Source: Pseudomonas beijingensis
GTDB lineage: Bacteria > Pseudomonadota > Gammaproteobacteria > Pseudomonadales > Pseudomonadaceae
DNA length: 64,000 nt
Direction: 5' to 3'
NCBI RefSeq assembly: GCF_030687295.1
Contig: NZ_CP117425.1
Location: forward strand, 1,864,001 to 1,928,000
Positions 1-64,000 of the stretch are shown here, piece by piece. The stretch's first letter is position 1. Every line of letters starts with the position of its first letter. A model generated the notes under the pieces. The model worked only from the letters and a program-made list of their open reading frames with translations, was not told the DNA's origin and searched no databases. The position numbers were made by a program, and so were the translations under genes.

Positions 1-762
1 TACTGTAATCAGCTGCCCACGCATCCTCGCCATCCTTATGCGGGCGAATTGGTATTCACGGCCTTTTCAGGGTCGCATCAGGACGCGATCAAGAAAGGGT
101 TTGCAGTGCGCCAGGCTAACCCCGATGGCTTCTGGGAAGTGCCTTATCTGCCTATTGACCCGGCGGATATGGGACGCAGCTATGAGGCTGTCATTCGCGT
201 CAATAGCCAATCCGGCAAAGGCGGTGTGGCTTATCTGCTTGAACAGCATGGGATCGTGATGCCGCGCCGATTGCAGATGGAGTTCAGCAACCTGGTCCAG
301 CAAGAGGCGGATGGATCGGGCCAGGAGATCAGTAGCGAGATGATCCTTGCGTGCTTTAGCCGGCACTATCTGGATGAGGGCAAGCCCTACACGTTGTTGC
401 AGCCTAAATTGGTCAGCGAGGGCGCTGTGACTTACCTGGAGGGCGTGCTCGACATGGGGGGCACCAGGTTCGACCTCAGCGGTGAGGGCAACGGTCCGCT
501 GGCGGCGCTGGTCGATGCATTTGCCCAGCGTGGCGTTCACTTCGATATCGCCGATTATCATGAGCACGCTGCTCGCGATGGGGCTCAGGCCGAAGCACTG
601 GCCTATGTCGAGATTCGCGTGAATAACCGGCTGCTATTTGGCGCCGCCCGCGATGGCAGTAGCTTACTGGCGTCCCTCAAGGCGGTGACAAGCGCCGTCA
701 ATCACGCATCACGCCTGGGGCTGCTTAGCGTGATGCGTTTTTCCAGTCCTGCATTGCTCTGA
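1..762 (+). CDS. leuA: 2-isopropylmalate synthase, C-terminal part (5' end outside window)
   Basis: The reading frame is open from base 1 and ends at 762, so the N-terminal half lies outside the window. The visible part contains the family's HPYAGELVFTAFSGSHQDAI stretch and, further on, the regulatory C-terminal domain (from about FSNLVQQEADGSGQEIS onward) that binds leucine for feedback control. LeuA condenses acetyl-CoA with 2-oxoisovalerate in the first committed step of leucine synthesis in the cytoplasm. The sequence resembles the long, yeast-like LeuA class used by pseudomonads. It converges with the dynamin-like operon on the other strand, with a strong hairpin between them. The family call is firm; catalytic residues of the TIM barrel cannot be checked here. 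Confidence 0.93.
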   Translation, partial: YCNQLPTHPRHPYAGELVFTAFSGSHQDAIKKGFAVRQANPDGFWEVPYLPIDPADMGRSYEAVIRVNSQSGKGGVAYLLEQHGIVMPRRLQMEFSNLVQQEADGSGQEISSEMILACFSRHYLDEGKPYTLLQPKLVSEGAVTYLEGVLDMGGTRFDLSGEGNGPLAALVDAFAQRGVHFDIADYHEHAARDGAQAEALAYVEIRVNNRLLFGAARDGSSLLASLKAVTSAVNHASRLGLLSVMRFSSPALL

Positions 763-843
763 TATGTGTGGATTGACAGTGAAGAAATAACCATGGTTTG
801 AGGACGCGGACACCGGATATTCGGTAGTGGATTTGCTCGGGTC

Positions 844-876
844 CAGGCGCCCGTTGCATCACGCTGCGGGCGCCTG
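844..876. terminator. Strong hairpin between convergent genes
   Basis: Two perfect 10-base arms (caggcgcccg and cgggcgcctg) are separated by 13 bases, between the leuA stop and the leoA stop. No clear T run follows on either strand, so it is a terminator-like hairpin serving the convergent pair rather than a textbook intrinsic terminator. Confidence 0.55.
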
Positions 877-883
877 AACGGGG

Positions 884-2587
884 TCAGTTCAATCTTCTGA
901 ATTCAGCGTCGATGGTTTCCGCTTCAACGCGCCATGCCTGGAAGCGCTGCTGACGTACACGGCTGTCATCCAGGTTGCTTTGCAGTTCTTGTCGACGTGT
1001 GTTGAGCAGCAGGTAGTCGGGGAAGAACTCCTCCTTGAAGCGCGCGGAGTTCACCAGGGCGAGAAAGTCCTGACGCTGCTGTTCGAAGTTGTCGACCATT
1101 GCTGCGATGGCCTTTTTGAATGCCTCTTCGCGCTTGTATTGCTCCCAGCTGTCCCAGGCTTCGAGCGCCACGCCGAGGATGGCCAGTGCCCCGTTGGCGC
1201 CTTTGGCGAACTTCACGGCACCCCACGGTTGGAACTTCAGGTATTTGCCGATATCCATGCCCACCGTCTTGGCAATCGTAGTGAGGCCATCGCGTGCGGC
1301 CAGTACCGTGGTGTTGTTGATCAGGTTGCCTTTGAGCAGGTGGTTGATGCCTTGCTTGCCCAGGGCTTTGACGGTGATGTTGAAGTGGTTGACCTCGCTA
1401 TCGAAGCCAACCTGCATTTTTTCGACCTCAAGCGTGATCGACTGAGTCTGGCGGCTAAACTCATTCTGCAGGCGGGTGGACACGATAATGCCTTCAGCGC
1501 CGACCTCTCGTTCGAAGAAGTCCGCAAAGGTTTCCAGGCTGGAACCCTTGGCTTGCAGGATCAGGTCGGAGAAGTAGCGTGTGGCGAATTCGCGCAGGCT
1601 GATGCGTGCATCTTCGATTTGCTGCCCGGTCACTGCGAGCTGTTTGCCCAGGCGAGCGTTGAGCTCATCGAGTTTGCCGACCTCCAGGGAAACCTTCTGA
1701 TCGTTCTCGATGGCAATGGGCAGTTGGTTGCTGAGCACGTCGCGGATTACGCTGGCGCGCATTTCGTTGGCCAGCGCGGCGCTGCCACCGTTCTGCTGGA
1801 TCTTTCCTGTGGTGGCGGTCTGCAGCGTGGCGATATGCGACAGAGCCTTGAACTGTTCGAGGTTGGCCAGCCAGTGCTCCACCCCCATGTCGAAGGGGTT
1901 GGCGGCCACGGCGACGATGGACAATTCGGCTACTTCCTGGTCGCTCAGCCCGATCTGTTCGCGAAGCCGTCCTGCCACGTTGTCGCGCTTGACCTGCAGG
2001 TTAGTCTGATAGTCCTGCTCGTCCTCCACGTCGGCTACTTCATCGAAGCGACTGAGAACGAAAACAGTGCGTGGCAGCAGATCCAGAGTGCGGAACAACC
2101 AGGTCAGGTCGTCCTTGTGGCTTTCCTTGATGGGGTTGGTCGAGTTCATCACGTAGAGCACCAGGTGAGATTCGCTCACGTACTTCCTGGTGATGTCCTT
2201 GTACTTCTCGATGGCCTGAGTTTCGGCATTTTCCTGCTCCTTGAAGCCGAACAGCCCAGGGGTGTCGATCAGCACGAAGCCTTCGTCGACTTCGTAGACT
2301 TTCACCTCATTGGAGGATTCCTGATGGCTGATTTTCATGCTGGATCTATCCAGCTTCTCCATCCAGGCCGCCGCAATCGAAGTCTTACCTTCCGAGAAGC
2401 CGCCAATCAGCGCGACCTTGAGTTTTTCACCGGATACGCTGTTGATGGCATTCTGCAGCTTGCTGCTCAAATTCGAGTCAAGCGGCACTCCGGCCTGCGC
2501 GCCCTGCTCGAGAAAGTCTTGCAGCCTGTCGAGCAGCGTCAGTGCGCTTGCCTGTTGGGCCTTGAATGTTTTGAGAGTGTTTTCCAT
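884..2587 (-). CDS. leoA: Dynamin-like GTPase LeoA (Eleos defence system)
   Basis: This 567-residue protein has a dynamin-type GTPase domain: P-loop GGFSEGKTS at residues 62-70, switch/G3 DTPG at 108-111, and a G4-like LSRFDEV near 178. A long helical region and a hydrophobic patch around residues 430-460 (LAILGVALEAWDSWEQYKREEAFKKA) follow, as in bacterial dynamin-like proteins that act on membranes. From memory it resembles LeoA of enterotoxigenic E. coli throughout, including the N-terminal helix, the ESSNEV stretch and the C-terminal SWEQYK region. LeoA with LeoBC constitutes the Eleos anti-phage system; LeoA was first described as a factor affecting toxin secretion. The ATG overlaps the stop of the upstream partner gene, so the two are translationally coupled. 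Confidence 0.85.
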   Translation of the reverse strand: MENTLKTFKAQQASALTLLDRLQDFLEQGAQAGVPLDSNLSSKLQNAINSVSGEKLKVALIGGFSEGKTSIAAAWMEKLDRSSMKISHQESSNEVKVYEVDEGFVLIDTPGLFGFKEQENAETQAIEKYKDITRKYVSESHLVLYVMNSTNPIKESHKDDLTWLFRTLDLLPRTVFVLSRFDEVADVEDEQDYQTNLQVKRDNVAGRLREQIGLSDQEVAELSIVAVAANPFDMGVEHWLANLEQFKALSHIATLQTATTGKIQQNGGSAALANEMRASVIRDVLSNQLPIAIENDQKVSLEVGKLDELNARLGKQLAVTGQQIEDARISLREFATRYFSDLILQAKGSSLETFADFFEREVGAEGIIVSTRLQNEFSRQTQSITLEVEKMQVGFDSEVNHFNITVKALGKQGINHLLKGNLINNTTVLAARDGLTTIAKTVGMDIGKYLKFQPWGAVKFAKGANGALAILGVALEAWDSWEQYKREEAFKKAIAAMVDNFEQQRQDFLALVNSARFKEEFFPDYLLLNTRRQELQSNLDDSRVRQQRFQAWRVEAETIDAEFRRLN

Positions 2588-5500
2588 TACAGACTTCCTG
2601 CGGTTTCGATTTGGCGGGAGAGGTTTTTCAGGCGACTGGTCGAACGAGTCAATGTGTGCACCTGGTCAGTGGCCTGTTTGGCAGGCGCTTCAAGTGCCAG
2701 GTCGAGTTGGTCGATAGTCTCCTGCATTTCGCACAAGGCGCTTTTCAGGCTGTCGCGCAGCGTGTCGCGCAATTGCTCAGTGGCGCTGCGCAGGTTTTTC
2801 TCCGTGGCTTGGCGTTGTTGGGACTTTTTGTAGTCCGAGCTGAGCGCGCTCCACAGCGCTTTGCCGATCGAAACCAGCACGGAAAGGGCTGCGGCTCCAG
2901 CAACCCACAGGCTGGCTCCGCCAGTGAATGGCGCCAAGGCGATACCGACAAGGCCGCCTAGCAGTCCCGCAACGTTGATGCCGTTGTCGATCTTTATATT
3001 GAGGTTGAAATGCTCGTTGAATCGCATGCTGCCAAGCTTTCCATAGCTTGCGGTCAGCTCTTGGGCATGTTTTTCGAAGCGCGTGAGAATGTCCTCGGCC
3101 GCCTTCTGGAATTTTCCGACCTCTGCGTTCACCGCCTTAGGCAATTGCCTGCCCAGCTGCCGCTGTTGGGTTTCAAGCTGTTCGCTTAGGGCATTTTTGA
3201 AAGCATCGTTGCTGATATCGTCCTCAATGCGTGCGTAGACGCTGTTGCGCACGTTGCTGGCGAAATCGTCGATCAAGGTTTCGCCGCAGGATTCCAGACG
3301 TTTTTTCAGCGCCTGGAAGCTGCTGTTCAACTGACTCTTGGCGCTTTGCTCTTCCTGGGAGAGCTGGGTCGATAGCGCGGCCAGGGTCTGCTGAACGCCT
3401 GAGAGCGTTTCAGTGGTCTGGTTGAGCGCCTCATTGGCTTTGTTGAAGTTGGCCCGAATGATCTTGGCCCTGCCGTTATGGAGCAACCGGCCGCCGAGCA
3501 ACTGCAGAAAGTTGCGCAGGCGGGATTTTTCCAGCAATTCGTCGGCACCGAAGTCCGCAAGCACTTTGCTGCGGCGCTTGGCGTTCTGCGACCCCGGCGC
3601 GAAGTGGTCGGTCGAAGCGAGGAACGCAGGCAGCGCGGTCAGCGGGAACACCTCCTGATAGTGCTTGCCAAGCTGCTCGCTCATCTTCTCGTCTAACCCG
3701 GCAAGGCTGATGTTTTCGTCGTCAGAGATCAGCGATCGATCAGCCAGCGAGTGCTTGGGGCTGGTGATCTTCTTGTTGAAGATCGTCCATACCTCGGTTT
3801 GCGCTCCCAGGTGCTGCTTGATCTTTTCCAGCGTGCCTTGGTGCTGCCCATCGCCCGTTTGTGGTGGTGCGGGCTGGTTGGTGACGTAGAACACCGCATG
3901 AGCGGTCTGGACGGCACGTTCTATCTCGTCGAGTACCAAGCCTTCCTTACCCTCGATACCGGGTACATCCAACAGGGCGAAGGGTTGGCCGTCCAGTTCG
4001 AGGTCATAGCGCTGTGTTTTACGGGTGAAGTCGGTTCTGCCGTCACCGATGATTTCACCGTCGGCATGAGTCTGCAGCTGCGACAGCAATTGTGCCAGCT
4101 GGCTTTCATTTTCCAGGCGCTGCTGGGCGAGCGTCCGCTGATGGTGGGTCGCCTCCGTCTGTTGGGCGGCAATCGCCGCACAGGCGTCGTCACGCGCTGT
4201 TGCGATTTCGCCCAGTTGCTGCTCCAGAGCAAGGCGTTCCTGATAGGCTTTCTGCTGCTCGGCGTCCAGGGTCGCCGCAGCGCTGTCGCGTGCCGTCGTG
4301 GTCGCTGTCAGCGTGGCGGTGGCATCATTCAACTCGACCTCCTCTGGCATTTTTCTGAAGAGGTTCAACAGCATCTGCCAGAGTGAGGCGGTGCTTTTAC
4401 GCTCGGCGAGAAGGGTGTGCAGACGCGTGACGGCAGCAAGGGCGTCTTTGTGCGACTTCTCGTGTTGCTGGAGCGTACCGCCAAGTCGTTGCGTCAATTC
4501 GCAGGATCGGGCGTTGGCCTGGTCGAGGGCGCTCTGGGCGGCCCTGTAAGGTTGTTCGTATTGTTGCATTGTGGCACTCAACTGCTGCGTCAGTTCGCCA
4601 AGTCGAGCTTCGGCTTGCTCGATGCTCTGTTGCAGCTGCTGCAGGTTTTCTTCACTCAGCCCATACTGGTCGTGTAGCTTGCGGAACGCCTGCTGGCTGG
4701 CCTTCTTGCCGGGCTCTTGGAGCAAGATGCGTAAGGTCTCGATAAGGGTCGATTTGCCAGCGCCGGTTTCGCCGTAGAAGGCAATGGTGAACGTATTCCA
4801 CTCTGCATTCTGCTCAAGTTCGGCGAGCCGCTCGATCAGTGCCGCCCGATGCTCGGTGAGCCGTCGAATCGCTTCTTCTCTTGCCTGGTTCAAGGCTTCG
4901 TCGTCCGACGGATTGCTCAGTTCGCCTATGATGAGTGCCAGTTCGTCATTGATTCGCTGGTAAACCTCACTTGGGTTGTTCAGTTCGAGTGTCATGTCGT
5001 GTTCTTCGGCAGGTTGTTCGGGCGCCAGGGTTGGCATGAATGCGTCAGCAGGTGCTTGGGCAGGCTCTGGCGAGCTGGGCGCGCACGCTTTGAAGCGTGT
5101 TTCGGCCAGCACCTCGGGTAGCCGCTTCCAGTAATCGGTGTGGCCGAAGTCGTTCATCTCGATGCTCTCGAAGTGTTCGACCTCGTTACGTCCCAGGCAG
5201 GTTTCACCCCAATTCAACAGCAGGGTCCTGTCTGTCTTCGAATAGGCATTGATCAGTCGCCCCTGAAGCAGACCACGCAGCTGACGCGCTTCGACGGCTG
5301 TTACCTCGGCGGCGGCAGCCATCAGCAGCACATCGTTGATGGCCAGCTGCCGCTTATTCGTGAAGTTTCTCAGGCTGCTGATGACCAGCCGGCCGCCAAG
5401 CGAGTGGCCGATCAGGTTGATGGTTTCGATCTGTGGGTGGTTGCCGCGCAGGTACTCTTGCAACTGATCGAGTAACACCATTCCCATTTTTTCTGCGCGT

Positions 5501-5832
5501 GAGCGGGCTTCAGTGAAGTTCTTCATCCGATCCTTGGCTAAAGAGCCCGCGAGCCCCCAGTAACCGAAGGGCCCAGCAATGCTTCCTGTCCCGGAGGACA
5601 GGCCTGCCGTGCCAAGCGCCCAGAGCGACGACTTGTCGAAGTGGAGGTAGTGATTCGAGGGCCAGAACGCAAAGATATTGGTGTAGTTGCTAAGTTGATC
5701 GGGAATTTTCTCGAGTAGGAGCTTCTGGTCCTGGTCGCTATGCCCGGCGCTGTAGCCATGGATGAATATGTTGGCTTCTGTCGGGTTGGGGCTGGTAGAC
5801 GGTGAAGTCTGGAAACGGAATGGTTGGGGCAT
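2587..5832 (-). CDS. leoBC: LeoBC-like dynamin GTPase with N-terminal lipase-like domain (Eleos)
   Basis: The protein has 1,081 residues. Residues 20-250 look like an alpha/beta hydrolase: strand plus oxyanion-type HGYSAG near 25 and a nucleophile elbow GHSLG at 142-146. Residues 345-700 form a GTPase with P-loop GETGAGKST at 354-362 and G3 DVPG at 622-625. The 260 residues between them contain a long heptad-rich coiled coil. A candidate G4 (TIFNKKI) lies near 680. A glycine/alanine-rich hydrophobic stretch around 950-995 could insert into or paddle on membrane. It is the first gene of a two-gene operon with leoA (overlap at 2587). The order and sizes fit Eleos. Whether the lipase-like domain is an active esterase is unknown; a DUF726/TMCO4-type hydrolase is one possibility. 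Confidence 0.78.
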   Translation of the reverse strand: MPQPFRFQTSPSTSPNPTEANIFIHGYSAGHSDQDQKLLLEKIPDQLSNYTNIFAFWPSNHYLHFDKSSLWALGTAGLSSGTGSIAGPFGYWGLAGSLAKDRMKNFTEARSRAEKMGMVLLDQLQEYLRGNHPQIETINLIGHSLGGRLVISSLRNFTNKRQLAINDVLLMAAAAEVTAVEARQLRGLLQGRLINAYSKTDRTLLLNWGETCLGRNEVEHFESIEMNDFGHTDYWKRLPEVLAETRFKACAPSSPEPAQAPADAFMPTLAPEQPAEEHDMTLELNNPSEVYQRINDELALIIGELSNPSDDEALNQAREEAIRRLTEHRAALIERLAELEQNAEWNTFTIAFYGETGAGKSTLIETLRILLQEPGKKASQQAFRKLHDQYGLSEENLQQLQQSIEQAEARLGELTQQLSATMQQYEQPYRAAQSALDQANARSCELTQRLGGTLQQHEKSHKDALAAVTRLHTLLAERKSTASLWQMLLNLFRKMPEEVELNDATATLTATTTARDSAAATLDAEQQKAYQERLALEQQLGEIATARDDACAAIAAQQTEATHHQRTLAQQRLENESQLAQLLSQLQTHADGEIIGDGRTDFTRKTQRYDLELDGQPFALLDVPGIEGKEGLVLDEIERAVQTAHAVFYVTNQPAPPQTGDGQHQGTLEKIKQHLGAQTEVWTIFNKKITSPKHSLADRSLISDDENISLAGLDEKMSEQLGKHYQEVFPLTALPAFLASTDHFAPGSQNAKRRSKVLADFGADELLEKSRLRNFLQLLGGRLLHNGRAKIIRANFNKANEALNQTTETLSGVQQTLAALSTQLSQEEQSAKSQLNSSFQALKKRLESCGETLIDDFASNVRNSVYARIEDDISNDAFKNALSEQLETQQRQLGRQLPKAVNAEVGKFQKAAEDILTRFEKHAQELTASYGKLGSMRFNEHFNLNIKIDNGINVAGLLGGLVGIALAPFTGGASLWVAGAAALSVLVSIGKALWSALSSDYKKSQQRQATEKNLRSATEQLRDTLRDSLKSALCEMQETIDQLDLALEAPAKQATDQVHTLTRSTSRLKNLSRQIETAGSL

Positions 5833-6239
5833 GTAGGTTTTCCCTATCCCCGGTCATGCTGCTTTTCAAGCAGCGTCTGTGAAGAGGTACAGTGCAGGCA
5901 CTCTAGAAACAGGTGCAATAGGGGCGGTTGCCTGAGGAGAGAGTCCTTGGTTGCGGGCATAGCTACTTCCTTGTACTGAGTCGTAGTGACGTTCGCTGAC
6001 ATCACCTATAGGGCGAATTTACCGTGTTTCGGTGGCAAATTGCCATGCTTTCGGCTGGCAACCGTCATTACGCAAGTGAGCGGCATTGGATGCGAAGCCC
6101 TCCAGGCGAATTGCGTGGCGCATTTTGGGGCTGGGGCGGCGGCGTTGAGGGTCGTAACAGAAGCGTTACGCTCCAATAACTCTTACTCCGAGTCTCTGGG
6201 CGAGTGTGGTTCGGGTGATAGTCAGTGTCACTTGCAGCA
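5833..6239. other. Intergenic, no gene seen
   Basis: About 400 bases separate the leoBC start from the end of the GlxA-type regulator. It must hold the promoter of the Eleos operon. I see no convincing ORF, tRNA or strong hairpin; short frames on both strands lack ribosome-binding sites and family features. Confidence 0.5.
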
Positions 6240-7328
6240 TCATTTCCCATCTTGTTGCATCAGGGCCTTGCGTAACTTCCCTGGCGACATACCAAACATG
6301 CTCTGAAAGTGCCGAATAAAATGCGGCGCATCCGCGAAGCCACATTCAAAGGCGATCTCGCCGATCTGGCGATCGGAACTCACGAGTAGCCATCTGCCGA
6401 ACCGGAGTCGGACCTGGCGGTAGAACTGGGCTGGGCTGTTGTTGGTTTCAGCGACAAACAGGCGTTCCAATTGCCGTTTGCTGGTGCCGACCAGATGCGC
6501 AATGGCCTCGATATCCAGGGGTTGGGCCATGTGTTTTTCCATCAACATCACGGCTTCGTGCAGCCGACGGTTGGAGGAGCTGGCGTAGCCGAGCGCCTTG
6601 CGTCGATCGACGAAACTGTTGGATGTGTTCTTCGCCACCGTCATCTGATGCACGACTTTGCCCGCACGATCCGGTCCGCAATGCATGCCGATCAGATGAA
6701 GGGCCAGTTCGATCACTGACACACCGCCGGCGCAGGTGATCCGGTCCTGGTCGATCAGAAAGTCTCTGTTGATGACAAAGCGCAACGTGGGAAACCGGTG
6801 CTTCCAGTCATCGCCATGATAGGCGTGGACACACGCCGTTCGCCCCTCCATCAGGCCATGTCGCGCGAGCACGAAGCTGCCGGTGCACAGGCCGATCAAC
6901 GGCACCTGTGCCGCCGCGGCCTGGTGGAGGAACGCGGGATAGGTTTTCGGCACCGCCTCGATGGAGTCGAGCAATCCACCAATCACCACGATGTAGTCGA
7001 AACGCTCCGGGTCAGCGAGTTCGCTGTCGATGGGCACGTCCAGTCCGCTACTGGAAATGACTCTTTGCCCGGGCGTGCCGAGTACTTTCCATTGGCAACG
7101 GATGGGGCGGCTTTGATCGCCCGTATCGGCGGCGTGCCGCAACGCATCGGTCAGTCCTGACAGTGACAGCAAGGGGAAGCGTGGCCACAACATGATGCCA
7201 ATAGACAACTCGGCGGTGCCGCGGCGCATGGGTGGATGACGCGCCTGCCCATGATCGAGCCCGTCCACGAGGCTTTCCTGAGGTGTCCCGTTCTCTGCAC
7301 CGCCAGAATGTCGCAAATATTCAATCAT
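6240..7328 (-). CDS. GlxA-type AraC-family transcriptional regulator
   Basis: The 362-residue protein has two parts. The N-terminal half is a DJ-1/PfpI-like amidotransferase-fold sensor, with the elbow sequence GLCTGSFVLARHG near residue 150. The C-terminal 100 residues form an AraC double helix-turn-helix (DIEAIAHLVGTSKRQLERLF, then IGEIAFECGFADAPHFIRHF with the usual P-G-K tail). Such regulators often control carnitine, arginine or other amino-acid/amide catabolism. It is divergent from the ABC-transporter/amidase operon, with a 98-base spacer, and is its probable activator. The start at 7328 is uncertain; an internal ATG at 7229 (MRRGTAEL) is an alternative, and neither has a strong ribosome-binding site. 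Confidence 0.85.
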   Translation of the reverse strand: MIEYLRHSGGAENGTPQESLVDGLDHGQARHPPMRRGTAELSIGIMLWPRFPLLSLSGLTDALRHAADTGDQSRPIRCQWKVLGTPGQRVISSSGLDVPIDSELADPERFDYIVVIGGLLDSIEAVPKTYPAFLHQAAAAQVPLIGLCTGSFVLARHGLMEGRTACVHAYHGDDWKHRFPTLRFVINRDFLIDQDRITCAGGVSVIELALHLIGMHCGPDRAGKVVHQMTVAKNTSNSFVDRRKALGYASSSNRRLHEAVMLMEKHMAQPLDIEAIAHLVGTSKRQLERLFVAETNNSPAQFYRQVRLRFGRWLLVSSDRQIGEIAFECGFADAPHFIRHFQSMFGMSPGKLRKALMQQDGK

Positions 7329-7426
7329 TCGTGCAAAGCATCCAACCAGTTATAGCGCCGGTCCCACTACGATGGGCCTATGCGAAACGTTCTGCTGCCA
7401 CAATAAAAACTATCGAGGAGCATTCG

Positions 7427-8296
7427 ATGAAGACGTCCAAGGTTCAGCGTTTTTCCGCTATTTGTGCTGGTTTTCTGCTGTCCGTGCTGGCTGCGGCACC
7501 GGTGTTCGCATTGGAGACAGTAGAGCCGGGAAGCCTGACCATCGCCTTCAGTGGTGATATGCCAGGAACAGGGTATCAAGATAGTCGGATGGTCGGCTAT
7601 GACGGTGAAATTCTTCAACAAATTTCCGAAAAACTCGGCCTTAAAGTCAAACCGGCGTTGATGGAGTGGTCAGGGACGATTGCATCGGTGCAGTCCAAGC
7701 GAGTGGATGTCATGGCAGGCACCATGGGTTGGACCGAACAGCGCTCGAAAATCATGGCCTTGAGCGATCCTATTCACTACTTCAAGAACGGCATCACCCA
7801 GACAGACAAGACCAATTGGAACAGCCTCAAGGATCTGCAAGGCAAGAAAGTCGGCACCATCACCGGCTTTTCGTTCATCCCTGAGATGCGCAAGATCGAT
7901 GGCCTGCAAGTCGCCCTGTACGACACGTCAGATGCGGCCGTTCGCGATTTACTCGCTGGACGCATCGATGCGGTGATCGGCGATCCACCGGTCATGCAAT
8001 ACGCCATTTCCCGCAATGAGCAATGGCACCTGCATTTCAACGCCTTCGTCGACAACGATCCGAATTTCCCACTGCTGACGGGCTTGGGGCAGGTGGTGTT
8101 CGGCTTCAACAAGGCCAGTCCGGAACTGGTGACGGCAGTCAACGCGCAGATTCAGACGCTCTGGAAAAACTGTGAGATGCGCAAGATCGGCGCTCGCTAC
8201 GGCCTGACTCAGGATGTCTGGTTCATGCCCGAAGGCAAGGACCTGCGGCTCGGCGTCGATCGCCCTGCGGACTGGACGCTACCTGGCTGCAAATAA
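7427..8296 (+). CDS. Amino-acid ABC transporter substrate-binding protein
   Basis: The start at 7427 is preceded by gaggag and gives a Sec signal peptide (MKTSKVQRFSAICAGFLLSV, cleavage after about PVFA). The mature protein is a family-3 solute-binding protein (HisJ/GlnH type): GYDGEILQQISEKLGLKVK, MEWSGTIASVQSKRVDVMAG, and the second-domain LKDLQGKKVGTITGF are characteristic. It should capture an amino acid or amide in the periplasm and deliver it to the permeases downstream. The ligand cannot be read from sequence. Its operon partners (amidase, DadA-like dehydrogenase, RidA) suggest an amino-acid derivative or D-amino acid. A longer in-frame extension to 7232 exists but would bury the signal peptide, so it was not used. 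Confidence 0.9.
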   Translation: MKTSKVQRFSAICAGFLLSVLAAAPVFALETVEPGSLTIAFSGDMPGTGYQDSRMVGYDGEILQQISEKLGLKVKPALMEWSGTIASVQSKRVDVMAGTMGWTEQRSKIMALSDPIHYFKNGITQTDKTNWNSLKDLQGKKVGTITGFSFIPEMRKIDGLQVALYDTSDAAVRDLLAGRIDAVIGDPPVMQYAISRNEQWHLHFNAFVDNDPNFPLLTGLGQVVFGFNKASPELVTAVNAQIQTLWKNCEMRKIGARYGLTQDVWFMPEGKDLRLGVDRPADWTLPGCK

Positions 8297-8374
8297 GTGT
8301 GTGAGGCGATGGGGCGGACTCTTGCGGATGCACCGATTCATCGCCACGCCTATAACAAAAAGAGGTTAGCCGAA

Positions 8375-9163
8375 ATGTCGAACCCGTCTGACGCCGCGTT
8401 GCTGCGCGTGCACGAATTACACAAGAACTATGGCGATCTGGAAGTGCTCAAGGGCATCAGCCTGGAGTTGAAGCCCGGTGAGACCCTGTCGCTGATTGGC
8501 CCGAGCGGATCTGGAAAGTCCACCTGCCTGCGTTGCATCAATTACCTGGAGAAACCTACCAGTGGCGAGATCTGGCTGGGGAACGAGCTGATCGGGCAGG
8601 TCAGGGACGGCAAGCGTTTACGCCTGATGAGTGACCGGGAGATGGCTGCGCAGCGCCGCGAGATCGCCATGGTGTTCCAGTTGTTCTATCTCTGGCCGCA
8701 CTTGAACGTGCGCGATAACGTCGCGCTCGGGCCCATCAAGGCCCAAGGTATGCCGCGCAAACAGGCGTATGAGTTGGCCGACGCGATGTTGGAGAAAGTC
8801 CATCTGCGGCACAAGGCCGAGTCTTATCCCGAGCAATTGTCCGGTGGTCAGCAGCAGCGGGTCGCCATCGCCCGGGCCTTGGCTCAGCAACCGAAAGTGA
8901 TTCTGTTCGACGAACCGACCTCGGCGTTGGACCCCGAGTTGGTCGGCGAAGTGTTGGCGGTGATTCGCGAGCTGGCGGAAGAGGGCCGCAGCATGATCAT
9001 GGTCACCCACGAAGTGCGGTTTGCCCGCGATGTGGCGGATCGGGTGATCTTCATGGACGGCGGACGCATTGTCGAACAGGGGCCGTCGGCGCAAGTCATC
9101 GACAACCCTCGCCACGAACGCACCCGCTGTTTTCTTGGGCGTATGGCTGTGGAGAGCGCTTGA
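8375..9163 (+). CDS. Amino-acid ABC transporter ATPase
   Basis: The 262-residue ATPase is of the GlnQ/HisP class. It shows Walker A GPSGSGKST, signature LSGGQQQR, Walker B VILFDEPTSALD and the switch histidine in MVTHEVRFARDVADRV. The ATG at 8375 follows an agagg ribosome-binding site; a GTG at 8297 in frame would add 26 unlikely residues. It energises uptake through the two permeases encoded just downstream and overlaps the first of them by one base, indicating translational coupling. Confidence 0.92.
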   Translation: MSNPSDAALLRVHELHKNYGDLEVLKGISLELKPGETLSLIGPSGSGKSTCLRCINYLEKPTSGEIWLGNELIGQVRDGKRLRLMSDREMAAQRREIAMVFQLFYLWPHLNVRDNVALGPIKAQGMPRKQAYELADAMLEKVHLRHKAESYPEQLSGGQQQRVAIARALAQQPKVILFDEPTSALDPELVGEVLAVIRELAEEGRSMIMVTHEVRFARDVADRVIFMDGGRIVEQGPSAQVIDNPRHERTRCFLGRMAVESA

Positions 9164-9819
9164 TGGTGAATCTGGAAGCTTTCCTCGGACTGTTGCCCTT
9201 GCTGTTGAAAGGCGCAATGAATGCGCTGGAAATCGCCCTCTGCACCTTAGTGCTGGCCAGTGCGGGTGGTCTGGTGCTGGCGGTTTTACTGACGTTCAGC
9301 CGATCGCGACTGGTACACGGCGCGATCGCCTGTTTCATCGAATGGATGCGCAACGTGCCCGCGCTGGCGCACCTGTTTCTGATCTACTTTGGGCTGTCCT
9401 ACCTGGGCATCAATTTGCCCGCGTGGCTGGCGGCCATCGTCGGCTTGAGCCTGGTAGGCAGCGCAGTGCTGGCCGATACTTTCCGAGCTGGCTTGCAATC
9501 GCTGCACGTCGGCCAGCATGAAGCCGGGCAGGCCATCGGCCTGCACCGTATGCAAATTCTGCGCTACATCCTCTTGCCCCAGGCCCTGCGCGTTGCGTTG
9601 CCGGCGTATGCCAACTACGTCACGCAACTGATCAAGGACACGTCCATCGCCTCGGCCATTGCCGTGCCGGAAATCATGTTCCTGGCACGCAATCTGGTGA
9701 CATCCACGTTCCAGACCTCGCTGATTTATCTGGCGGTGATGTGCATCTATGCGGCGATGATCCTGCCAATTGGCGTGGGCTTCATCCGACTTGAACGTCA
9801 TCTGGGGGCGGCGCGATGA
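9163..9819 (+). CDS. Amino-acid ABC transporter permease (first)
   Basis: This 218-residue inner-membrane permease of the HisM/GlnP type has about five hydrophobic segments. The cytoplasmic coupling loop is EAGQAIGLHRMQILRYILLP, the EAA motif that contacts the ATPase. The N-terminal segment MRNVPALAHLFLIYF is typical of polar amino-acid permeases. The ATG shares a base with the ATPase stop, and the gene overlaps the next permease by four bases (ATGA). It pairs with that permease to form a heterodimeric channel. Confidence 0.9.
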   Translation: MVNLEAFLGLLPLLLKGAMNALEIALCTLVLASAGGLVLAVLLTFSRSRLVHGAIACFIEWMRNVPALAHLFLIYFGLSYLGINLPAWLAAIVGLSLVGSAVLADTFRAGLQSLHVGQHEAGQAIGLHRMQILRYILLPQALRVALPAYANYVTQLIKDTSIASAIAVPEIMFLARNLVTSTFQTSLIYLAVMCIYAAMILPIGVGFIRLERHLGAAR

Positions 9820-10499
9820 TCAGTTTTTTCCAGCAATACCCGGAATACTGGAGCGACTGGATCGCTCGCCTGCTACTCGGCGCACGGGTCAGCGCCGAGT
9901 TGTCCCTGACAGGCTTCGCCCTGGCGGCGATGTTGGGCGCGTTACTGGCCTGGGCGATGAAGAGCCCCAGCGTATTGCTCAAGCGTCTGGCGGTGTGCTT
10001 CATCCAGGGGATGCGTGCGGTGCCGCTCCTGGCGTTGCTGCTGGCGCTGTATTTCACCTTGCCCAGCCTCGGGCTGACGCTGTCCGGTTACTGGGCCGGA
10101 GCCATCGGTTTGGGCTTGCAGGGCTCGGCCTACGTCGCGGAAATCCTGCGCGGTGGACTGGATTCCTTGCATCGAGGCCAACGTGAGGCGGCCATCGCCA
10201 CGGGCCTGACGCCGTTGCAAGCCTTCACCGCCGTGATCTTTCCGCAAGCCATTCGCGGCATGTTGCCGCCGTTGCTCAATGCCTACGTGTCGATTCTGAA
10301 GGACAGCTCCCTGTGCGCCTTGATCGCCACCGATGAGTTGATGCTGGCGGCCCGGGCCATCGCGTCCGAATCCTTTTTGCCGATGCATATTTTCCTGCTG
10401 GTGGGGCTGTTCTATTTCGTCATCGCTTTCCCTCTTTCTCTATTGTCGCGAGTGCTGGAAGTACGATTTTCTCGCGGACGCAAAACCATTCGAGGTTGA
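9816..10499 (+). CDS. Amino-acid ABC transporter permease (second)
   Basis: The 227-residue partner permease has the same layout: five to six hydrophobic helices, the GMRAVPLLALLLALYF segment, and EAA loop REAAIATGLTPLQAFTAVIFP. It overlaps the preceding permease by four bases and is followed after four bases by the amidase ATG. The import system and the catabolic enzymes are therefore one transcription unit. Confidence 0.9.
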   Translation: MISFFQQYPEYWSDWIARLLLGARVSAELSLTGFALAAMLGALLAWAMKSPSVLLKRLAVCFIQGMRAVPLLALLLALYFTLPSLGLTLSGYWAGAIGLGLQGSAYVAEILRGGLDSLHRGQREAAIATGLTPLQAFTAVIFPQAIRGMLPPLLNAYVSILKDSSLCALIATDELMLAARAIASESFLPMHIFLLVGLFYFVIAFPLSLLSRVLEVRFSRGRKTIRG

Positions 10500-10503
10500 A
10501 CAC

Positions 10504-11931
10504 ATGAACATCATGGATCGAACCGCTTCCCACAGTATTGGCCAGTTGCGGCAAGCGCTGGAGTCCGGAGCGCTCACGAGCGAGTCCCTGGTTTGCGCGC
10601 AACTGGAGCGGATCGAGCGCTTCAACGGTCAACTCAATGCTTATGTCGAGGCCTACCCCCAGCGCGCGCTCGGTGCCGCCATCGCGGCCGATCGGCAGCG
10701 GGCTGCCGGTGTCAACCTGGGGCCATTGCATGGCATTCCAGTTGCGATCAAGGATTTGTTCGAGATCGACGGCAAGGCCATAACCGGTGGTTCGCTGGCA
10801 CAGAAGCCGCGTATCTCGCGGCTCACCGCCACGGCAGTGCAGCGACTGGAGCGCGCTGGGGCGATCATCATGGGCAAGACTCACACTGTTGAATTCGCTT
10901 TCGGAGGATGGGGCACCAATGCCGTTATGGGCACGCCGTGGAACCCATGGGACCGCGACGTCCATCGTGCTCCAGGTGGTTCCAGCAGTGGTTCAGCGGT
11001 GGCCGTGGCCGGCGGGTTGGCAAGCGCGGCATTGGGCACCGACACCGGTGGCTCGGTGCGGATTCCTGCGGGCATGTGTGGTCTGGTTGGTTTGAAAACC
11101 ACGCGTGGGTTGATTAGCCGTCACGGTTTGATTGAATTGTGTCCATCGCTGGATTCGGTGGGGCCGATTACGCACACCGTCGAAGACGCCGCGTGGATGC
11201 TTGACGCGCTGCTGGGGCCGGACCCGCTGGATCCGGTCTCGGCCAAGTCGCCAGTGTTCAGCGCCGCGGCAGGCTTGAATCTTCCGGTGGTCGGTCTGCG
11301 CATCTGGGTATTGCCACAGACCGAACGCGTACACATCGCGCCTGGCGTATTGGCAGCCTATGACCGGGGGCTTGAGCAATTGGCCGCGCTGGGCATGCAT
11401 CTGGTCGAACAACCGCTACCGACTTCGCTGGAGCAGTGCATGCGCGTTGCCGGTGGCCTCATGAGTGCCGAAGGCTACGCCAGCCTTGGCAGCCTGTTCG
11501 AACGCGATGATCTGCGCTTCGATCCTCATGTGCAGCGTCGGGTGCTGAGCGGACGCGCCGTCGACGCGGCGGCTTATATCAACTTGCACAACCAGCGACG
11601 CGTTGCCCGTCGAGCCATGGAAGAGGCCATGTCCAATGTCGATGCCTGTGCGTTTCCGACCAACGCCATTGGCAGTGTGCCGTTGAATCAGGTCGATGAG
11701 GACGGTACGCCGCTGGCCTTACTCGGGCGTTTCGCCAACCTGCTCAATCTCTGCTCAGTGGCGCTGCCGACGGGCTTCGACGAGCAACGTATGCCGGTTT
11801 CGATGCAGATCGTCGGGCGTGCTTTCGCTGAACCATTGATCCTGCGGATCGCCCATGCCTACCAGCAAGTCAGTGATTGGCACCTACGGCGGCCTGTGGG
11901 TTGGGACCTGTCTGACAGGGTGGTGGCGTAA
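10504..11931 (+). CDS. Amidase (amidase signature family)
   Basis: The 475-residue enzyme belongs to the amidase signature superfamily. The Ser-cisSer-Lys triad is visible: Lys83 in AIKDLF, cis-Ser near 160 in GGSSSGS, and nucleophile Ser184 in DTGGSVRIPAG, with the family's usual spacing. It hydrolyses a carboxamide to acid plus ammonia; the substrate is unknown. It is not GatA: no gatB or gatC is nearby and it sits in a transport/catabolic operon. It overlaps the next gene (ATG at 11931). It probably acts in the cytoplasm on the imported compound before or after deamination by the DadA-like enzyme. Confidence 0.87.
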   Translation: MNIMDRTASHSIGQLRQALESGALTSESLVCAQLERIERFNGQLNAYVEAYPQRALGAAIAADRQRAAGVNLGPLHGIPVAIKDLFEIDGKAITGGSLAQKPRISRLTATAVQRLERAGAIIMGKTHTVEFAFGGWGTNAVMGTPWNPWDRDVHRAPGGSSSGSAVAVAGGLASAALGTDTGGSVRIPAGMCGLVGLKTTRGLISRHGLIELCPSLDSVGPITHTVEDAAWMLDALLGPDPLDPVSAKSPVFSAAAGLNLPVVGLRIWVLPQTERVHIAPGVLAAYDRGLEQLAALGMHLVEQPLPTSLEQCMRVAGGLMSAEGYASLGSLFERDDLRFDPHVQRRVLSGRAVDAAAYINLHNQRRVARRAMEEAMSNVDACAFPTNAIGSVPLNQVDEDGTPLALLGRFANLLNLCSVALPTGFDEQRMPVSMQIVGRAFAEPLILRIAHAYQQVSDWHLRRPVGWDLSDRVVA

Positions 11932-13163
11932 TGGAAATCTGTGTCGTCGGCGCTGGCATCGTCGGGTTGAGCAGTGCCTGGTTTTTACACAAGGCCGGTC
12001 ATAACGTCACCGTTATCGATCGTGCGGGGGAGGCCGGCATGGGGGCCAGTGCGGCCAATGGAGCGCAATTGAGTTACAGCTATGTGCAACCGCTGGCTGA
12101 TCCCTCTCTGTTGCCGGGCATTCCGAAAATGCTGTTGGCGCGCAACGGGCCGCTGAAGTTTTCGCCGCAATGGAGCGTGGAACAATGGCGCTGGTGTGTG
12201 GAGTTTCTCGCGGCCTGCCGTACGTCCATTTCGCGCCAGACCACTGTCGAGTTGCTGGAACTGGCGCATGAAAGTCGGCTGGCGCTGGACGCCTTCATCA
12301 GTCAGGAAAAGGTGCAATGCGATTTCGCCCGCACCGGAAAACTGGTTCTGTACCCCGATGCTGAAAGCCTGCGCAAGGCCAGCGAGCAGGTGAAGTTCCA
12401 GGCCGCCCAAGGCGCCAGGCCACAAAAAATAGTGAGTCCCGCCGAAGCCCTGTCGATCGAACCTGCACTTGAGGGCTATAAGAAGGCGTTTCACGGCGCG
12501 ATCCATACCGACAGCGAATGCGCGGTCGATGGGCGCAAGCTTTGTCAGGAGCTTGCGCGGTTATTGAGCAAGCAGGGTGTGCGCTTTCTGCTTGACAGTG
12601 AGGTTGCCGCTTTCCGACGTGAACGCGGGCGTATCACCGCGTTGGAGATTCACCACGCCATCGAAGGCCCAGGTCTTTTAGGGACGCAAGCGGTCGTGCT
12701 GGCGGCGGGTGCTTACAGTGCGGGGTTGTTATCAGCGTTCGGTGTGCGCATGCCGGTCTACCCGCTCAAGGGATACAGCATTACGTTGCCGATCACTGAT
12801 TCGATGAATGCACCGACGGTCAGCGTGACTGACATGCGGCGTAAAACGGTGTTCGCCCGGATCGGTGATCGCTTACGCGTCGCGGGGATGGTCGAGTTGT
12901 GTGGGCTGGATGCGTCAATTCCTATTAAGCGTATCGAACAACTGAAAGCCTCGACTCAGGCATTGTTCGGTTTTGGCTGGAACGCCGATGATTGTCAGCC
13001 CTGGACCGGTTGGCGTCCTGCGACCCCCACCGGGCGGCCGATTCTGGCCGTCAGTGGTTGTGACAACCTGTACGTCAATTGCGGCCAGGGTGCGCTGGGC
13101 ATGACCTTGGCGTTCGGTAGTGCCCAGCGTCTGGTCCGGTTGATCGACGGCACGGCGCCTTAG
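11931..13163 (+). CDS. DadA-like FAD-dependent D-amino-acid dehydrogenase
   Basis: This 410-residue FAD oxidoreductase of the DAO/DadA family opens with the dinucleotide-binding motif VVGAGIVGLSSAWFL at residues 4-18. It also shows VVLAAGAYSAGLLSAFG, YPLKGYSITLP and the C-terminal GWRPATPTGRPILA with NCGQGALGMTLAFG that closes the FAD site in DadA. It should oxidise a D-amino acid or a secondary amine to an imino acid and pass electrons to the respiratory chain. It overlaps the amidase by one base. The RidA gene downstream would hydrolyse the imine product. It is not necessarily dadA itself, which is normally with dadX. Confidence 0.87.
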   Translation: MEICVVGAGIVGLSSAWFLHKAGHNVTVIDRAGEAGMGASAANGAQLSYSYVQPLADPSLLPGIPKMLLARNGPLKFSPQWSVEQWRWCVEFLAACRTSISRQTTVELLELAHESRLALDAFISQEKVQCDFARTGKLVLYPDAESLRKASEQVKFQAAQGARPQKIVSPAEALSIEPALEGYKKAFHGAIHTDSECAVDGRKLCQELARLLSKQGVRFLLDSEVAAFRRERGRITALEIHHAIEGPGLLGTQAVVLAAGAYSAGLLSAFGVRMPVYPLKGYSITLPITDSMNAPTVSVTDMRRKTVFARIGDRLRVAGMVELCGLDASIPIKRIEQLKASTQALFGFGWNADDCQPWTGWRPATPTGRPILAVSGCDNLYVNCGQGALGMTLAFGSAQRLVRLIDGTAP

Positions 13164-13189
13164 CTTTCTCAATTCATGGAGTAAAACCG

Positions 13190-13558
13190 ATGGCAACGAT
13201 TCAACGTTTTCAGAGCAACGCGCGGATGTCCGGGATGGTCAGTCACGGCGACTTGCTCTACCTGTCCGGCCAGGTGCCCACTGATCTGCAGGTTGGCATC
13301 GAAGAGCAGACGCAGCAGGTGCTGGCCAAGATCGATGCGCTGTTGTCGCTGGCGGGCAGCGACAAGGGGAAGCTTTTGAGCGCGCAGATCTGGCTCAAAG
13401 ACATTGATCGTGATTTCGCGCTGATGAATTCGGTGTGGGACGCCTGGCTGCCAGCGGATAGTGCTCCGGCACGGGCCACTGTTCAGGCACGTCTGGCGCG
13501 GCCTGAGGTGCTGGTGGAGATTATGGTTGTAGCGGTGAGATCTGCTTCTGGTGTTTGA
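13190..13558 (+). CDS. RidA-family enamine/imine deaminase
   Basis: The 122-residue protein of the RidA/YjgF family contains the segments HGDLLYLSGQVPTDL and ARATVQARLARPEVLVEI; the arginine of the latter binds the substrate carboxylate. It hydrolyses reactive 2-imino acids to keto acids and ammonia. The ATG at 13190 follows a ggag-type site. It is the last gene of the transporter-amidase-dehydrogenase operon, where the DadA-like enzyme would release such an imine. The arrangement recalls the dguABC D-glutamate operon of P. aeruginosa, though here an amidase and full ABC transporter are included. Confidence 0.88.
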   Translation: MATIQRFQSNARMSGMVSHGDLLYLSGQVPTDLQVGIEEQTQQVLAKIDALLSLAGSDKGKLLSAQIWLKDIDRDFALMNSVWDAWLPADSAPARATVQARLARPEVLVEIMVVAVRSASGV

Positions 13559-13595
13559 GAGGGGCGGGGCGACTCATTCTTTCAGGCACAAAAAA

Positions 13596-13621
13596 GGCAC
13601 TTGCGATAATCGCTAAGTGCC
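13596..13621 (-). terminator. Hairpin with A run, terminator reading leftward
   Basis: The stem ggcactt...aagtgcc with an inner gcga/tcgc extension is preceded on the plus strand by six A, so the T run follows the stem on the minus strand. The neighbouring genes are on the plus strand. It may also insulate ridA from the toxin-antitoxin pair by hairpin alone. Confidence 0.45.
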
Positions 13622-13686
13622 TGAACCACAGGAAGGTTGCCTGGATGATAAACGTGGAAGCATCCGACCAGCGCGTCTTGCATGTC

Positions 13687-13705
13687 TATACGGCCATGCC
13701 GTATA
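13687..13705. promoter_or_regulatory. Operator-like palindrome upstream of toxin-antitoxin genes
   Basis: The perfect inverted repeat tatacggc-cat-gccgtata ends nine bases before the toxin ATG at 13715. Type II toxin-antitoxin operons are normally repressed by the antitoxin bound to such a palindrome overlapping the promoter, and the downstream antitoxin has an HTH domain. Confidence 0.6.
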
Positions 13706-13714
13706 TTTTTGGCA

Positions 13715-14032
13715 ATGTATACGATCATCGAAACCGAAATTTTCAAGCGTTACGCTGAATCGATATGGCGTGATGACGAGCGTCAGGAGTTCATCACCTG
13801 GTTGGCTGCAAACCCGTTGGCTGGCGATGTGATTCCCGGCTGCGGTGGGTTGCGCAAGGTGCGCTGGTCTCGTGGCGGGATGGGTAAGCGTGGTGGTACG
13901 CGGGTTATCTACTACAACGCGCTTCCTGAAGGCCACATCTGGTTGCTGATAGCCTACGCCAAGGCGAAGTTCGACAACCTGCCGACCGCTTTCCTGAATC
14001 AATTGAAAGAGGAGATCAGTAATGGATCATGA
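13715..14032 (+). CDS. RelE/HigB-type toxin
   Basis: The 105-residue protein begins MYTIIETEIFKRYAE at 13715. It has the RelE/HigB-fold core LRKVRWSRGGMGKRGGTRVIYYN and ends with LIAYAKAKFDNLPTAFLNQLKEEI, as in toxins that cleave ribosome-bound mRNA or related ParE-like relatives. The toxin gene comes first and overlaps the antitoxin by 11 bases, the order typical of higBA and the NadS-type pairs. An upstream in-frame start at 13682 lies within the operator-like palindrome and was not chosen. Confidence 0.82.
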   Translation: MYTIIETEIFKRYAESIWRDDERQEFITWLAANPLAGDVIPGCGGLRKVRWSRGGMGKRGGTRVIYYNALPEGHIWLLIAYAKAKFDNLPTAFLNQLKEEISNGS

Positions 14033-14306
14033 AATGGAGAACTTTCAGAAAGACTTGTTGGCTTCGGTACGCCAAATGAAAGCTGGCAAGGCGGCACGCA
14101 CAACCGAGGTGACGCTTTCGGCTGCGGCTGAGGCCAGGGCTAAAGTCGGTGTATCTCAAAGTGCATTTGCAGAGCTGCTGGGAGTCAGCCTGCGTACCTT
14201 GCAGGATTGGGAGCAAGGTCGTCGGCGACCTGCCGGTGCGGCGCAGACCCTATTAAGGGTTGCAAGCCAGCACCCTGAAGCACTGCGAGACCTTCAGGCC
14301 ATCTGA
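14022..14306 (+). CDS. HTH antitoxin (HigA/NadS-like)
   Basis: The 94-residue protein carries a C-terminal XRE-type helix-turn-helix (VGVSQSAFAELLGVSLRTLQ then DWEQGRRRP). The N-terminal helix would wrap the toxin. A gaggag site precedes the ATG at 14022, within the toxin gene's end. It should neutralise the upstream toxin and repress the operon through the palindrome at 13687. No other gene is coupled to it. Confidence 0.85.
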   Translation: MDHEMENFQKDLLASVRQMKAGKAARTTEVTLSAAAEARAKVGVSQSAFAELLGVSLRTLQDWEQGRRRPAGAAQTLLRVASQHPEALRDLQAI

Positions 14307-14341
14307 CACTGAATTGCGTCGCCAATAGCAACCGTTACCAA

Positions 14342-14881
14342 TCAACGTATCGGAACGATTTTCCCGCTTCTCTCTCCATGGAGCGCCGTCACCGACAAAT
14401 TGCCGGTGGCGGCCTTTTTTATGTACTCACTCCACCAAATAATCATCGGACGCCGGCGCTCAATGTAGTCAGCTCAGTTGTACGCGCTTCGGACTTCGTC
14501 TTTATCAACGTGGGCGAGTGCGACTTCAATCAACTCAGGATCCCATCCATGTTCGTTGAGGATGGTGCTGGCCATTGATCGCAGACCGTGGCTGACCAAC
14601 CGATCCTGGAAACCCATACGCTTTAAGGCCATATTAGCGGTTTGGCTGTTTGCGTGGGTACGCGGATTTCTATCTGCCGGAAACACATGTTCCCGGTGGC
14701 CGCTGTAGGGCTTGAGTGTCTCTAGCAGCGCGAGCGTCTGCTCGCTCAGCGGAATGGGGTGCGCACGGCGTTTTTTCATGCGCTCCTTTGGTATGGTCCA
14801 GATGCGTTTGTCGAAGTCTATTTCTGCCCAGGTCCTCCCGGCAGCCTCGGCAGGGCGGGTCATGGTGTGCAGTAATACCAA
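14342..14881 (-). pseudogene. Truncated P4-type tyrosine integrase (C-terminal remnant)
   Basis: The minus-strand frame from 14881 encodes the catalytic C-terminal part of a P4-like integrase (TMTRPAEAAGRTWAEIDFDK, then HGLRSMASTILNEHGWDPEL, HVDKDEVRSAYN). It aligns closely with the integrase next to ssrA at 49,981-51,266. All residues before LHTMTRP are missing; homology stops abruptly near 14,877, where the 46-bp repeat region begins. A TGA at 14,474 replaces an arginine codon, after which the reading continues in frame (ADYIERRRPMIIWWSEYIKKAATG). It is a dead relic of an earlier or tandem element inserted at the same site. Confidence 0.85.
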
Positions 14882-14944
14882 AACGAGCGGAACTCAAAAT
14901 TCGTCTGCGGAAGCCAATGGCCCTGAAACCCTTGGTTTCACTGA

Positions 14945-14990
14945 ATTTCAGGCACAAAAAAAGACGTCCGTGGACGTCTTTAGATGATGA
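14945..14990. repeat. Left copy of 46-bp direct repeat (candidate attL)
   Basis: The segment is identical base for base with 51,372-51,417 and contains the ssrA terminator hairpin (gacgtccgtggacgtc). Weaker similarity extends leftward to caatggccctgaaaccc at 14,915. To the right, ggccggggtaatctgaac resembles the ssrA 3' end with deletions. It marks the left boundary of the island. Confidence 0.8.
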
Positions 14991-15060
14991 GGCCGGGGTA
15001 ATCTGAACTGATCGTGTATCTAGCTGATTTTGAGTAATAAATTGGGTAAGATTTTTTTGA

Positions 15061-15080
15061 TGGAATACGTTATGGAATAC
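15061..15080 (+). promoter_or_regulatory. Paired TGGAATAC boxes, candidate integrase arm sites (left)
   Basis: Two direct copies of tggaatac, 12 bases start to start, lie 70 bases inside the left 46-bp repeat. The same pair with the same period occurs inside the right repeat (51,286-51,305). This is the pattern expected for integrase arm-binding sites. Confidence 0.5.
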
Positions 15081-15272
15081 CACTGAGCGCGCTGTGTTTG
15101 TGTAACAATAATGGCTACGATGGCATGCTCGCAAGAGGGCACCATTATCTCCCAAGGTACGTCGCCTAGAAGGACCCATTGTCGGTAGCAACCGATCCGT
15201 ATCTGACGTTTGCCAAAGGTAGAAAACGGTCAGAAGCGGGCATTTGACAGAAAGTACGCGATGACGAAATTT

Positions 15273-15479
15273 TTACTGTGGCTCCAATTCTGACCATAAA
15301 CCTCTGCGCCCAATGCCGGCCATTACTGTTCCGTAGTCTTCAAAATTACAGACATTCACCTCAGCCTGGCTCGTCCACGTTGCTTCACATTCTTCGCATA
15401 CCCACAGCGAAAGTCGTGTAGAGCGGACCCGCATTGCTCGAACGTAACCTTGGCCGCACCTTTGGCATTCAATCAGCAT
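15273..15479 (-). CDS. Small zinc-ribbon-like protein
   Basis: The 68-residue ORF has CQRCGQGY near the start and CEECEATW around residue 30, two CxxC pairs that could hold one zinc ion. Nothing else identifies it. The ATG at 15479 has no strong ribosome-binding site. It stands alone just inside the island's left end, 430 bases from the next gene. Confidence 0.45.
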   Translation of the reverse strand: MLIECQRCGQGYVRAMRVRSTRLSLWVCEECEATWTSQAEVNVCNFEDYGTVMAGIGRRGLWSELEPQ

Positions 15480-15909
15480 GTAAATAATAATCTCTGACAG
15501 GACTTAGGTGTAGTCTAATCCTATCGACCGCTTGTGGCCGTTTTCAGCCCTTCGCGACAGGCAGAAATCGGCCAAAAGCAGTCGGATGTGTCGCAAGCGA
15601 TTTAGCTCTGCCGTGAGGAAGACGCATTTAGGGTCGTCCGAATTCCTCTTAGGTGGCATCCCACCACCGGCTTTACAAAAATTTCCTTTCGGCAGGCCAT
15701 TGCTTAAAAAGCACTTACAATAAGTACATGGCAGTATCCACCTAGCAGAGCTACCCATCTGCTAGGTGAGTCTATGGCATTTCCCTTGTAATAATATTTC
15801 GGCAGGGATTGCCTTCTACTGTGATATCCGCACAAAAGACGCAATAGGAGGAGCGATGCCAGCTGAGGTAATAACTTTTTGTGAGGACGGTCGTGTTTGT
15901 TTTGTCAAA
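15480..15909. other. Intergenic with a palindromic repeat copy
   Basis: The stretch includes a copy (about 15,525-15,590) of the dispersed palindromic element with tggccg...ggcaggcagaaatcggcca-type arms. A plus-strand frame at 15,766-15,993 runs into the 3' end of the neighbouring gene on the opposite strand and shows no family signal. No other gene is seen. Confidence 0.45.
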
Positions 15910-17343
15910 CTATCTCCACTTGAGTTTTATATATGGAAGATTTGGTGTGTCATAGTCCCAAGCGCCATCATTAAAAATCCAGTCATCACCTAGGCTAACT
16001 TTGCTAGCATGCTTGTAAATTTTAAGTTGCGATAGTAATACGAACCACTCGCTCTTGCAGGGCACTACAGAGCGGAACCATTGATGGTGCAAAGTTGAGA
16101 GTTTATGTTCAATTTCTTGAATTGTAAGTTTTAGTTCGGTCTCGGCTATACATTCGACTGCATATCCGACGCAGGCATAATCAATTGTTGACCAATTTAA
16201 TTCATGTAGAGATCTACGTTCGTTGCTCGTGCCAAATCGCCAATTGACCCATTTCTCATGTAGTCCTTGCCAGAGAGAAAGACGAACGTTCTCGGGAGCA
16301 GTTTTATGAAATTCTTTAAGAAGGGCTGACACCGCTTGTCTCTCTACGCAAGTACGCAAACCTCCATCAGAAATGATATTTAGATGTTTAATAAACGCTG
16401 GTTGTATTGATGTACTGCCATTCGCAAGAACCTTTGCTATAGTTGAATGAAGGTGCGCAGATCTTCGTGGAGAACTAACCAACATAGCTAATGCTGAGGA
16501 CCACTCATGTGGGGTTTGGCTTAACTTCTGAAGAAAGGCGGTAGCGTCATATTGCTCAGATGATAATTCTTGCGCTTTTGGTGAGAGAATTTTTAGTAAA
16601 GTTGCAAATTGAATTAAAGAGTTTTTTGTATTGGTTCCGATTTTTAAGCTTTGGTTCAGAGTTAGAAGTTCCTGTTGCTGTAAAGCTATGATAACTTGGT
16701 GTTGACTAGATATGGCTTCCTCTAGTGTGTCTGGGGAATATGTGCTCAAAATATCAGTAACTTGCATCTGGAAGATAGTAGGTTGTGGAAAGCTCAAGCT
16801 CCTAAGCGCGGCATCCATGGCGACCCAGTCCTTGGAACGCTCCGCATCTCTTAATTGAGGCCATTCGAGCGAAGCTGTTTCATAATTCGGGATCGCCAGC
16901 CCAGCTAGTAGTTTTGAAAGAGATCGCAGTAGCGCATCGCTAATTATTATTTCGCTCGGTAAGTCCTTCCAAAATGACTCTTCTTTTTGACAAAACTGCG
17001 CAACCAATAATAAAGATGTCAAAATTGAATCGTTAGGATCTTCTTTATGAGTCCATTCTTTCAGTGTTCGTTTAAACCACGCAAACATGGCTATCCATTT
17101 TTGAAATTGCTCGGGTGTAGGTTCTATTTGATTTAGGATGTAGTTAAAAATTGAGTTGAAGTCCTCGATAAACTCGTGAGTCAGTTCTTCTAGAGTATCG
17201 TAATCATAGAAAAGAGCGTTAAGAGATTTTTTTCCTAGTAGAGTGATGGCGTTTAATAGTTTTACTGGAGGTGCCTCGTTGCAGGTCATCGGGCAAACGG
17301 TTATGGCGTTCAAAATTTTGTTATCGTCCCTTAAATTTTGCAT
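15910..17343 (-). CDS. Unrecognised protein, second gene of a two-gene operon
   Basis: The 477-residue protein is unknown to me. I chose the ATG at 17343 because it follows a strong aaggagg site; the frame is open to 17376. It is rich in leucine and helices (long amphipathic segments such as LTLNQSLKIGTNTKNSLIQF), with no visible nucleotide-binding, nuclease or membrane motif. A C-terminal cluster (ALRSLSFPQ, HKTAPENVRLSLWQGL) is not diagnostic. It overlaps the upstream gene by 13 bases, so the two products probably work together. The base composition is AT-rich compared with the core genome, which points to horizontal acquisition. Confidence 0.75.
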   Translation of the reverse strand: MQNLRDDNKILNAITVCPMTCNEAPPVKLLNAITLLGKKSLNALFYDYDTLEELTHEFIEDFNSIFNYILNQIEPTPEQFQKWIAMFAWFKRTLKEWTHKEDPNDSILTSLLLVAQFCQKEESFWKDLPSEIIISDALLRSLSKLLAGLAIPNYETASLEWPQLRDAERSKDWVAMDAALRSLSFPQPTIFQMQVTDILSTYSPDTLEEAISSQHQVIIALQQQELLTLNQSLKIGTNTKNSLIQFATLLKILSPKAQELSSEQYDATAFLQKLSQTPHEWSSALAMLVSSPRRSAHLHSTIAKVLANGSTSIQPAFIKHLNIISDGGLRTCVERQAVSALLKEFHKTAPENVRLSLWQGLHEKWVNWRFGTSNERRSLHELNWSTIDYACVGYAVECIAETELKLTIQEIEHKLSTLHHQWFRSVVPCKSEWFVLLSQLKIYKHASKVSLGDDWIFNDGAWDYDTPNLPYIKLKWR

Positions 17344-18947
17344 ATGAGTTGCTCCTCCTTGTTTAATGTATGCCAAAGCTCAAGAAACGCATCCATGATG
17401 AGCTGTCCATCATCTACACGTTGCAATATATGATGCTGTTTTCCCAAGCTATTAACAGATGTTCCTAAAGACCAGGCAAGCGCGCCATGATTTTTATTTG
17501 GAAAAATAAGGAATCTGTCATGGAATCGCCATCCACTGGAATTAACGCGTGCTCTGAACTCAAATCGAAGCCCTCGTTTGTTGCAATTTGCGCTTTGTAA
17601 TATTAGTTTTTGGCTTTGAACAAAAGTGTCGGGGCCTGGTGTGGTGCAAGAGCATACTGGTGGTTCTTTTCCCGCTGATATAGCGCGGAGATCTACGTAT
17701 GAAAACGTTGAATGAAACAAAGTATCTAACACATCATTCATGTCTAAGAACGGATCCCAGAGCCATGCTGCTTCTTTTCCATGAGTATTAATGAGCCAGC
17801 GAACATCCGATAAAGCTCGATCTCTCTCTGCGGTTTCTTGTCCAGGTAACGGCTTATATTGAACGAAGCGACGCTGGTCTTTCAGTCTGCGGATTTCTTC
17901 GGTATACATCCGCTTTGATGCCCACTCCTCATTAGGGTTCGGCTTATTCCCAATACGGCTAGTCTGAAGAGTTATTAACGAAACTTTTTTTGTAATGATA
18001 TCATCGCCCGTGTGGCGTATGAATGTTCTTGGTTCACTCTCTATTATGTGAATGCCTAAGTCGATGTTGTTTATGAAATTCATCGCTCCAGTGCTACTAA
18101 TCAAAACTTCGTTCTCATCATCCCATAAGTATGCTGAATAATCACCAGGGCCATCTGGTGTTGATATGGTTGTTGAAGTCGATTTTATTTCGAAGGAGCG
18201 GAATACCGCGTCGAGCTTATCGTATTTTCGATATAAAACAAGGCGTAAAGGGCGAGGCGTTATCCCTTCTAGCCACTCTACATCTACGTTGAACTCAGAT
18301 CGGTCGGCGGGTCCGCTAAATGAAGAAACAACGGCTGTTACAGGTAGTTGAATAATGATGTTTCCTAAGCGATCTGAGATTTTCGCAAGGTTGATTGGTA
18401 GCGCCGCTTTTAGCTCCTCAGACAGTTCTTGAAGGCTTTGAGGTGCTTCAAAGAACTCGGATAGCGAATTTTTCTCTGAATCGGCCCATTCAAAAAAGTA
18501 AGAGCCGTTCCAATAGTTATTTTTAAGTATGTTGTTTATTATTATTTCTTGAGCTGAATCCGATGGTGCGAACTCAGGTGGCTTTGCCGTTAAATTTCCA
18601 GTTTTTAACTCTTTGCTAGAGCCTTTCCAAACTCCACTTGTATCTAGTGTTACAAGAGCTTCAATCAGGGTCTCTGCACTTTTCGTATAGCGTTTTACGC
18701 CAAATGACCAGTGCTTCAAAGTTTTAATTTTTAGCAGGCTATTTGTAAGATAAGATTCGCTGTCATCTGTCAGAGAAGATTTTTGTTCCGCGACGATTAC
18801 TGTGAGCAGATTGACTGGTGGTTTGCCTTTAATTAATCCGAATATTTCTGTTACTTCGAAACTGTTATGCAGGCCAAGAACTCCAGGCGCTATGAGTTTT
18901 TGTAATGATTTTAACGAGTCATTGGAGTCCCACTTGTCTTTAGGCAT
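17331..18947 (-). CDS. VPA1262-like protein with C-terminal phospholipase-D-like motif
   Basis: This 538-residue protein is the first gene of the operon. Its C-terminal 170 residues resemble a phospholipase-D-like phosphodiesterase: AWLWDPFLD, then WRFHDRFLIFPNK, followed by GALAWSLGTSVNSLGKQHH. A strand-ending HDRF and a downstream GTS are typical of defence-related PLD-like proteins that lack the full HKD. The N-terminal part (LHNSFEVTEIFGL) recalls the VPA1262 family, but this is from memory and uncertain. An aggga site precedes the ATG. It sits between the island's left end and the CBASS genes, so a defence role is plausible but not shown. Confidence 0.6.
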   Translation of the reverse strand: MPKDKWDSNDSLKSLQKLIAPGVLGLHNSFEVTEIFGLIKGKPPVNLLTVIVAEQKSSLTDDSESYLTNSLLKIKTLKHWSFGVKRYTKSAETLIEALVTLDTSGVWKGSSKELKTGNLTAKPPEFAPSDSAQEIIINNILKNNYWNGSYFFEWADSEKNSLSEFFEAPQSLQELSEELKAALPINLAKISDRLGNIIIQLPVTAVVSSFSGPADRSEFNVDVEWLEGITPRPLRLVLYRKYDKLDAVFRSFEIKSTSTTISTPDGPGDYSAYLWDDENEVLISSTGAMNFINNIDLGIHIIESEPRTFIRHTGDDIITKKVSLITLQTSRIGNKPNPNEEWASKRMYTEEIRRLKDQRRFVQYKPLPGQETAERDRALSDVRWLINTHGKEAAWLWDPFLDMNDVLDTLFHSTFSYVDLRAISAGKEPPVCSCTTPGPDTFVQSQKLILQSANCNKRGLRFEFRARVNSSGWRFHDRFLIFPNKNHGALAWSLGTSVNSLGKQHHILQRVDDGQLIMDAFLELWHTLNKEEQLICKI

Positions 18948-18972
18948 TTTTTAGTCCCTTAATATGAGGAAG

Positions 18973-18986
18973 AAGATAGCTATCTT
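18973..18986. promoter_or_regulatory. 14-base palindrome upstream of two-gene operon
   Basis: The perfect palindrome aagatagctatctt lies 26 bases before the ATG at 18947, in the promoter position. It could bind a dimeric repressor. No regulator gene is adjacent. Confidence 0.35.
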
Positions 18987-19221
18987 AAAAAGATAAACAT
19001 TTAATTAATGATGTCAATATGATGTTGGTCGACGTTTCACATCGAGGGCTTCGAGCTGCAAGGGTTCGGAGCGGACGATTACCTTCCCTCCACCGTACAT
19101 GGGGTGACTTCATTGAGGTGGATTCAGGCAATCGGTAATCAACAAGGCAGTCTCGACGATGGGGTCTTTGAAATAATCCGTGGGCATTACCGGAGTCACC
19201 TTGCGTGACCGGCTGAAACCG

Positions 19222-19246
19222 ATCCGAAGCAGCCGTTCGGATTTTT
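19222..19246 (+). terminator. Intrinsic terminator on plus strand without an upstream gene
   Basis: The stem atccgaa/ttcggat with a 7-base loop is followed by ttttt. No plus-strand gene precedes it within the 270 bases after the neighbouring operon start, so it is likely left over from a deleted gene. Confidence 0.5.
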
Positions 19247-19339
19247 ATTGTCAGTGGCTGCTTGAAGCAATGCCTGTGATTTACCCCGCGCCCTTGAATG
19301 GAAGGTAGGTGGCCCCCCGTTATTGACGACCACGTGTCG

Positions 19340-19897
19340 CTACGGCGTAGTGCCAGCGTTTTTACGCAGTTGTTTCGGTAGCATCCTATTCAGTTCCTCG
19401 TCGCTAAAGAAAAGCTCTTCCGCATCTTTGAGGGCCTTCTGCGCGGCAGCATAGCTCTTGCCATTGGTCCTCGGCGCCGCTCTGTAGATGTCCTCCAAAG
19501 CAGCGTTTAGGCGGTCGCGTTCTCGGCGCACCTCTTCCACGGGTCGACCGTCTTGCAGGTCCACCAGTAGGCTGAGAAGAGCTTCTCGTACACCCCACAG
19601 TTTCGCACCGACCTCAGTGTGCAGCTGCGCTTGCTCGCCAAGGGATGCCTCTTTGAAGTACAGAGCGCAACCAGCCACGATGGTCGATAGGACTGCCCCG
19701 ACCGCCGTCGCTCCTTTGCTCTCGCCAAAAATGGCTACCAGCAAGCTGGTGGTAGTTGCCGCTGAAAGCACGATTTCGATGAGTTTGATGCTCTTGTACC
19801 GGGCGACATAGGCGTCGGCCATCTTCTGGTGGGTCTTGTGCGTATACGCGGCGCGGCCATACAGCTCGCGTAGTTGGCCTTCGAGCGCGGTGGTCAT
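19340..19897 (-). CDS. SLATT-domain membrane effector of CBASS (first cassette)
   Basis: The 185-residue protein starts MTTALEGQLRELYGRAAYTH at 19897; the frame runs further upstream but inside the neighbouring CD-NTase. After an N-terminal helical segment it has two adjacent transmembrane helices (IEIVLSAATTTSLLVAIFG and TAVGAVLSTIVAGCALYF) and a long C-terminal helical bundle with ERDRLNAALEDIYRAAP, the layout of SLATT (SMODS- and SLOG-associated 2TM) effectors. It lies one base after the CD-NTase stop on the same strand. The expected role is membrane disruption when the cyclic nucleotide signal appears, killing the infected cell. Confidence 0.82.
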   Translation of the reverse strand: MTTALEGQLRELYGRAAYTHKTHQKMADAYVARYKSIKLIEIVLSAATTTSLLVAIFGESKGATAVGAVLSTIVAGCALYFKEASLGEQAQLHTEVGAKLWGVREALLSLLVDLQDGRPVEEVRRERDRLNAALEDIYRAAPRTNGKSYAAAQKALKDAEELFFSDEELNRMLPKQLRKNAGTTP

Positions 19898-19898
19898 A

Positions 19899-20777
19899 CT
19901 AGCTGGGGAAGTCGGTGCCATAGATGCCCCTGTAAAGTTGTTTGGCAGTGTAGTCATAGTTGTGCTGCTGGTTGTCGATGGCTTGCTTCGTGCGCAGCTC
20001 GGCCTGCCGGGCTTTGTACCGGAAGCCACTGCCGTAGACCCACGAGCCGCTGCCCGGCGCCGTCCAATACGTCTTATTAGCATCTTGATTGGCAAGGAAG
20101 GCGAAAAAGTCCCTGGTCATCCAGTCGTAGTAAACGTAGGACTTGTCCTTGTACGCCCAGCCGTCGATAAACTGATATGCCAAGGTGTCGATGAGCATGC
20201 CGCTCAGGGAGACGTTGTTCTGATCACGCCATGCCCGCGCCATGCGCGCCAGAGCAACCAAGTTGCCGTTGCACGAAGAATTCCGCGTGCTGAAGGCCGT
20301 CAACTCCTGCTTTGGCTTGCAAGCGCGCCAAGAACCTCCGTTGTTTGTGTCCGCGAACGTGTAGCCGCCCCCGGTGTTCAAGAACGCTGGCAGCACCTCG
20401 AACTTCACCCCATCATTAAACCGGAGGACAACGACTTGTCCGTCTCCGCCGATTTCGGTGATGGAGTAGGTTTTCATGATGGAGGCACGCACGTGTGCCA
20501 ATAATGCCGACTGACCGTTGCCTGCATGGCCATTGAAACGGGCATACAGCTCGCTGGGAAGCTCGTAGAGCAAGTCCACGTCGCTCACGCTCGGGATGGC
20601 TGTTGAGCGTCCATATGAGCCGACATAGAACCGGTACCTCGTCTTCGAGTCGAGGCTACGTAGATCAGCGTTCAGCTGGCCAACTATACGGCTCGTGCGA
20701 TAGCCGATGGAGCTTCGTTTTTCCGTGCCAATGCGGATGTTTCCACAGAATGTTTGAAACCAGTCACCAACACCCAT
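19899..20777 (-). CDS. CD-NTase (cGAS/DncV-like nucleotidyltransferase), first CBASS cassette
   Basis: The 292-residue cyclic oligonucleotide synthase of the SMODS family has nucleotidyltransferase motif GSYGRSTA at residues 53-60, catalytic acids D66 and D68 in SVSDVDLL, and third acid E127 in VKFEVLPAF. The helical domain includes LARMARAWRDQ and the conserved lid-like MLIDTLAYQF. It should make a cyclic di- or trinucleotide on phage infection that activates the SLATT effector just downstream. There are no Cap2/Cap3 or HORMA/TRIP13 genes, so this is a minimal type I CBASS. Unlike the CD-NTase of the second cassette, it has no C-terminal sensor domain. Confidence 0.9.
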   Translation of the reverse strand: MGVGDWFQTFCGNIRIGTEKRSSIGYRTSRIVGQLNADLRSLDSKTRYRFYVGSYGRSTAIPSVSDVDLLYELPSELYARFNGHAGNGQSALLAHVRASIMKTYSITEIGGDGQVVVLRFNDGVKFEVLPAFLNTGGGYTFADTNNGGSWRACKPKQELTAFSTRNSSCNGNLVALARMARAWRDQNNVSLSGMLIDTLAYQFIDGWAYKDKSYVYYDWMTRDFFAFLANQDANKTYWTAPGSGSWVYGSGFRYKARQAELRTKQAIDNQQHNYDYTAKQLYRGIYGTDFPS

Positions 20778-21297
20778 AATCCCTTCCTCCTTTATTCCCC
20801 TAACGTGCTTTATTTCCGTTTTCCGATACGCCTCCTAGTATGGCCACTGCATCATCTAATTAAAGGGGCGTGCGCACGAGGTGATTTGCGTACAGCGTCG
20901 GAAGGCGATCCATGGCATTCAATCCTGTTGCGTTGTCGCAGTGTTTTAAATAATCACCGAATGATCCGTTTGCGTCGAAAATTTCCTGCTGAGCATTTTT
21001 ATCTGCCGGTACCAACAGGTCTGGGTCGGTAGCGGCCATCGCTCAGGGCTGTTTCCCAGCAATTGCGGGGCTCGTGCATCGCAGCTATAGGTCAAAATAG
21101 CCACTTGTTCGATTTTCTCCTACCGCTCGTCATCCCAGTTCAAATTAGGATTGTGATAACGTTCGCAAGCCCTCTATCGCAGCGACTGCAACCTGCTGCG
21201 TCCAAGGCAAAAAATGTTTATCAGGCGATCGGGTGACCTCGTGATCCAACGACACTGAGGTGGGCAAAGCCATAGGGATTGCGCTTAGAGGTTCACA
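20778..21297. other. Divergent promoter region between two CBASS cassettes
   Basis: A 520-base spacer separates the two head-to-head CBASS cassettes and must contain promoters for both. I see no credible ORF. Short frames in it have no family features. A few AT-rich patches (about 20,805-20,830 and 20,945-20,960) are possible promoter sites. Confidence 0.45.
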
Positions 21298-21918
21298 ATG
21301 GATCAACAGATAGCGCTGCGAATGATCGCAGAAAAGGCGTACGACGTCGGGTACACCGCCAAGCTTCACTTCTCCACCTATGACATCGTAGAGAAAGCGC
21401 CAGGGTGGATCGGCATGATCTCACTGATTATCGGTGTCCTCTCCCTCTACATCGACGTTCTGGCGGCCAAACACGTCTCGGCAGTTATTACGGTGGTCGG
21501 GATTTGCAGCCTGTACATCACGTATTACTCAGAAACGAAGGGGCAGTATTTTCAGGCTGGTACCACGCTGACCGAGCTATTTGATCGGTTGAAGTTGCTG
21601 CATGCTCAATGCAGGTCTGCAACTGGGTTCACGTCTGCGCATCAACATGAGCTAGATCTCATTACAGATGCATTCAGAAAGGCGTGTCTGACCAAGCACA
21701 TCCTGTTCTCTGGATGGCTTGCGCACAAAAAATTTTTCTGGGATCAACAAGTCGGGTGGATCGATGAGTTCAGGAAATTTTCTCTACTCAGGGACAAAAT
21801 CCCATTCTCATTCTACGCAGTGATCGCCGCATTCTTGATAGCCCTAATCGCGATGCTTTGTATCAACTCAAACCCCGATTTTGTCGTAACCCTGCAAAGG
21901 ATTTGCACCCATGAGTAA
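21298..21918 (+). CDS. SLATT-domain membrane effector of CBASS (second cassette)
   Basis: The 206-residue protein has an N-terminal helical segment (IAEKAYDVGYTAKLHFSTYD), then two close transmembrane helices (IGMISLIIGVLSLYIDVLA and VITVVGICSLYITYYS) and a helical cytoplasmic part. A third hydrophobic segment near the C-terminus (FYAVIAAFLIALIAMLCI) makes it longer than the first cassette's effector. It is the first gene of the plus-strand pair and overlaps the CD-NTase start by 8 bases, so synthesis of effector and signal enzyme is coupled. The expected action is membrane permeabilisation. Confidence 0.8.
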   Translation: MDQQIALRMIAEKAYDVGYTAKLHFSTYDIVEKAPGWIGMISLIIGVLSLYIDVLAAKHVSAVITVVGICSLYITYYSETKGQYFQAGTTLTELFDRLKLLHAQCRSATGFTSAHQHELDLITDAFRKACLTKHILFSGWLAHKKFFWDQQVGWIDEFRKFSLLRDKIPFSFYAVIAAFLIALIAMLCINSNPDFVVTLQRICTHE

Positions 21919-23194
21919 AGAGCTTTTCGAAGAGTTTCGAAAGAACTTGGCGGTCAAGAATGCCGATGAGATCTCCAAGAGTTATCGTCAAATCACGGAG
22001 AAGCTCAACGGCAAATACTACGACAGTGAATCCACTACCTTGCACTGCCGCCAAGTGGGCTCGTACGGACGCCACACGGCTGTGCATGGCGTGAGTGACC
22101 TGGACATGGCCTTCGTGTTGCCATGGTCAGTGTATAACCGGTTTCAGAAATACGAGAACAACGGGCAATCGTCGCTGCTTGGCGAGATCCGGTTGGCACT
22201 CAAGGAACGGTTTCCTAACCATACTGTGCGGGCTCAGCAGCAGGTAGTGTCGGTCGATTTTACGGATTATGTGGTCGAGGTCTTACCCGTTTTCGAACAC
22301 GATGACGGGAGCTACACCTACCCGGATGCCAACGACGGCGGCACCTGGGAGTCCTGCGACCCGGTCGCAGAAATTGATGAGATCAATCGTCTTAACCAGG
22401 ACAAAAACTACAATCTCAAGCGGCTCTGCAAAATGGTACGTGCGTGGAAAAATGATCACGGCGTGCCCATGAAAGGGATGCTCATTGACACTCTGTGTTA
22501 CCAGTTTCTGAAAAGCACAACCGACTACGACGAGGAGACCTATTCAGCCTATGGAGAGATGTCCCGAGACTTTTTTGCGTATCTGGTGGACATCGATGAG
22601 GACAAAGAGCAGTGGCGAGCGCCGGGTAGCGGTTCGATCGTAAGCAAATCTGGCCGATTCCATCCTAAAGCCAAAAAAGCTCTACGGCGATTGCAGGAGG
22701 CCTTGGACGATTCCGATGTTGCCCATGAGCGGTGGAGTACGGTCTTCGGTGAGCATTTCCCTGAGTACGTTGAGCAAGAGAAACAGCAAGCGATCACCGA
22801 GGGACGGGTCAAAAACACTGAACAGTTCATCGGCCAAAAATTCAACCTCGACATCCAATACAGCCTGCGCATCGACTGTAGCGTCAAGGATGAGGGCGAC
22901 CGGCTTCGTAATCTCATGTCTAGGATCATGACCTATAGAATTCCGAAGGAGCGAGAGCTGACCTTTTGGGTAGCTGAAACGGACGTTCCTGCTCCATATA
23001 AGATCTACTGGAAGGTGAAAAATGTAGGCCCCGAAGCGATCGTACGAAATATGATTAGGGGGGATATCAGGATGGACAGCGGGTCGCATCAGATCACCGA
23101 GCGATCGAGCTTTCAAGGCGATCATTATGTGGAATGCTTTGCGGTCAAAGAAAACGTCTGCGTCGCTCGTAGTCGAATTGTCGTCCCGATTTGA
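21911..23194 (+). CDS. CD-NTase with C-terminal AGS-C sensor-like domain (second cassette)
   Basis: The protein has 427 residues. Residues 1-290 are a SMODS nucleotidyltransferase with GSYGRHTA at 50-57, catalytic D63 and D65 in SDLDMAF, and E123 in VVEVLPVF. The helical part LCKMVRAWKNDH and MLIDTLCYQF matches the first cassette. Residues 300-427 form an extra beta-rich domain ending in YVECFAVKENVCVARSRIVVP, like the adenylyl/guanylyl cyclase and SMODS C-terminal sensor (AGS-C). The two CD-NTases are clearly related but diverged. It makes the cyclic nucleotide for the SLATT effector encoded just upstream. Confidence 0.9.
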   Translation: MSKELFEEFRKNLAVKNADEISKSYRQITEKLNGKYYDSESTTLHCRQVGSYGRHTAVHGVSDLDMAFVLPWSVYNRFQKYENNGQSSLLGEIRLALKERFPNHTVRAQQQVVSVDFTDYVVEVLPVFEHDDGSYTYPDANDGGTWESCDPVAEIDEINRLNQDKNYNLKRLCKMVRAWKNDHGVPMKGMLIDTLCYQFLKSTTDYDEETYSAYGEMSRDFFAYLVDIDEDKEQWRAPGSGSIVSKSGRFHPKAKKALRRLQEALDDSDVAHERWSTVFGEHFPEYVEQEKQQAITEGRVKNTEQFIGQKFNLDIQYSLRIDCSVKDEGDRLRNLMSRIMTYRIPKERELTFWVAETDVPAPYKIYWKVKNVGPEAIVRNMIRGDIRMDSGSHQITERSSFQGDHYVECFAVKENVCVARSRIVVPI

Positions 23195-23291
23195 GTTTCA
23201 AGGAAAAATCTCAACGTTCGGCAGCGCGAATAAGGCTTAAAGATAAGCGCAATATATAGCCCGTAAATCAAGAAGCTTTTTAGGTTGATCT

Positions 23292-24161
23292 ATGACTTCC
23301 GTCGTATGCTGGTTGAATAATGACGTTTGGTATCCAGGGATCTGGGCTGTTTCAGACTCTCGCGTTTCAAGTGAAGCAGGATCAATGACAGATAGTCTTC
23401 CAAAGCTATTCGCAATACCTGTCAATATTTATGATGGCGAAGGAGCAATTGTAAGGCAGAACCCAAAGCGGATACTGAATATTGGATTTGGTTTTGCTGG
23501 AAGCACTTTAATTGGGGCCGTTGTCAAAGATATCCTAACATTGTGTTTGGATAACCTGTCCGAAACTACATACTACGATGAAAAAGGAATAATCAATATA
23601 CCGCTAAGCGAACGCGTGCCGACTTTAGAGGAGGTGGCATTGCTAGCGCAGAAAGTCGCTGTAAAATACTTGCTAAATGTGGGGTTTTGTCACCCCCAGA
23701 ATGCGCGATGTGAAATTGTGTTATTTGGCTATTGCGCTCGAAAAGAATCGAATAGAGCTTTTTTACTAAAGAACTCACCTGAAGCGCCAGGTTCTATGTC
23801 TATTGAAGAGAAAGACATTAATGAGGGCATTTATATAGTTCTAGGAGATAGAAAAGAAGAAGTGCTGGCAATGATTGAGGCAAAAAATCAGAAATGTTTT
23901 TCTGAGCCGTATTATGAAGGGCGAGGGCCAATTGTAGCGCTTCAGCAAATAATAAGGAACTCCTCAGCTCCTACGATTGGTGGATATGTTCAAATATGTG
24001 TGGCCACTAAGTTTGCAGCTCGCACTATGTACTTATCAGACGACTCAAGTCGTATATGTCCACTTCTTGGTTTCGATTTGCATACAGACCTTGGACAGCT
24101 AGGCGGGTTTTCATTTGACTTCTCACCTAGCTTATCAATCAATGAGAAACTGATGGATTAA
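23292..24161 (+). CDS. Proteasome/HslV-like Ntn-hydrolase candidate
   Basis: The 289-residue protein starts MTSVVCWL. If Met is removed, Thr becomes residue 1, as in proteasome beta subunits and HslV. Mature Asp21-Ser22-Arg23 and Lys37 keep the 16-residue spacing of the proteasome Asp17-Ser-Arg and Lys33. A later GFGFAGSTLIGAVVKDIL resembles the HslV GFAGGTADA helix. These are the Ntn-hydrolase fold landmarks; the rest is divergent. It follows the second CBASS CD-NTase by 97 bases on the same strand and precedes a metallopeptidase gene by 27 bases. The function is unknown; a protease or amidase role is inferred. The AT-rich composition indicates transfer. Confidence 0.6.
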   Translation: MTSVVCWLNNDVWYPGIWAVSDSRVSSEAGSMTDSLPKLFAIPVNIYDGEGAIVRQNPKRILNIGFGFAGSTLIGAVVKDILTLCLDNLSETTYYDEKGIINIPLSERVPTLEEVALLAQKVAVKYLLNVGFCHPQNARCEIVLFGYCARKESNRAFLLKNSPEAPGSMSIEEKDINEGIYIVLGDRKEEVLAMIEAKNQKCFSEPYYEGRGPIVALQQIIRNSSAPTIGGYVQICVATKFAARTMYLSDDSSRICPLLGFDLHTDLGQLGGFSFDFSPSLSINEKLMD

Positions 24162-24188
24162 ATACAAATAAAATATGGTAACAATCAC

Positions 24189-25220
24189 ATGCATCTAATA
24201 GATGGTCACCCTCATCAGCCTTCAGGCTTTACCCTACGCGCGTACCCGCAAGGCAATATCCTCAACACCATTTTCCAAGCGCACGACTTGGTTGACGGCA
24301 GATTAGCTTTGTCAGAAGTCATGTTTAGGGAGTTTGACTCAGAGCTTGAATTCTTGATGCAGGAGTTGCGAAAGCACCGGCTAAGCAAGCAGGGCTGGAC
24401 GATAGATAGGCAATTTCGTGGCAATGATACCTTCCAAGCTATGGTCGGAGGCAGTGACGGGAATTACCGAATTGATATCGCTGCTGGAACATTGCTAGTG
24501 GCCCTATCGACCGCTATTGAATTATGTGCTCTTGAAGAGAGCAGCATCACCTACGGCTTGGCAAATCAGTATCGTCCAGGGGAAAACTCAATTCGGTGTT
24601 TATTTCCGGGCGTGCATCAGCCTGAAGAGGCAGGATTCGAGGCGTTGGGCTTGGCACTAGATGCCTGTCTCCTGCTTTATTTTCACGAACTAGCTCACGC
24701 GATCCACGGCCATTGTGACTACGAGCCAGAAAACGATGATGAAGCAAGAGCGTTAGAGTCAGATGCAGATTTCAATGCAGGTACCATGTTCGGGGTTTGG
24801 GTTTGGCACCTGCCTGCAACCTACAGGAAACCTAAATCAGAAGAGGATATGTTCAGGCGCATCATCAGAGCGTCCTACCTCCTTGGGACATTACTGAAAG
24901 CTATGTCAGCGCGTTCAACTGAGTATCACCATCCCACCAATCGCATCCGCACTTTCCTGGGGGGAGGGGTGTTTGCCTTTGATAGCTTAGGGAAGTCAAT
25001 GAAATTTGACGAAGTCAAAGACGGGGATGTCTATTGGGAGCAAAAAATTACTTCGTATTGCAAGTCGCTCAAGGATGCCTTGGGACGTTCTACTCTCAGT
25101 GCTTTCCAAGGTACGGAAATAGACATTGAAGAGGATCGTCGTCAAATGGAAGAGGTCACTGCCCAGGTGCTGAATAGGTTAAAAGATGGGCCGCTGATGC
25201 AGTTTAAACTGAAGATTTGA
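24189..25220 (+). CDS. Zinc metallopeptidase-like protein
   Basis: The 343-residue protein has zinc motif HELAH at residues 166-170 and a downstream ESDAD at 190-194. This gives the HExxH plus ExxxD ligand set of gluzincin-type peptidases such as M48. The motif lies in a hydrophobic helix (LALDACLLLYFHELAHAI), but there is no clear signal peptide or multi-helix membrane part. It follows the Ntn-hydrolase candidate by 27 bases on the same strand and probably shares its transcript. Both being putative hydrolases next to CBASS suggests a proteolytic immune module, which is an inference. The target is unknown. Confidence 0.7.
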   Translation: MHLIDGHPHQPSGFTLRAYPQGNILNTIFQAHDLVDGRLALSEVMFREFDSELEFLMQELRKHRLSKQGWTIDRQFRGNDTFQAMVGGSDGNYRIDIAAGTLLVALSTAIELCALEESSITYGLANQYRPGENSIRCLFPGVHQPEEAGFEALGLALDACLLLYFHELAHAIHGHCDYEPENDDEARALESDADFNAGTMFGVWVWHLPATYRKPKSEEDMFRRIIRASYLLGTLLKAMSARSTEYHHPTNRIRTFLGGGVFAFDSLGKSMKFDEVKDGDVYWEQKITSYCKSLKDALGRSTLSAFQGTEIDIEEDRRQMEEVTAQVLNRLKDGPLMQFKLKI

Positions 25221-25513
25221 CGAGGATCTTGGCGGAAGCAGGTGGTATCAGGCCTGTTCTATGCCGCAGGCCCAAATTGACACTGCCGCCACTGAGCGCG
25301 AAGAGATTTCGCGCCCAGTGGTGGTCGGGAGTCACCGATGCCATTTCCGGATTCGACGTCATCATAGAAAACCGTTGCGCTGGCATCATCAAGCAACGGT
25401 TGGTATAAATCCAAACGCCGTCGCCGCAGAGAATTAAGCCGTTTAATCACTGACAATTTGAATCTTCTGTCTCGCAGGAAACGGGTGAAAAAAGGACTGA
25501 GATTTGCCCATGC

Positions 25514-26605
25514 ATGGAGTTGAACATTGCATCTAATAAAAATCAGCATTTTGTTCCGCGTTGTTATCTTAAGCCGTTCACGATCAAAGGTGAAGGTGCT
25601 GCTATCAATGTTTACAATCTTGATAGGCAGAGGCTCATAACTAATGCGCCGGTAAAAAATCAGTGCTCTCGCGACTATTTTTATGGGCAAGACGATAAGC
25701 TTGAGAAGGCTATCCAGTCGCTGGAACAAGGGTACGGCTCGATTATAAATGAGATCACTCAGCCTGGCTGTAAATTCCAGTCGCACCATCAGTATATTCT
25801 TCAAGTTTTTTGGCTGTTTCAATATCTGCGAACCGAAGGTGCATGCAAGCGAGCGGCAGAGATGTATGCCGATATGTTCGAGCCTGTTGGTCTCGACAGC
25901 GACTTTTCCATGAGTATAAAAGATGCAGTACAGACGGCAATGGGCGCCTTTGCTGATAACATGGACGTTGTGTCTGACCTCAAAATCTGTCTGCTTAAGA
26001 ATGCTACCAACGTGCCGTTCCTTGCCTCTGACGATCCCGCAGTCTTAACTAATCGGTGGCAGCTGGAGGACAAGCGAACTCGTGGTGGCTCTCTCGGCCT
26101 CAGGGATGCCGGGGCGATATTACTACTCCCATTATCTCCAACGATATTTTGTCTAGGCTATGATCCGGATGTCTATAGGGTTCCGAGTGACAGCAGTTGG
26201 TTAACAATACGTAAAACCACTGATGTCGAGGCGCTCAATGAATTTCAAGTCTTAAATTGTCGCGCCAATCTTTTTGTCGGCAGCCTGGATTATGCTGATG
26301 GACTACACCGCTTTGTTAATAATTTCATTCATCACAGGCCAGCAGCAAGGCATACCGTCAACTTTGCGATTTTTGAAGGAGAGGAGACGCAAGAGCATAA
26401 AAAATATCGAGTGGTATCCAAGTCAGATTTTAAAAACGCCCGTGATGGCATCATGCATGCTCAAACGATATCTCAAACCCCGTCGCAATGGCCTAGTTTC
26501 CTGCTCCGCCGGAATAAAAGCTGTGCTTACTACAATGGCACCGGAATAGGATACCTCCCGGCAGATGCATGCAGCGGTGATAGAAACCGCTCAACCTTTT
26601 TTTAA
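25514..26605 (+). CDS. DUF4238 protein
   Basis: The 363-residue protein shows the DUF4238 hallmark near its N-terminus, KNQHFVPRCYLKPFT, followed by a mixed alpha/beta body containing NVPFLASDDPAVLTN and LLLPLSPTIFCLGY. DUF4238 proteins are common in mobile and defence islands; their biochemical function is unknown to me. The ATG at 25514 is the first in frame. A decayed relative lies at 40,126-40,587. It stands alone, 293 bases after the metallopeptidase gene. Confidence 0.8.
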   Translation: MELNIASNKNQHFVPRCYLKPFTIKGEGAAINVYNLDRQRLITNAPVKNQCSRDYFYGQDDKLEKAIQSLEQGYGSIINEITQPGCKFQSHHQYILQVFWLFQYLRTEGACKRAAEMYADMFEPVGLDSDFSMSIKDAVQTAMGAFADNMDVVSDLKICLLKNATNVPFLASDDPAVLTNRWQLEDKRTRGGSLGLRDAGAILLLPLSPTIFCLGYDPDVYRVPSDSSWLTIRKTTDVEALNEFQVLNCRANLFVGSLDYADGLHRFVNNFIHHRPAARHTVNFAIFEGEETQEHKKYRVVSKSDFKNARDGIMHAQTISQTPSQWPSFLLRRNKSCAYYNGTGIGYLPADACSGDRNRSTFF

Positions 26606-26862
26606 AGTTTCTCCGTATAGGTAGAACTCGAAAAGAGCAATAGTTGGCACATGATGATAAGCGCACTCTGCGCATGCTCATTTCTACCCTTATCGTGGGG
26701 CCTTTAGAACGAATCCAGGCCATCATCGGGGTGGTTTCTGTCTGTCCGTAGTGGGTCGACAGCAGTTTTGGGCGACTGGCCGCTTTCGGCCAAGCAGACC
26801 TTCCTTAAATGTCCAAACAGGTTAACAAACCAGGTACCGGCCCAAGTTTAGGTGAAGACGGC

Positions 26863-27126
26863 ATGACACTTTCCAAAGGTAATATCATAAAGCTAATCAA
26901 TATTGATCGAGCAACGGTAGTGCTCTCTGATTGGTTAAACTCTCGGGAAGCGACTCCTGGAGATATCGCCGAGGTGGAAGAGATTTCAGTGGGTGAGGCT
27001 GGATGTATCGTTCGCTTGCTGTGCGAGCCATATGCAGGATTTCTCAAATGGAGAGCCTCATATTTTGAGGCTGGATTGACCTATGAGGTGCTGAGTAGCT
27101 ATCCCAATGACGTCCCCATTGAATGA
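26863..27126 (+). CDS. Small unrecognised protein
   Basis: The 87-residue ORF starts MTLSKGNIIKLINIDRATVV, with an aggtga site upstream; an ATG at 26809 would add 18 residues but has no site. It is acidic, with a repeated-looking centre (DIAEVEEISVGEAGCIVRLL) and no motif I know. The composition and codon use look like coding sequence. It is solitary, facing the membrane protein gene on the other strand. Confidence 0.5.
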   Translation: MTLSKGNIIKLINIDRATVVLSDWLNSREATPGDIAEVEEISVGEAGCIVRLLCEPYAGFLKWRASYFEAGLTYEVLSSYPNDVPIE

Positions 27127-27186
27127 CACGCGATGTCTCTGGAGATGGCGTTTTGGGGAACACTATTGTATCAGCACAGGTTGAAG

Positions 27187-27891
27187 TCAGCTTTTCGAGC
27201 ATCCGGGAGCATCGGGTCGTTCATAGGGGTAAAACAGGGTCTCTGTCGTAATGCTTTTGAGGCCCTGCTTTGGCAGCTGTAATGTTCGAAACGCAACTCC
27301 AGACTTGTCACATCTTTGCAGTTGGAGCAGATACAGCATGTCTTCCGACTCGGCGACCTGGCACCCCTCGTACTGATCAAGATTTGCATAGACCACACGA
27401 CGCTTAATACATTCCGATGCCTGCTTCAGCGCTGCGGAGCGGCCATCGTTTGAGGGCAACCTCACCAACAAGAACCAAGCAGAAAACAGCAGGCCGGCGA
27501 TTATGCAGATCGATCCAACGCATACGGCAATCCCTCGGTTTTCGATCGCACGCTTGAGAACATGGGCAATCCATTTTGGGGGTGGCTGGAACTCGCCCGG
27601 CATTTCTCTAGTTTTTTCCAGCAGAAGTAAGAGAAAAGCGACGATTCCGACTAGAGCCATGCCAAAAGCCAAAGCCCCAATGTAAGACCCAAATCTGGCA
27701 GCTCCGTAAGCAAGGATTTCCTGAGCGCCGATGCCCAATCGTTCGATAGCAACATCCATCGTCAGGTAATACTTCTCAAGGTAAGCGTACCCGCTGAGCG
27801 TGAATGCTCCGATCATGCTAGCGATGAGTAGAGTGGCTTCGATGCGCAGGTGTGTCCTGAGTCGTTTGGGGCTTGCGTCTTCCGTGGCCAT
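27187..27891 (-). CDS. Unrecognised membrane protein
   Basis: The 234-residue protein has three clear hydrophobic helices (LLIASMIGAFTLSGYAYLE, GSYIGALAFGMALVGIVAFL, GIAVCVGSICIIAGLLFSAWF) and a C-terminal soluble domain of about 85 residues with three cysteines (SECIKRR, EGCQVAE, QRCDKSG). The soluble part may be periplasmic. I do not recognise the family. The ATG at 27891 was preferred to a TTG nine bases earlier. It is solitary and convergent with the small ORF at 26863. Confidence 0.65.
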   Translation of the reverse strand: MATEDASPKRLRTHLRIEATLLIASMIGAFTLSGYAYLEKYYLTMDVAIERLGIGAQEILAYGAARFGSYIGALAFGMALVGIVAFLLLLLEKTREMPGEFQPPPKWIAHVLKRAIENRGIAVCVGSICIIAGLLFSAWFLLVRLPSNDGRSAALKQASECIKRRVVYANLDQYEGCQVAESEDMLYLLQLQRCDKSGVAFRTLQLPKQGLKSITTETLFYPYERPDAPGCSKS

Positions 27892-28043
27892 GTCGGTCAA
27901 GCTGGCATTCCTGAAAAAGGATTAGAGAAAATTGTACCTCAGGCTTTTCATCAATCGAACGAGTGGCTGCCAACAGGTGTTTTAGATCTGCGCCTGATCG
28001 ATCGAGAGGGTGCCTAGTGGGCTCAGATATCTAATGTTCTGCC

Positions 28044-28086
28044 TCTGGCCGATTTCTGCCTGTCGCGAAAGGCAGAAACGGCCAGA
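28044..28086. repeat. Dispersed palindromic element (best-formed copy)
   Basis: The element reads as a long inverted repeat, tctggccgatttctgcct facing aggcagaaacggccaga, around the centre gtcgcgaa. Related but decayed copies occur elsewhere in the island, for example near 15,530, 26,765, 29,240 and 38,865. It is intergenic and resembles small repeated elements of fluorescent pseudomonads. Confidence 0.6.
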
Positions 28087-28142
28087 AGCGATCATCGGAT
28101 GTTCGTGAAAAAGGAGCAATTCAGTTTCTGGTTATCACTGAA

Positions 28143-28955
28143 TTAGTCTTGCCCCAGTGCCCTTCTTTTCGCCAGCTGCCGGTACTCCTCTTGGAGTGGT
28201 TTGGGCACTTTTAAAAGCTTAGCGACGTCATCGATCAGATCAGGGTCAAGCCACAGAGGCGCATTGCTCATGTGCATATGATTTCTACGACTTACCTTCT
28301 TGCGATTGCTCGTGCTGAACATTAGATTTTTCCAGACCAGAGCCGATCTGGCAGGGTCGTTCTTGTCCACTAGCATCTGTTCCAGACGCCCCCCAACTAG
28401 GTCGCCTTCTCTGGGAGCAGTTAGTTCCCGCTCCTGTATTGCTTTAACGTTCTGCTCCAGCACGGCGCGGGACGGCTCATCTGCATAGTGCATTACATCT
28501 AAAGGCTGGCAGTACTGGCGAATCCGCCAGACCATCTGATCCAAATAATGCAGCTCATGGCCCATCACGCCAACGTGATTCAGAAAATATCTATCCGAAT
28601 CCCACTCAGCGATTGCTTCAAATACTTCCTTTTGCCGCAAAGTAAGAGGAATTTCAAACCCAAGTTCTTTTTCTATTAGCGTTAAGGCTTTCGATATGTC
28701 GTGCCCGATAGTTAGAGCGCTGACACGGTGAAGGGTGAGGATGCCTTTCAGGTATTTCTCTAGTGCCTGCTCCGCTGACCACAAAAACTGAGGAACGAGT
28801 CGATGTCTAGCTGCTAGGCGAGCGGCGACGTAATCCCCATCACCTGTGTCTCTTAAGCAACGAATTATTGCGGAATTGACTTTAGCGTGCTTAGTCGGAG
28901 GCCTGTATCCAGAGGTATCCATTTCTCTTCTGAACCTTGAATTGAAAAGACTCAT
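28143..28955 (-). CDS. HEPN-domain-like protein
   Basis: The 270-residue protein has an N-terminal helical half resembling HEPN domains (AARLAARHRLVPQFLWSAEQ, then ALEKYLKGILTLHR, then IGHDISKALTLIEKELG); the A-x-E-x-x-x-K helix and GHDI are typical of HEPN proteins. There is no clear RxxxxH catalytic signature, so ribonuclease activity is doubtful. I chose the ATG at 28955, which follows an agga site; the frame continues upstream to a TTG at 29021. HEPN proteins are frequent in toxin-antitoxin and defence loci. It stands alone here. Confidence 0.6.
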   Translation of the reverse strand: MSLFNSRFRREMDTSGYRPPTKHAKVNSAIIRCLRDTGDGDYVAARLAARHRLVPQFLWSAEQALEKYLKGILTLHRVSALTIGHDISKALTLIEKELGFEIPLTLRQKEVFEAIAEWDSDRYFLNHVGVMGHELHYLDQMVWRIRQYCQPLDVMHYADEPSRAVLEQNVKAIQERELTAPREGDLVGGRLEQMLVDKNDPARSALVWKNLMFSTSNRKKVSRRNHMHMSNAPLWLDPDLIDDVAKLLKVPKPLQEEYRQLAKRRALGQD

Positions 28956-29021
28956 TGTCTCAAGTCCTGCGACATGCCGATAGTACTCGAGCACTAGGTG
29001 ACCGAAGGGAATAACCGTCAA

Positions 29022-29368
29022 AAATCCTTGCGTCTGCTTACCCGTATCGAGGTATTAAATATTTTCTGAGCCCTGGGAGAAAGTCAGCCCTTCCACTAAA
29101 GGATGCGGAGTTGAATCGCCCTGAGATCCCGAGACCTCCTCGGGCATCATATTGAGAATTGGGGCAAAAGCTTTTTTTGATACAGCCTCCTATCGGAGGC
29201 TGTATCTCGCCGATTTAATGGTTTGACGAACGTCTGCTTTGGGTCGATTTCGGCCACCCGCGGCAGGCAGAAATCGGCCGATTCTGTTGAAAAATCGACC
29301 ATGGTTTCCACGGCAAAAAAGTAAGCGCTTGAATTGAAATCTTTACAACCTTCCATGGTGAATGCGCG
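29022..29368. other. Intergenic with palindromic repeat and cgattctgttgaaaa motif
   Basis: This stretch holds a decayed copy of the palindromic element (about 29,230-29,275) joined to cgattctgttgaaaaatcg at 29,279. That motif also forms the ends of the MITE-like element at 38,877-39,053. A short inverted repeat (agcctcc...ggaggct) sits at 29,185-29,205. No gene was seen. Confidence 0.45.
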
Positions 29369-29506
29369 ATGCAGCAAGCAAGTTTTCAGATTGACTCCCG
29401 GCCGGGAACGTTGCCCAGCCAAAATTACTCAACGAAAGGAGAAGCTCTTAAAGAGTTGGTAGATAACGCATGGGATGCGGATGCAGAAGAGATGGGACGT
29501 GCATAA
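29369..29506 (+). pseudogene. N-terminal fragment of a GHKL (Hsp90-like) ATPase
   Basis: The 45-codon frame begins ATG and reads through TKGEALKELVDNAWDADAEE before a stop. ELVDNAxDA is the N-box of the Bergerat ATP-binding fold (Hsp90, gyrase B, MORC and histidine kinases). A functional domain needs about 200 further residues with the DxGxG and GxxG boxes; none follow in any frame nearby. The fragment is what remains of a larger gene, possibly one of the MORC- or Hsp90-like defence ATPases. It is immediately followed by unrelated sequence and a terminator. Confidence 0.55.
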
Positions 29507-29619
29507 AAAGGCGGCGACCAATCAAAGGCAAGAAAGGGGGACGGGAAATTTGCTGGGTGATGTCCGCTGTGGGAGGGTCGAGCTCGCTGTCTTGCCCGCC
29601 GCCAAGAACCGCGAAAAAA

Positions 29620-29645
29620 AATCACCTGTCGAAGGACAGGTGATT
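29620..29645 (-). terminator. Terminator of the small coiled-coil membrane protein gene
   Basis: The perfect stem aatcacctgtc/gacaggtgatt has a 4-base loop, with an A run on the plus strand just before it (T run on the minus strand). It lies 29 bases after the stop of the minus-strand gene at 29,674. Confidence 0.75.
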
Positions 29646-29673
29646 TTCGTGGCTTCAGTAATCGCTAAGAAAA

Positions 29674-29979
29674 CTATAAGAAGGCTTTCATCGCCGCGAT
29701 CAAGATGCCGATCGTCACGGCGAGCATGGAAGCCATACGAATGGACAACTTGAGATCGGATTTAGCGATCTCTACAGTCAGCCGATGATTAGTATTAGCA
29801 ATCTCAGCGGTCGCCTTGCCGATTTCAGCAGTTAACCGCTGGTCAAGACTTGTGAGATCACTTTTCGTCGCGAGTAGTGTGAGCATGTCAGATTCCAATG
29901 CTTGGATAACAGCTTCGGCTTTGAGCTCAGGCACGTCGATTGCGCGCAGTGCCTGATACATCGCCAGTTCCATTTTCAT
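29674..29979 (-). CDS. Small coiled-coil protein with C-terminal membrane anchor (copy 1)
   Basis: The 101-residue protein has an N-terminal MYQALRAIDVPELKAEAVIQAL segment, a coiled-coil middle with repeats (LTSLDQRLTAEIGKATAEIA) and a C-terminal transmembrane helix (MASMLAVTIGILIAAMKAFL). This is the plan of DUF1640/CCDC90-like proteins found in mobile elements. A paralogue at 47,079-47,324 shares the N-terminal and anchor regions but has a shorter middle. An aggagg site precedes the ATG. The mRNA leader contains the structured attenuator-like element described below. It lies downstream of the MobH relaxase gene. Confidence 0.72.
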   Translation of the reverse strand: MKMELAMYQALRAIDVPELKAEAVIQALESDMLTLLATKSDLTSLDQRLTAEIGKATAEIANTNHRLTVEIAKSDLKLSIRMASMLAVTIGILIAAMKAFL

Positions 29980-30250
29980 TAAGGCCTCCTAAACCAAAAA
30001 AGGCCTTCCCCACGACAGGAAAGGCCCGTCGTGGGTGGGAAAGTCATGCTTCCATCGACATTCAAGTCGACTGTCCGCGCTGCCGGAAGCTATGCGGTCA
30101 TATGATGGATCCTGCGGAGAACCGCAGCGCCGTCTTGAAGATCCTGGCGGCTGGTGCTGAGCGAATCAGCGAGATGCATAGCAAAAATGCCCCTGGGGGG
30201 CGTTTGCTGTCAATCCGAAAAGCGGTTATCGAGTGTTTCCTAATGTTGTG
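29980..30250 (-). promoter_or_regulatory. Structured leader with competing hairpins (copy 1)
   Basis: The minus-strand leader between mobH and the small membrane protein gene can fold a terminator stem (ggcctttcc with ggggaaggcc, followed by six T) or an overlapping alternative stem (cccacgac with gtcgtggg). They share bases, so only one can form. Upstream, two more hairpins (ctgcgg/ccgcag and cgac/gtcg) are also present in the second copy at 47,325-47,575. One pair of the alternative stem is C-G here and A-T there. This looks like a transcription attenuator or riboregulator. Confidence 0.6.
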
Positions 30251-32055
30251 TGAGGCTTCTCACTGCCTGGCGTCACCAACTTCAGATTCGGGTTGTTGGG
30301 GGACGAATCGCTTATCAAGCCATAGTGCTTTTTCAAGAAATAGCCGTGCAAGAAACGTGTTCTGCGCGCGCCGCTGAGCTCACATGTCCAGATGCAGCGA
30401 CCGTTCGCTTGTATACGGTGCAGTTTCATTTTCCCAAAGCGCCTTTGAACCCATTCCCAGTCAGACTGGCCCTGTCTTTTCGAGATGCAGGCGAAATGGG
30501 GAAATGCTTTCGCGTAGCGTTGGAAGATTCCAGGAGTGACCAAGAAGAGTGTGTCTTCGACGGAGTGCACCAGCGCTTGATCGTCATTCATGATGATCTC
30601 CTGAGTGCGCACGCCTTTGATCAGCCACTCCATGAAGTGTTCGCCGCTTGGCTTCACATACTTGTCTGGTACGGACGGTTCTTCTGCTGAAGGTGCACAT
30701 TCGGTGATAGGTGCGGACTCGGAGTCTTCAGGCCACTTGGAAGGCTCGCCGAATCGATTCCTCAATGAGTCGAGAGAGTCGGGTGATACTGTATCTGGCA
30801 GTGATGGATCTGATTGTATGGTTATGGTCGCTGGCTTATTGGTCTCAGCTGCAGTGGTCGCCTGCGCGGGGGCATCGCTGGTAAACGTTGCCGCAGACGG
30901 GCCCTCAAGTAGATCAACTGTCACCTTGCCCGTGAAAGCAACTGGACGCGCTCTACCGTTCCAGATCAATGCCGGTAATAGTTTCAGGACAGTGAAGTTT
31001 TGCAACCAACCCCTCTCGCTCGTGACAGTCACTTTCCAGATGGCTTCCCCATCGGCCGTGGGCAGGGCAATACCGTACTCCAGCAGTACATCGAGTACAG
31101 CGATCTCTTGTTCTGGCACTCCATCAACACCCTGAGAGAGGAGGTGGTGATGAAGCTTGTCTGATACGTTTTTGCTGACCAGCCATAGAGCCTCTCGCGT
31201 GAGCCAGCCATCCGAGGCTTCGGGCTGGTTGAGCTTTAGCTCTGAGGCGAGTAGGTAGCGAAGGCTGTCGAGGAGTTTGTGTCGCAGTGCATGTTTTGCG
31301 ACAGACATCGCGTTAATTGGGCCACTTCCCATAGCTTTGGCTACGGAAGCTTGATCGGCTTGAGTAATGAGGGCGCCGAGTTCGCCAGTATGTTCGCTAT
31401 GGCCAGACCAGTGGAATATTAGAGAGGCCCACAGTTCAGGGAAGGCGGAAAGCCAGTCTAGGATTTCCCTGCTTAATAGCTGCTGGATCATCAGGCAGGA
31501 TGCGGCCCCGCGCAGTCGATGCTCGCGGTCTTTTCGGTATCGAAATCGGTAAGGTCGAGTCAGCGGTCCGTGCCATGGGTGCCAGGCGCAGCCATCCGAA
31601 TATTCAACCTGGACATCAATCGCAATCTTGCCAAGGTTTTCCCCCAGGCTGGCGTATGCCAGTGCGGCATTCCACGCTTCTGCTTGAGCTATCTGAACTT
31701 CTGGTTGCGCTCCTGAGGGCAGTAAGCGTGATGGGCGCATTTTGAGAGCGTACGTAATTACTTCCAGGCCATGGTCCAGCATCCCACCGGAATATGTATG
31801 GTGCTGGCTTTCGGAGGCCGGCAGAAATTGGACCAGTTCGGCGTATCGTCTAATTGGGTCGAGATAAAGTTTATCGAATTGAGGGCGGGATACGGCGGTG
31901 CACTGCCAGATCTGCTCCAGCAATTTTTGTTTGTGGGGAGTGGCCAAGAGTGATTTTGCAGATTGGGGTGTGGTCAGACCGGCGGGTGATGTTGGGCTGG
32001 CTGCAGCGGTAGGGCCGAGTGCACGCCGAAGCTTGCGATGGAACAGCGAGAACAT
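30226..32055 (-). CDS. mobH: MobH-family relaxase (TraI_2 domain)
   Basis: The 609-residue protein begins MFSLFHRKLRRALGP at 32055, preceded by aggag. The N-terminal half is the MobH relaxase domain: RYAELVQFLPASESQHHTYSG, then GMLDHGLEVITYAL with the HD-type metal ligands, HPWHGPL, and RFRYRKDREHRLRGAASCL. The C-terminal third (EHFMEWLIKGVRTQEIIMND, then WVQRRFGKMKLH) is the conserved domain of TraI proteins of SXT- and PFGI-type integrative conjugative elements. MobH nicks the element's origin of transfer. No type IV secretion genes accompany it, so the element would need help to transfer. Confidence 0.88.
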   Translation of the reverse strand: MFSLFHRKLRRALGPTAAASPTSPAGLTTPQSAKSLLATPHKQKLLEQIWQCTAVSRPQFDKLYLDPIRRYAELVQFLPASESQHHTYSGGMLDHGLEVITYALKMRPSRLLPSGAQPEVQIAQAEAWNAALAYASLGENLGKIAIDVQVEYSDGCAWHPWHGPLTRPYRFRYRKDREHRLRGAASCLMIQQLLSREILDWLSAFPELWASLIFHWSGHSEHTGELGALITQADQASVAKAMGSGPINAMSVAKHALRHKLLDSLRYLLASELKLNQPEASDGWLTREALWLVSKNVSDKLHHHLLSQGVDGVPEQEIAVLDVLLEYGIALPTADGEAIWKVTVTSERGWLQNFTVLKLLPALIWNGRARPVAFTGKVTVDLLEGPSAATFTSDAPAQATTAAETNKPATITIQSDPSLPDTVSPDSLDSLRNRFGEPSKWPEDSESAPITECAPSAEEPSVPDKYVKPSGEHFMEWLIKGVRTQEIIMNDDQALVHSVEDTLFLVTPGIFQRYAKAFPHFACISKRQGQSDWEWVQRRFGKMKLHRIQANGRCIWTCELSGARRTRFLHGYFLKKHYGLISDSSPNNPNLKLVTPGSEKPHTTLGNTR

Positions 32056-32599
32056 AATTGCTCCTGTCGAGAAGAAGAGGAGGTATTCGCTTGGTAACGA
32101 TATGGGCAGCACTCATGAGTGATGGAGGAGTGCTTAGCTTCGAAGCGCCGATATAGACTTGTCAGCGGGCAAAGCGCGGAGCGAGCGAGCCGGATTGGTC
32201 CCTAGAGACAGCGAGCGGCTTCTTGCTACGTCAGAGGAGTCCCTCAGTCATCCACGTTTGCATGGTTGATCAGATGACCGAAGCCGGGAATGCTCGCCGA
32301 GCAGGCATTCCATGTCTCGTGCCTATAGGACACGCATCCGGCCAGTGCAGAAAGATTAAATGCGTCACTACGCATCTCCGTATTAGCTGGAAATACGCTT
32401 GGTTAGGTCGAGGCGCTAACGAGGTGCGGAGCAAGACCGCAGAGTCCAGCTCTGAGAATGGCGACTGTCATGGAAATGGCCGCTCGATCGTTCGGGGCGA
32501 CATTCGTTGAAGCCTAGGGCATCACGAGTACCTGGAGCTTTAGCCCCCGAATGTATGGAGAAGCAGACTTTCACGACTCATTGAGTTCGAGCACCCTGA
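32056..32599. other. Intergenic, no gene seen
   Basis: These 540 bases lie between the relaxase start and the integrase stop. I see no supported ORF and no strong hairpin. An origin of transfer would be plausible next to the relaxase, but I cannot identify one from sequence. Confidence 0.4.
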
Positions 32600-33538
32600 T
32601 TATCGTCCAAGGTATGTCGCAGTAATTTGTGTTCTCTCATGCCCAAGTTCACGGCTGATAATTTGTCGAGCAACACGGTCTTGAGAGCGCTGCATTGGGC
32701 TCAATTTCCTGGAAGAGATTCCTCCTGCCGCCGGTGCCTTCCGCCCTGTCAAAGCTACGTAACGGCTTTGTGCATAATGATGACGTAGCCCATGCATGTG
32801 GCTCAGGCCTGCTGCCTTGCACTGACCGTCGTAAGTGTTTCTCTGCTGGATATACGTTTTCTGAGCCGGGATTAATGAGCCGGTTCCCGCTAGACGATGC
32901 GCCGCGTTCAATACCTCGCGCTGTAGCGAAGTTGTGACTGGCACAGAGCGATCACGTCCACCCTTCGTCCATGATCCCTTGAGGAGAATGTGATCTCCTT
33001 GATCCGCATACTTGGGCTGAAACTTGATCGCTTCCTCACGGCGTAGTCCAAACGCCGACTGAAGCTGGAGGCTCATGTGCACATGAGCGTCGGTGATCTT
33101 GCCAAGGCCTGTTCCCAGTTCCTGGGCTTTGTTGACGTAAGTGACGAAGCGCCGGTCGGCCACTCCCAGTTGCGTGTTGTCCGCGGGGAGAATGCCAGCC
33201 TTGCCGATTTTTTCAGCCCACCATCGAAGGTGCGCAAGCCGATTTTTGATGGTGCCAGGTGACAGGCCTTCGCCTTGCCAGCGATCCAGCAGTGCCAGTA
33301 CGTGTTTGCCTTTGAGCGAGGGCGCTTTCATCTGCCGGAAACCAGACTCGCGCAGTTGGCGAGCGATCAGCCCCAATGAGCGGATACGGTCGGCCTGAGT
33401 GTTGTGACTGCCATCGCGATTGCGTCGGCAAAGTTGTCGCAGGGTGTAGGTCAAATCGTCCATATCCCATCTACGCTCACGGGCTTTGAATTGTGTTGTT
33501 GTCCAATCCTGAAAATCATTGGTAAGTGTTGGTGCCAA
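32600..33538 (-). CDS. Tyrosine recombinase, integrase-domain protein
   Basis: The 312-residue tyrosine recombinase has a SAM-like core-binding N-terminal region (ALLDRWQGEGLSPGTIKNRL), catalytic Arg in SAFGLRREEAIKF, the HxLRH box in MHGLRHHYAQSRY, His in ELGHERTQI and the nucleophile Tyr in TATYLGR at the C-terminus. All catalytic residues are present. It is unrelated in detail to the P4-type integrase at ssrA and matches the internal integrase-domain proteins carried by MobH-type elements in pseudomonads. The start is TTG at 33538 or, less likely, ATG at 33463. Confidence 0.83.
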   Translation of the reverse strand: MAPTLTNDFQDWTTTQFKARERRWDMDDLTYTLRQLCRRNRDGSHNTQADRIRSLGLIARQLRESGFRQMKAPSLKGKHVLALLDRWQGEGLSPGTIKNRLAHLRWWAEKIGKAGILPADNTQLGVADRRFVTYVNKAQELGTGLGKITDAHVHMSLQLQSAFGLRREEAIKFQPKYADQGDHILLKGSWTKGGRDRSVPVTTSLQREVLNAAHRLAGTGSLIPAQKTYIQQRNTYDGQCKAAGLSHMHGLRHHYAQSRYVALTGRKAPAAGGISSRKLSPMQRSQDRVARQIISRELGHERTQITATYLGR

Positions 33539-34142
33539 CTCGCTAGGCGAGATCCCCGAAGGGCAGGGGCATGGTGTTCAGGAAACACCGGTGTCTCGAC
33601 TGAGACGTCCGTCTTTCTTCCTGCTGGAAGGCCGGACGGAGATGGAGCGGGATGAACGAGTTTTTAGCGTCGATGAGAACTCCAAAGAAATGGGTGGGAT
33701 AGTTAAATGGGAGCAGTCGCGTTGTACAAAGGACCGCTGCCAAGGACGATGCAGTAGCGGAACATCATGGAATAAATCCGATAGAACAAAAGTGGCTCCG
33801 CCCCATCGGGTATGGGTCGGTATGCTTTTGGAGCCTTGCTTACCTGGCTAACTCCATCCTGCTGGATCAGCGCTTGCAGGAGTCTTGCGCTGTTGGGATG
33901 ACGACGTTCGAACCTGTCGTCTTAGGTTTTTGCTGGGCCAATGTAAGGGGGCATCATCATGTATGCCACATTCTTTAGGGTTCAGGATTCGCCCGTGATG
34001 TTGGGGCGTTGGCTGGGCCGTCACTGCGGATTGCAGTGACGGCCGAGTTCATGACTTGCGCGCATCCGGGCAAAAACTGGTTCTGCAGCAGGTGCATATT
34101 TATCCATCGCCTGTGGTACTGACGCGACCTTCGGCCTTGTCG
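33539..34142. other. Intergenic, no gene seen
   Basis: About 600 bases upstream of the integrase gene. Short frames on both strands lack start sites and recognisable domains. It probably carries the integrase promoter and decayed element sequence. Confidence 0.4.
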
Positions 34143-34193
34143 GCTCCCTGCGCAGGTGCGGCATGGTCCCCATGCCACGCCTGCGCAGGGAGC
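34143..34193. repeat. 51-base near-perfect inverted repeat
   Basis: Two 24-base arms (starting gctccctgcgcagg, ending ctgcgcagggagc) are separated by only tcc and differ at two positions, one of which stays a G-T wobble on either strand. This makes a very stable hairpin. There is no T run, and no gene ends beside it. Confidence 0.7.
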
Positions 34194-34280
34194 TTGCGTG
34201 AAAAGCGGAACTGGGAACTACGTCGTCCATGCATGCCATGTGAGCAGTATGGTATGTCGTTCGCCCCCGAGTCCTATCAA

Positions 34281-34397
34281 CTATGTTGAGTCGAGCTGAT
34301 CCAGTGTGCGGTTCAGCGCTAACTCGCGCAGTATAATGATCTGCGCAATGATCAGCAGGGTGTTGCGACTGGTGGCCCCCAACTGGTCTACCAGGTT
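34281..34397 (-). pseudogene. C-terminal gene fragment (element protein remnant)
   Basis: The minus-strand frame reads VDQLGATSRNTLLIIAQIII followed by LRELALNRTLDQLDST and a stop. It has the character of a real protein end (no rare codons, regular helical pattern), but I find no start or upstream part in frame. It is likely a remnant of a conjugative-element gene, given the relaxase and integrase nearby. The family is not identified. Confidence 0.3.
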
Positions 34398-34672
34398 CAA
34401 TGTATGACATTAGCCAATGCCAGCGGCTCGCATGCATGGGGGAGCAAGTCGGTGACGTTGGTATCTGGATTGACCGAGAGCTTTCTGCCGTAGGTCTGAG
34501 GCGGATGATGCTAGCAGCCACAATGGGGCTGCTAGGACCCGTTGTCGATAAAAATCGACCCATATCTGACATTTGCCAAAGGCAGGAACGTTCAGGAATG
34601 GACAGTCCGTTCGCATCTACTTGCTAGTTAACTAACGGCCACCGAGCTTGTGGCCGAAATCCTCAGGGGTGA

Positions 34673-35473
34673 TTAATTAGCCTCTGAAGTCGCTAGTATT
34701 GAAGGGGTTCTTAATAAAGATTTCTGAGCAAGTTCTTTTAAGTCGTCTAGCGGCTTGCTCCCGAAATGCTTTATATATCTCTGATATTTTGGCCACTCAG
34801 CAATGTAACGACTCCCTCCGTGAACAAGCTCATTTCTTAGGTCAAAAAGCCATGATGTTTTTTCTTCGGACTTTTCATCCAGTCCGAGAGTTTTTATGCC
34901 GGCGATGATAGATGCCTCGACAGACCCGCGTTGCCCAAATAATGCATCAAGCGCAATAAAATAATTAATGTATGATTCTATATCTTCGGAGTTCATGGCG
35001 CGATTGAAGAAGTTTGCAGATTTTTTTATGCGCTGCTTATGTTCTTCAGGGCATCTGCTGAGTGATGATTTGTACCAATCTGCTGTTTTTCTAGTGATTT
35101 CGGCGTTTATTGTAATTTCCGATGCGTAAAATGGAGAGAGAGCACCACAATCACTAAGTGTTATAGAATGGTCGGGAGTGGTTTTGTGAGGAAATTGCAA
35201 GCAACGTGTAAATGGTTGAGCTATTGATTTGTGATAACGATACTTGGAGATTTCTGAGGCGCAAGCGAAAAGTACAGTTATGAACATTCTGATTTTTAAA
35301 GTGCTTGAGAATTTTGCACCTTCCTGAGTTCCATACTCTTCAGTGAGTAAAATATACCTGAACTCATAGCCAGCGTTGAAAGAGAATCTACTGTGATCCG
35401 TAGCTGGGGATTTTGGTGTCCAGCCGTCAAAAAATGTATCCGTTGGTGGAAAAGTTCTGCCAAGCTGCATCAT
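34673..35473 (-). CDS. HEPN-domain protein (Apea-like), possibly the 3' part of a split gene
   Basis: The 266-residue frame ends with an Apea-like HEPN domain: FFNRAMNSEDIESYINYFIA, then DALFGQRGSVEASI, then LFDLRNELVHGGSRY. The RNELVH signature (RxxxxH) is the catalytic motif of HEPN ribonucleases. The ATG at 35473 has no ribosome-binding site and overlaps the upstream frame by 47 bases. Together the two frames have the length of single Apea-like HEPN proteins, so a frameshift in one original gene is as likely as two coupled genes. Confidence 0.65.
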   Translation of the reverse strand: MMQLGRTFPPTDTFFDGWTPKSPATDHSRFSFNAGYEFRYILLTEEYGTQEGAKFSSTLKIRMFITVLFACASEISKYRYHKSIAQPFTRCLQFPHKTTPDHSITLSDCGALSPFYASEITINAEITRKTADWYKSSLSRCPEEHKQRIKKSANFFNRAMNSEDIESYINYFIALDALFGQRGSVEASIIAGIKTLGLDEKSEEKTSWLFDLRNELVHGGSRYIAEWPKYQRYIKHFGSKPLDDLKELAQKSLLRTPSILATSEAN

Positions 35474-36032
35474 CGCTACAGGATATTAGACGTACTCCCT
35501 CTTCGGTCAGGCAAAGAGATGGTCCGTTAAATCTTGGTAAAGGATAAATCGTACACCTTTTGCCTATCATGTTCTTTAGGTCGAATTTAATCTCATCTAA
35601 TATGCTCTTTGTAAAATCAATAACTGATACAAGGCCTCTGCACTCAAACAGGTTGGGCTTTCTAGAAAAAACCACGTTGTCACCGTCAAAGAGTGGTGAG
35701 TCTAAACAAATTTTTTGCAGTGTTGATGTTATGACGTTGCTAACGGTTTCAGTGTCGCAGTCTTTAAAGCCATGCTCTGTTTCGATGATGAGGAAAGTTA
35801 ATGAGTCAATGGCATTGAAAGTGTCTGGGCTATACCACCAAGTAAGTCCAATCCCGCCGGAGAAAGAAAATGGCTGCCGTCTACCCGCAAAAAACTGCGC
35901 AGCCGGTATATCGTTTTCACAACCAGGTTTCAAAAGAATTGAACGCATCAGTCTTGCTACTTGAGCCTGAACTCGATCCATCGATAGGTCTCCACATTCG
36001 AATATGATCTTTAGCTTAGGATACCCATTCAT
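35427..36032 (-). CDS. Unrecognised protein fused or coupled to the HEPN frame
   Basis: The frame from ATG 36032 encodes 201 residues (open to a TTG at 36110, which lies in a decayed palindromic repeat). It begins MNGYPKLKIIFECGDLSMDR and contains FSFSGGIGLTWWYSPDTFNA and TFLIIETEHGFKDCDTETV. No known motif is present. The end overlaps the HEPN frame by 47 bases; around 35,470 the reading could continue into the HEPN frame after a single-base shift. It is probably the N-terminal domain of the same protein. Confidence 0.5.
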   Translation of the reverse strand: MNGYPKLKIIFECGDLSMDRVQAQVARLMRSILLKPGCENDIPAAQFFAGRRQPFSFSGGIGLTWWYSPDTFNAIDSLTFLIIETEHGFKDCDTETVSNVITSTLQKICLDSPLFDGDNVVFSRKPNLFECRGLVSVIDFTKSILDEIKFDLKNMIGKRCTIYPLPRFNGPSLCLTEEGVRLISCSDDAAWQNFSTNGYIF

Positions 36033-36152
36033 AGGGTGATGTAGCCAGGGATGAAGCGTAAACGTTCGCTTTTTGGCTTTTTCTATCTTTCGTGCAGGAG
36101 GGGCGGCCAAAAGCAGTCATTTGAGTGTTTCTATAAAAAACGAGGCAGTTCA

Positions 36153-38549
36153 CTATTGAATATCGGACATTCGGTATTTGCCGGCCTCGATCTTCACCAT
36201 GAGTTTCTGCGCACAGAGACTACTGATCGTGCGGCCCGCAAGGCTCTCGACGGTGTCATTTAAATCGCTGGCCACCAACACTTCTCGCAGCCATTGCACT
36301 ACTTGGGATTTGGTGGCGACGCCCGCCTCGCGGCGCATCCTAAACTCGACGATCGTAGTGGCGAGGAATAGGGCGGGGAGCTCAGTAATGCCGTATACAC
36401 CGTCATTAGAGCGCAGAAACTGGAAGTCGCCGACCAGTGCTGCCACCTTAATTAAAGATTGCCCCCGAGCCTTTGATCGCGGTTTGCCTAATTCAGCTGC
36501 TTGCAGGACGATCTCGGATACCGCGTCCTTGTCCAATGGTGAGGCGAGGCAAGTCAGACATGCGCCATACATGTTATGCGGTGTCATCGTGCTGCATTCG
36601 GTGCAGGGCTTGAGATAACCCTCTGTCAGCTCATTACGCACTGAGTCGATTCCAGCGATGGAAAGACCTGTCGATAGTGAGATCCACCAGCCCCAAAGCT
36701 GAACTCCGCGATTGCTCCATCTAGCGCCACCTTCATAGACCCATCGCCTCCATCGGCTTGCGTATACGAATCCTTCGCCGAAGATTTCGTGTCTTCCGTC
36801 TACATCTGCGTATTTCCGTATTCTGTTAGCGATAAATCGTGGAGCCGGAGCACGGGCATCCTGATTGAGCACTGATGCGCGATCAATCTTCTCCAAGCCC
36901 TTGCGCAGAAAATCCGACTTTACGCTGCCTTGACCCACGAGCAGTTCGATAGGGACGATGATATAGGCGCGTGTGGTAGCCCGTCCGAGAGCGCAAGCTA
37001 ATGTGATGTCGTCCATGTCAAAGCTCGCTACGACGATGACAATGGGCGTCTCCATGCCGCGATACGCCGAGATCGTGGAGCGTGGAACATCAAGCTTCTC
37101 AAGCGACAGGGTGAACTGACTGAGCACAACCAAATCCTCCTTCATGACACCGGCTTTAAAAAGATTCGCCGTCATGGTCTGGAGACTCTTCGGAACATCC
37201 CAGCTAATGCTTCTGGACAAGTCTTCCTCGGAAATCGGGCGAGGGCAGTTCACCTCATGTCGTGGCGGAAGCATCTCCATCATCGTCTGAGTAATGCCTC
37301 CGGGATTCCGATAGACCGTTGCCAGATAGAAGAATCGCTCGCGATAGGTATCCTCCAGAAATCGATAGGAACTACCCTTCTCGATACCGGGAAGTACTTG
37401 GAGCTCATCAGCAAAGACGAACTTGCGTGCGTTGGCGAAATGATCGTGCAGCGCCAAGTGATCGGCCTCGTTGAGCGCCTGGGCTTCATCAACGATCAAC
37501 ACCGCGTACTGTTGATCCACCGTTCCATGCAGGGATAAGTGATGCTCATCATAATTGGGGCTCGCTTAAGCTGCTGTCCCTGTTCCGTGTACCCAAGGAC
37601 TCGCAGTAGGAATGGAAGGTCTGAACCTTGACCGCACGGCCGAGATGGCTCAATTGAGCGGCCACTTTCTGCGTGATCTGGCGGTTTTTCAGAAGGAAAA
37701 GTACTTTGAGGCCCCCGCCGGTAAACTGCTCGGCAAGAGAGCGCGCTATCAGCGTCTTGCCGCTGCCTGAGAACCCCGCGATCAGCCTCCGATCAGAGTC
37801 GACGCACAAAGCCACCTGATTCGCCTGCTTTTTGTCTAATTGAAGCCATAACTCGCCGTCCGCAACAATCTTACGACCAAGAGCCCCTTCCCGCATTTCC
37901 CGCGGCCAGACAGAGTCGAGGAATTGATCGATTTCATGGCGGAAGTTGTCTTGGCCGCCATATAATTTAGTGCGGACTTCCAGTGCGCCATCAATTGCAA
38001 GATGCGCGAGGGCATGACCCGACGATGCTTTTGCAGGATTAGGATACCGTCGGGCAACTGCCGGTCGAGCGGCACGTACGCACTGGCAATCTGCGAACTC
38101 TCGAGATCGAAGTCTGGAAAGTGCACTGCGTAACCGACTGGGCACTTCATCTGCCAGGACTTTAACATCTCGACGAGGACGAAAGTGTTGTCCTTGACCT
38201 GAGTCAGGGGATCGATTTCGTATCTGTCACGTTCGTGAATGAATCGAACGCCCGAAGGCTGATACAGCCCCGATTTCGTCTCGATGCAAAGCATGCCCAG
38301 TTCCGCATGCAGGATCACGAAGTCCACCTCGCCAGACAAATGCTTTCTCTCCAAAGAGACCCTCAGGTATTCCTGCAACTCCTGAGAGTACACCCGCTTT
38401 GTTCTGCCGCGCAGCCAAGGTAGCGAGTGGATGACGACGAACTCATCATCAAGTGCCGCTAGTTCCTGAAAGAGCGTGAACTCACCTTTGCTGCGGAGTT
38501 CTGCATGATCGAGTGTTGGAAAGAATCTGGCCATGGATGGAAAAAACAC
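36153..38549 (-). pseudogene. NERD nuclease-UvrD-like helicase, broken by two frameshifts
   Basis: Three minus-strand frames together make one protein of about 800 residues. Frame 1 (38,549 to about 38,025) carries a NERD nuclease-like domain with GEVDFVILHAELGMLCIETKSG. Frame 2 (about 38,025 to 37,549) continues GHALAHLAIDGALEVRTKLYGG and has Walker A GFSGSGKTLIA. Frame 3 (about 37,555 to 36,153) has Walker B VLIVDEAQAL, then helicase motifs (ATVYRNPGG, STISAYRGMETPIVIV). One-base shifts near 38,025 (cgtcgggtcatg) and 37,555 (ccccaattatg) restore the frame. NERD-helicases occur in defence islands. Either it is a pseudogene or these are sequencing errors. Confidence 0.8.
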
Positions 38550-38876
38550 TATGTCAGTTTAAATATTCAGTACGCTACCGTCTTGTTGGCATAGTATCTT
38601 CAAACACCTTTGGGCAGAACTACTGCAGCCTGGCTGAGCTCCAAGGTGTTTGGATTTGGCAACCATGAAGCCTGAGAGTCCTGCCCCGGCTGTGGCTTGG
38701 TGTTGTGAGCCAGAAGCATAAAAGCTGCTTCTCCCCATGTGGCTTAGGGAGGTTTTGGTCGGTCTCATGCTGCGGCATTAGGCATGTGTTCGCGCTCGAC
38801 TGATAGCTTTGCGACGACGAGGTGTTGTCGAAGTATGCTTGCGGAAGCACACTGTCATGAGCGGCTGCTTTCGGCC
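38550..38876. other. Intergenic, no gene seen
   Basis: Upstream region of the broken NERD-helicase. Short frames lack support. The 3' part merges into the palindromic-repeat copy at about 38,860. Confidence 0.4.
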
Positions 38877-39053
38877 GATTCTGTTGAAAAGTCGCCGCTG
38901 GTTTCCACCGTAGAAAGTACGAGCTTGAAATTGAAATCTTTATATTGAACAGAGGATTCCCGCGCTCAGATTTCGCGTAGCAGCGTGCAAAAAAGCGTTT
39001 TCAGCGGTCATTATGCGGTCCGTCTGGAAGAGCCGACTTTTTCAACAGAATCG
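38877..39053. mobile_element. MITE-like element with terminal inverted repeats
   Basis: The left end (gttgaaaagtcg from 38,884) and right end (cgactttttcaac from 39,034) are inverted copies of a cgat(t)ctgttgaaaa(a)gtcg sequence bounding about 177 bases without a gene. The same terminal sequence occurs at 29,279, next to another palindromic-repeat copy. Non-coding length and inverted ends suggest a miniature transposable element moved by an unseen transposase. Confidence 0.45.
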
Positions 39054-39108
39054 CCAAAAACGGTGGCTCCATCCCCCTTAAAGTCAGGTCGGCGAAGGAT
39101 TCCATCCA

Positions 39109-40005
39109 CTATATTTGTTTGCTGGTTTTTGCGTCGTATTCGCCGCTATACAGGCTATCAAAGGTGAGGAAAAGACGGTTGTTAACTCGTTCAATCCAAT
39201 CTACCGTGTCCTGAAGATCACTACTTGAAGCATTGATTCGCTGGAGCCAAAGCCTGAAAGGCTTGATGGTAAATCTTATAATAGGAGCAACGAATCTTAT
39301 ATCGGCTGGGTGGTAATCAGTGAAGGCTGAAAACGTGCCGTCCTCATTTCGCACCAAGCCCCAATCCATAGACTCGTTCCAAGAACCATGAATTGATTCG
39401 GACATCATGCCGTAGGTGGCAGGATACAGATCATCGTGTTCTATTTCAGCGAAAATGTCGCGGAAGCTTTTGCCTTGTAAACGCCATCTATTTTTTTTCT
39501 GCTCCGCAAAATCGTCTTTTGTTAATCCTTCAAATTCCATTTTTTCTAGGACTGCGGCTAGCAAACGCTTACCAGCTTTTGTGTGGAAGAACGGGGAACC
39601 TCCCTCCAGTTCTCTGAGAAGTCTAAGCCGATCTTTGTAAGAGCACTTTCGGTAGTCAGCAATCACTGCATCACCGTTCAGCATTAGATAGCTGGCGAGA
39701 GTTGTGGCCTCGATGAGGGGACGCTCAAAAATTGCGATCACCTCGGCATTGTCCTGCTCGTGGTATTTCACACACTCCTTGAGCAGCTTGGATATTCGGA
39801 CCAAGAGTCCAAGGATAGGCGCGTCGTTAATCGAATACCCTGTCGGGTTGCGCTGGAGGTTGCGCACCCTCGTGAGCGCATCATAAATTTCTGCGACATC
39901 TTTGAAAAACGTGGTCGAAAAGGCGTGTAGCCCTTCCAAAGAGCTAAAATGATGCTCGACATAGGAATGCTGGTATTTTTGGGTAATTAGGGAAAATTCC
40001 AGCAT
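39109..40005 (-). CDS. DUF5677-like protein
   Basis: The 298-residue all-helical protein has IFERPLIEATTLASYLMLNG and, later, MMSESIHGSWNESMDWGL, a pattern I associate with DUF5677-type proteins (R-P-L-x-E and S-E-x-x-H). These may be distant HEPN-like folds; the function is unknown. The ATG at 40005 is followed by LEFSLITQKYQHSYVEHHF. It is alone between the MITE-like element and the DUF4238 remnant. Confidence 0.55.
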   Translation of the reverse strand: MLEFSLITQKYQHSYVEHHFSSLEGLHAFSTTFFKDVAEIYDALTRVRNLQRNPTGYSINDAPILGLLVRISKLLKECVKYHEQDNAEVIAIFERPLIEATTLASYLMLNGDAVIADYRKCSYKDRLRLLRELEGGSPFFHTKAGKRLLAAVLEKMEFEGLTKDDFAEQKKNRWRLQGKSFRDIFAEIEHDDLYPATYGMMSESIHGSWNESMDWGLVRNEDGTFSAFTDYHPADIRFVAPIIRFTIKPFRLWLQRINASSSDLQDTVDWIERVNNRLFLTFDSLYSGEYDAKTSKQI

Positions 40006-40125
40006 GCGGAGGTCACCATGTAAGATTTAGACAATCATACTGCTTGGCTCGGTCGTCGCCACGAGTTTCAGGTTCCAAGCATGAAGGGGGGCGAACAGTT
40101 TTTTTGAGCGCAGCCTGACTTTTGA

Positions 40126-40587
40126 TCAGCTCTGAAGCGCTCTTTCAGCTTGGCACTGCTCAAGATGCCAGTTCTCCCAAGCGGACAGCTCATTTTTAAA
40201 GGTCGTTGGGCAAACTAGTCTGGGCCGAATCAAGTGTATGTCACTTGGTTCTTGAGCGAACACGTAGCGATCCGCATGGTCGATGATGATCTTTCGTATC
40301 AGTCTGGCTGTCTTGACCCGCCAGGTAAGTGTAAAGATATTGATGGTAAGCAATTCCTTTCAGGGATTGCTTCTTCCAAAGGGGTACGTTTCACTAGGAA
40401 CCAACAATCGGTAAGTAGCAACTTGACCTTCATGCGCCCACTGTTTCAGGTAGAGCTTGGGGACGTAGTGGTTGTCCTTACGCAGCTGTTGCATTAGCAG
40501 ATTCCCCGTCAAGAAGGTGAGCTTCACGAAATCATACCGAAATGCAGATGACTTGACGCCTGCTATGGGCTTGTGAATGGCTGACAT
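40126..40587 (-). pseudogene. DUF4238 protein remnant
   Basis: The minus strand reads MQQLRKDNHYVPKLYLKQWA and HEGQVATYRLLVPSETYP, the start of a DUF4238 protein, from about 40,497. Near 40,385 the frame shifts to LWKKQSLKGIAYHQYLYTYL, with a further break near 40,300. Only the first 60-70 residues of about 300 remain. It is a decayed cousin of the intact gene at 25,514. Confidence 0.7.
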
Positions 40588-41108
40588 CCTGTCACCAACT
40601 GCGCTTCGGAATTAAGTATAGCTATCGGCCTGGAATTGAATATGCGCGACCGACTGCTCTAGGTCGAAAGCTGCCGATTGCGGATGACAGCTCGGCTCCG
40701 CCATTGAAGGATGGCTATTCGAGGCTCGAAACCCTCTCCCCAATTATGGCAACTACCCATCGTGAGAGCGCTCGGCGCGCCCTCCACAATTGAGGGACAC
40801 AAATTTAGTCAACTCCCCTAGACCACACAGCTAGCATGCGTGCTTCTCAGCCGATCAAGTTGGGCGGAGCGGATGGCGCTGTCAGCCGCCCTGGCCGGAA
40901 TGGTCACTATCCGCGAAGAGGGTTGAGAAATGGTGGAATGGTGAACGCCAATCAGCAACTGCCAATAGCGAAGCAGGTGGGCGATTAACCAGTAAATTGA
41001 CTTCTTTCCAGGGGGAGGTTCCCTTTCAGGCATCTGAGGCATAATCAGATTAAATGTGCTCGGTGATTGAGCTTTCAGTCAGATTGTCATGTGAAAAAAG
41101 GATGCGAC
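40588..41108. other. Intergenic, no gene seen
   Basis: 520 bases upstream of the large unknown gene; presumably its promoter and decayed sequence. No credible ORF or strong hairpin. Confidence 0.4.
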
Positions 41109-44100
41109 ATGCAGTGGATCGATGAGGCGGGTTTAGCTGATTGGGCTCAGAGGATTGACGCTCGTGCACACCTTCCTGACCTTATAGCTGACTTGATAAG
41201 GGCGTCTATCACCGATGCCAGCCGATTTCGATTTCCGGGAGGTGATGCGGGCCAAGTTAGAGGCTGGGATGGTGTCCTTGAGACCGCCGAGGCCGCTGCG
41301 TTTGTGCCCGCTGGTAAATCCAAATGGGAATTTGGGGCCGGTGCGGGTGCAAAAAAAGCGACTGATGACTACAACAAACGGACAGATAAAACAGATCCCG
41401 CCGAGATGGCCGAAAGCACCCTGGTGTTGGTAAATCTGGAGAAATGGGATACGCCACGAAAGCTTCTCACTAAATGGGAGAACGATAGGACCAAGGAGGG
41501 AAAGTGGAAGAAGGTCATTTACCTAGATGCCGTCGAATTGGTCCACTGGCTTGATCTACACCCTGCTGTGGCTGCGTTGTACGCCAGAAACATCTTGGGT
41601 AATGCGCCTCGGAATGGCGCGCTCAGCACGGACGAGTTTTGGGAAATGTATAGCTTGCGCTTCAAGCCTCGTTTGCACGAGAAGGTTGTCTTGGGAGACC
41701 GTCACGAGATTGCCGAAGACTTGCTTCGTAACCTCGCTGGACCAGCTCAAGCAATCATGCTTGGCGCGGAGACGGCCATTGAGGTTGTTGCTTTTGCAGT
41801 TGCGGCGATTCGTATGGCGCCCCCTGATGTCAAAAGGGCGTTGGAGGTGAAAACGCTGATTGTTGAGACTGAGGCCGCAGCGCGATTCCTAAGTCAGCAC
41901 ACAAATCTGACGTTCATTACTACCAACGAAGGCGATCGAATGTCGGGAGTCCTCGCTTCTAAAGGCCCAACTCTATCAGCAGTAACTGGGGTTCAGGCCA
42001 GAAAGCACACGTCGCTTAAGCGATCATCAGCGACCGGAATGCTCGACGGCTTTATGGCGATGGGGATCGATCGTGAGGAAGGATATGAATTAGCTCACAG
42101 ATGTGGCCGTAGTCTCACAATTCTCGAACGACTCATATCAAATCAAGCCTATTGCTCGCCTGAGTGGGTAAGTGACGCAGGGGGCATGAAGGCCGCGTTT
42201 CTAGCTGGAGGCTGGTCCGTTAGTCAGGAACTCGACAAACTTGTGTTAGCGGATCTTTCGGGGCTGAAGAACTACGTCGACCTGGAAGAAAAGCTGCTTC
42301 CAACCATCATGTTGGCTGATCCACCGTTTGATCGAGTTGATGGATGTTGGCAAGTGCGAGCCCCTGTCGACGCCTTTAGCTTCTATGGGCATTTAGTTGG
42401 AGAGCAGGACTTGCAGCGTTTGAAAGCTGCGGTGCTGAAGGTTTTCAGCCATGTTGTAGAGGAGCCATCTCGCGATGAAAAGTTTAGCCTTAACTACGTC
42501 TCTCCTGCCAACTACAGCAAGTGGTTGAGAGAAGGGCTGGCGCTGACGCTCCTGATTATCGCGACGATGGACCAAGTTGGCGGCCTGTATATGAATCAGG
42601 CAACCGCCCAGCAATTCGTTGATGAAGTAGTTAGCTCATTGCCTGAGTGGGGGAAAAGCCATAGGGCCCTGGTAGGACTATCGGATCAGACAGCCTTGTT
42701 CGCAGAGGCTGCGCCTAGCCCTTTTTTGACGGCCCTCGAATCTATGTTCGGGGGCGAGCAGGGCGAGATCGTTGGTCTGTTTAACGACAGGGATGATTGG
42801 CCGTTTTCGGCATCGGGTCCATACATCCAGATCCTCTGGGCGTTGGAGGTTTTGGCTTGGGATCCGAAGCTGCTGAATCGAGCTGCGATCGTTTTGGCAA
42901 AGCTTGCCGAGCTGGACCCTGCACCGGACTCAAACAAAGCCAATCGCCCTATTAATAGCTTGAGAGACATTCTGCTTACTTGGTCGCCCAACACTCATGC
43001 GACTCTTCGCCAGCGTATTGCTTGTATCGATATCGTGCTTTCTAAGGTTCCAGCGATAGGGTGGCAGCTTTTGGTCAAGCTACTTCCGCGGTCGCACGAC
43101 ACTGTCTCACCCACCCAAAAGCCTAAGCTTCGTGATGTTGCATCTGTAAACCAGGAAGAGCTTACGTTCGGAGTGGTCTGGGACGCCCAGCATGCTGTGG
43201 TCAGCCGGGCAATTGCATTGGCTGGTAATAATGAAGAAAGGGCGATAGTGCTGGTTAACTCTTTCTCCGCCTTTAGGCCGGACGATCGAGAGGCGGTGCT
43301 TGCATATATTGATTCGTATTTGACCGAACATCGATCGGATGAGGCTAACCCAGTCTGGAGTGCGCTTCAGGCGATGGCTGCCAAGCACGATTTTTATGCA
43401 GACAGTGACTGGGCTATGGAGAAAGAGGAGCGGCAGAGAATTCAAGACCTTCTAGATAGCCATCGCCCTGGCGATCCAATTTACGAGGATAAGCAGCTGT
43501 TTGACGACTGGTTTCCACATGTCGGGCGGTACAATGAGAGTGGGGGTTTAGAGCCTGATGCCCTTAGAAAAGAGGCTTTGGCCCGTATCTTGGAACGTGA
43601 TGGTGCGCTTGGTATATTTGAACTCACAAAAAAGGCCGCCATTCCTATTCTAGTCGCTCAAGCAATCGATATTGAGCAAATCACCCAGTCAAATTTAGTC
43701 ACGCTTGTTGAAGCGGCTGTGCAGCAGTCTCCTATTGGAGATCTAGCTCTTTATGCCTCAGCGCTGGGTGCACAGAGATATGGAGATGCTTGGTCTCAAC
43801 TTATAGAGGAGAAGATATTTCCTCTAGTAACTGACGCAGGTGATAAGTGTTATTTGCTCCTCGGTTGGCCGGTTAATAACTGGACTTGGGATTTTGTAGA
43901 GTCTCAGGGGCGGGAGGTTCATGATCAATACTGGCAGCGTCTCAACATATTCCCACACGGAGGGTCCCATGACGATCTACTAAGAGCCGTAAAGGAATTT
44001 CGTGCCGTCGGTCGGAGTATTGAAGTTCTATGCCTAGGGCACCGGCGATTAACCGAATTTTCTTCGGAGATAATTATCACTTTGCTTTCCGAAGGACTGC

Positions 44101-44852
44101 AGCAGTCTGAAAGTAAACAAAGTGGGACGATGCTCTCTTATTATCTCGAATCAGCTTTCAAAGAGCTTGATGGGCGTGCTGATGTTGAACGTTTTGCTAT
44201 CGCACGATTGGAATACGCATATCTGCCAGCAATTCAAGACCAGCGACGCTCCTTGGTTATCTATGAGCAAATTGCCGAAAACCCACTTCTTTTTATAGAA
44301 ATTCTCTCCCATATTTATCGAGGTAAAAACTCGCCTGCTAGGGAGGACGTGACGGATCACGAAAGGAACATTGCGAGCGTTTCATTCCGATTGCTTTCTT
44401 CCTTCAAGACATTACCTGGAGCTAGCGCAGAAGGCGTTGATCTAGCGAAACTTGAGTCCTGGATTGCAGGTGTCCGCACGGCGGCGGCTGAGAGAGACAT
44501 TACCGACATTGCCGATCAGCATATAGGGAAGACTCTCGCGCACTCCCCGCGATTTGATACAGGAGCAATTTGGCCTCCGGTTGAGGTGTGCATGGTCATA
44601 GAAAACCTCGCATCTGAGCAAATCGAAACTGGTTTTGAGGTGGAATGCTTCAACAAGCGAGGGGCTTACATGAAGTCGATGGGGGAGGGAGGCGCTCAAG
44701 AGCGAGCGCTAGCTGGGGAATACTCAAACTGGGCTACACAGTCTGCGGAGTTCTGCCGAACATCCGCTATGCTTGAGAGGATATCGGAGTCGTGGAATAG
44801 GATGGCAGATCGGGAAGATCTTCGTGCGGAAGTCGATAAGCTGAAGCGATGA
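41109..44852 (+). CDS. Very large unrecognised protein, candidate defence gene
   Basis: The protein has 1,247 residues from the ATG at 41109, which follows aagga; an earlier in-frame start at 41067 is less likely. The first 150 residues (RFRFPGGDAGQVRGWDGVLE, then GKSKWEFGAG, TLVLVNLEKWDTP, KVIYLDAVELVHWL) could form a restriction-endonuclease-like fold, but I cannot point to a certain D-ExK set. The long remainder is helical and repeat-like, without a visible Walker A motif; AIMLGAETAIEVVAFAVAAI lies where an NTPase might be expected. Size, island setting and solitary single-gene layout resemble known one-gene defence systems. The function is not assigned. Confidence 0.7.
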   Translation: MQWIDEAGLADWAQRIDARAHLPDLIADLIRASITDASRFRFPGGDAGQVRGWDGVLETAEAAAFVPAGKSKWEFGAGAGAKKATDDYNKRTDKTDPAEMAESTLVLVNLEKWDTPRKLLTKWENDRTKEGKWKKVIYLDAVELVHWLDLHPAVAALYARNILGNAPRNGALSTDEFWEMYSLRFKPRLHEKVVLGDRHEIAEDLLRNLAGPAQAIMLGAETAIEVVAFAVAAIRMAPPDVKRALEVKTLIVETEAAARFLSQHTNLTFITTNEGDRMSGVLASKGPTLSAVTGVQARKHTSLKRSSATGMLDGFMAMGIDREEGYELAHRCGRSLTILERLISNQAYCSPEWVSDAGGMKAAFLAGGWSVSQELDKLVLADLSGLKNYVDLEEKLLPTIMLADPPFDRVDGCWQVRAPVDAFSFYGHLVGEQDLQRLKAAVLKVFSHVVEEPSRDEKFSLNYVSPANYSKWLREGLALTLLIIATMDQVGGLYMNQATAQQFVDEVVSSLPEWGKSHRALVGLSDQTALFAEAAPSPFLTALESMFGGEQGEIVGLFNDRDDWPFSASGPYIQILWALEVLAWDPKLLNRAAIVLAKLAELDPAPDSNKANRPINSLRDILLTWSPNTHATLRQRIACIDIVLSKVPAIGWQLLVKLLPRSHDTVSPTQKPKLRDVASVNQEELTFGVVWDAQHAVVSRAIALAGNNEERAIVLVNSFSAFRPDDREAVLAYIDSYLTEHRSDEANPVWSALQAMAAKHDFYADSDWAMEKEERQRIQDLLDSHRPGDPIYEDKQLFDDWFPHVGRYNESGGLEPDALRKEALARILERDGALGIFELTKKAAIPILVAQAIDIEQITQSNLVTLVEAAVQQSPIGDLALYASALGAQRYGDAWSQLIEEKIFPLVTDAGDKCYLLLGWPVNNWTWDFVESQGREVHDQYWQRLNIFPHGGSHDDLLRAVKEFRAVGRSIEVLCLGHRRLTEFSSEIIITLLSEGLQQSESKQSGTMLSYYLESAFKELDGRADVERFAIARLEYAYLPAIQDQRRSLVIYEQIAENPLLFIEILSHIYRGKNSPAREDVTDHERNIASVSFRLLSSFKTLPGASAEGVDLAKLESWIAGVRTAAAERDITDIADQHIGKTLAHSPRFDTGAIWPPVEVCMVIENLASEQIETGFEVECFNKRGAYMKSMGEGGAQERALAGEYSNWATQSAEFCRTSAMLERISESWNRMADREDLRAEVDKLKR

Positions 44853-45066
44853 TAGCCGGCAAGTTATGTTCTTTTGCGAGACAGGTCTACTGCCTCGCAG
44901 ATATTCAGCCGCGTTTAGATGCGCGCCGCTATGAGCCTGTAGGAATGAGTCATGGCACCGCTTCCGACTGGCTGCAAATGTCCGACAGCTACCTGCTCAA
45001 TCAGGTCAATAATAGGCCGGAGTCATAAAGTTTTTCTTGTTTTGCGCTACACGTAGCCCTAGATGG

Positions 45067-46092
45067 CTAGCCCCTGCCTAGCGCTAGGTGGTTGACGTGC
45101 TCTTGAAGTGCGGTGAGGTCTTCCATGATGCGTCCCAGTGGGTAGACATGCCCGTTCAGCATGCCTGAGCGCTCCATGGCGTAATAGTCGGCCTCAAGTC
45201 GAGGGAAATTGTCCTGGTCTGGAATCAGATTCAGCTCACCACTGACACACCGACCATAGTGTGCTGTGGCACTGTTGTAGAAGACCGACTTGAGCGCTAT
45301 CACGTCATCAAGCAATTCGAGGTCGTTCTTGGCAGTTGCGCCCACGTCATGCTGTAGGAGCATTGCTAGGTCGTACCAATGCCGTGAGATTCGGTCCTTG
45401 CCTTCAGGAATGGGCTTGTTGCACTGTGCATGAATCAGCGTGACCTTTTCCCAGAAGGTCCTGGCCGGTGAGAGAACCACTACCTTTTCGGCCTTTGGGA
45501 AGACAATGCCTTCGAACAGCTCAGCAATGTCCGGCTGAATGGAGTGGACCGCATTCGGATCGATGATGTTTCGACCGCCGAACTCCACCAGAACGTGATC
45601 ACGCAAATAGCCTTTTGCGTCTGCCGACATCGCTGGGTAGTGGACATGGATCGACTCGCCGTCATCGCTCACGGAAACCTGACATTCCGAAGCGCATCCA
45701 TAATTTTGAAGCTGGTCATTCAGGTAGGGCAATACGGCCTCACGGGTGTAACGGCCCACCTCTGCAATGAGGGCGTCGCTTACCTTTCGACGCTTTCCAC
45801 CGGAGAGCTGCAGTAGCTCAGGAACACTGTGCTCGCAGCCCAGCCCTCTGAAATCCACTGTAATGTCCACGTCTTCGGAGAAGCGCTTTATCACGCCATG
45901 AACCTTCGAAAGGCTGGTACCTCCCTTGAAAGCCATAGCCTTTCGGCCGGGCATTGCAAAAAGAAGCTGAAGTACCAGCGTCAGCCAAATGTCCTTCTCG
46001 ATGACGCTTGGCGAGCGACCAGTCTCGTTAAAAGCCTCATCTAGGATTTCGCGTTGACCAGCTTGGGGTAGTTCAAAGTACGATCTTGACAC
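45067..46092 (-). CDS. abiEii: AbiEii-type nucleotidyltransferase toxin
   Basis: The 341-residue protein belongs to the AbiEii/AbiGii toxin family. The nucleotidyltransferase core reads FKGGTSLSKVHGVIKRFSED with G57-G58-T59-S60 and catalytic D74 and D76 in EDVDI. AbiEii transfers nucleotides to cellular RNA and causes abortive infection or growth arrest. It starts with GTG at 46092, six bases after ggag, and overlaps the antitoxin gene by 52 bases. It and the upstream gene form the type IV AbiE toxin-antitoxin system. Confidence 0.85.
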   Translation of the reverse strand: MSRSYFELPQAGQREILDEAFNETGRSPSVIEKDIWLTLVLQLLFAMPGRKAMAFKGGTSLSKVHGVIKRFSEDVDITVDFRGLGCEHSVPELLQLSGGKRRKVSDALIAEVGRYTREAVLPYLNDQLQNYGCASECQVSVSDDGESIHVHYPAMSADAKGYLRDHVLVEFGGRNIIDPNAVHSIQPDIAELFEGIVFPKAEKVVVLSPARTFWEKVTLIHAQCNKPIPEGKDRISRHWYDLAMLLQHDVGATAKNDLELLDDVIALKSVFYNSATAHYGRCVSGELNLIPDQDNFPRLEADYYAMERSGMLNGHVYPLGRIMEDLTALQEHVNHLALGRG

Positions 46093-46688
46093 ACATACTC
46101 CTTAGCGGAACCGGCCAACGCCGACCGCATCCACTCGGGCATCTTACAGGCCATGAGCTTGTTGAATTCCTCAGCGCTGAGCGAGCTGGCTACCTTACTT
46201 ACGGCCTGCTCAGTCAGTCCTTCTTTCCCAAGATACAACAACGCAGTCAGTGCCACCCCTACCTGGGTGCCAGCTTGCTGGAGTCGTTGCCGAGACGCAT
46301 GACGCAACCGAACTACCGCATTACCGATCTTGATTTCACGCGTCGATCCACTGGTGTAGTAAGTCGGCAGAACCTGCATCTGAGTGCTTAGTCCCAGTCG
46401 ACGAACAGCTTCTACGCCATGGACCTGGATAGTCTCGCCTCTTGCCCGGGCGACCGCTTCCATGACTGCAATCGGGTTAGCTCGAACCTTCTTACCCGTG
46501 TACTCGCTCTGTTTAGGGCGCATGTAGACGCCGCGAGCAACGCGCTCTAGGGAGCCATTGAGCACCATCCGAGACAGCGCTTTGTCTACCGAGGCGCGCG
46601 AGCCCGCCTGCGCGAAAACTGCGCCAGCAAAGGGCTTACCCTTAGGCATGTGCTTAATTCGGTTCGAGATAGACTCTGCGACAGACAT
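46041..46688 (-). CDS. abiEi: AbiEi-type antitoxin/transcriptional regulator (DUF6088)
   Basis: The 215-residue protein has an N-terminal winged-helix segment (VFAQAGSRASVDKALSRMVL, then NGSLERVARGVYMRP) and a helical C-terminal domain. This is the layout of AbiEi antitoxins, which repress their own promoter and neutralise AbiEii without direct stable contact. The ATG at 46688 follows aggag. The perfect inverted repeat at 46,704-46,733 just upstream is its probable operator. A DUF6088 annotation would fit. Confidence 0.83.
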   Translation of the reverse strand: MSVAESISNRIKHMPKGKPFAGAVFAQAGSRASVDKALSRMVLNGSLERVARGVYMRPKQSEYTGKKVRANPIAVMEAVARARGETIQVHGVEAVRRLGLSTQMQVLPTYYTSGSTREIKIGNAVVRLRHASRQRLQQAGTQVGVALTALLYLGKEGLTEQAVSKVASSLSAEEFNKLMACKMPEWMRSALAGSAKEYVCQDRTLNYPKLVNAKS

Positions 46689-46703
46689 GGCTGACTCCTA
46701 TCA

Positions 46704-46733
46704 TGTCAGAAGAGTTGTGGATAGTTTCTGACA
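46704..46733. promoter_or_regulatory. AbiEi operator-like inverted repeat
   Basis: Arms tgtcagaa and ttctgaca are perfect and 22 bases apart centre to centre, two helix turns, beginning 16 bases before the abiEi ATG. AbiEi antitoxins are known to autorepress by binding such paired inverted sites. Confidence 0.65.
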
Positions 46734-47028
46734 GGTAATACGACTATAGGCCTTGTTTCTCCTGATTTCTAGCACCTTGACTGAATTCCTTTAAAGACTG
46801 TCGGTTCTGCGCTGAGGATGGGTATGAATGGGCCCTTGGGGATCGGTTCTGGTCTGCTAATGAGGGATGCTAAGCTCAACGGTGCTTGCTGCATTGAGCG
46901 TTCGAACTGCTCGGAGCTCATGTCGACAGATGGTTGCCCTTGGCCGCGGTATACATCTGGTTGGGTGTAGCGACCTGGTAGACAGTGCTTGGGCAATCCG
47001 GTGATTGGTACCTAAGAAAATCAAAAAG

Positions 47029-47050
47029 CCACCTGTCCTAAAACAGGTGG
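47029..47050 (-). terminator. Terminator of the second small membrane protein gene
   Basis: The stem ccacctgt/acaggtgg with a 6-base loop is preceded by aaaaa on the plus strand (T run on the minus strand). It closely resembles the terminator at 29,620, as expected for duplicated modules. Confidence 0.72.
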
Positions 47051-47078
47051 TTTCTGATTTTGCTGGAAGAGAGAGTTG

Positions 47079-47324
47079 TTAGTGGATAAACGCAATCCCA
47101 GCGAAGAGAATCGCCACCACGAGGGAGAGCATCACGCCAATATCCATAATGAGACCCGCCCGAAACCGGGATAGCTCTGCGCGAAATCGTGCGAAGTCGG
47201 GATCGGTTGTACCTGCAAAAGATAAATGCATATCAGAATCCATGGCTTGGATAACTGTTTCGATTTTCTGCTCAGGCACGTTGATCGCCTTCAGGGCTTT
47301 ATACATTGCCAGTCGATTTTTCAT
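47079..47324 (-). CDS. Small membrane-anchored protein (copy 2, shorter)
   Basis: The 81-residue paralogue of the gene at 29,674 starts MKNRLAMYKALKAINVPEQK and ends with an anchor helix (GVMLSLVVAILFAGIAFIH). The coiled-coil middle of copy 1 is mostly absent. The ATG at 47324 follows ggagg. It has the same kind of terminator and the same structured leader as copy 1. The function is unknown; such genes recur in mobile elements of Pseudomonas. Confidence 0.65.
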   Translation of the reverse strand: MKNRLAMYKALKAINVPEQKIETVIQAMDSDMHLSFAGTTDPDFARFRAELSRFRAGLIMDIGVMLSLVVAILFAGIAFIH

Positions 47325-47575
47325 TAAGACCTCCAAAATAATAAAGGCCTGCCCCAAGACGGGGAGGCCCGTCTTGGGTGGGGGAATATCATGCTTCCGT
47401 CGACATTCAAGTCGACTGTTCGCGCTTCCGGAAGCGATGCGACATTGGAAGGATCCTGCGGGAAACCGCAGTGCCGTCTCGAAGATCCTGGCGGCTAGTG
47501 TGAGCTTGTAGATTGCATTCACTGGTATTTGTCGTCAATCCGAAAACCGACTATCGAGTGTTCCCGAATGTTGGG
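47325..47575 (-). promoter_or_regulatory. Structured leader with competing hairpins (copy 2) and mobH fossil
   Basis: Second copy of the leader RNA: terminator stem ggcctcccc with ggggcaggcc followed by a T-rich tract, versus the alternative stem cccaagac/gtcttggg. It also keeps the ctgcgg/ccgcag and cgac/gtcg hairpins. Just upstream, acattcgggaacactcgatag encodes TFGNTR and a stop, equal to the end of the relaxase at 30,226, so a lost mobH gene once preceded it. Confidence 0.6.
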
Positions 47576-47860
47576 CAAAGGATTGTTTACGTCCGACACC
47601 TTCGTCTTCTGATTTTGATGTGGGGGCAGTCTGTGATCAGTTAGCAGTGATTGCTCATGTGGCTGCAGGCGTGCACCAATTCTGTCGCCAGATCTCAACG
47701 GTCAGTATCTCTCGCATGTTGTTGGTCTGAGGACGGAGAGTCTCATGCCGAGTTCACCGTAAAGATGTGAGCACTGGCGACCAGATATTTTGAGTGTTGT
47801 TGGACCGCAGTTGGAGATAGCCAATGTCATGGTTCTAATGCTGACCGATCCAGACCATCA

Positions 47861-48190
47861 TCAATTTTCATTCGTTTGAAGGAAGAGAAGCATAGCTTTC
47901 CAGTAGCCGCTGATTCGATCCAGCTGATGCCAGTGTCTCGGTCGGATGTGCAGAGTATTTTCATGGTGGTACAGCACTACTCCGTCTTTGCGCAGTTGCT
48001 GGATCAGCAGTTTGATGTCGACAGGGTTTGAGCTGGATGCGGCGACAGCGGCGACACTGGCGACAATCTGCGGGATGCCACGGTTGGCATCTTGCGACAG
48101 TTTGGCGACGGAAGTGGCGACACATCGCAGGACAGGGGGCGTCTGATTTTTCGACTGAAAGCGGCGTACTGCGTCATTCAGACGGAACAC
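47861..48190 (-). CDS. Small unrecognised protein after the DUF3987 gene
   Basis: The 109-residue frame starts GTG at 48190, overlapping the DUF3987 stop by 17 bases. The middle (LRCVATSVAKLSQDANRGIP, then QIVASVAAVAASSS) is alanine/valine-rich with a repeated gcgac base pattern. The end reads IKLLIQQLRKDGVVLYHHEN and HWHQLDRISGYWKAMLLF. I know no function; similar small proteins accompany DUF3987 genes in islands. Confidence 0.55.
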   Translation of the reverse strand: MFRLNDAVRRFQSKNQTPPVLRCVATSVAKLSQDANRGIPQIVASVAAVAASSSNPVDIKLLIQQLRKDGVVLYHHENTLHIRPRHWHQLDRISGYWKAMLLFLQTNEN

Positions 48191-49568
48191 GACACACCTC
48201 GAAAGTCTTGGCGTCTTGGCTCTTCACACAGTTCGCTGTGAGTAACTCAACTAGAAGCGTGGCGGTGTGATTACAGCTTTTGCGTGCAAAGCGAGGGCCG
48301 TTGCGATTGATGTCTCGGATGGTAAAACGGGTCCAGCCTTTCTGCTTCAGCCAGCGTAACAAACGATCCGCTTCTTCACGTAGGGTGTTAACCGGCTCTT
48401 GCTCAGTCAAGCGCTGGATCTCGGCCAGGTAATAATCCATTAGCGTTGAAGCGCGCTGAATATGCTCTTCGTTCAAGGCACAGGCTTCTTCGATTGCCGC
48501 CAGAACCCCGGCGATGCGCAGTACATTGGCAGCAGCTTTACTTGCGACGGATTGAACGCCGGCCAACTCGCCGAACTCGCCAGACTGACACTCTATGGTG
48601 TCGTGAATATCAATCCAGGCCATGCGGGCGCTGTCCGTTAACTCCAATGTCGTGAGCTTGAGCGATCCGTCCTTGTTGGTCGCTAACGGCTTCTTCAGCA
48701 GATCAGTGATATGCGTTTGGTAGCGTTGGACCTTGGGGTCTTGCGTTAGATCTACCGCCTTGTACAGGCGCTGACCGATCAAACGTTCAGGCCAACTGAT
48801 GAGGAATCTACCGAGCACACCTTGACCATTGATCATCGGATCTTTGAGGAACTGGTTAGCCAGGTATGGCTGCAGCATCAGATGCATGCTGAGACGACGA
48901 TCATAGGCCCGTAGGCTTTCTCCTGGCATGGACCGTGTCCGGTCAATGGGACTGCCATCCCAGATTCTCGACAGCGTGGTGATCGCTTTGAGCTGGTTCT
49001 CTTTGCTCATGGTGCTGCCACCGAGGAATTGACCGCCTTCGTCATTGAACAGGCCCATGCTCGGCAGCCCATAACAGAGGTTTTTTATGAGTGCTTCGAT
49101 GGTAGGGTCGGTGGAGATCAGCCTGGGCTGGACGGGGTCGGATAGTTCACAGATTTCATGCTTTGCCTGTCGGTGGGCTTTGGCCGTAAGACGAATTGCA
49201 GATTGGTAGGCGTTGAGCTTTTCCGTGTACACAGACCACTGCTCTCGCTCCCAGTTACGCGCTGCCGAGAGAGCTTGATGATCCACTGCACTTTTACGGT
49301 CACCTGATGATGCGACCGTCAGCAGATACAGAGACAGCGGATAGGTACGGCCATCGAGTTGTACGTTGACGTGGCCTTGAGTCACTAGAGCTGCGGTGGC
49401 CAGCACCGATTGTGCGGCCATGGCACTCGGTGCGCCGATGACCTCTGCCATCCGCTCTACCGCGCCCCCCAGGAGTTCACCCAGCGCTTCGACCGGGTAG
49501 GTCAATGGTTGGGGCTGATAGTCCAGCAGAGGGCGCGGTGGTGGATCGCATTTTTCGCACAATTGCAT
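48174..49568 (-). CDS. DUF3987 (YfjI-like) protein
   Basis: The 464-residue protein has the features of DUF3987/YfjI: MAAQSVLATAALVTQGHVNV, YPLSLYLLTVASSGDRKSAV in a degenerate P-loop position, then FNDEGGQFLGGSTMSKENQL and LMLQPYLANQFLKDPMINGQ. The family is related to primase-helicase/ATPase proteins of phages and integrative elements and is frequent in P4-like islands. The role is probably in element replication or maintenance, which is not proven. ATG at 49568; it is coupled to the small downstream gene. Confidence 0.8.
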   Translation of the reverse strand: MQLCEKCDPPPRPLLDYQPQPLTYPVEALGELLGGAVERMAEVIGAPSAMAAQSVLATAALVTQGHVNVQLDGRTYPLSLYLLTVASSGDRKSAVDHQALSAARNWEREQWSVYTEKLNAYQSAIRLTAKAHRQAKHEICELSDPVQPRLISTDPTIEALIKNLCYGLPSMGLFNDEGGQFLGGSTMSKENQLKAITTLSRIWDGSPIDRTRSMPGESLRAYDRRLSMHLMLQPYLANQFLKDPMINGQGVLGRFLISWPERLIGQRLYKAVDLTQDPKVQRYQTHITDLLKKPLATNKDGSLKLTTLELTDSARMAWIDIHDTIECQSGEFGELAGVQSVASKAAANVLRIAGVLAAIEEACALNEEHIQRASTLMDYYLAEIQRLTEQEPVNTLREEADRLLRWLKQKGWTRFTIRDINRNGPRFARKSCNHTATLLVELLTANCVKSQDAKTFEVCRVPSE

Positions 49569-49980
49569 CGAGTACTATCTCCTTATGAGGTCAGTTTTTT
49601 CCTCGCTACTTAGGAGAAAGCACGACGATTTGTCGTAGTTTCAGCGCTCTGTAACTACTCGGATCGCCGCTAACTGCTCCTCGTTAGGCGCTGGTGTACC
49701 CCACGATCGAACTGGCGATCAACCGGGCCATCGGGGAATGCAACTGACGTAGAAGACCTTGGTTCTCGGTGGCTCTAGATAGATTTATTACCGTTTGTAA
49801 GATCGCCAAGCGAGCCACTGCAAACGTTGCTGCGAAGTCTTCCCGAGCGCAACGGCTTTGGCGGAAAAGCATGATCGACACTTGTGGTGGCGACGGCCGC
49901 CAGTTTGTCGCCTCGCCCGTGGTCAGAGACGACGAGGGTTGTCGCCGCTGTCGCCGTCGTCGCCATAAAGTTGATTTTGC
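49569..49980. other. Region with a possible small ORF and GGCGAC-rich segment
   Basis: A minus-strand frame at 49,684-49,881 (MLFRQSRCAREDFAATFAVA and so on, 65 residues) has coding-like character but no clear start site. Upstream of it, 49,884-49,975 is a minus-strand ggcgac-repeat stretch resembling the centre of the 109-residue gene at 47,861. It may be a frameshifted small gene; the evidence is weak. Confidence 0.3.
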
Positions 49981-51266
49981 TTAACGAATCGAGACGACTT
50001 TCCGGCTTCTGTTTTCATGGATTGCTGCTATTGAAAAGTCACCCGTGGCCGCCTTTTGAATGTGCTCGCTCCACCAGGCCATCATTGGGCGTCGACGCTC
50101 AATGTAGTCCGCGCGGTTGTAAGCGCTTCTAACCTCATCTTTGTCGACATGAGCCAAGGCAACCTCAATCAGTTCGGCATCCCAGGCATGCTCGTTCAGG
50201 ATGGTGCTCGCCATGGAGCGCATTCCGTGGCTTACGAGTCGCCCTTCAAACCCCATCCGTTTCAGCGCCATGTTGGCGGTCTGGCTGTTGCAATGGGTGC
50301 GCGGATTGCGGTCGGCGGGAAACACGTACTCCCTGTGTCCGCTGTAGGGCTTGATGGCCTCCAGGAGCGCCAAGGCCTGCTCCGTGAGCGGAATGATGTG
50401 TGTGCGGCGTTTCTTCATTCTCCGGTGGAATCGTCCAGATCTTCTTCTTGAAGTCGATGTCAGCCCATCGGGTGGTCGCAGCTTCGGATGGCCGAGTCAT
50501 CGTGTGCAGCTGCCACTCGATGAGGCACCGGGTGGTTCTTTTGATGCTGGCGTTGGCAATCGCCACCATGAGTTCATTGAGCTCATCGGGGGGGCAATGC
50601 CGCCATGTTTTTCTTCTTGGGCTTTTTGAAGACCGATCGAATTCCGCTCAGGGGGTTGGCATGAATGAGTCCGTAGTTCACCCCGTAAGTCATGATTTCG
50701 TTGAGACGTTGGGTCAGGCGCTTGACCGTTTCCAAGCTGCCTTTGGTCTCAAGTGGCTTAAGCAATTTGATGACCTGAGGAGCGCTGATTTCAGAAATCG
50801 GGGTCGCGTGTAGATCCGGGAAGACGTGAAGCGTGAGTGATCGCCAAATATCTTCAGCGTAGGCGGTTGTCACTGAATCTTTCTTCAGTTCAAACCATGC
50901 CGTCGCCACGTTTTGAAAGGTGTGCTCTGTCGCAGCTTTTTTCGCTTGGCGATCTGCATCGCGTTGCTCTTTCGGGTCCAGTCCTTGGGCAACCAGCTCC
51001 CTGGCCTCAACCGTGCGTTTTCGCGCATGAGCCAGGCTGAGTTCCGGGAACGTCCCCAGTCCCATGTTGATCCGTTTCTTGGTCACGGGATGGATGTAGT
51101 TGAAATTCCAAAGCCTCGAACCGTTGGTTCGGACTCGTAACTGAAGGCCGTCGCCGTCGGTCAATGTGTAGTCCTTGTTCTTGGGCTTGGCGGCTTTGAT
51201 TTTCAGGTCTGAAAGGCGTGTGGCTCGGGCTCCCATGGGTACTCCAACGCTGTTTGTGTATTCCAA
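49981..51266 (-). pseudogene. P4-type tyrosine integrase with two frameshifts
   Basis: Three overlapping frames make one P4/CP4-57-like integrase of about 425 residues: the N-terminal part (MGARATRLSDLKIKAAKPKN, DGLQLRVRTNGSRLWNFNYI), the middle (MVAIANASIKRTTRCLIEWQ) and the C-terminal catalytic part (HGMRSMASTILNEHAWDAEL, HVDKDEVRSAYNRADY). The first break is in a run of seven C (minus strand, near 50,590); six would restore the frame. The second lies near 50,420 (ccggagaatgaag), where two bases seem lost. The gene sits 150 bases from the ssrA 3' end and would have catalysed the island's insertion. Real inactivation or sequence error are both possible. Confidence 0.88.
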
Positions 51267-51285
51267 AATTTACCAGTCACGGGCT

Positions 51286-51305
51286 TGGAATACGCCTTGG
51301 AATAC
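51286..51305 (+). promoter_or_regulatory. Paired TGGAATAC boxes, candidate integrase arm sites (right)
   Basis: Two direct tggaatac copies with a 12-base period lie between the integrase start and the right 46-bp repeat, with a reverse copy (gtattcca) at 51,258-51,265. This mirrors the left end at 15,061-15,080. Confidence 0.5.
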
Positions 51306-51371
51306 ATTTCAAAATGGATCAGCCTGAAGCGCTGTGGAGCTCAATGGCCCTGAAACCCCCGTATTTACTGG

Positions 51372-51417
51372 ATTTCAGGCACAAAAAAAGACGTCCGTGG
51401 ACGTCTTTAGATGATGA
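51372..51417. repeat. Right copy of 46-bp direct repeat (attR) with ssrA terminator
   Basis: Identical to 14,945-14,990. On the minus strand it contains the ssrA terminator: the stem aaagacgtc/gacgtcttt followed by a T run, starting a few bases after the tmRNA 3' end. Confidence 0.8.
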
Positions 51418-51419
51418 AA

Positions 51420-51816
51420 TGGTGGAGCCGGGGGGATTTGAACCCCCGTCCGCCAGTACTCCGCTGTCGGTACTACATGCGTAGCCGTGTCTATTAAGTT
51501 AACCCTCAGCGACCCGACGGGCAGGGTGCTTTGGGCGAGTTGTGTAAGTTTTAGCCGCTTCGTCCACAACGTACTGCACGGCGATTCTGTTCTATATGAC
51601 AATCACTTTGGGTTTACAGACATCCCCTCATGATTGCTGGACCCGAAGGTACCAGAAGCTCAGGATCTAAGGCTGCTTACGCAGCGATAGCGTATTCCTG
51701 GCCGTAGTTTTCGTCATTGGCAACTATAGAAGTTGCAACAGTGGATTTACGAGTTCTGTTACCAACTCGGCATGCACCTAGAGTTTCGCAACCGGCGTCG
51801 AATCCTAAACGGCCCC
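51420..51816 (-). ncRNA. ssrA: Transfer-messenger RNA
   Basis: The one-piece tmRNA is read on the minus strand. Its 5' end is GGGGCCGTTTAGGATTCGAC and its 3' end GGTTCAAATCCCCCCGGCTC then CACCA, the T-arm and encoded CCA. The internal tag frame (51,677-51,721) is ANDENYGQEYAIAA followed by TAA. With SmpB it rescues stalled ribosomes and tags the products for proteolysis. It is complete despite serving as insertion site, because integration restores the 3' end. The length is about 397 bases; the exact 5' end is my estimate. Confidence 0.95.
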
Positions 51817-51874
51817 GAACCTGTCGCTCCATGAAGCTGGAGGAGCGGCAGGCATTCGCAGTGTACGCCAATCC

Positions 51875-51908
51875 GCGTCTGAGGCCAACCCGAAGGTTGG
51901 CCGGACGC
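51875..51908. terminator. Hairpin downstream of the small secreted protein gene
   Basis: Arms around ggccaacc-cgaa-ggttggcc, extended by gcgtc/gacgc, begin five bases after the stop of the minus-strand gene at 51,913. There is no T run, so termination strength is uncertain. Confidence 0.5.
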
Positions 51909-51912
51909 GACA

Positions 51913-52203
51913 TTACTGCTGATCGCCTTTGGTGTTGTTCTGCAGTTTCTGAAGAGCTTGGGTGGTCAGCGAGATGCAGTTCTTGCTGCCTTCCTCGGTG
52001 CCTTTGGCTTGTTCGGCCGTGGCCTGCCCGACGGTGGCGTCGATATCGGTTTTCATGCTTTCGCTCATCTGCTCGGTGCTGACTTTCGCATCCTTGATTT
52101 TTTGCAGATTGATCTGGCAAAGGTCTGCCTGGCTATCTGCAAACACCGGAGAGGCCAACATCGCAGCGGAAATGAACAAGCCAGCAAGTGCGGTGCGCTT
52201 CAT
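51913..52203 (-). CDS. Small secreted/periplasmic protein
   Basis: The 96-residue protein has a clear Sec signal peptide (MKRTALAGLFISAAMLASPV, cleavage after FA). The mature part is about 73 residues, helical, with two cysteines (ADLCQIN and SKNCISL) that could form a disulfide. No family is recognised; similar proteins occur in Pseudomonas genomes. The gene stands between ssrA and the lactate operon with its own ribosome-binding site (aaggaga). Confidence 0.75.
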   Translation of the reverse strand: MKRTALAGLFISAAMLASPVFADSQADLCQINLQKIKDAKVSTEQMSESMKTDIDATVGQATAEQAKGTEEGSKNCISLTTQALQKLQNNTKGDQQ

Positions 52204-52302
52204 GTGTATCTCCTTGAACGTAGGGTCTCGGTGCCGCTGAACAGTCGCGGCCAGGCCGAGTTGGTGGTGGATGGCCCAGTGCAGCCGGGCCTATTCAAGT
52301 GA

Positions 52303-55166
<2,864 letters not shown>

Positions 55167-55170
<4 letters not shown>

Positions 55171-55838
55171 TGGTCCTCCAGAATCAAAACCACCAGATCC
55201 TTAGGGCCATGGGCGCCATAGGCCAGGACTTGTTCGATGTCGGCGGTTTTCGACGGGCCCGACACCAGCAGGGCGTTGGTGGGCATGCCTTGGGCCCATT
55301 CGAATTCCTGTTGCACTTCATAGAAGTTGTCGCGGATTTCACTGGCCTTGAGCAGGGCGAAATGCACGGGCGGTACCAGGCTCATCAGGCGTGGTTCTTC
55401 CCGGGTCGGCCAGAGAATCAGGCTACCGGTGGCGGCGATGGCGCCGAGGGTTCCGGTCAGGCTGGCGGGGGTATCATTGAACAACTCAGCTTTCCATTCT
55501 TCTACCGGGCGGTCGTAGGCCTTGAGAGTTGGTAGGTCCGGATTGTTCGCCCAGAACTGTGTGATTTTTTGCCCGTGCGCTGTGGTCGGGGCGATGAGCA
55601 AACTCGGCAGTTGACGGTCGCGCAGCAATTGCGCCAGCAGGGCCGGCCAGCCTTCGCCGGATGTCAGGTGGATTTCGGTGTGCACCGCTTCCATCAGCTT
55701 GCGCAATTGCGGGATGCGTTCCTCGGGCGCGTAGCGGTAGGTTTGCGTCACCAGTTCGACATCGAAGTTGTCGGCAACCGGCGTGGTGCCCGTCAGGCTT
55801 TTACGCAGCTTGGCGAGGATATTGTTTTTGGCGCTCAT
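55167..55838 (-). CDS. lutC: L-lactate utilisation protein LutC (LUD domain)
   Basis: The 223-residue LUD-domain protein contains GAIAATGSLILWPTREEPRL and NALLVSGPSKTADIEQVLAY, typical of LutC/YkgG. It is the third subunit of the LutABC (LldEFG) L-lactate dehydrogenase complex. It overlaps lutB by four bases upstream and dld by four bases downstream, so all subunits are translationally coupled. Confidence 0.93.
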
Positions 55839-57292
55839 CGGCGGTCTCCCTGCTGGTTCAGGTGTTCGCTGGCCAGGTCATGCAATGAGCGGGCGGCGGG
55901 TTTGGGGGCGCTGTGGTTCTGGGTCCATGGGCCGACGTTTTTCGGTGTCAGGGCACGCAGGCGCGTGGCGAGGAAACCGAACAGCCGGTACAACCGTGGC
56001 GAACTGTTGAGCCGGGCCCAGGCATTCCAGATGAAGCGTTCCTTGGCTGAATATTTGCTGCCTTGGCCGCGCATTACTTGGTTCGGGCTGTCCGGTGCCT
56101 TGACGTTTTCTTCGCGCAGCCGCCGCAGCAGGGCGGGGATCGGGATTTTCACCGGGCACACTTCACCGCAGGCGCCGCACAGCGAAGAGGCGCTGGGGTG
56201 GTCTGGGACTTTGGCCAGGCCGACCATGTGCGGCGTGATGATTTTTCCGATAGGTCCCGGGTAAACCTCGCCGTAGGCATGACCGCCGATTCGGGTATAG
56301 ACCGGGCAATGATTCATACAAGCGCCGCAGCGGATGCAGTTCAGGGTCTGGCGCAATTCGCTGTCGGCAAACGCCTGGCTGCGACCGTTGTCCAGCAGCA
56401 CCAGGTGGACTTCCTGGGGACCGTCCAGTTCGTTGGCCTTGCGCGGGCCGGAGATCATGTTGACGTAGGTGGTGATGGGCTGGCCGAGGGCCGAACGGGT
56501 CAGCAGCGACAGTAGCGGCACGACATCGCGCAGGTTCTCCACGACTTTTTCGATGCCGGTCACGGCGATGTGCACTGGCGGCACGGTGGTGGACATCCGC
56601 CCGTTGCCTTCGTTTTCCACCAGCAACAGCGTGCCGGTTTCGGCGACGGCGAAGTTGACGCCCGAGACGCCGACGTCGGCCTCGAAGAATTTCTGCCGCA
56701 ATACCTTGCGACCGATCTGAATGAGTTGGTCAACGTCCTTGGTGTACTCCACGCCGAGTTTGTCGTGGAACAAGGACGCGACCTGACCGGCGTTCTTGTG
56801 GATCGCCGGCATAATGATGTGTGAAGGCTTCTCGTGATCGAGCTGGACGATGTACTCCCCCATGTCGGATTCGAGACATTCAATGTCCCGAGCCTCGAGG
56901 AAATGGTTCATCTCCATCTCTTCGCTGACCATCGATTTGCCCTTGATCACTTGCCGCGCCTCGTGAGCGCGGATGATCGAGAGGACGATGCCATTGGCTT
57001 CGTCCACCGTCTCCGCCCAGTGTACGTTCACACCGTTGCGGGTCAGGTTGGTTTCAAGTTGCTCGAGCAGGTCGGGCAGCTTGGATAACGCGCGGGCGCG
57101 GACGGCATTGCCGAGCACTCGCAGGTGTTCTCTTTCGTGGGCATCGCTGAAAGACGTTGCCCGTTTGGTCATCAGTGAATCCATCGCGCTGCGAAAGTTG
57201 TTTCGCAGTTGCGTGTCGTCCAAAGCCTTGTGGGCCCGGGCGCGAAAATCTTCCTGCACATCTACAGTCGGGATCAGCGTCGGCGTGCTCAT
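55835..57292 (-). CDS. lutB: L-lactate utilisation iron-sulfur protein LutB
   Basis: The 485-residue LutB/YkgF protein has an N-terminal LUD domain (GVSGVNFAVAETGTLLLVEN, then MISGPRKANELDGPQEVHLV) followed by two 4Fe-4S clusters, CIRCGACMNHCPVY around residue 325 and CGACGEVCPVKIPI around 375, and a C-terminal tail. It transfers electrons from L-lactate within LutABC. ATGA overlaps link it to lutA and lutC. Confidence 0.95.
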   Translation of the reverse strand: MSTPTLIPTVDVQEDFRARAHKALDDTQLRNNFRSAMDSLMTKRATSFSDAHEREHLRVLGNAVRARALSKLPDLLEQLETNLTRNGVNVHWAETVDEANGIVLSIIRAHEARQVIKGKSMVSEEMEMNHFLEARDIECLESDMGEYIVQLDHEKPSHIIMPAIHKNAGQVASLFHDKLGVEYTKDVDQLIQIGRKVLRQKFFEADVGVSGVNFAVAETGTLLLVENEGNGRMSTTVPPVHIAVTGIEKVVENLRDVVPLLSLLTRSALGQPITTYVNMISGPRKANELDGPQEVHLVLLDNGRSQAFADSELRQTLNCIRCGACMNHCPVYTRIGGHAYGEVYPGPIGKIITPHMVGLAKVPDHPSASSLCGACGEVCPVKIPIPALLRRLREENVKAPDSPNQVMRGQGSKYSAKERFIWNAWARLNSSPRLYRLFGFLATRLRALTPKNVGPWTQNHSAPKPAARSLHDLASEHLNQQGDRR

Positions 57293-58113
57293 GCGACACC
57301 TCCGCTACGCTGCCAGAGGAAGCTCGCCAGATGCTGGCCGCGTAACGCTTCCTGCTGTTTTTCCAGCGCGCCGTTGATGTTCATCAAGCAACCGCAGTCG
57401 GCACTGATGATCTTGTGCGCACCGGATTCCTTCAGCGCCCGGGTCTTGTCGGCCACCATCGCGCCGGAAATATCCGGCATGCGAACGCTGAACGTCCCAC
57501 CAAAGCCACAGCACTCGCTTTCGTGGCTGTGTTCGACGCGCTCCACATTGCGTAGCTGTGCCAATAACGCGCGGCCATGCAGGTGGGTATTCATTTCACG
57601 CCGTGCCGAGCAGGACGTGTGCAACGCAATTTTCACCGGCTCGCCGCTGTCCTGCAGCTGCACTTTGCAGACAAACAGCAGGAATTCGGCCAATTCATAG
57701 GTCCGGGCCGCCAGGGCCTGGACCTGTTTGAGCGTGTCGGGCTCATCCTTGAACAGGTCGGCGTAATGCTCGCGCAGCATGCCTGCGCAGGAGCCCGAGG
57801 GCACCACCACTGGATAATCGCCGGCAAACAGGGCCAGTTGCGCCCGAGCTACCGTCCGCGCCTGCTCGGTGTACCCCGAGGTGTAGGCCGGTTGGCCGCA
57901 GCAACTTTGCCCTTGTGGGTACTCCACCCGGATCCCTTCGCGCTCCAGCAGGTGAATGGCATCCATCCCGGCTTCGGGATAGAACAGGTCCACCACACAC
58001 GTTCCGAACAGGTAGACCCGTGGCGGTTTTTCGCTGGGGTACTGCCGAGGCTCGGGCAAGGGCGGGGCGACTCGGGTCGCGTTCGGTACGGCGTTGTAAA
58101 AAAGCTCGCTCAT
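57289..58113 (-). CDS. lutA: L-lactate utilisation protein LutA (CCG domain)
   Basis: The 274-residue protein carries two CCG (cysteine-rich) domains: CCGQPAYTSGY near residue 92 and CCGFGGTFSVRMPD near 210, each preceded by upstream cysteines (GTCVVDLF, HTSCSARREM) that complete the non-cubane Fe-S site. It is the LutA/YkgE subunit of the L-lactate dehydrogenase. It starts 150 bases after lldP and overlaps lutB by four bases. Confidence 0.94.
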   Translation of the reverse strand: MSELFYNAVPNATRVAPPLPEPRQYPSEKPPRVYLFGTCVVDLFYPEAGMDAIHLLEREGIRVEYPQGQSCCGQPAYTSGYTEQARTVARAQLALFAGDYPVVVPSGSCAGMLREHYADLFKDEPDTLKQVQALAARTYELAEFLLFVCKVQLQDSGEPVKIALHTSCSARREMNTHLHGRALLAQLRNVERVEHSHESECCGFGGTFSVRMPDISGAMVADKTRALKESGAHKIISADCGCLMNINGALEKQQEALRGQHLASFLWQRSGGVA

Positions 58114-58263
58114 CAGGCGTGTCTCCGGGTGGTCCCGGTTATCCGTCCGCTGAGGCTGCTGAATATAGCCAGGAAATCTTTCAGCAGCCTTGCAGACCCG
58201 GTTGTGAATAGCAGACGCCGAATCAGGGTTCGGCGTCGGTTTTTCCAGTATCGCGTGTAGGAC

Positions 58264-59958
58264 TTAATGAACCAGCATGCCGGTAAACCAGTAGGCCTGG
58301 GCCAACGTGATCAGGCCGACAATCGTTGCAAAGAATAGGCTGTGTTTGAGGGTGAAACGGAACAGATCCGATTCCTTGCCCACCAGCCCGGTCGCCGCGC
58401 AGGCCACCGCGATCGATTGTGGCGAAATCATCTTGCCGGTCACGCCGCCGCTGGTGTTCGCCGCGACGAGCAAGGTGTCGTTGACGCCGATCTGGTGCGC
58501 GGTGGTGGCTTGCAGCGAGCTGAACAGCGCGTTGGACGAGGTATCGGAACCGGTCAGGAACACGCCCAGCCAACCCAGGAACGGCGAGAAGAATGGGAAC
58601 GCCGCGCCCGTGCCGGCCAGCACCAGTGCCATGGTCGAGGACATGCCCGAGTAGTTGGTGACGAAGGCGAAGGCCAGCACCATGCCGATGGACAGAATCG
58701 GCCAGCGCAGTTCGTAGAAGGTCTCTTTTAAAGTGGTAAGACCAGTTTTAAGGTTGATCTTCAACACCAGCATCGAGATCAAGGCCGAGAAGAAAATCGC
58801 CGTGCCGGTAGCGGAAATCGGATCAAGCTTGAAGACCGCCGGGATGGCTGTTGGATTGACCACGATCGGCGCGACCTTGATCACCATCTGGTCCAGGTGC
58901 GGGATGGCGAAGTTGAACACCCAGCCGTACATGGAGCCGCCGGCGGCGAACATCGCCTTGAACGGTTTCAGGGTCCAGATTGTTACCAGCACAGTGAGGA
59001 TCAGGAACGGCGACCAGGCCTTGATAATTTCCCCCAGGCTGTAGGGCGAAACCACGGTGCTGCGCGGCTGACCGAAACCGCCGACGCTGGCGGTGACCGT
59101 TGCGCTGGAAGTGGCGCCAGCAATCTGGGCACCTGCGCTGCGCTTGGGCTGCCAGACTTTCAAAAACAGGGTCAGGGAAATCAGGCTGGCCAGGGCCGAG
59201 GTGATGTCCGGCAGTTCGGGGCCGATGAAGTTGGAGGTGAAGTACTGGGTGATGGCGAAGCTCAAACCGGCCACCAGTGCTGCTGGCCAGGTTTCCCGCA
59301 CGCCGCGCAGGCCGTCCATCATGAACACCAACCAGAACGGCACGAACAGCGACAGCAGTGGCAACTGGCGACCGGTCATGGCGCCGATCTTGAACGCATC
59401 GATCCCGGTGACCTGGCCGGCCACGATGATCGGGATACCCAACGCGCCGAACGCCACCGGGGCGGTGTTGGCGATCAGGCACAAGCCGGCGGCGTACAGA
59501 GGGTTGAAACCCAGGCCGACCAGCAGCGCGGCGGTGATCGCCACCGGCGCACCGAAACCGGCGGCACCTTCCAGGAATGCGCCGAAGCAAAAGCCGATCA
59601 ACAGCACTTGCAGGCGTTGGTCGTCGGTAATCGACAGCACCGAGCTGCGGATCACTTCGAACTGGCCGCTCTTGACCGTCAGTTTGTAGAGAAACACCGC
59701 GGCGACGATGATCCAGGCGATGGGCCACAAGCCATAGGCAAAACCATAACCGGCAGCGGCAAAGGCCATGTCGGCGGGCATTTGGAACGCAAAGATCGCC
59801 ACGGCAATCGCCAGGGCCAGGGTGATGCTGCCGGCCACGTGCCCCTTGAGGCGAAACACCGCCAGGGCCAGGAAGAAAAACACGATGGGAATAACGGCCG
59901 CGAGTGCGGACAAGCCGAGGCTGCCGAGCGGGCTGTAGAGCTGTTGCCAGGTTTGCAT
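58264..59958 (-). CDS. lldP: L-lactate permease
   Basis: The 564-residue integral membrane protein of the LctP family begins [20 protein letters not shown]. It contains the family segments [40 protein letters not shown] and [20 protein letters not shown], with the usual 12-14 helices. It imports L- and D-lactate (and glycolate) with protons. It is the first gene of the lactate operon, divergent from lldR. Confidence 0.96.
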
Positions 59959-60010
59959 AGTGGGTGGGCCCCTAATTGTTGTTGGTCAGGCACTGGTCAG
60001 CGCTTTGGTT

Positions 60011-60027
60011 AATTGGTAATACCAATT
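60011..60027. promoter_or_regulatory. LldR operator-like palindrome
   Basis: The perfect palindrome aattggta-a-taccaatt, with a core fitting the FadR-subfamily consensus TGGTnnnACCA, lies between lldP and lldR. It is probably where LldR represses the lactate operon; lactate would release it. Confidence 0.75.
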
Positions 60028-60220
60028 TACAATCGCTGTTGGCTAGGGTAAAAGCCTTGGTTGTCGTGTGTCAATTTGCCGCCCTGAAACTTTCGTCGAA
60101 TAAGCGGTGCAGAGGGCATCTGATCCGTTGGCATAAACGGCTTTTGGTGGGTGTGGACGCGGCCCGGATGGGCCAGAATAGAGAGCCCGGCGAGTCGTCG
60201 GGATCGCGGAGAATCGAGTT

Positions 60221-60988
60221 ATGGGGTTTGATCAGATTCGTCAGCGCCGTTTGTCTGACGATATTGTCGAGCGGCTTGAAGGCATGATCCTTGAGGGCAC
60301 GCTGAAGTCGGGCGAGCGGCTGCCCGCCGAGCGGACCCTGGCCGAGCAGTTCGGCGTGTCACGCCCTTCGTTGCGTGAGGCGATCCAGAAGCTGACGGCC
60401 AAAGGTTTGTTGATCAGTCGCCAGGGCGGCGGCAACTATGTGGTGGAGTCACTGGGCTCGACGTTCAGTGATCCGCTGCTGCAACTGCTGGAAAGCAATC
60501 CTGAGGCGCAACGGGATTTGTTGGAGTTCCGCCATACGCTGGAAGCGTCCTGTGCCTACTACGCGGCGCTACGAGCTACGGATGTGGATCGCGAGCGACT
60601 GACGGCGGCTTTCGATGAGCTGCAGGATTGCTACTCGCGGCACGACGAAGTCAGCCGGGCCGAGGAGGGCGCAGCGGATGCGCGGTTCCATCTGGCGATT
60701 GCCGAGGCCAGTCATAACGCGGTGTTGCTGCACACCATTCGCGGGCTGTTCGATCTGCTCAAGCGCAACGTGGTGACCAACATCGGTGGCATGTACAAAC
60801 AGCGCAGCGAAACCCGCGACATGCTGATCAGCCAGCACCGAGAGTTGTATCAAGCCATTATGGAAGGGCAGGCCGAGCAGGCGCGGGAAGTGTCCAGCCG
60901 ACATATCTTGTACGTGCAGGAGGTCTTGGAAGAGGTACGCCAGGAAGTGCAGCGGGTGGCGCGGGCGGAGCGGCGCAAGGGGATGTAA
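60221..60988 (+). CDS. lldR: FadR-family lactate regulator LldR
   Basis: The 255-residue protein has a GntR-type N-terminal winged helix (LKSGERLPAERTLAEQFGVS, then RPSLREAIQKL) and a C-terminal all-helical FCD effector domain with metal-binding pattern (HTLEASCAYYAALR, DARFHLAIAEASHNAV, QHRELYQAI). It is divergent from lldP with the palindrome at 60,011 in the shared promoter. LldR represses lactate genes in the absence of lactate; PdhR-type relatives are the alternative. Confidence 0.93.
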   Translation: MGFDQIRQRRLSDDIVERLEGMILEGTLKSGERLPAERTLAEQFGVSRPSLREAIQKLTAKGLLISRQGGGNYVVESLGSTFSDPLLQLLESNPEAQRDLLEFRHTLEASCAYYAALRATDVDRERLTAAFDELQDCYSRHDEVSRAEEGAADARFHLAIAEASHNAVLLHTIRGLFDLLKRNVVTNIGGMYKQRSETRDMLISQHRELYQAIMEGQAEQAREVSSRHILYVQEVLEEVRQEVQRVARAERRKGM

Positions 60989-61000
60989 TCGTGCCCGCGC

Positions 61001-61215
61001 TCCCACATTGGATCTTCAGTGAACACAGGATATGTGTATTGCCGGGATCTGGGTGGGAGCGAGCTTGCTCGCGATAGCGGTCTGCCTGACACATCAATTT
61101 TTGGATGTGTCGACGCCATCGCGAGCAAGCTCGCTCCCACATTGGATCTTCAGTGAACACAGGATATGTGTATTACCGGGATCTGGGTGGGAGCGGGCTT
61201 GCTCGCGAAAGCGGC
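61001..61215. repeat. REP-type palindromes within a 134-bp tandem duplication
   Basis: A segment beginning tcccacattggatcttcagt at 61,001 recurs at 61,135, each followed by tgggagcg(a/g)gcttgctcgcga. The second box faces an inverted copy (tcgcgagcaagctcgctccca) at 61,119. These are typical Pseudomonas REP/BIME sequences, here downstream of convergent lldR and smpB. Confidence 0.8.
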
Positions 61216-61230
61216 CTCAAGGCGAAAGAA

Positions 61231-61713
61231 TCAGTCTTCCTTGCCCTTGTTGCGCACCGCGCGCTGCAACTCGCGACCAGCGTCGCGTTCGCGCTCGGTA
61301 TCGCGCTTGTCGTATTCCTTCTTGCCTTTGCCCAGGGCAATTTCGCACTTGATCAAGTGCTTGCTCCAGTACAGTGACGTGCAGACGCAGGTGTAGCCCT
61401 TCTGCTGCACAGACGCGAAGAGTTTTTCCAGCTCGCGTTTGTTCAGCAGCAGTTTGCGCGAGCGCGTCGGGTCGGCGATCACATGGGTGCTGGCGGTGGT
61501 CAGCGGCGTAAAATGACTGCCCAGCAGCCAGGCTTCGCCGTCCTTGAGCAGCACATAGCTGTCGACCAGTTGCGCCTTGCCGGCACGCAAGCTCTTTACT
61601 TCCCAGCCGGCCAGGACCATGCCAGCCTCGAAACGTTGTTCGATGAAGTAATCGTGTCGCGCCTTTTTGTTTTGCGCGATGGTCCCTGTGGGGTGTTTCT
61701 TCTGTTTAGCCAT
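61231..61713 (-). CDS. smpB: SsrA-binding protein SmpB
   Basis: The 160-residue SmpB starts [20 protein letters not shown]. It has the beta-barrel core ([37 protein letters not shown]) and the basic C-terminal tail ([20 protein letters not shown]) that enters the ribosomal mRNA channel. It binds tmRNA, whose gene lies 9.4 kb away on the same strand. The frame stays open upstream to 62,985 only because it is antisense to the symporter; the true start is at 61713. Confidence 0.97.
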
Positions 61714-61830
61714 AGGGGCGGCATTATAGGCAGTTGCGTGCGTGTCGGCTACGGTGAAGCTGCGTGCTTGAGCACGTTGAGTGAATCCCGGACAATGCGG
61801 CCTCTTTTTCGAACGCTGGGCGTGATCACG

Positions 61831-63234
61831 ATGTCGACAGACAAGGTTTCTGTCCACGGCAGTTGGGCTAGCCGCTGGGTCTTTATATTCGCTGCAACCG
61901 GTTCGGCGGTGGGGTTGGGCAGTATCTGGAAATTTCCCTACATGGTCGGCGTCTACGGTGGCGGCGCCTTTGTATTGATGTTCCTGGCGTGCATTGCGCT
62001 CATCGGTGCGCCGGTGATGCTGGCCGAAACCCTGATTGGTCGTCGTGCCCGGCAGAGCCCGGCCAACGCCTTGAAGGTGCTGGCAGTGGCGGCAGGGCAT
62101 TCGCCCAAGTGGTCGTGGGGCGCGTTCGCCGGGATGATCACGGCGTTGCTGATCCTGTCGTTCTACAGCGTGGTCGGCGGCTGGTCGCTGGACTACATCA
62201 TCGACATGGGGCGTGGGGATTTTCAAGGCGTGACGCCCGATCAGGTCGGCGCCTACTTCGGCAACGTGATCGCCGATCCCTGGAGGCTGACCCTCTGGCA
62301 CACGATTTTCATGGTCCTCTCGGCGGTGGTGATTGCCCGGGGCGTCGTGGCCGGGCTTGAGCGCAGCCTGCGGATCATGATGCCGTTGCTGTTCGTGATG
62401 ATCCTGGTATTGCTGGGCTACAGCATGACTACCGGGCATTTCATGGAAGGCGTGCATTTCATGTTCGACTTCCAGCCGGAGAAAGTCCTGGACGGGCTGC
62501 TGCCGGCCATGGGGCATGCGTTCTTCTCCCTGAGCGTCGGGGTCGGTTCGATCATGATCTACGGCGCCTACATGCCCAAGAACGCCTCCCTGACCCGAAC
62601 CGTTGTCGGCGTCGCGCTGCTGGACACCTTCGTGTCGCTGCTGGCGGGTGTGGCATTGTTTCCGATTGTGTTCGCCGCTGGCCTGAACCCCAGTGAAGGA
62701 CCAGGACTGATGTTTGTCAGCCTGCCATTTGCCTTTGGCAGCATGGCGTTCGGCCAAGTGATGGGCGTGGTGTTTTTCCTCCTGGTGGCCATCGCGGCCT
62801 GGAGTTCGGCCATTTCCCTGCTGGAGCCCATGGTGGCCTATCTGGTCGAAAGGACCCGCCTCAGCCGTGCCTGGGTGACTTTCTGGTTGGCTTTCACCTG
62901 CTGGTTTGTCGGCCTGGGCACGGTGTTTTCCTTCAATATATGGAAGCAGGCAAAGTTTTTCGTGAACGAAGACGGGCTGTTCCATCTCTACCAGTGGGGA
63001 GCAACCGGGGGGCTGGACTTCTTCGGCGTGATTGATTTCTTCACGTCACGGATCATGTTGCCACTGGGTGGTTTGTGTTTCGTGGTGTTTGCAGGATGGA
63101 TCATGGGGCGTGAAGCTGTGCGCGATGAACTGTCGCTGCGCAACCCTGTATTGTTCGCCTTGAGCCTGTTCTTGATGCGCTACGTGGCGCCCATCGGCAT
63201 TCTCGTAGTGTTTGCCGCTCAGCTGTGGAAGTGA
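61831..63234 (+). CDS. Sodium-dependent transporter (SNF/NSS family)
   Basis: This 467-residue neurotransmitter:sodium symporter homologue is of the LeuT type. The TM1 signature is [20 protein letters not shown], followed by [20 protein letters not shown]; the TM6 region is [20 protein letters not shown]. About 11-12 helices are expected. It probably imports an amino acid with sodium; the substrate is unknown. The ATG at 61831 gives the family's usual start ([18 protein letters not shown]); the open frame upstream is non-coding. It is divergent from smpB. Confidence 0.92.
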
Positions 63235-63241
63235 CGCTTAC

Positions 63242-63685
63242 ATGACGACACACATTCAACGTTCGGCCTTGCTGCCCTATCCGGCGCAGGCGCTGTATGA
63301 CCTGGTCAACGATGTGGCGAGCTATCCGGAGTTTTTGCCGTGGTGCTCATCCGCCGAGGTGTTGGAGAGTTCTGATACCCATATGCGCGCCAGCCTCAAC
63401 ATTGCCAAGGGCGGCTTGAGCCAGCGCTTCGTCACGCGTAATACGCTGGTGCCGGGGCAATCCATCGAAATGAACCTGGAAGAGGGGCCCTTCAATCAGC
63501 TCCACGGCGTCTGGGTGTTCAAGCCTCTGGGCGAAAAAGCCTGCAAGATCAGCCTGGACCTGTCGTTCGACTACGCCGGCCCGCTGGTACGCGCGACGTT
63601 GGGGCCGCTGTTCAATCAGGCCGCCAATACCCTGGTCGACGCGTTCTGCCAGCGGGCCAAGCAGAATGCAGAGCTCAAGCGTTGA
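63242..63685 (+). CDS. ratA: RatA/COQ10-family START-domain protein
   Basis: The 147-residue START/SRPBCC protein begins MTTHIQRSALLPYPAQALYD and contains the conserved LVNDVASYPEFLPWCSSAEV and LEEGPFNQLHGVWVFKPLGE. The family is annotated as toxin RatA (ribosome association) in E. coli but is also related to ubiquinone-binding Coq10. Position next to rnfH and smpB is the conserved gammaproteobacterial arrangement. ATG at 63242. Confidence 0.92.
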   Translation: MTTHIQRSALLPYPAQALYDLVNDVASYPEFLPWCSSAEVLESSDTHMRASLNIAKGGLSQRFVTRNTLVPGQSIEMNLEEGPFNQLHGVWVFKPLGEKACKISLDLSFDYAGPLVRATLGPLFNQAANTLVDAFCQRAKQNAELKR

Positions 63686-63984
63686 TTGAGATAGAAGTGG
63701 TGTATGCCGCGGTGGATCGCCAGGTCTTGCGCACCTGCGTGGTCCAGGAAGGCACCCGTGTTCGTGCGGCGCTGCTGGGCTCGGGGATTGCAGATGCATT
63801 CCCGGAGCTGGACCTGGCAACTTGCCCGGTGGGGATTTTTGGCAAGGTGGTTGCCGATCCGGATAACCAGGTGGTGCAGGCGGCTGATCGATTGGAGATT
63901 TATCGACCTTTGTTGGCTGATCCGAAGGAAATTCGTCGCCTGCGTGCGGCCAAGGCTGCCCTGGCGCGACAATCGGAGCAATAA
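63682..63984 (+). CDS. rnfH: RnfH-family ubiquitin-like protein
   Basis: The 100-residue protein has a beta-grasp fold: IEIEVVYAAVDRQVLRTCVV, then VGIFGKVVADPDNQVVQAAD and RLEIYRPLLADPKEIRRLRA, which is typical of RnfH/YfjF. It starts with TTG at 63682 (or a near start), overlapping the ratA stop by four bases, so it is translationally coupled. The function is unclear; the family is named for its presence near rnf electron-transport genes in some bacteria. Confidence 0.9.
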   Translation: MIEIEVVYAAVDRQVLRTCVVQEGTRVRAALLGSGIADAFPELDLATCPVGIFGKVVADPDNQVVQAADRLEIYRPLLADPKEIRRLRAAKAALARQSEQ

Positions 63985-64000
63985 CCTGGTCTGAATCGCA

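Follow-up and report, generated by a model that had tools for sequence, protein, structure and literature searches.

The window analysed here, a stretch of 64,000 nucleotides from Pseudomonas beijingensis (contig NZ_CP117425.1), contains two copies of a structured leader, both on the minus strand and each followed by a gene for a small protein (Table 1). Inspection of the sequence confirmed the positions that an earlier note on this DNA had given for the copies, along with the paralogous small-protein genes after each; the 101- and 81-residue products share 38% identity. Scanning against Rfam identified both copies, which the earlier note had not recognised, as members of RF01754 (radC RNA), with scores above the curated gathering cut-off of 40 bits that is the threshold for membership. 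The start codon lies 68 nt past the match, on the same strand, in both copies. After each match comes a second fold, predicted to hide the site at which ribosomes would bind to start the next gene, and this fold would likely act as a switch. Genome-wide, one further match to RF01754 falls below the cut-off (third radC RNA in Table 1). A match to the Xanthomonas sRNA asX2 at 29543–29645 was rejected (24.2 bits against a cut-off of 70).

The island that carries the two leaders is probably an integrative conjugative element, as judged from the TraI_2 gene upstream of copy 1, pieces of an integrase by the tmRNA gene and the wider context. The integrase, of the tyrosine type, is split in two frames on the minus strand, with the arm and middle domains at 51266–50583 and the catalytic domain at 50418–49981. 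Between the two leaders, at 46688–45067 on the minus strand, DUF6088/AbiEi-like and AbiEii genes form a candidate type IV toxin-antitoxin pair. A CACCTGT...ACAGGTG hairpin with a T-run can be read after both small-protein genes (29645–29620 and 47050–47029, minus strand) and is listed by a pattern scan just for the second, so that a terminator after the small-protein gene appears to be part of what was duplicated.

Table 1. Features of the two radC leaders and their surroundings, in window coordinates except for the third radC RNA of the genome (contig C1).
Feature	Position	Strand	Description
TraI_2 / TraI_2_C gene, upstream of copy 1	30226–32112	-	Pfam: putative helicase; conjugal transfer nickase/helicase C-terminal domain
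-35-like box TTGACA, copy 1	30208–30213	-	Read in the sequence; 12 nt past the TraI_2 stop codon
Candidate -10 box CATTTT, copy 1	30184–30189	-	Predicted; 18 nt after the -35 box; one-base overlap with the 5' end of the Rfam model
radC RNA aptamer domain, copy 1	30048–30184	-	RF01754, 66.9 bits
Pseudoknot PK1, copy 1	30108–30143	-	GATC 30143–30140 with GATC 30111–30108
Pseudoknot PK2, copy 1	30048–30090	-	GCTTCC 30090–30085 with GGAAGC 30053–30048
Stem A, copy 1	30009–30035	-	30035–30025 with 30019–30009; predicted minimum-energy fold, swap test
Stem B, copy 1	30001–30027	-	30027–30017 with 30011–30001, then T5; terminator-like; swap test
Stem C, copy 1	29981–30007	-	30007–29998 with 29990–29981; covers AGGAGG 29990–29985; predicted minimum-energy fold, swap test
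Small-protein gene, copy 1	29674–29979	-	101 aa, C-terminal hydrophobic stretch; some relatives named DUF1640
Doubtful candidate promoter, copy 2	47510–47538	-	TTGACG 47538–47533, 17 nt, CAATCT 47515–47510; inferred
radC RNA, copy 2	47393–47533	-	RF01754, 62.8 bits; P1 doubtful
Stem A, copy 2	47353–47378	-	47378–47368 with 47363–47353; predicted fold
Stem C, copy 2	47327–47350	-	47350–47342 with 47335–47327; covers GGAGG 47334–47330; predicted fold
Paralogous small-protein gene, copy 2	47079–47324	-	81 aa from ATG 47324
Third radC RNA of the genome (L003)	C1:1345873–1346007	-	36.7 bits; shorter type

Searches for further radC RNAs listed at least 163 places, 16 of them without a fetched sequence. 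The 147 with sequence were reduced to 74 non-redundant members at less than 90% identity, which were freshly aligned for the aptamer counts. A scan of column pairs suggests helices beyond the nested Rfam consensus line, and the resulting aptamer structure comprises 41 pairs in seven helices, two of which (PK1 and PK2) cross others. Overall 93.8% of cells are paired versus 76.8% in shuffles, a figure to be read with the choice of structure in mind, as it was picked after viewing an alignment of these sequences; controls with slid strands do not exceed 46.9%. Changes on both sides are seen in 39 of the 41 pairs. The domain thus has the conserved, covarying aptamer expected of a translational riboswitch, and the strong covariation among homologues, which the earlier note had named as a check, came out in its favour. 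Plus-strand open reading frames overlap both window copies, and a coding explanation was set aside, as the aptamer covariation would argue for an RNA.

PK1 joins the loop of P2 to the strand after P3, and PK2 joins the loop of P4 to the 3' end. Among the 74 aptamers, 93.2% of PK1 cells are paired with both-sided change in 4/4 pairs, and the corresponding values for PK2 are 95.9% and 4/6. The pseudoknots are intact in both window copies (4/4 pairs for PK1 and 6/6 for PK2), each of which also retains 5/6 pairs of P2, 5/6 of P3 and 6/7 of P5; P4 has 5/6 pairs in copy 1 and 4/6 in copy 2. P1 holds 5/6 pairs in each copy, and in copy 2 its sequence is unlike that of the family and overlaps the candidate promoter. 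The Rfam consensus line is nested only and lacks P4, PK1 and PK2. A published list of families whose database structure misses covarying pairs already includes radC/RF01754 (PMC7657543), so that on the strength of that list the helices beyond the Rfam line are not new as such.

The position of the promoter was examined in the 73 non-redundant members with enough upstream sequence. In 44 of these, copy 1 included, TTGAC begins 32–20 nt upstream of the Rfam model, whereas the 27 control windows average 0.59 occurrences and never exceed 3. In these 44 members the -35-like box lies upstream of the structure, in agreement with the earlier proposal of a transcribed leader, and the transcript would begin close to the first hairpin of the aptamer. 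The -10 signal is weak, with yAnnnT 16–19 nt downstream in just 14 of the 44 TTGAC-bearing members. The sole such box of copy 2 is found 5 nt ahead of the match, and the -10 candidate falls inside the aligned P1 strands, so either the promoter of this copy or its P1 is doubtful.

The Rfam model stops before the region in which the start codon is reached, and it is here that a four-segment platform was found. A screen for start codons with a Shine-Dalgarno-like motif and an open reading frame of at least 55 aa, 20–230 nt downstream of the RNA, retained 92 of the 147 sequences. Eight with doubtful starts were set aside, removal of near-duplicates left 51, and four more were left out (three leaders of a 262–270-aa family with no Pfam hit and almost no spacer, and one spurious open reading frame) to give 47. 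Placed side by side, the leaders show one layout: segments 1, 2, 3 and 4, the last with the Shine-Dalgarno sequence, and then the start codon. In leader L046, for example, the segments read CGACGGGACT, ACCCGTCAGGG, GGTCTCCGTC and GGAGACC. Stem A pairs segments 1 and 2, stem B pairs 1 and 3, and stem C pairs 3 and 4; stem B overlaps both A and C and so excludes both. Stem B is the hairpin that had been described as a terminator, and the compensatory change from C30013/G30031 in copy 1 to A47357/T47374 in copy 2 was correctly reported, both pairs lying within stem A. The earlier note was right to propose a structured leader whose hairpins exclude each other, attenuator- or riboswitch-like in kind; the strand, the RF01754 membership and stem C over the Shine-Dalgarno sequence are additions to it. 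Computation thus predicts the exclusive stems, one of them masking the Shine-Dalgarno sequence, that are expected of a translational riboswitch.

The shorter radC RNAs (15 of the 74 non-redundant members, the third genomic copy included) have no nearby start codon and no visible platform, and the switch may accordingly not belong to all radC RNAs. In the third genomic copy a strong hairpin, GCCCGTCTCTTT...AAAGAGACGGGC, lies about 100 nt downstream; it is present in most of the 15 shorter-type members.

Comparison of the Shine-Dalgarno duplex energy of each leader with shuffled upstream sequence was uninformative (8/51 at p < 0.05, median p 0.23), which may reflect the richness of the leaders in G and C, and was replaced by a swap test. 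In this test the segments are cut by alignment position and the duplex energy of each segment with its own partner is compared with that for permuted partners, the real sequences being kept. In the 47 leaders the segments match their own partners in all three stems, with z-scores of -9.9 (A), -8.6 (B) and -9.7 (C) and 0/20,000 permutations as good for each. The duplex energies for own and permuted partners are -16.6 and -12.9 kcal/mol for A, -12.0 and -9.2 for B, and -12.5 and -8.8 for C, and eight control pairings give z-scores of -1.6 to +2.2. With one leader drawn per label group the median p is 0/500 for each of A, B and C; the 20 groups represent fewer independent gene families, as several of the 'other' groups look related, and the labels were set by short motifs or first residues, so that two non-RadC leaders sit in the RadC group. 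Against this, a control pairing of an aptamer stretch with segment 4 gives a median p of 0.016 in the same grouped sampling. Column counts are less uniform. In a plain MAFFT alignment of the 47 leaders, in which the gene families seem to be shifted against one another by a few columns, the signal is strong for C (0/500 shuffles as good) and modest for B (9/500), but weak for A (50/500).

The family of the window genes was examined separately. A protein-alignment search found 39 loci in 84,980 species genomes and one in viral contigs, and in 37 of these 40 loci an RF01754 match above the cut-off ends 61–77 nt before the gene; this proportion should be read knowing that 6 of the 27 protein rows in the search alignment (A3) were picked since a radC RNA precedes their gene, and that the RNA search had earlier matched some of the genomes in which the loci lie. 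Pseudomonas mediterranea has both paralogues approximately 18 kb apart (L131 and L166), compared with 17 kb in the window. For a leader alignment of the gene family (A4), 36 of the 40 loci were taken, L145, L156, L167 and L169 being left out, and some four rows are off register in segment 1. Stem C is paired in 86.2% of cells versus 82.4% in shuffles and stem A in 85.1% versus 82.6% (0/500 as high for each), whereas the excess for stem B in this alignment is not significant (87.5% versus 86.3%; 46/500). The swap test within the family gives z-scores of -3.8 (A), -6.5 (B) and -7.5 (C), with controls at -3.2 (1:4), -0.6 and 0.1; the value for 1:4 counts against the result, and GGCC is self-complementary there. 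At column 64, in segment 4, 10 of the 38 rows carry A and not G, and the partner in segment 3 is T and not C in all 10, while in segment 1 the opposing base is A in four of these rows and G, allowing a G-T pair, in six.

Folded alone, the platform is predicted to adopt A and C together in both copies, at -34.5 kcal/mol in copy 1 and -32.2 kcal/mol in copy 2, and each platform folds better than all 200 of its dinucleotide shuffles (z -4.29 and -4.46, respectively). When B is forced the energies are -23.3 and -22.2 kcal/mol, 10–11 kcal/mol less stable than A+C. Counting a stem as present at four or more pairs, the minimum-energy fold contains A and C together in 41/47 leaders and 38/38 rows of alignment A4; against an exchange between the two states, B appears in just 3/47 leaders and 0/38 rows. 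With A+C as the predicted ground state, the leader would be off unless A or C were opened, and given the cost and rarity of B, something must pay for its formation.

The earlier note had proposed an attenuator or riboswitch-like element with a terminator stem. In a transcription attenuator of this kind B would be an intrinsic terminator, A would be the antiterminator and read-through into the gene would be controlled. Copy 1 does resemble such a device, since its stem B of 11–12 pairs is followed by T5 and listed by the pattern scan, and both strands of 29600–30500 together contain four terminator-like sites versus 0.9 in shuffles. In copy 1 this terminator-like stem shares bases with stem A, in agreement with the earlier note. 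In copy 2, however, the tail reads TTTATTATTTT, stem B is missing from the scan output, and the T-run is replaced in most relatives. An uninterrupted T-run after stem B is found in 6 of 38 gene-family leaders, namely copy 1 and five others, mostly those nearest to it, and four T in a row within 12 nt in just 10 of the 47 leaders before several kinds of genes. Moreover, the T stretch of copy 1 belongs to the strand that pairs with AGGAGG in the predicted fold, and leaders that lack the T-run retain this pairing. Even when A forms, C could still close the Shine-Dalgarno sequence, which would leave an attenuator with no plain ON state. Control by termination is on these grounds rather unlikely, and translation would be the step at which the leader acts.

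The stability of A+C relative to B also fits a simpler arrangement, in which the two hairpins would simply lower translation until the ribosome, a trans-acting RNA or temperature opens them, the radC domain being no sensor. This would agree with the column counts for B, which are modest in the 47 leaders and not significant in the gene family, and with the outcome of 170 tests for pairing between aptamer and platform in 46 leaders; these found none (lowest z -2.7, two tests giving meaningless positive energies), a result that counts against a switch, and the action of the aptamer on the switch is thus not seen. B nevertheless coevolves nearly as strongly as A and C, in the 47 leaders as in the gene family, which a static pair of hairpins would not need, and the aptamer adjoins the platform in nearly all of the protein-found loci (37/40). 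A static repressor therefore appears quite unlikely. A translational switch, off by default and turned on when B replaces A+C, is the reading that we favour, with a probability of roughly 0.6.

The radC RNA is present in 67 of 194 genomes in the search of relatives, in 2 of 369 genomes drawn from the class and in 6 of 398 drawn from the phylum, the genome of the window being counted in each. In 31 of the 32 clusters with at least two copies, all copies lie on one strand. The proteins encoded downstream include RadC, DUF3577 (in NCBIfam the STY4534 family ICE replication protein), DUF3085 and DUF3275, and some of the small proteins have sub-threshold CCDC90-like matches; a Pfam scan of 20 downstream representatives gave a match above cut-off for five. 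The 'ICE replication protein' name, together with one plasmid neighbourhood of the RNA that holds type IVB pilus genes, points to integrative conjugative elements. Because the copies recur on one strand of apparent conjugative elements and precede genes for replication and DNA processing, the leaders could constitute a regulon of such an element.

The shared orientation ahead of mobile-element genes could also be explained if, once conjugation has delivered it to the recipient cell, the element acted as a folded DNA single strand, much as do the single-strand promoters in the leading regions of plasmids. Such promoters (Frpo) are present on the F plasmid. The term single-strand promoter is used in PMC9849209 and PMC11541004. 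A TTGAC box of the ordinary double-strand kind precedes the aptamer, however, and segment 4, which is conserved, is the very site at which ribosomes bind, as is sensible for an RNA, and we regard action as single-stranded DNA as very improbable.

Some resistance plasmids carry a 319-bp piece of the family DNA (L128, 5001–5320). The query matched 131 records, 129 of them at 95–99% identity and 128 typed as conjugative, and among the matches listed all 19 below the first show the 319-bp piece. On an IncC plasmid the piece sits in an unannotated stretch flanked by integron genes and nth/rmtC, and contains a radC RNA of 67.1 bits. A phage origin was rejected, as 50,697 phage records gave one match, an unverified faecal scaffold. 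The unverified faecal 'Bacteriophage sp.' scaffold MT835540.1 (L130), which may be a fragment of a mobile element, and a plasmid of Pseudomonas veronii (L129) each carry two radC RNAs approximately 0.6 kb apart, the second of which precedes a relative of the window gene.

Translational riboswitches generally combine a structured 5' domain with mutually exclusive stems, in one of which the ribosome-binding site is paired. The radC leaders share the conserved structured 5' domain and the downstream exclusive stems, one of which is predicted to mask the ribosome-binding site, but differ in that no base-paired link between aptamer and switch was found and in the form of the competition, in which 1:3 opposes two coexisting hairpins, 1:2 and 3:4. 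In the translational attenuation of ermC, 1:2 and 3:4 stand against 2:3. The radC leaders have the same two predicted hairpins, of which the second would mask the ribosome-binding site and be opened by alternative pairing, but the alternative is 1:3 rather than 2:3. In public summaries radC RNA is linked to genes for integrases, methyltransferases and antirestriction. The RNA has been on record as a likely cis-regulatory element since 2010 (Weinberg et al. 2010, PMC2864571), and the table in that report rates the motif as 'Y' for RNA, 'y' for cis-regulatory and '?' for riboswitch, and assigns it to Proteobacteria; these table ratings agree with a leader of undefined signal. The STAXI motif, as described in a part of the same report, is likewise a pseudoknotted element near genes for DNA-handling proteins, but consists of a pseudoknot repeated two or three times, whereas the radC domain is a single seven-helix fold (PMC2864571). 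Full-text literature searches, which mostly covered material outside subscription journals and supplements, returned no paper recognisable as assigning a function to radC RNA or RF01754.

In the translational switch that we propose, stems A and C would form by default, and stem C would hide the Shine-Dalgarno sequence and keep the gene off. Formation of stem B from segments 1 and 3 instead would free the Shine-Dalgarno sequence and turn the gene on. The aptamer would sense a small molecule, a protein or an RNA and bias the choice between A+C and B, with translation rather than termination as the outcome. It is conceivable, at somewhat less than even odds, that radC RNA is a riboswitch-like sensor on conjugative elements in which every copy supplies a promoter, an aptamer with two pseudoknots and a three-way switch over the Shine-Dalgarno sequence, so that through copies distributed along one element a single signal turns on translation of replication, DNA-processing and small membrane-protein genes together.

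A defined expression platform makes radC RNA testable, as it provides bases to mutate, an off state and genes expected to respond together, and a search for a signal, if the aptamer senses one, could start from the whole leader instead of the bare motif. Such a signal would govern the replication and maintenance genes of a kind of conjugative element often met in Pseudomonas.
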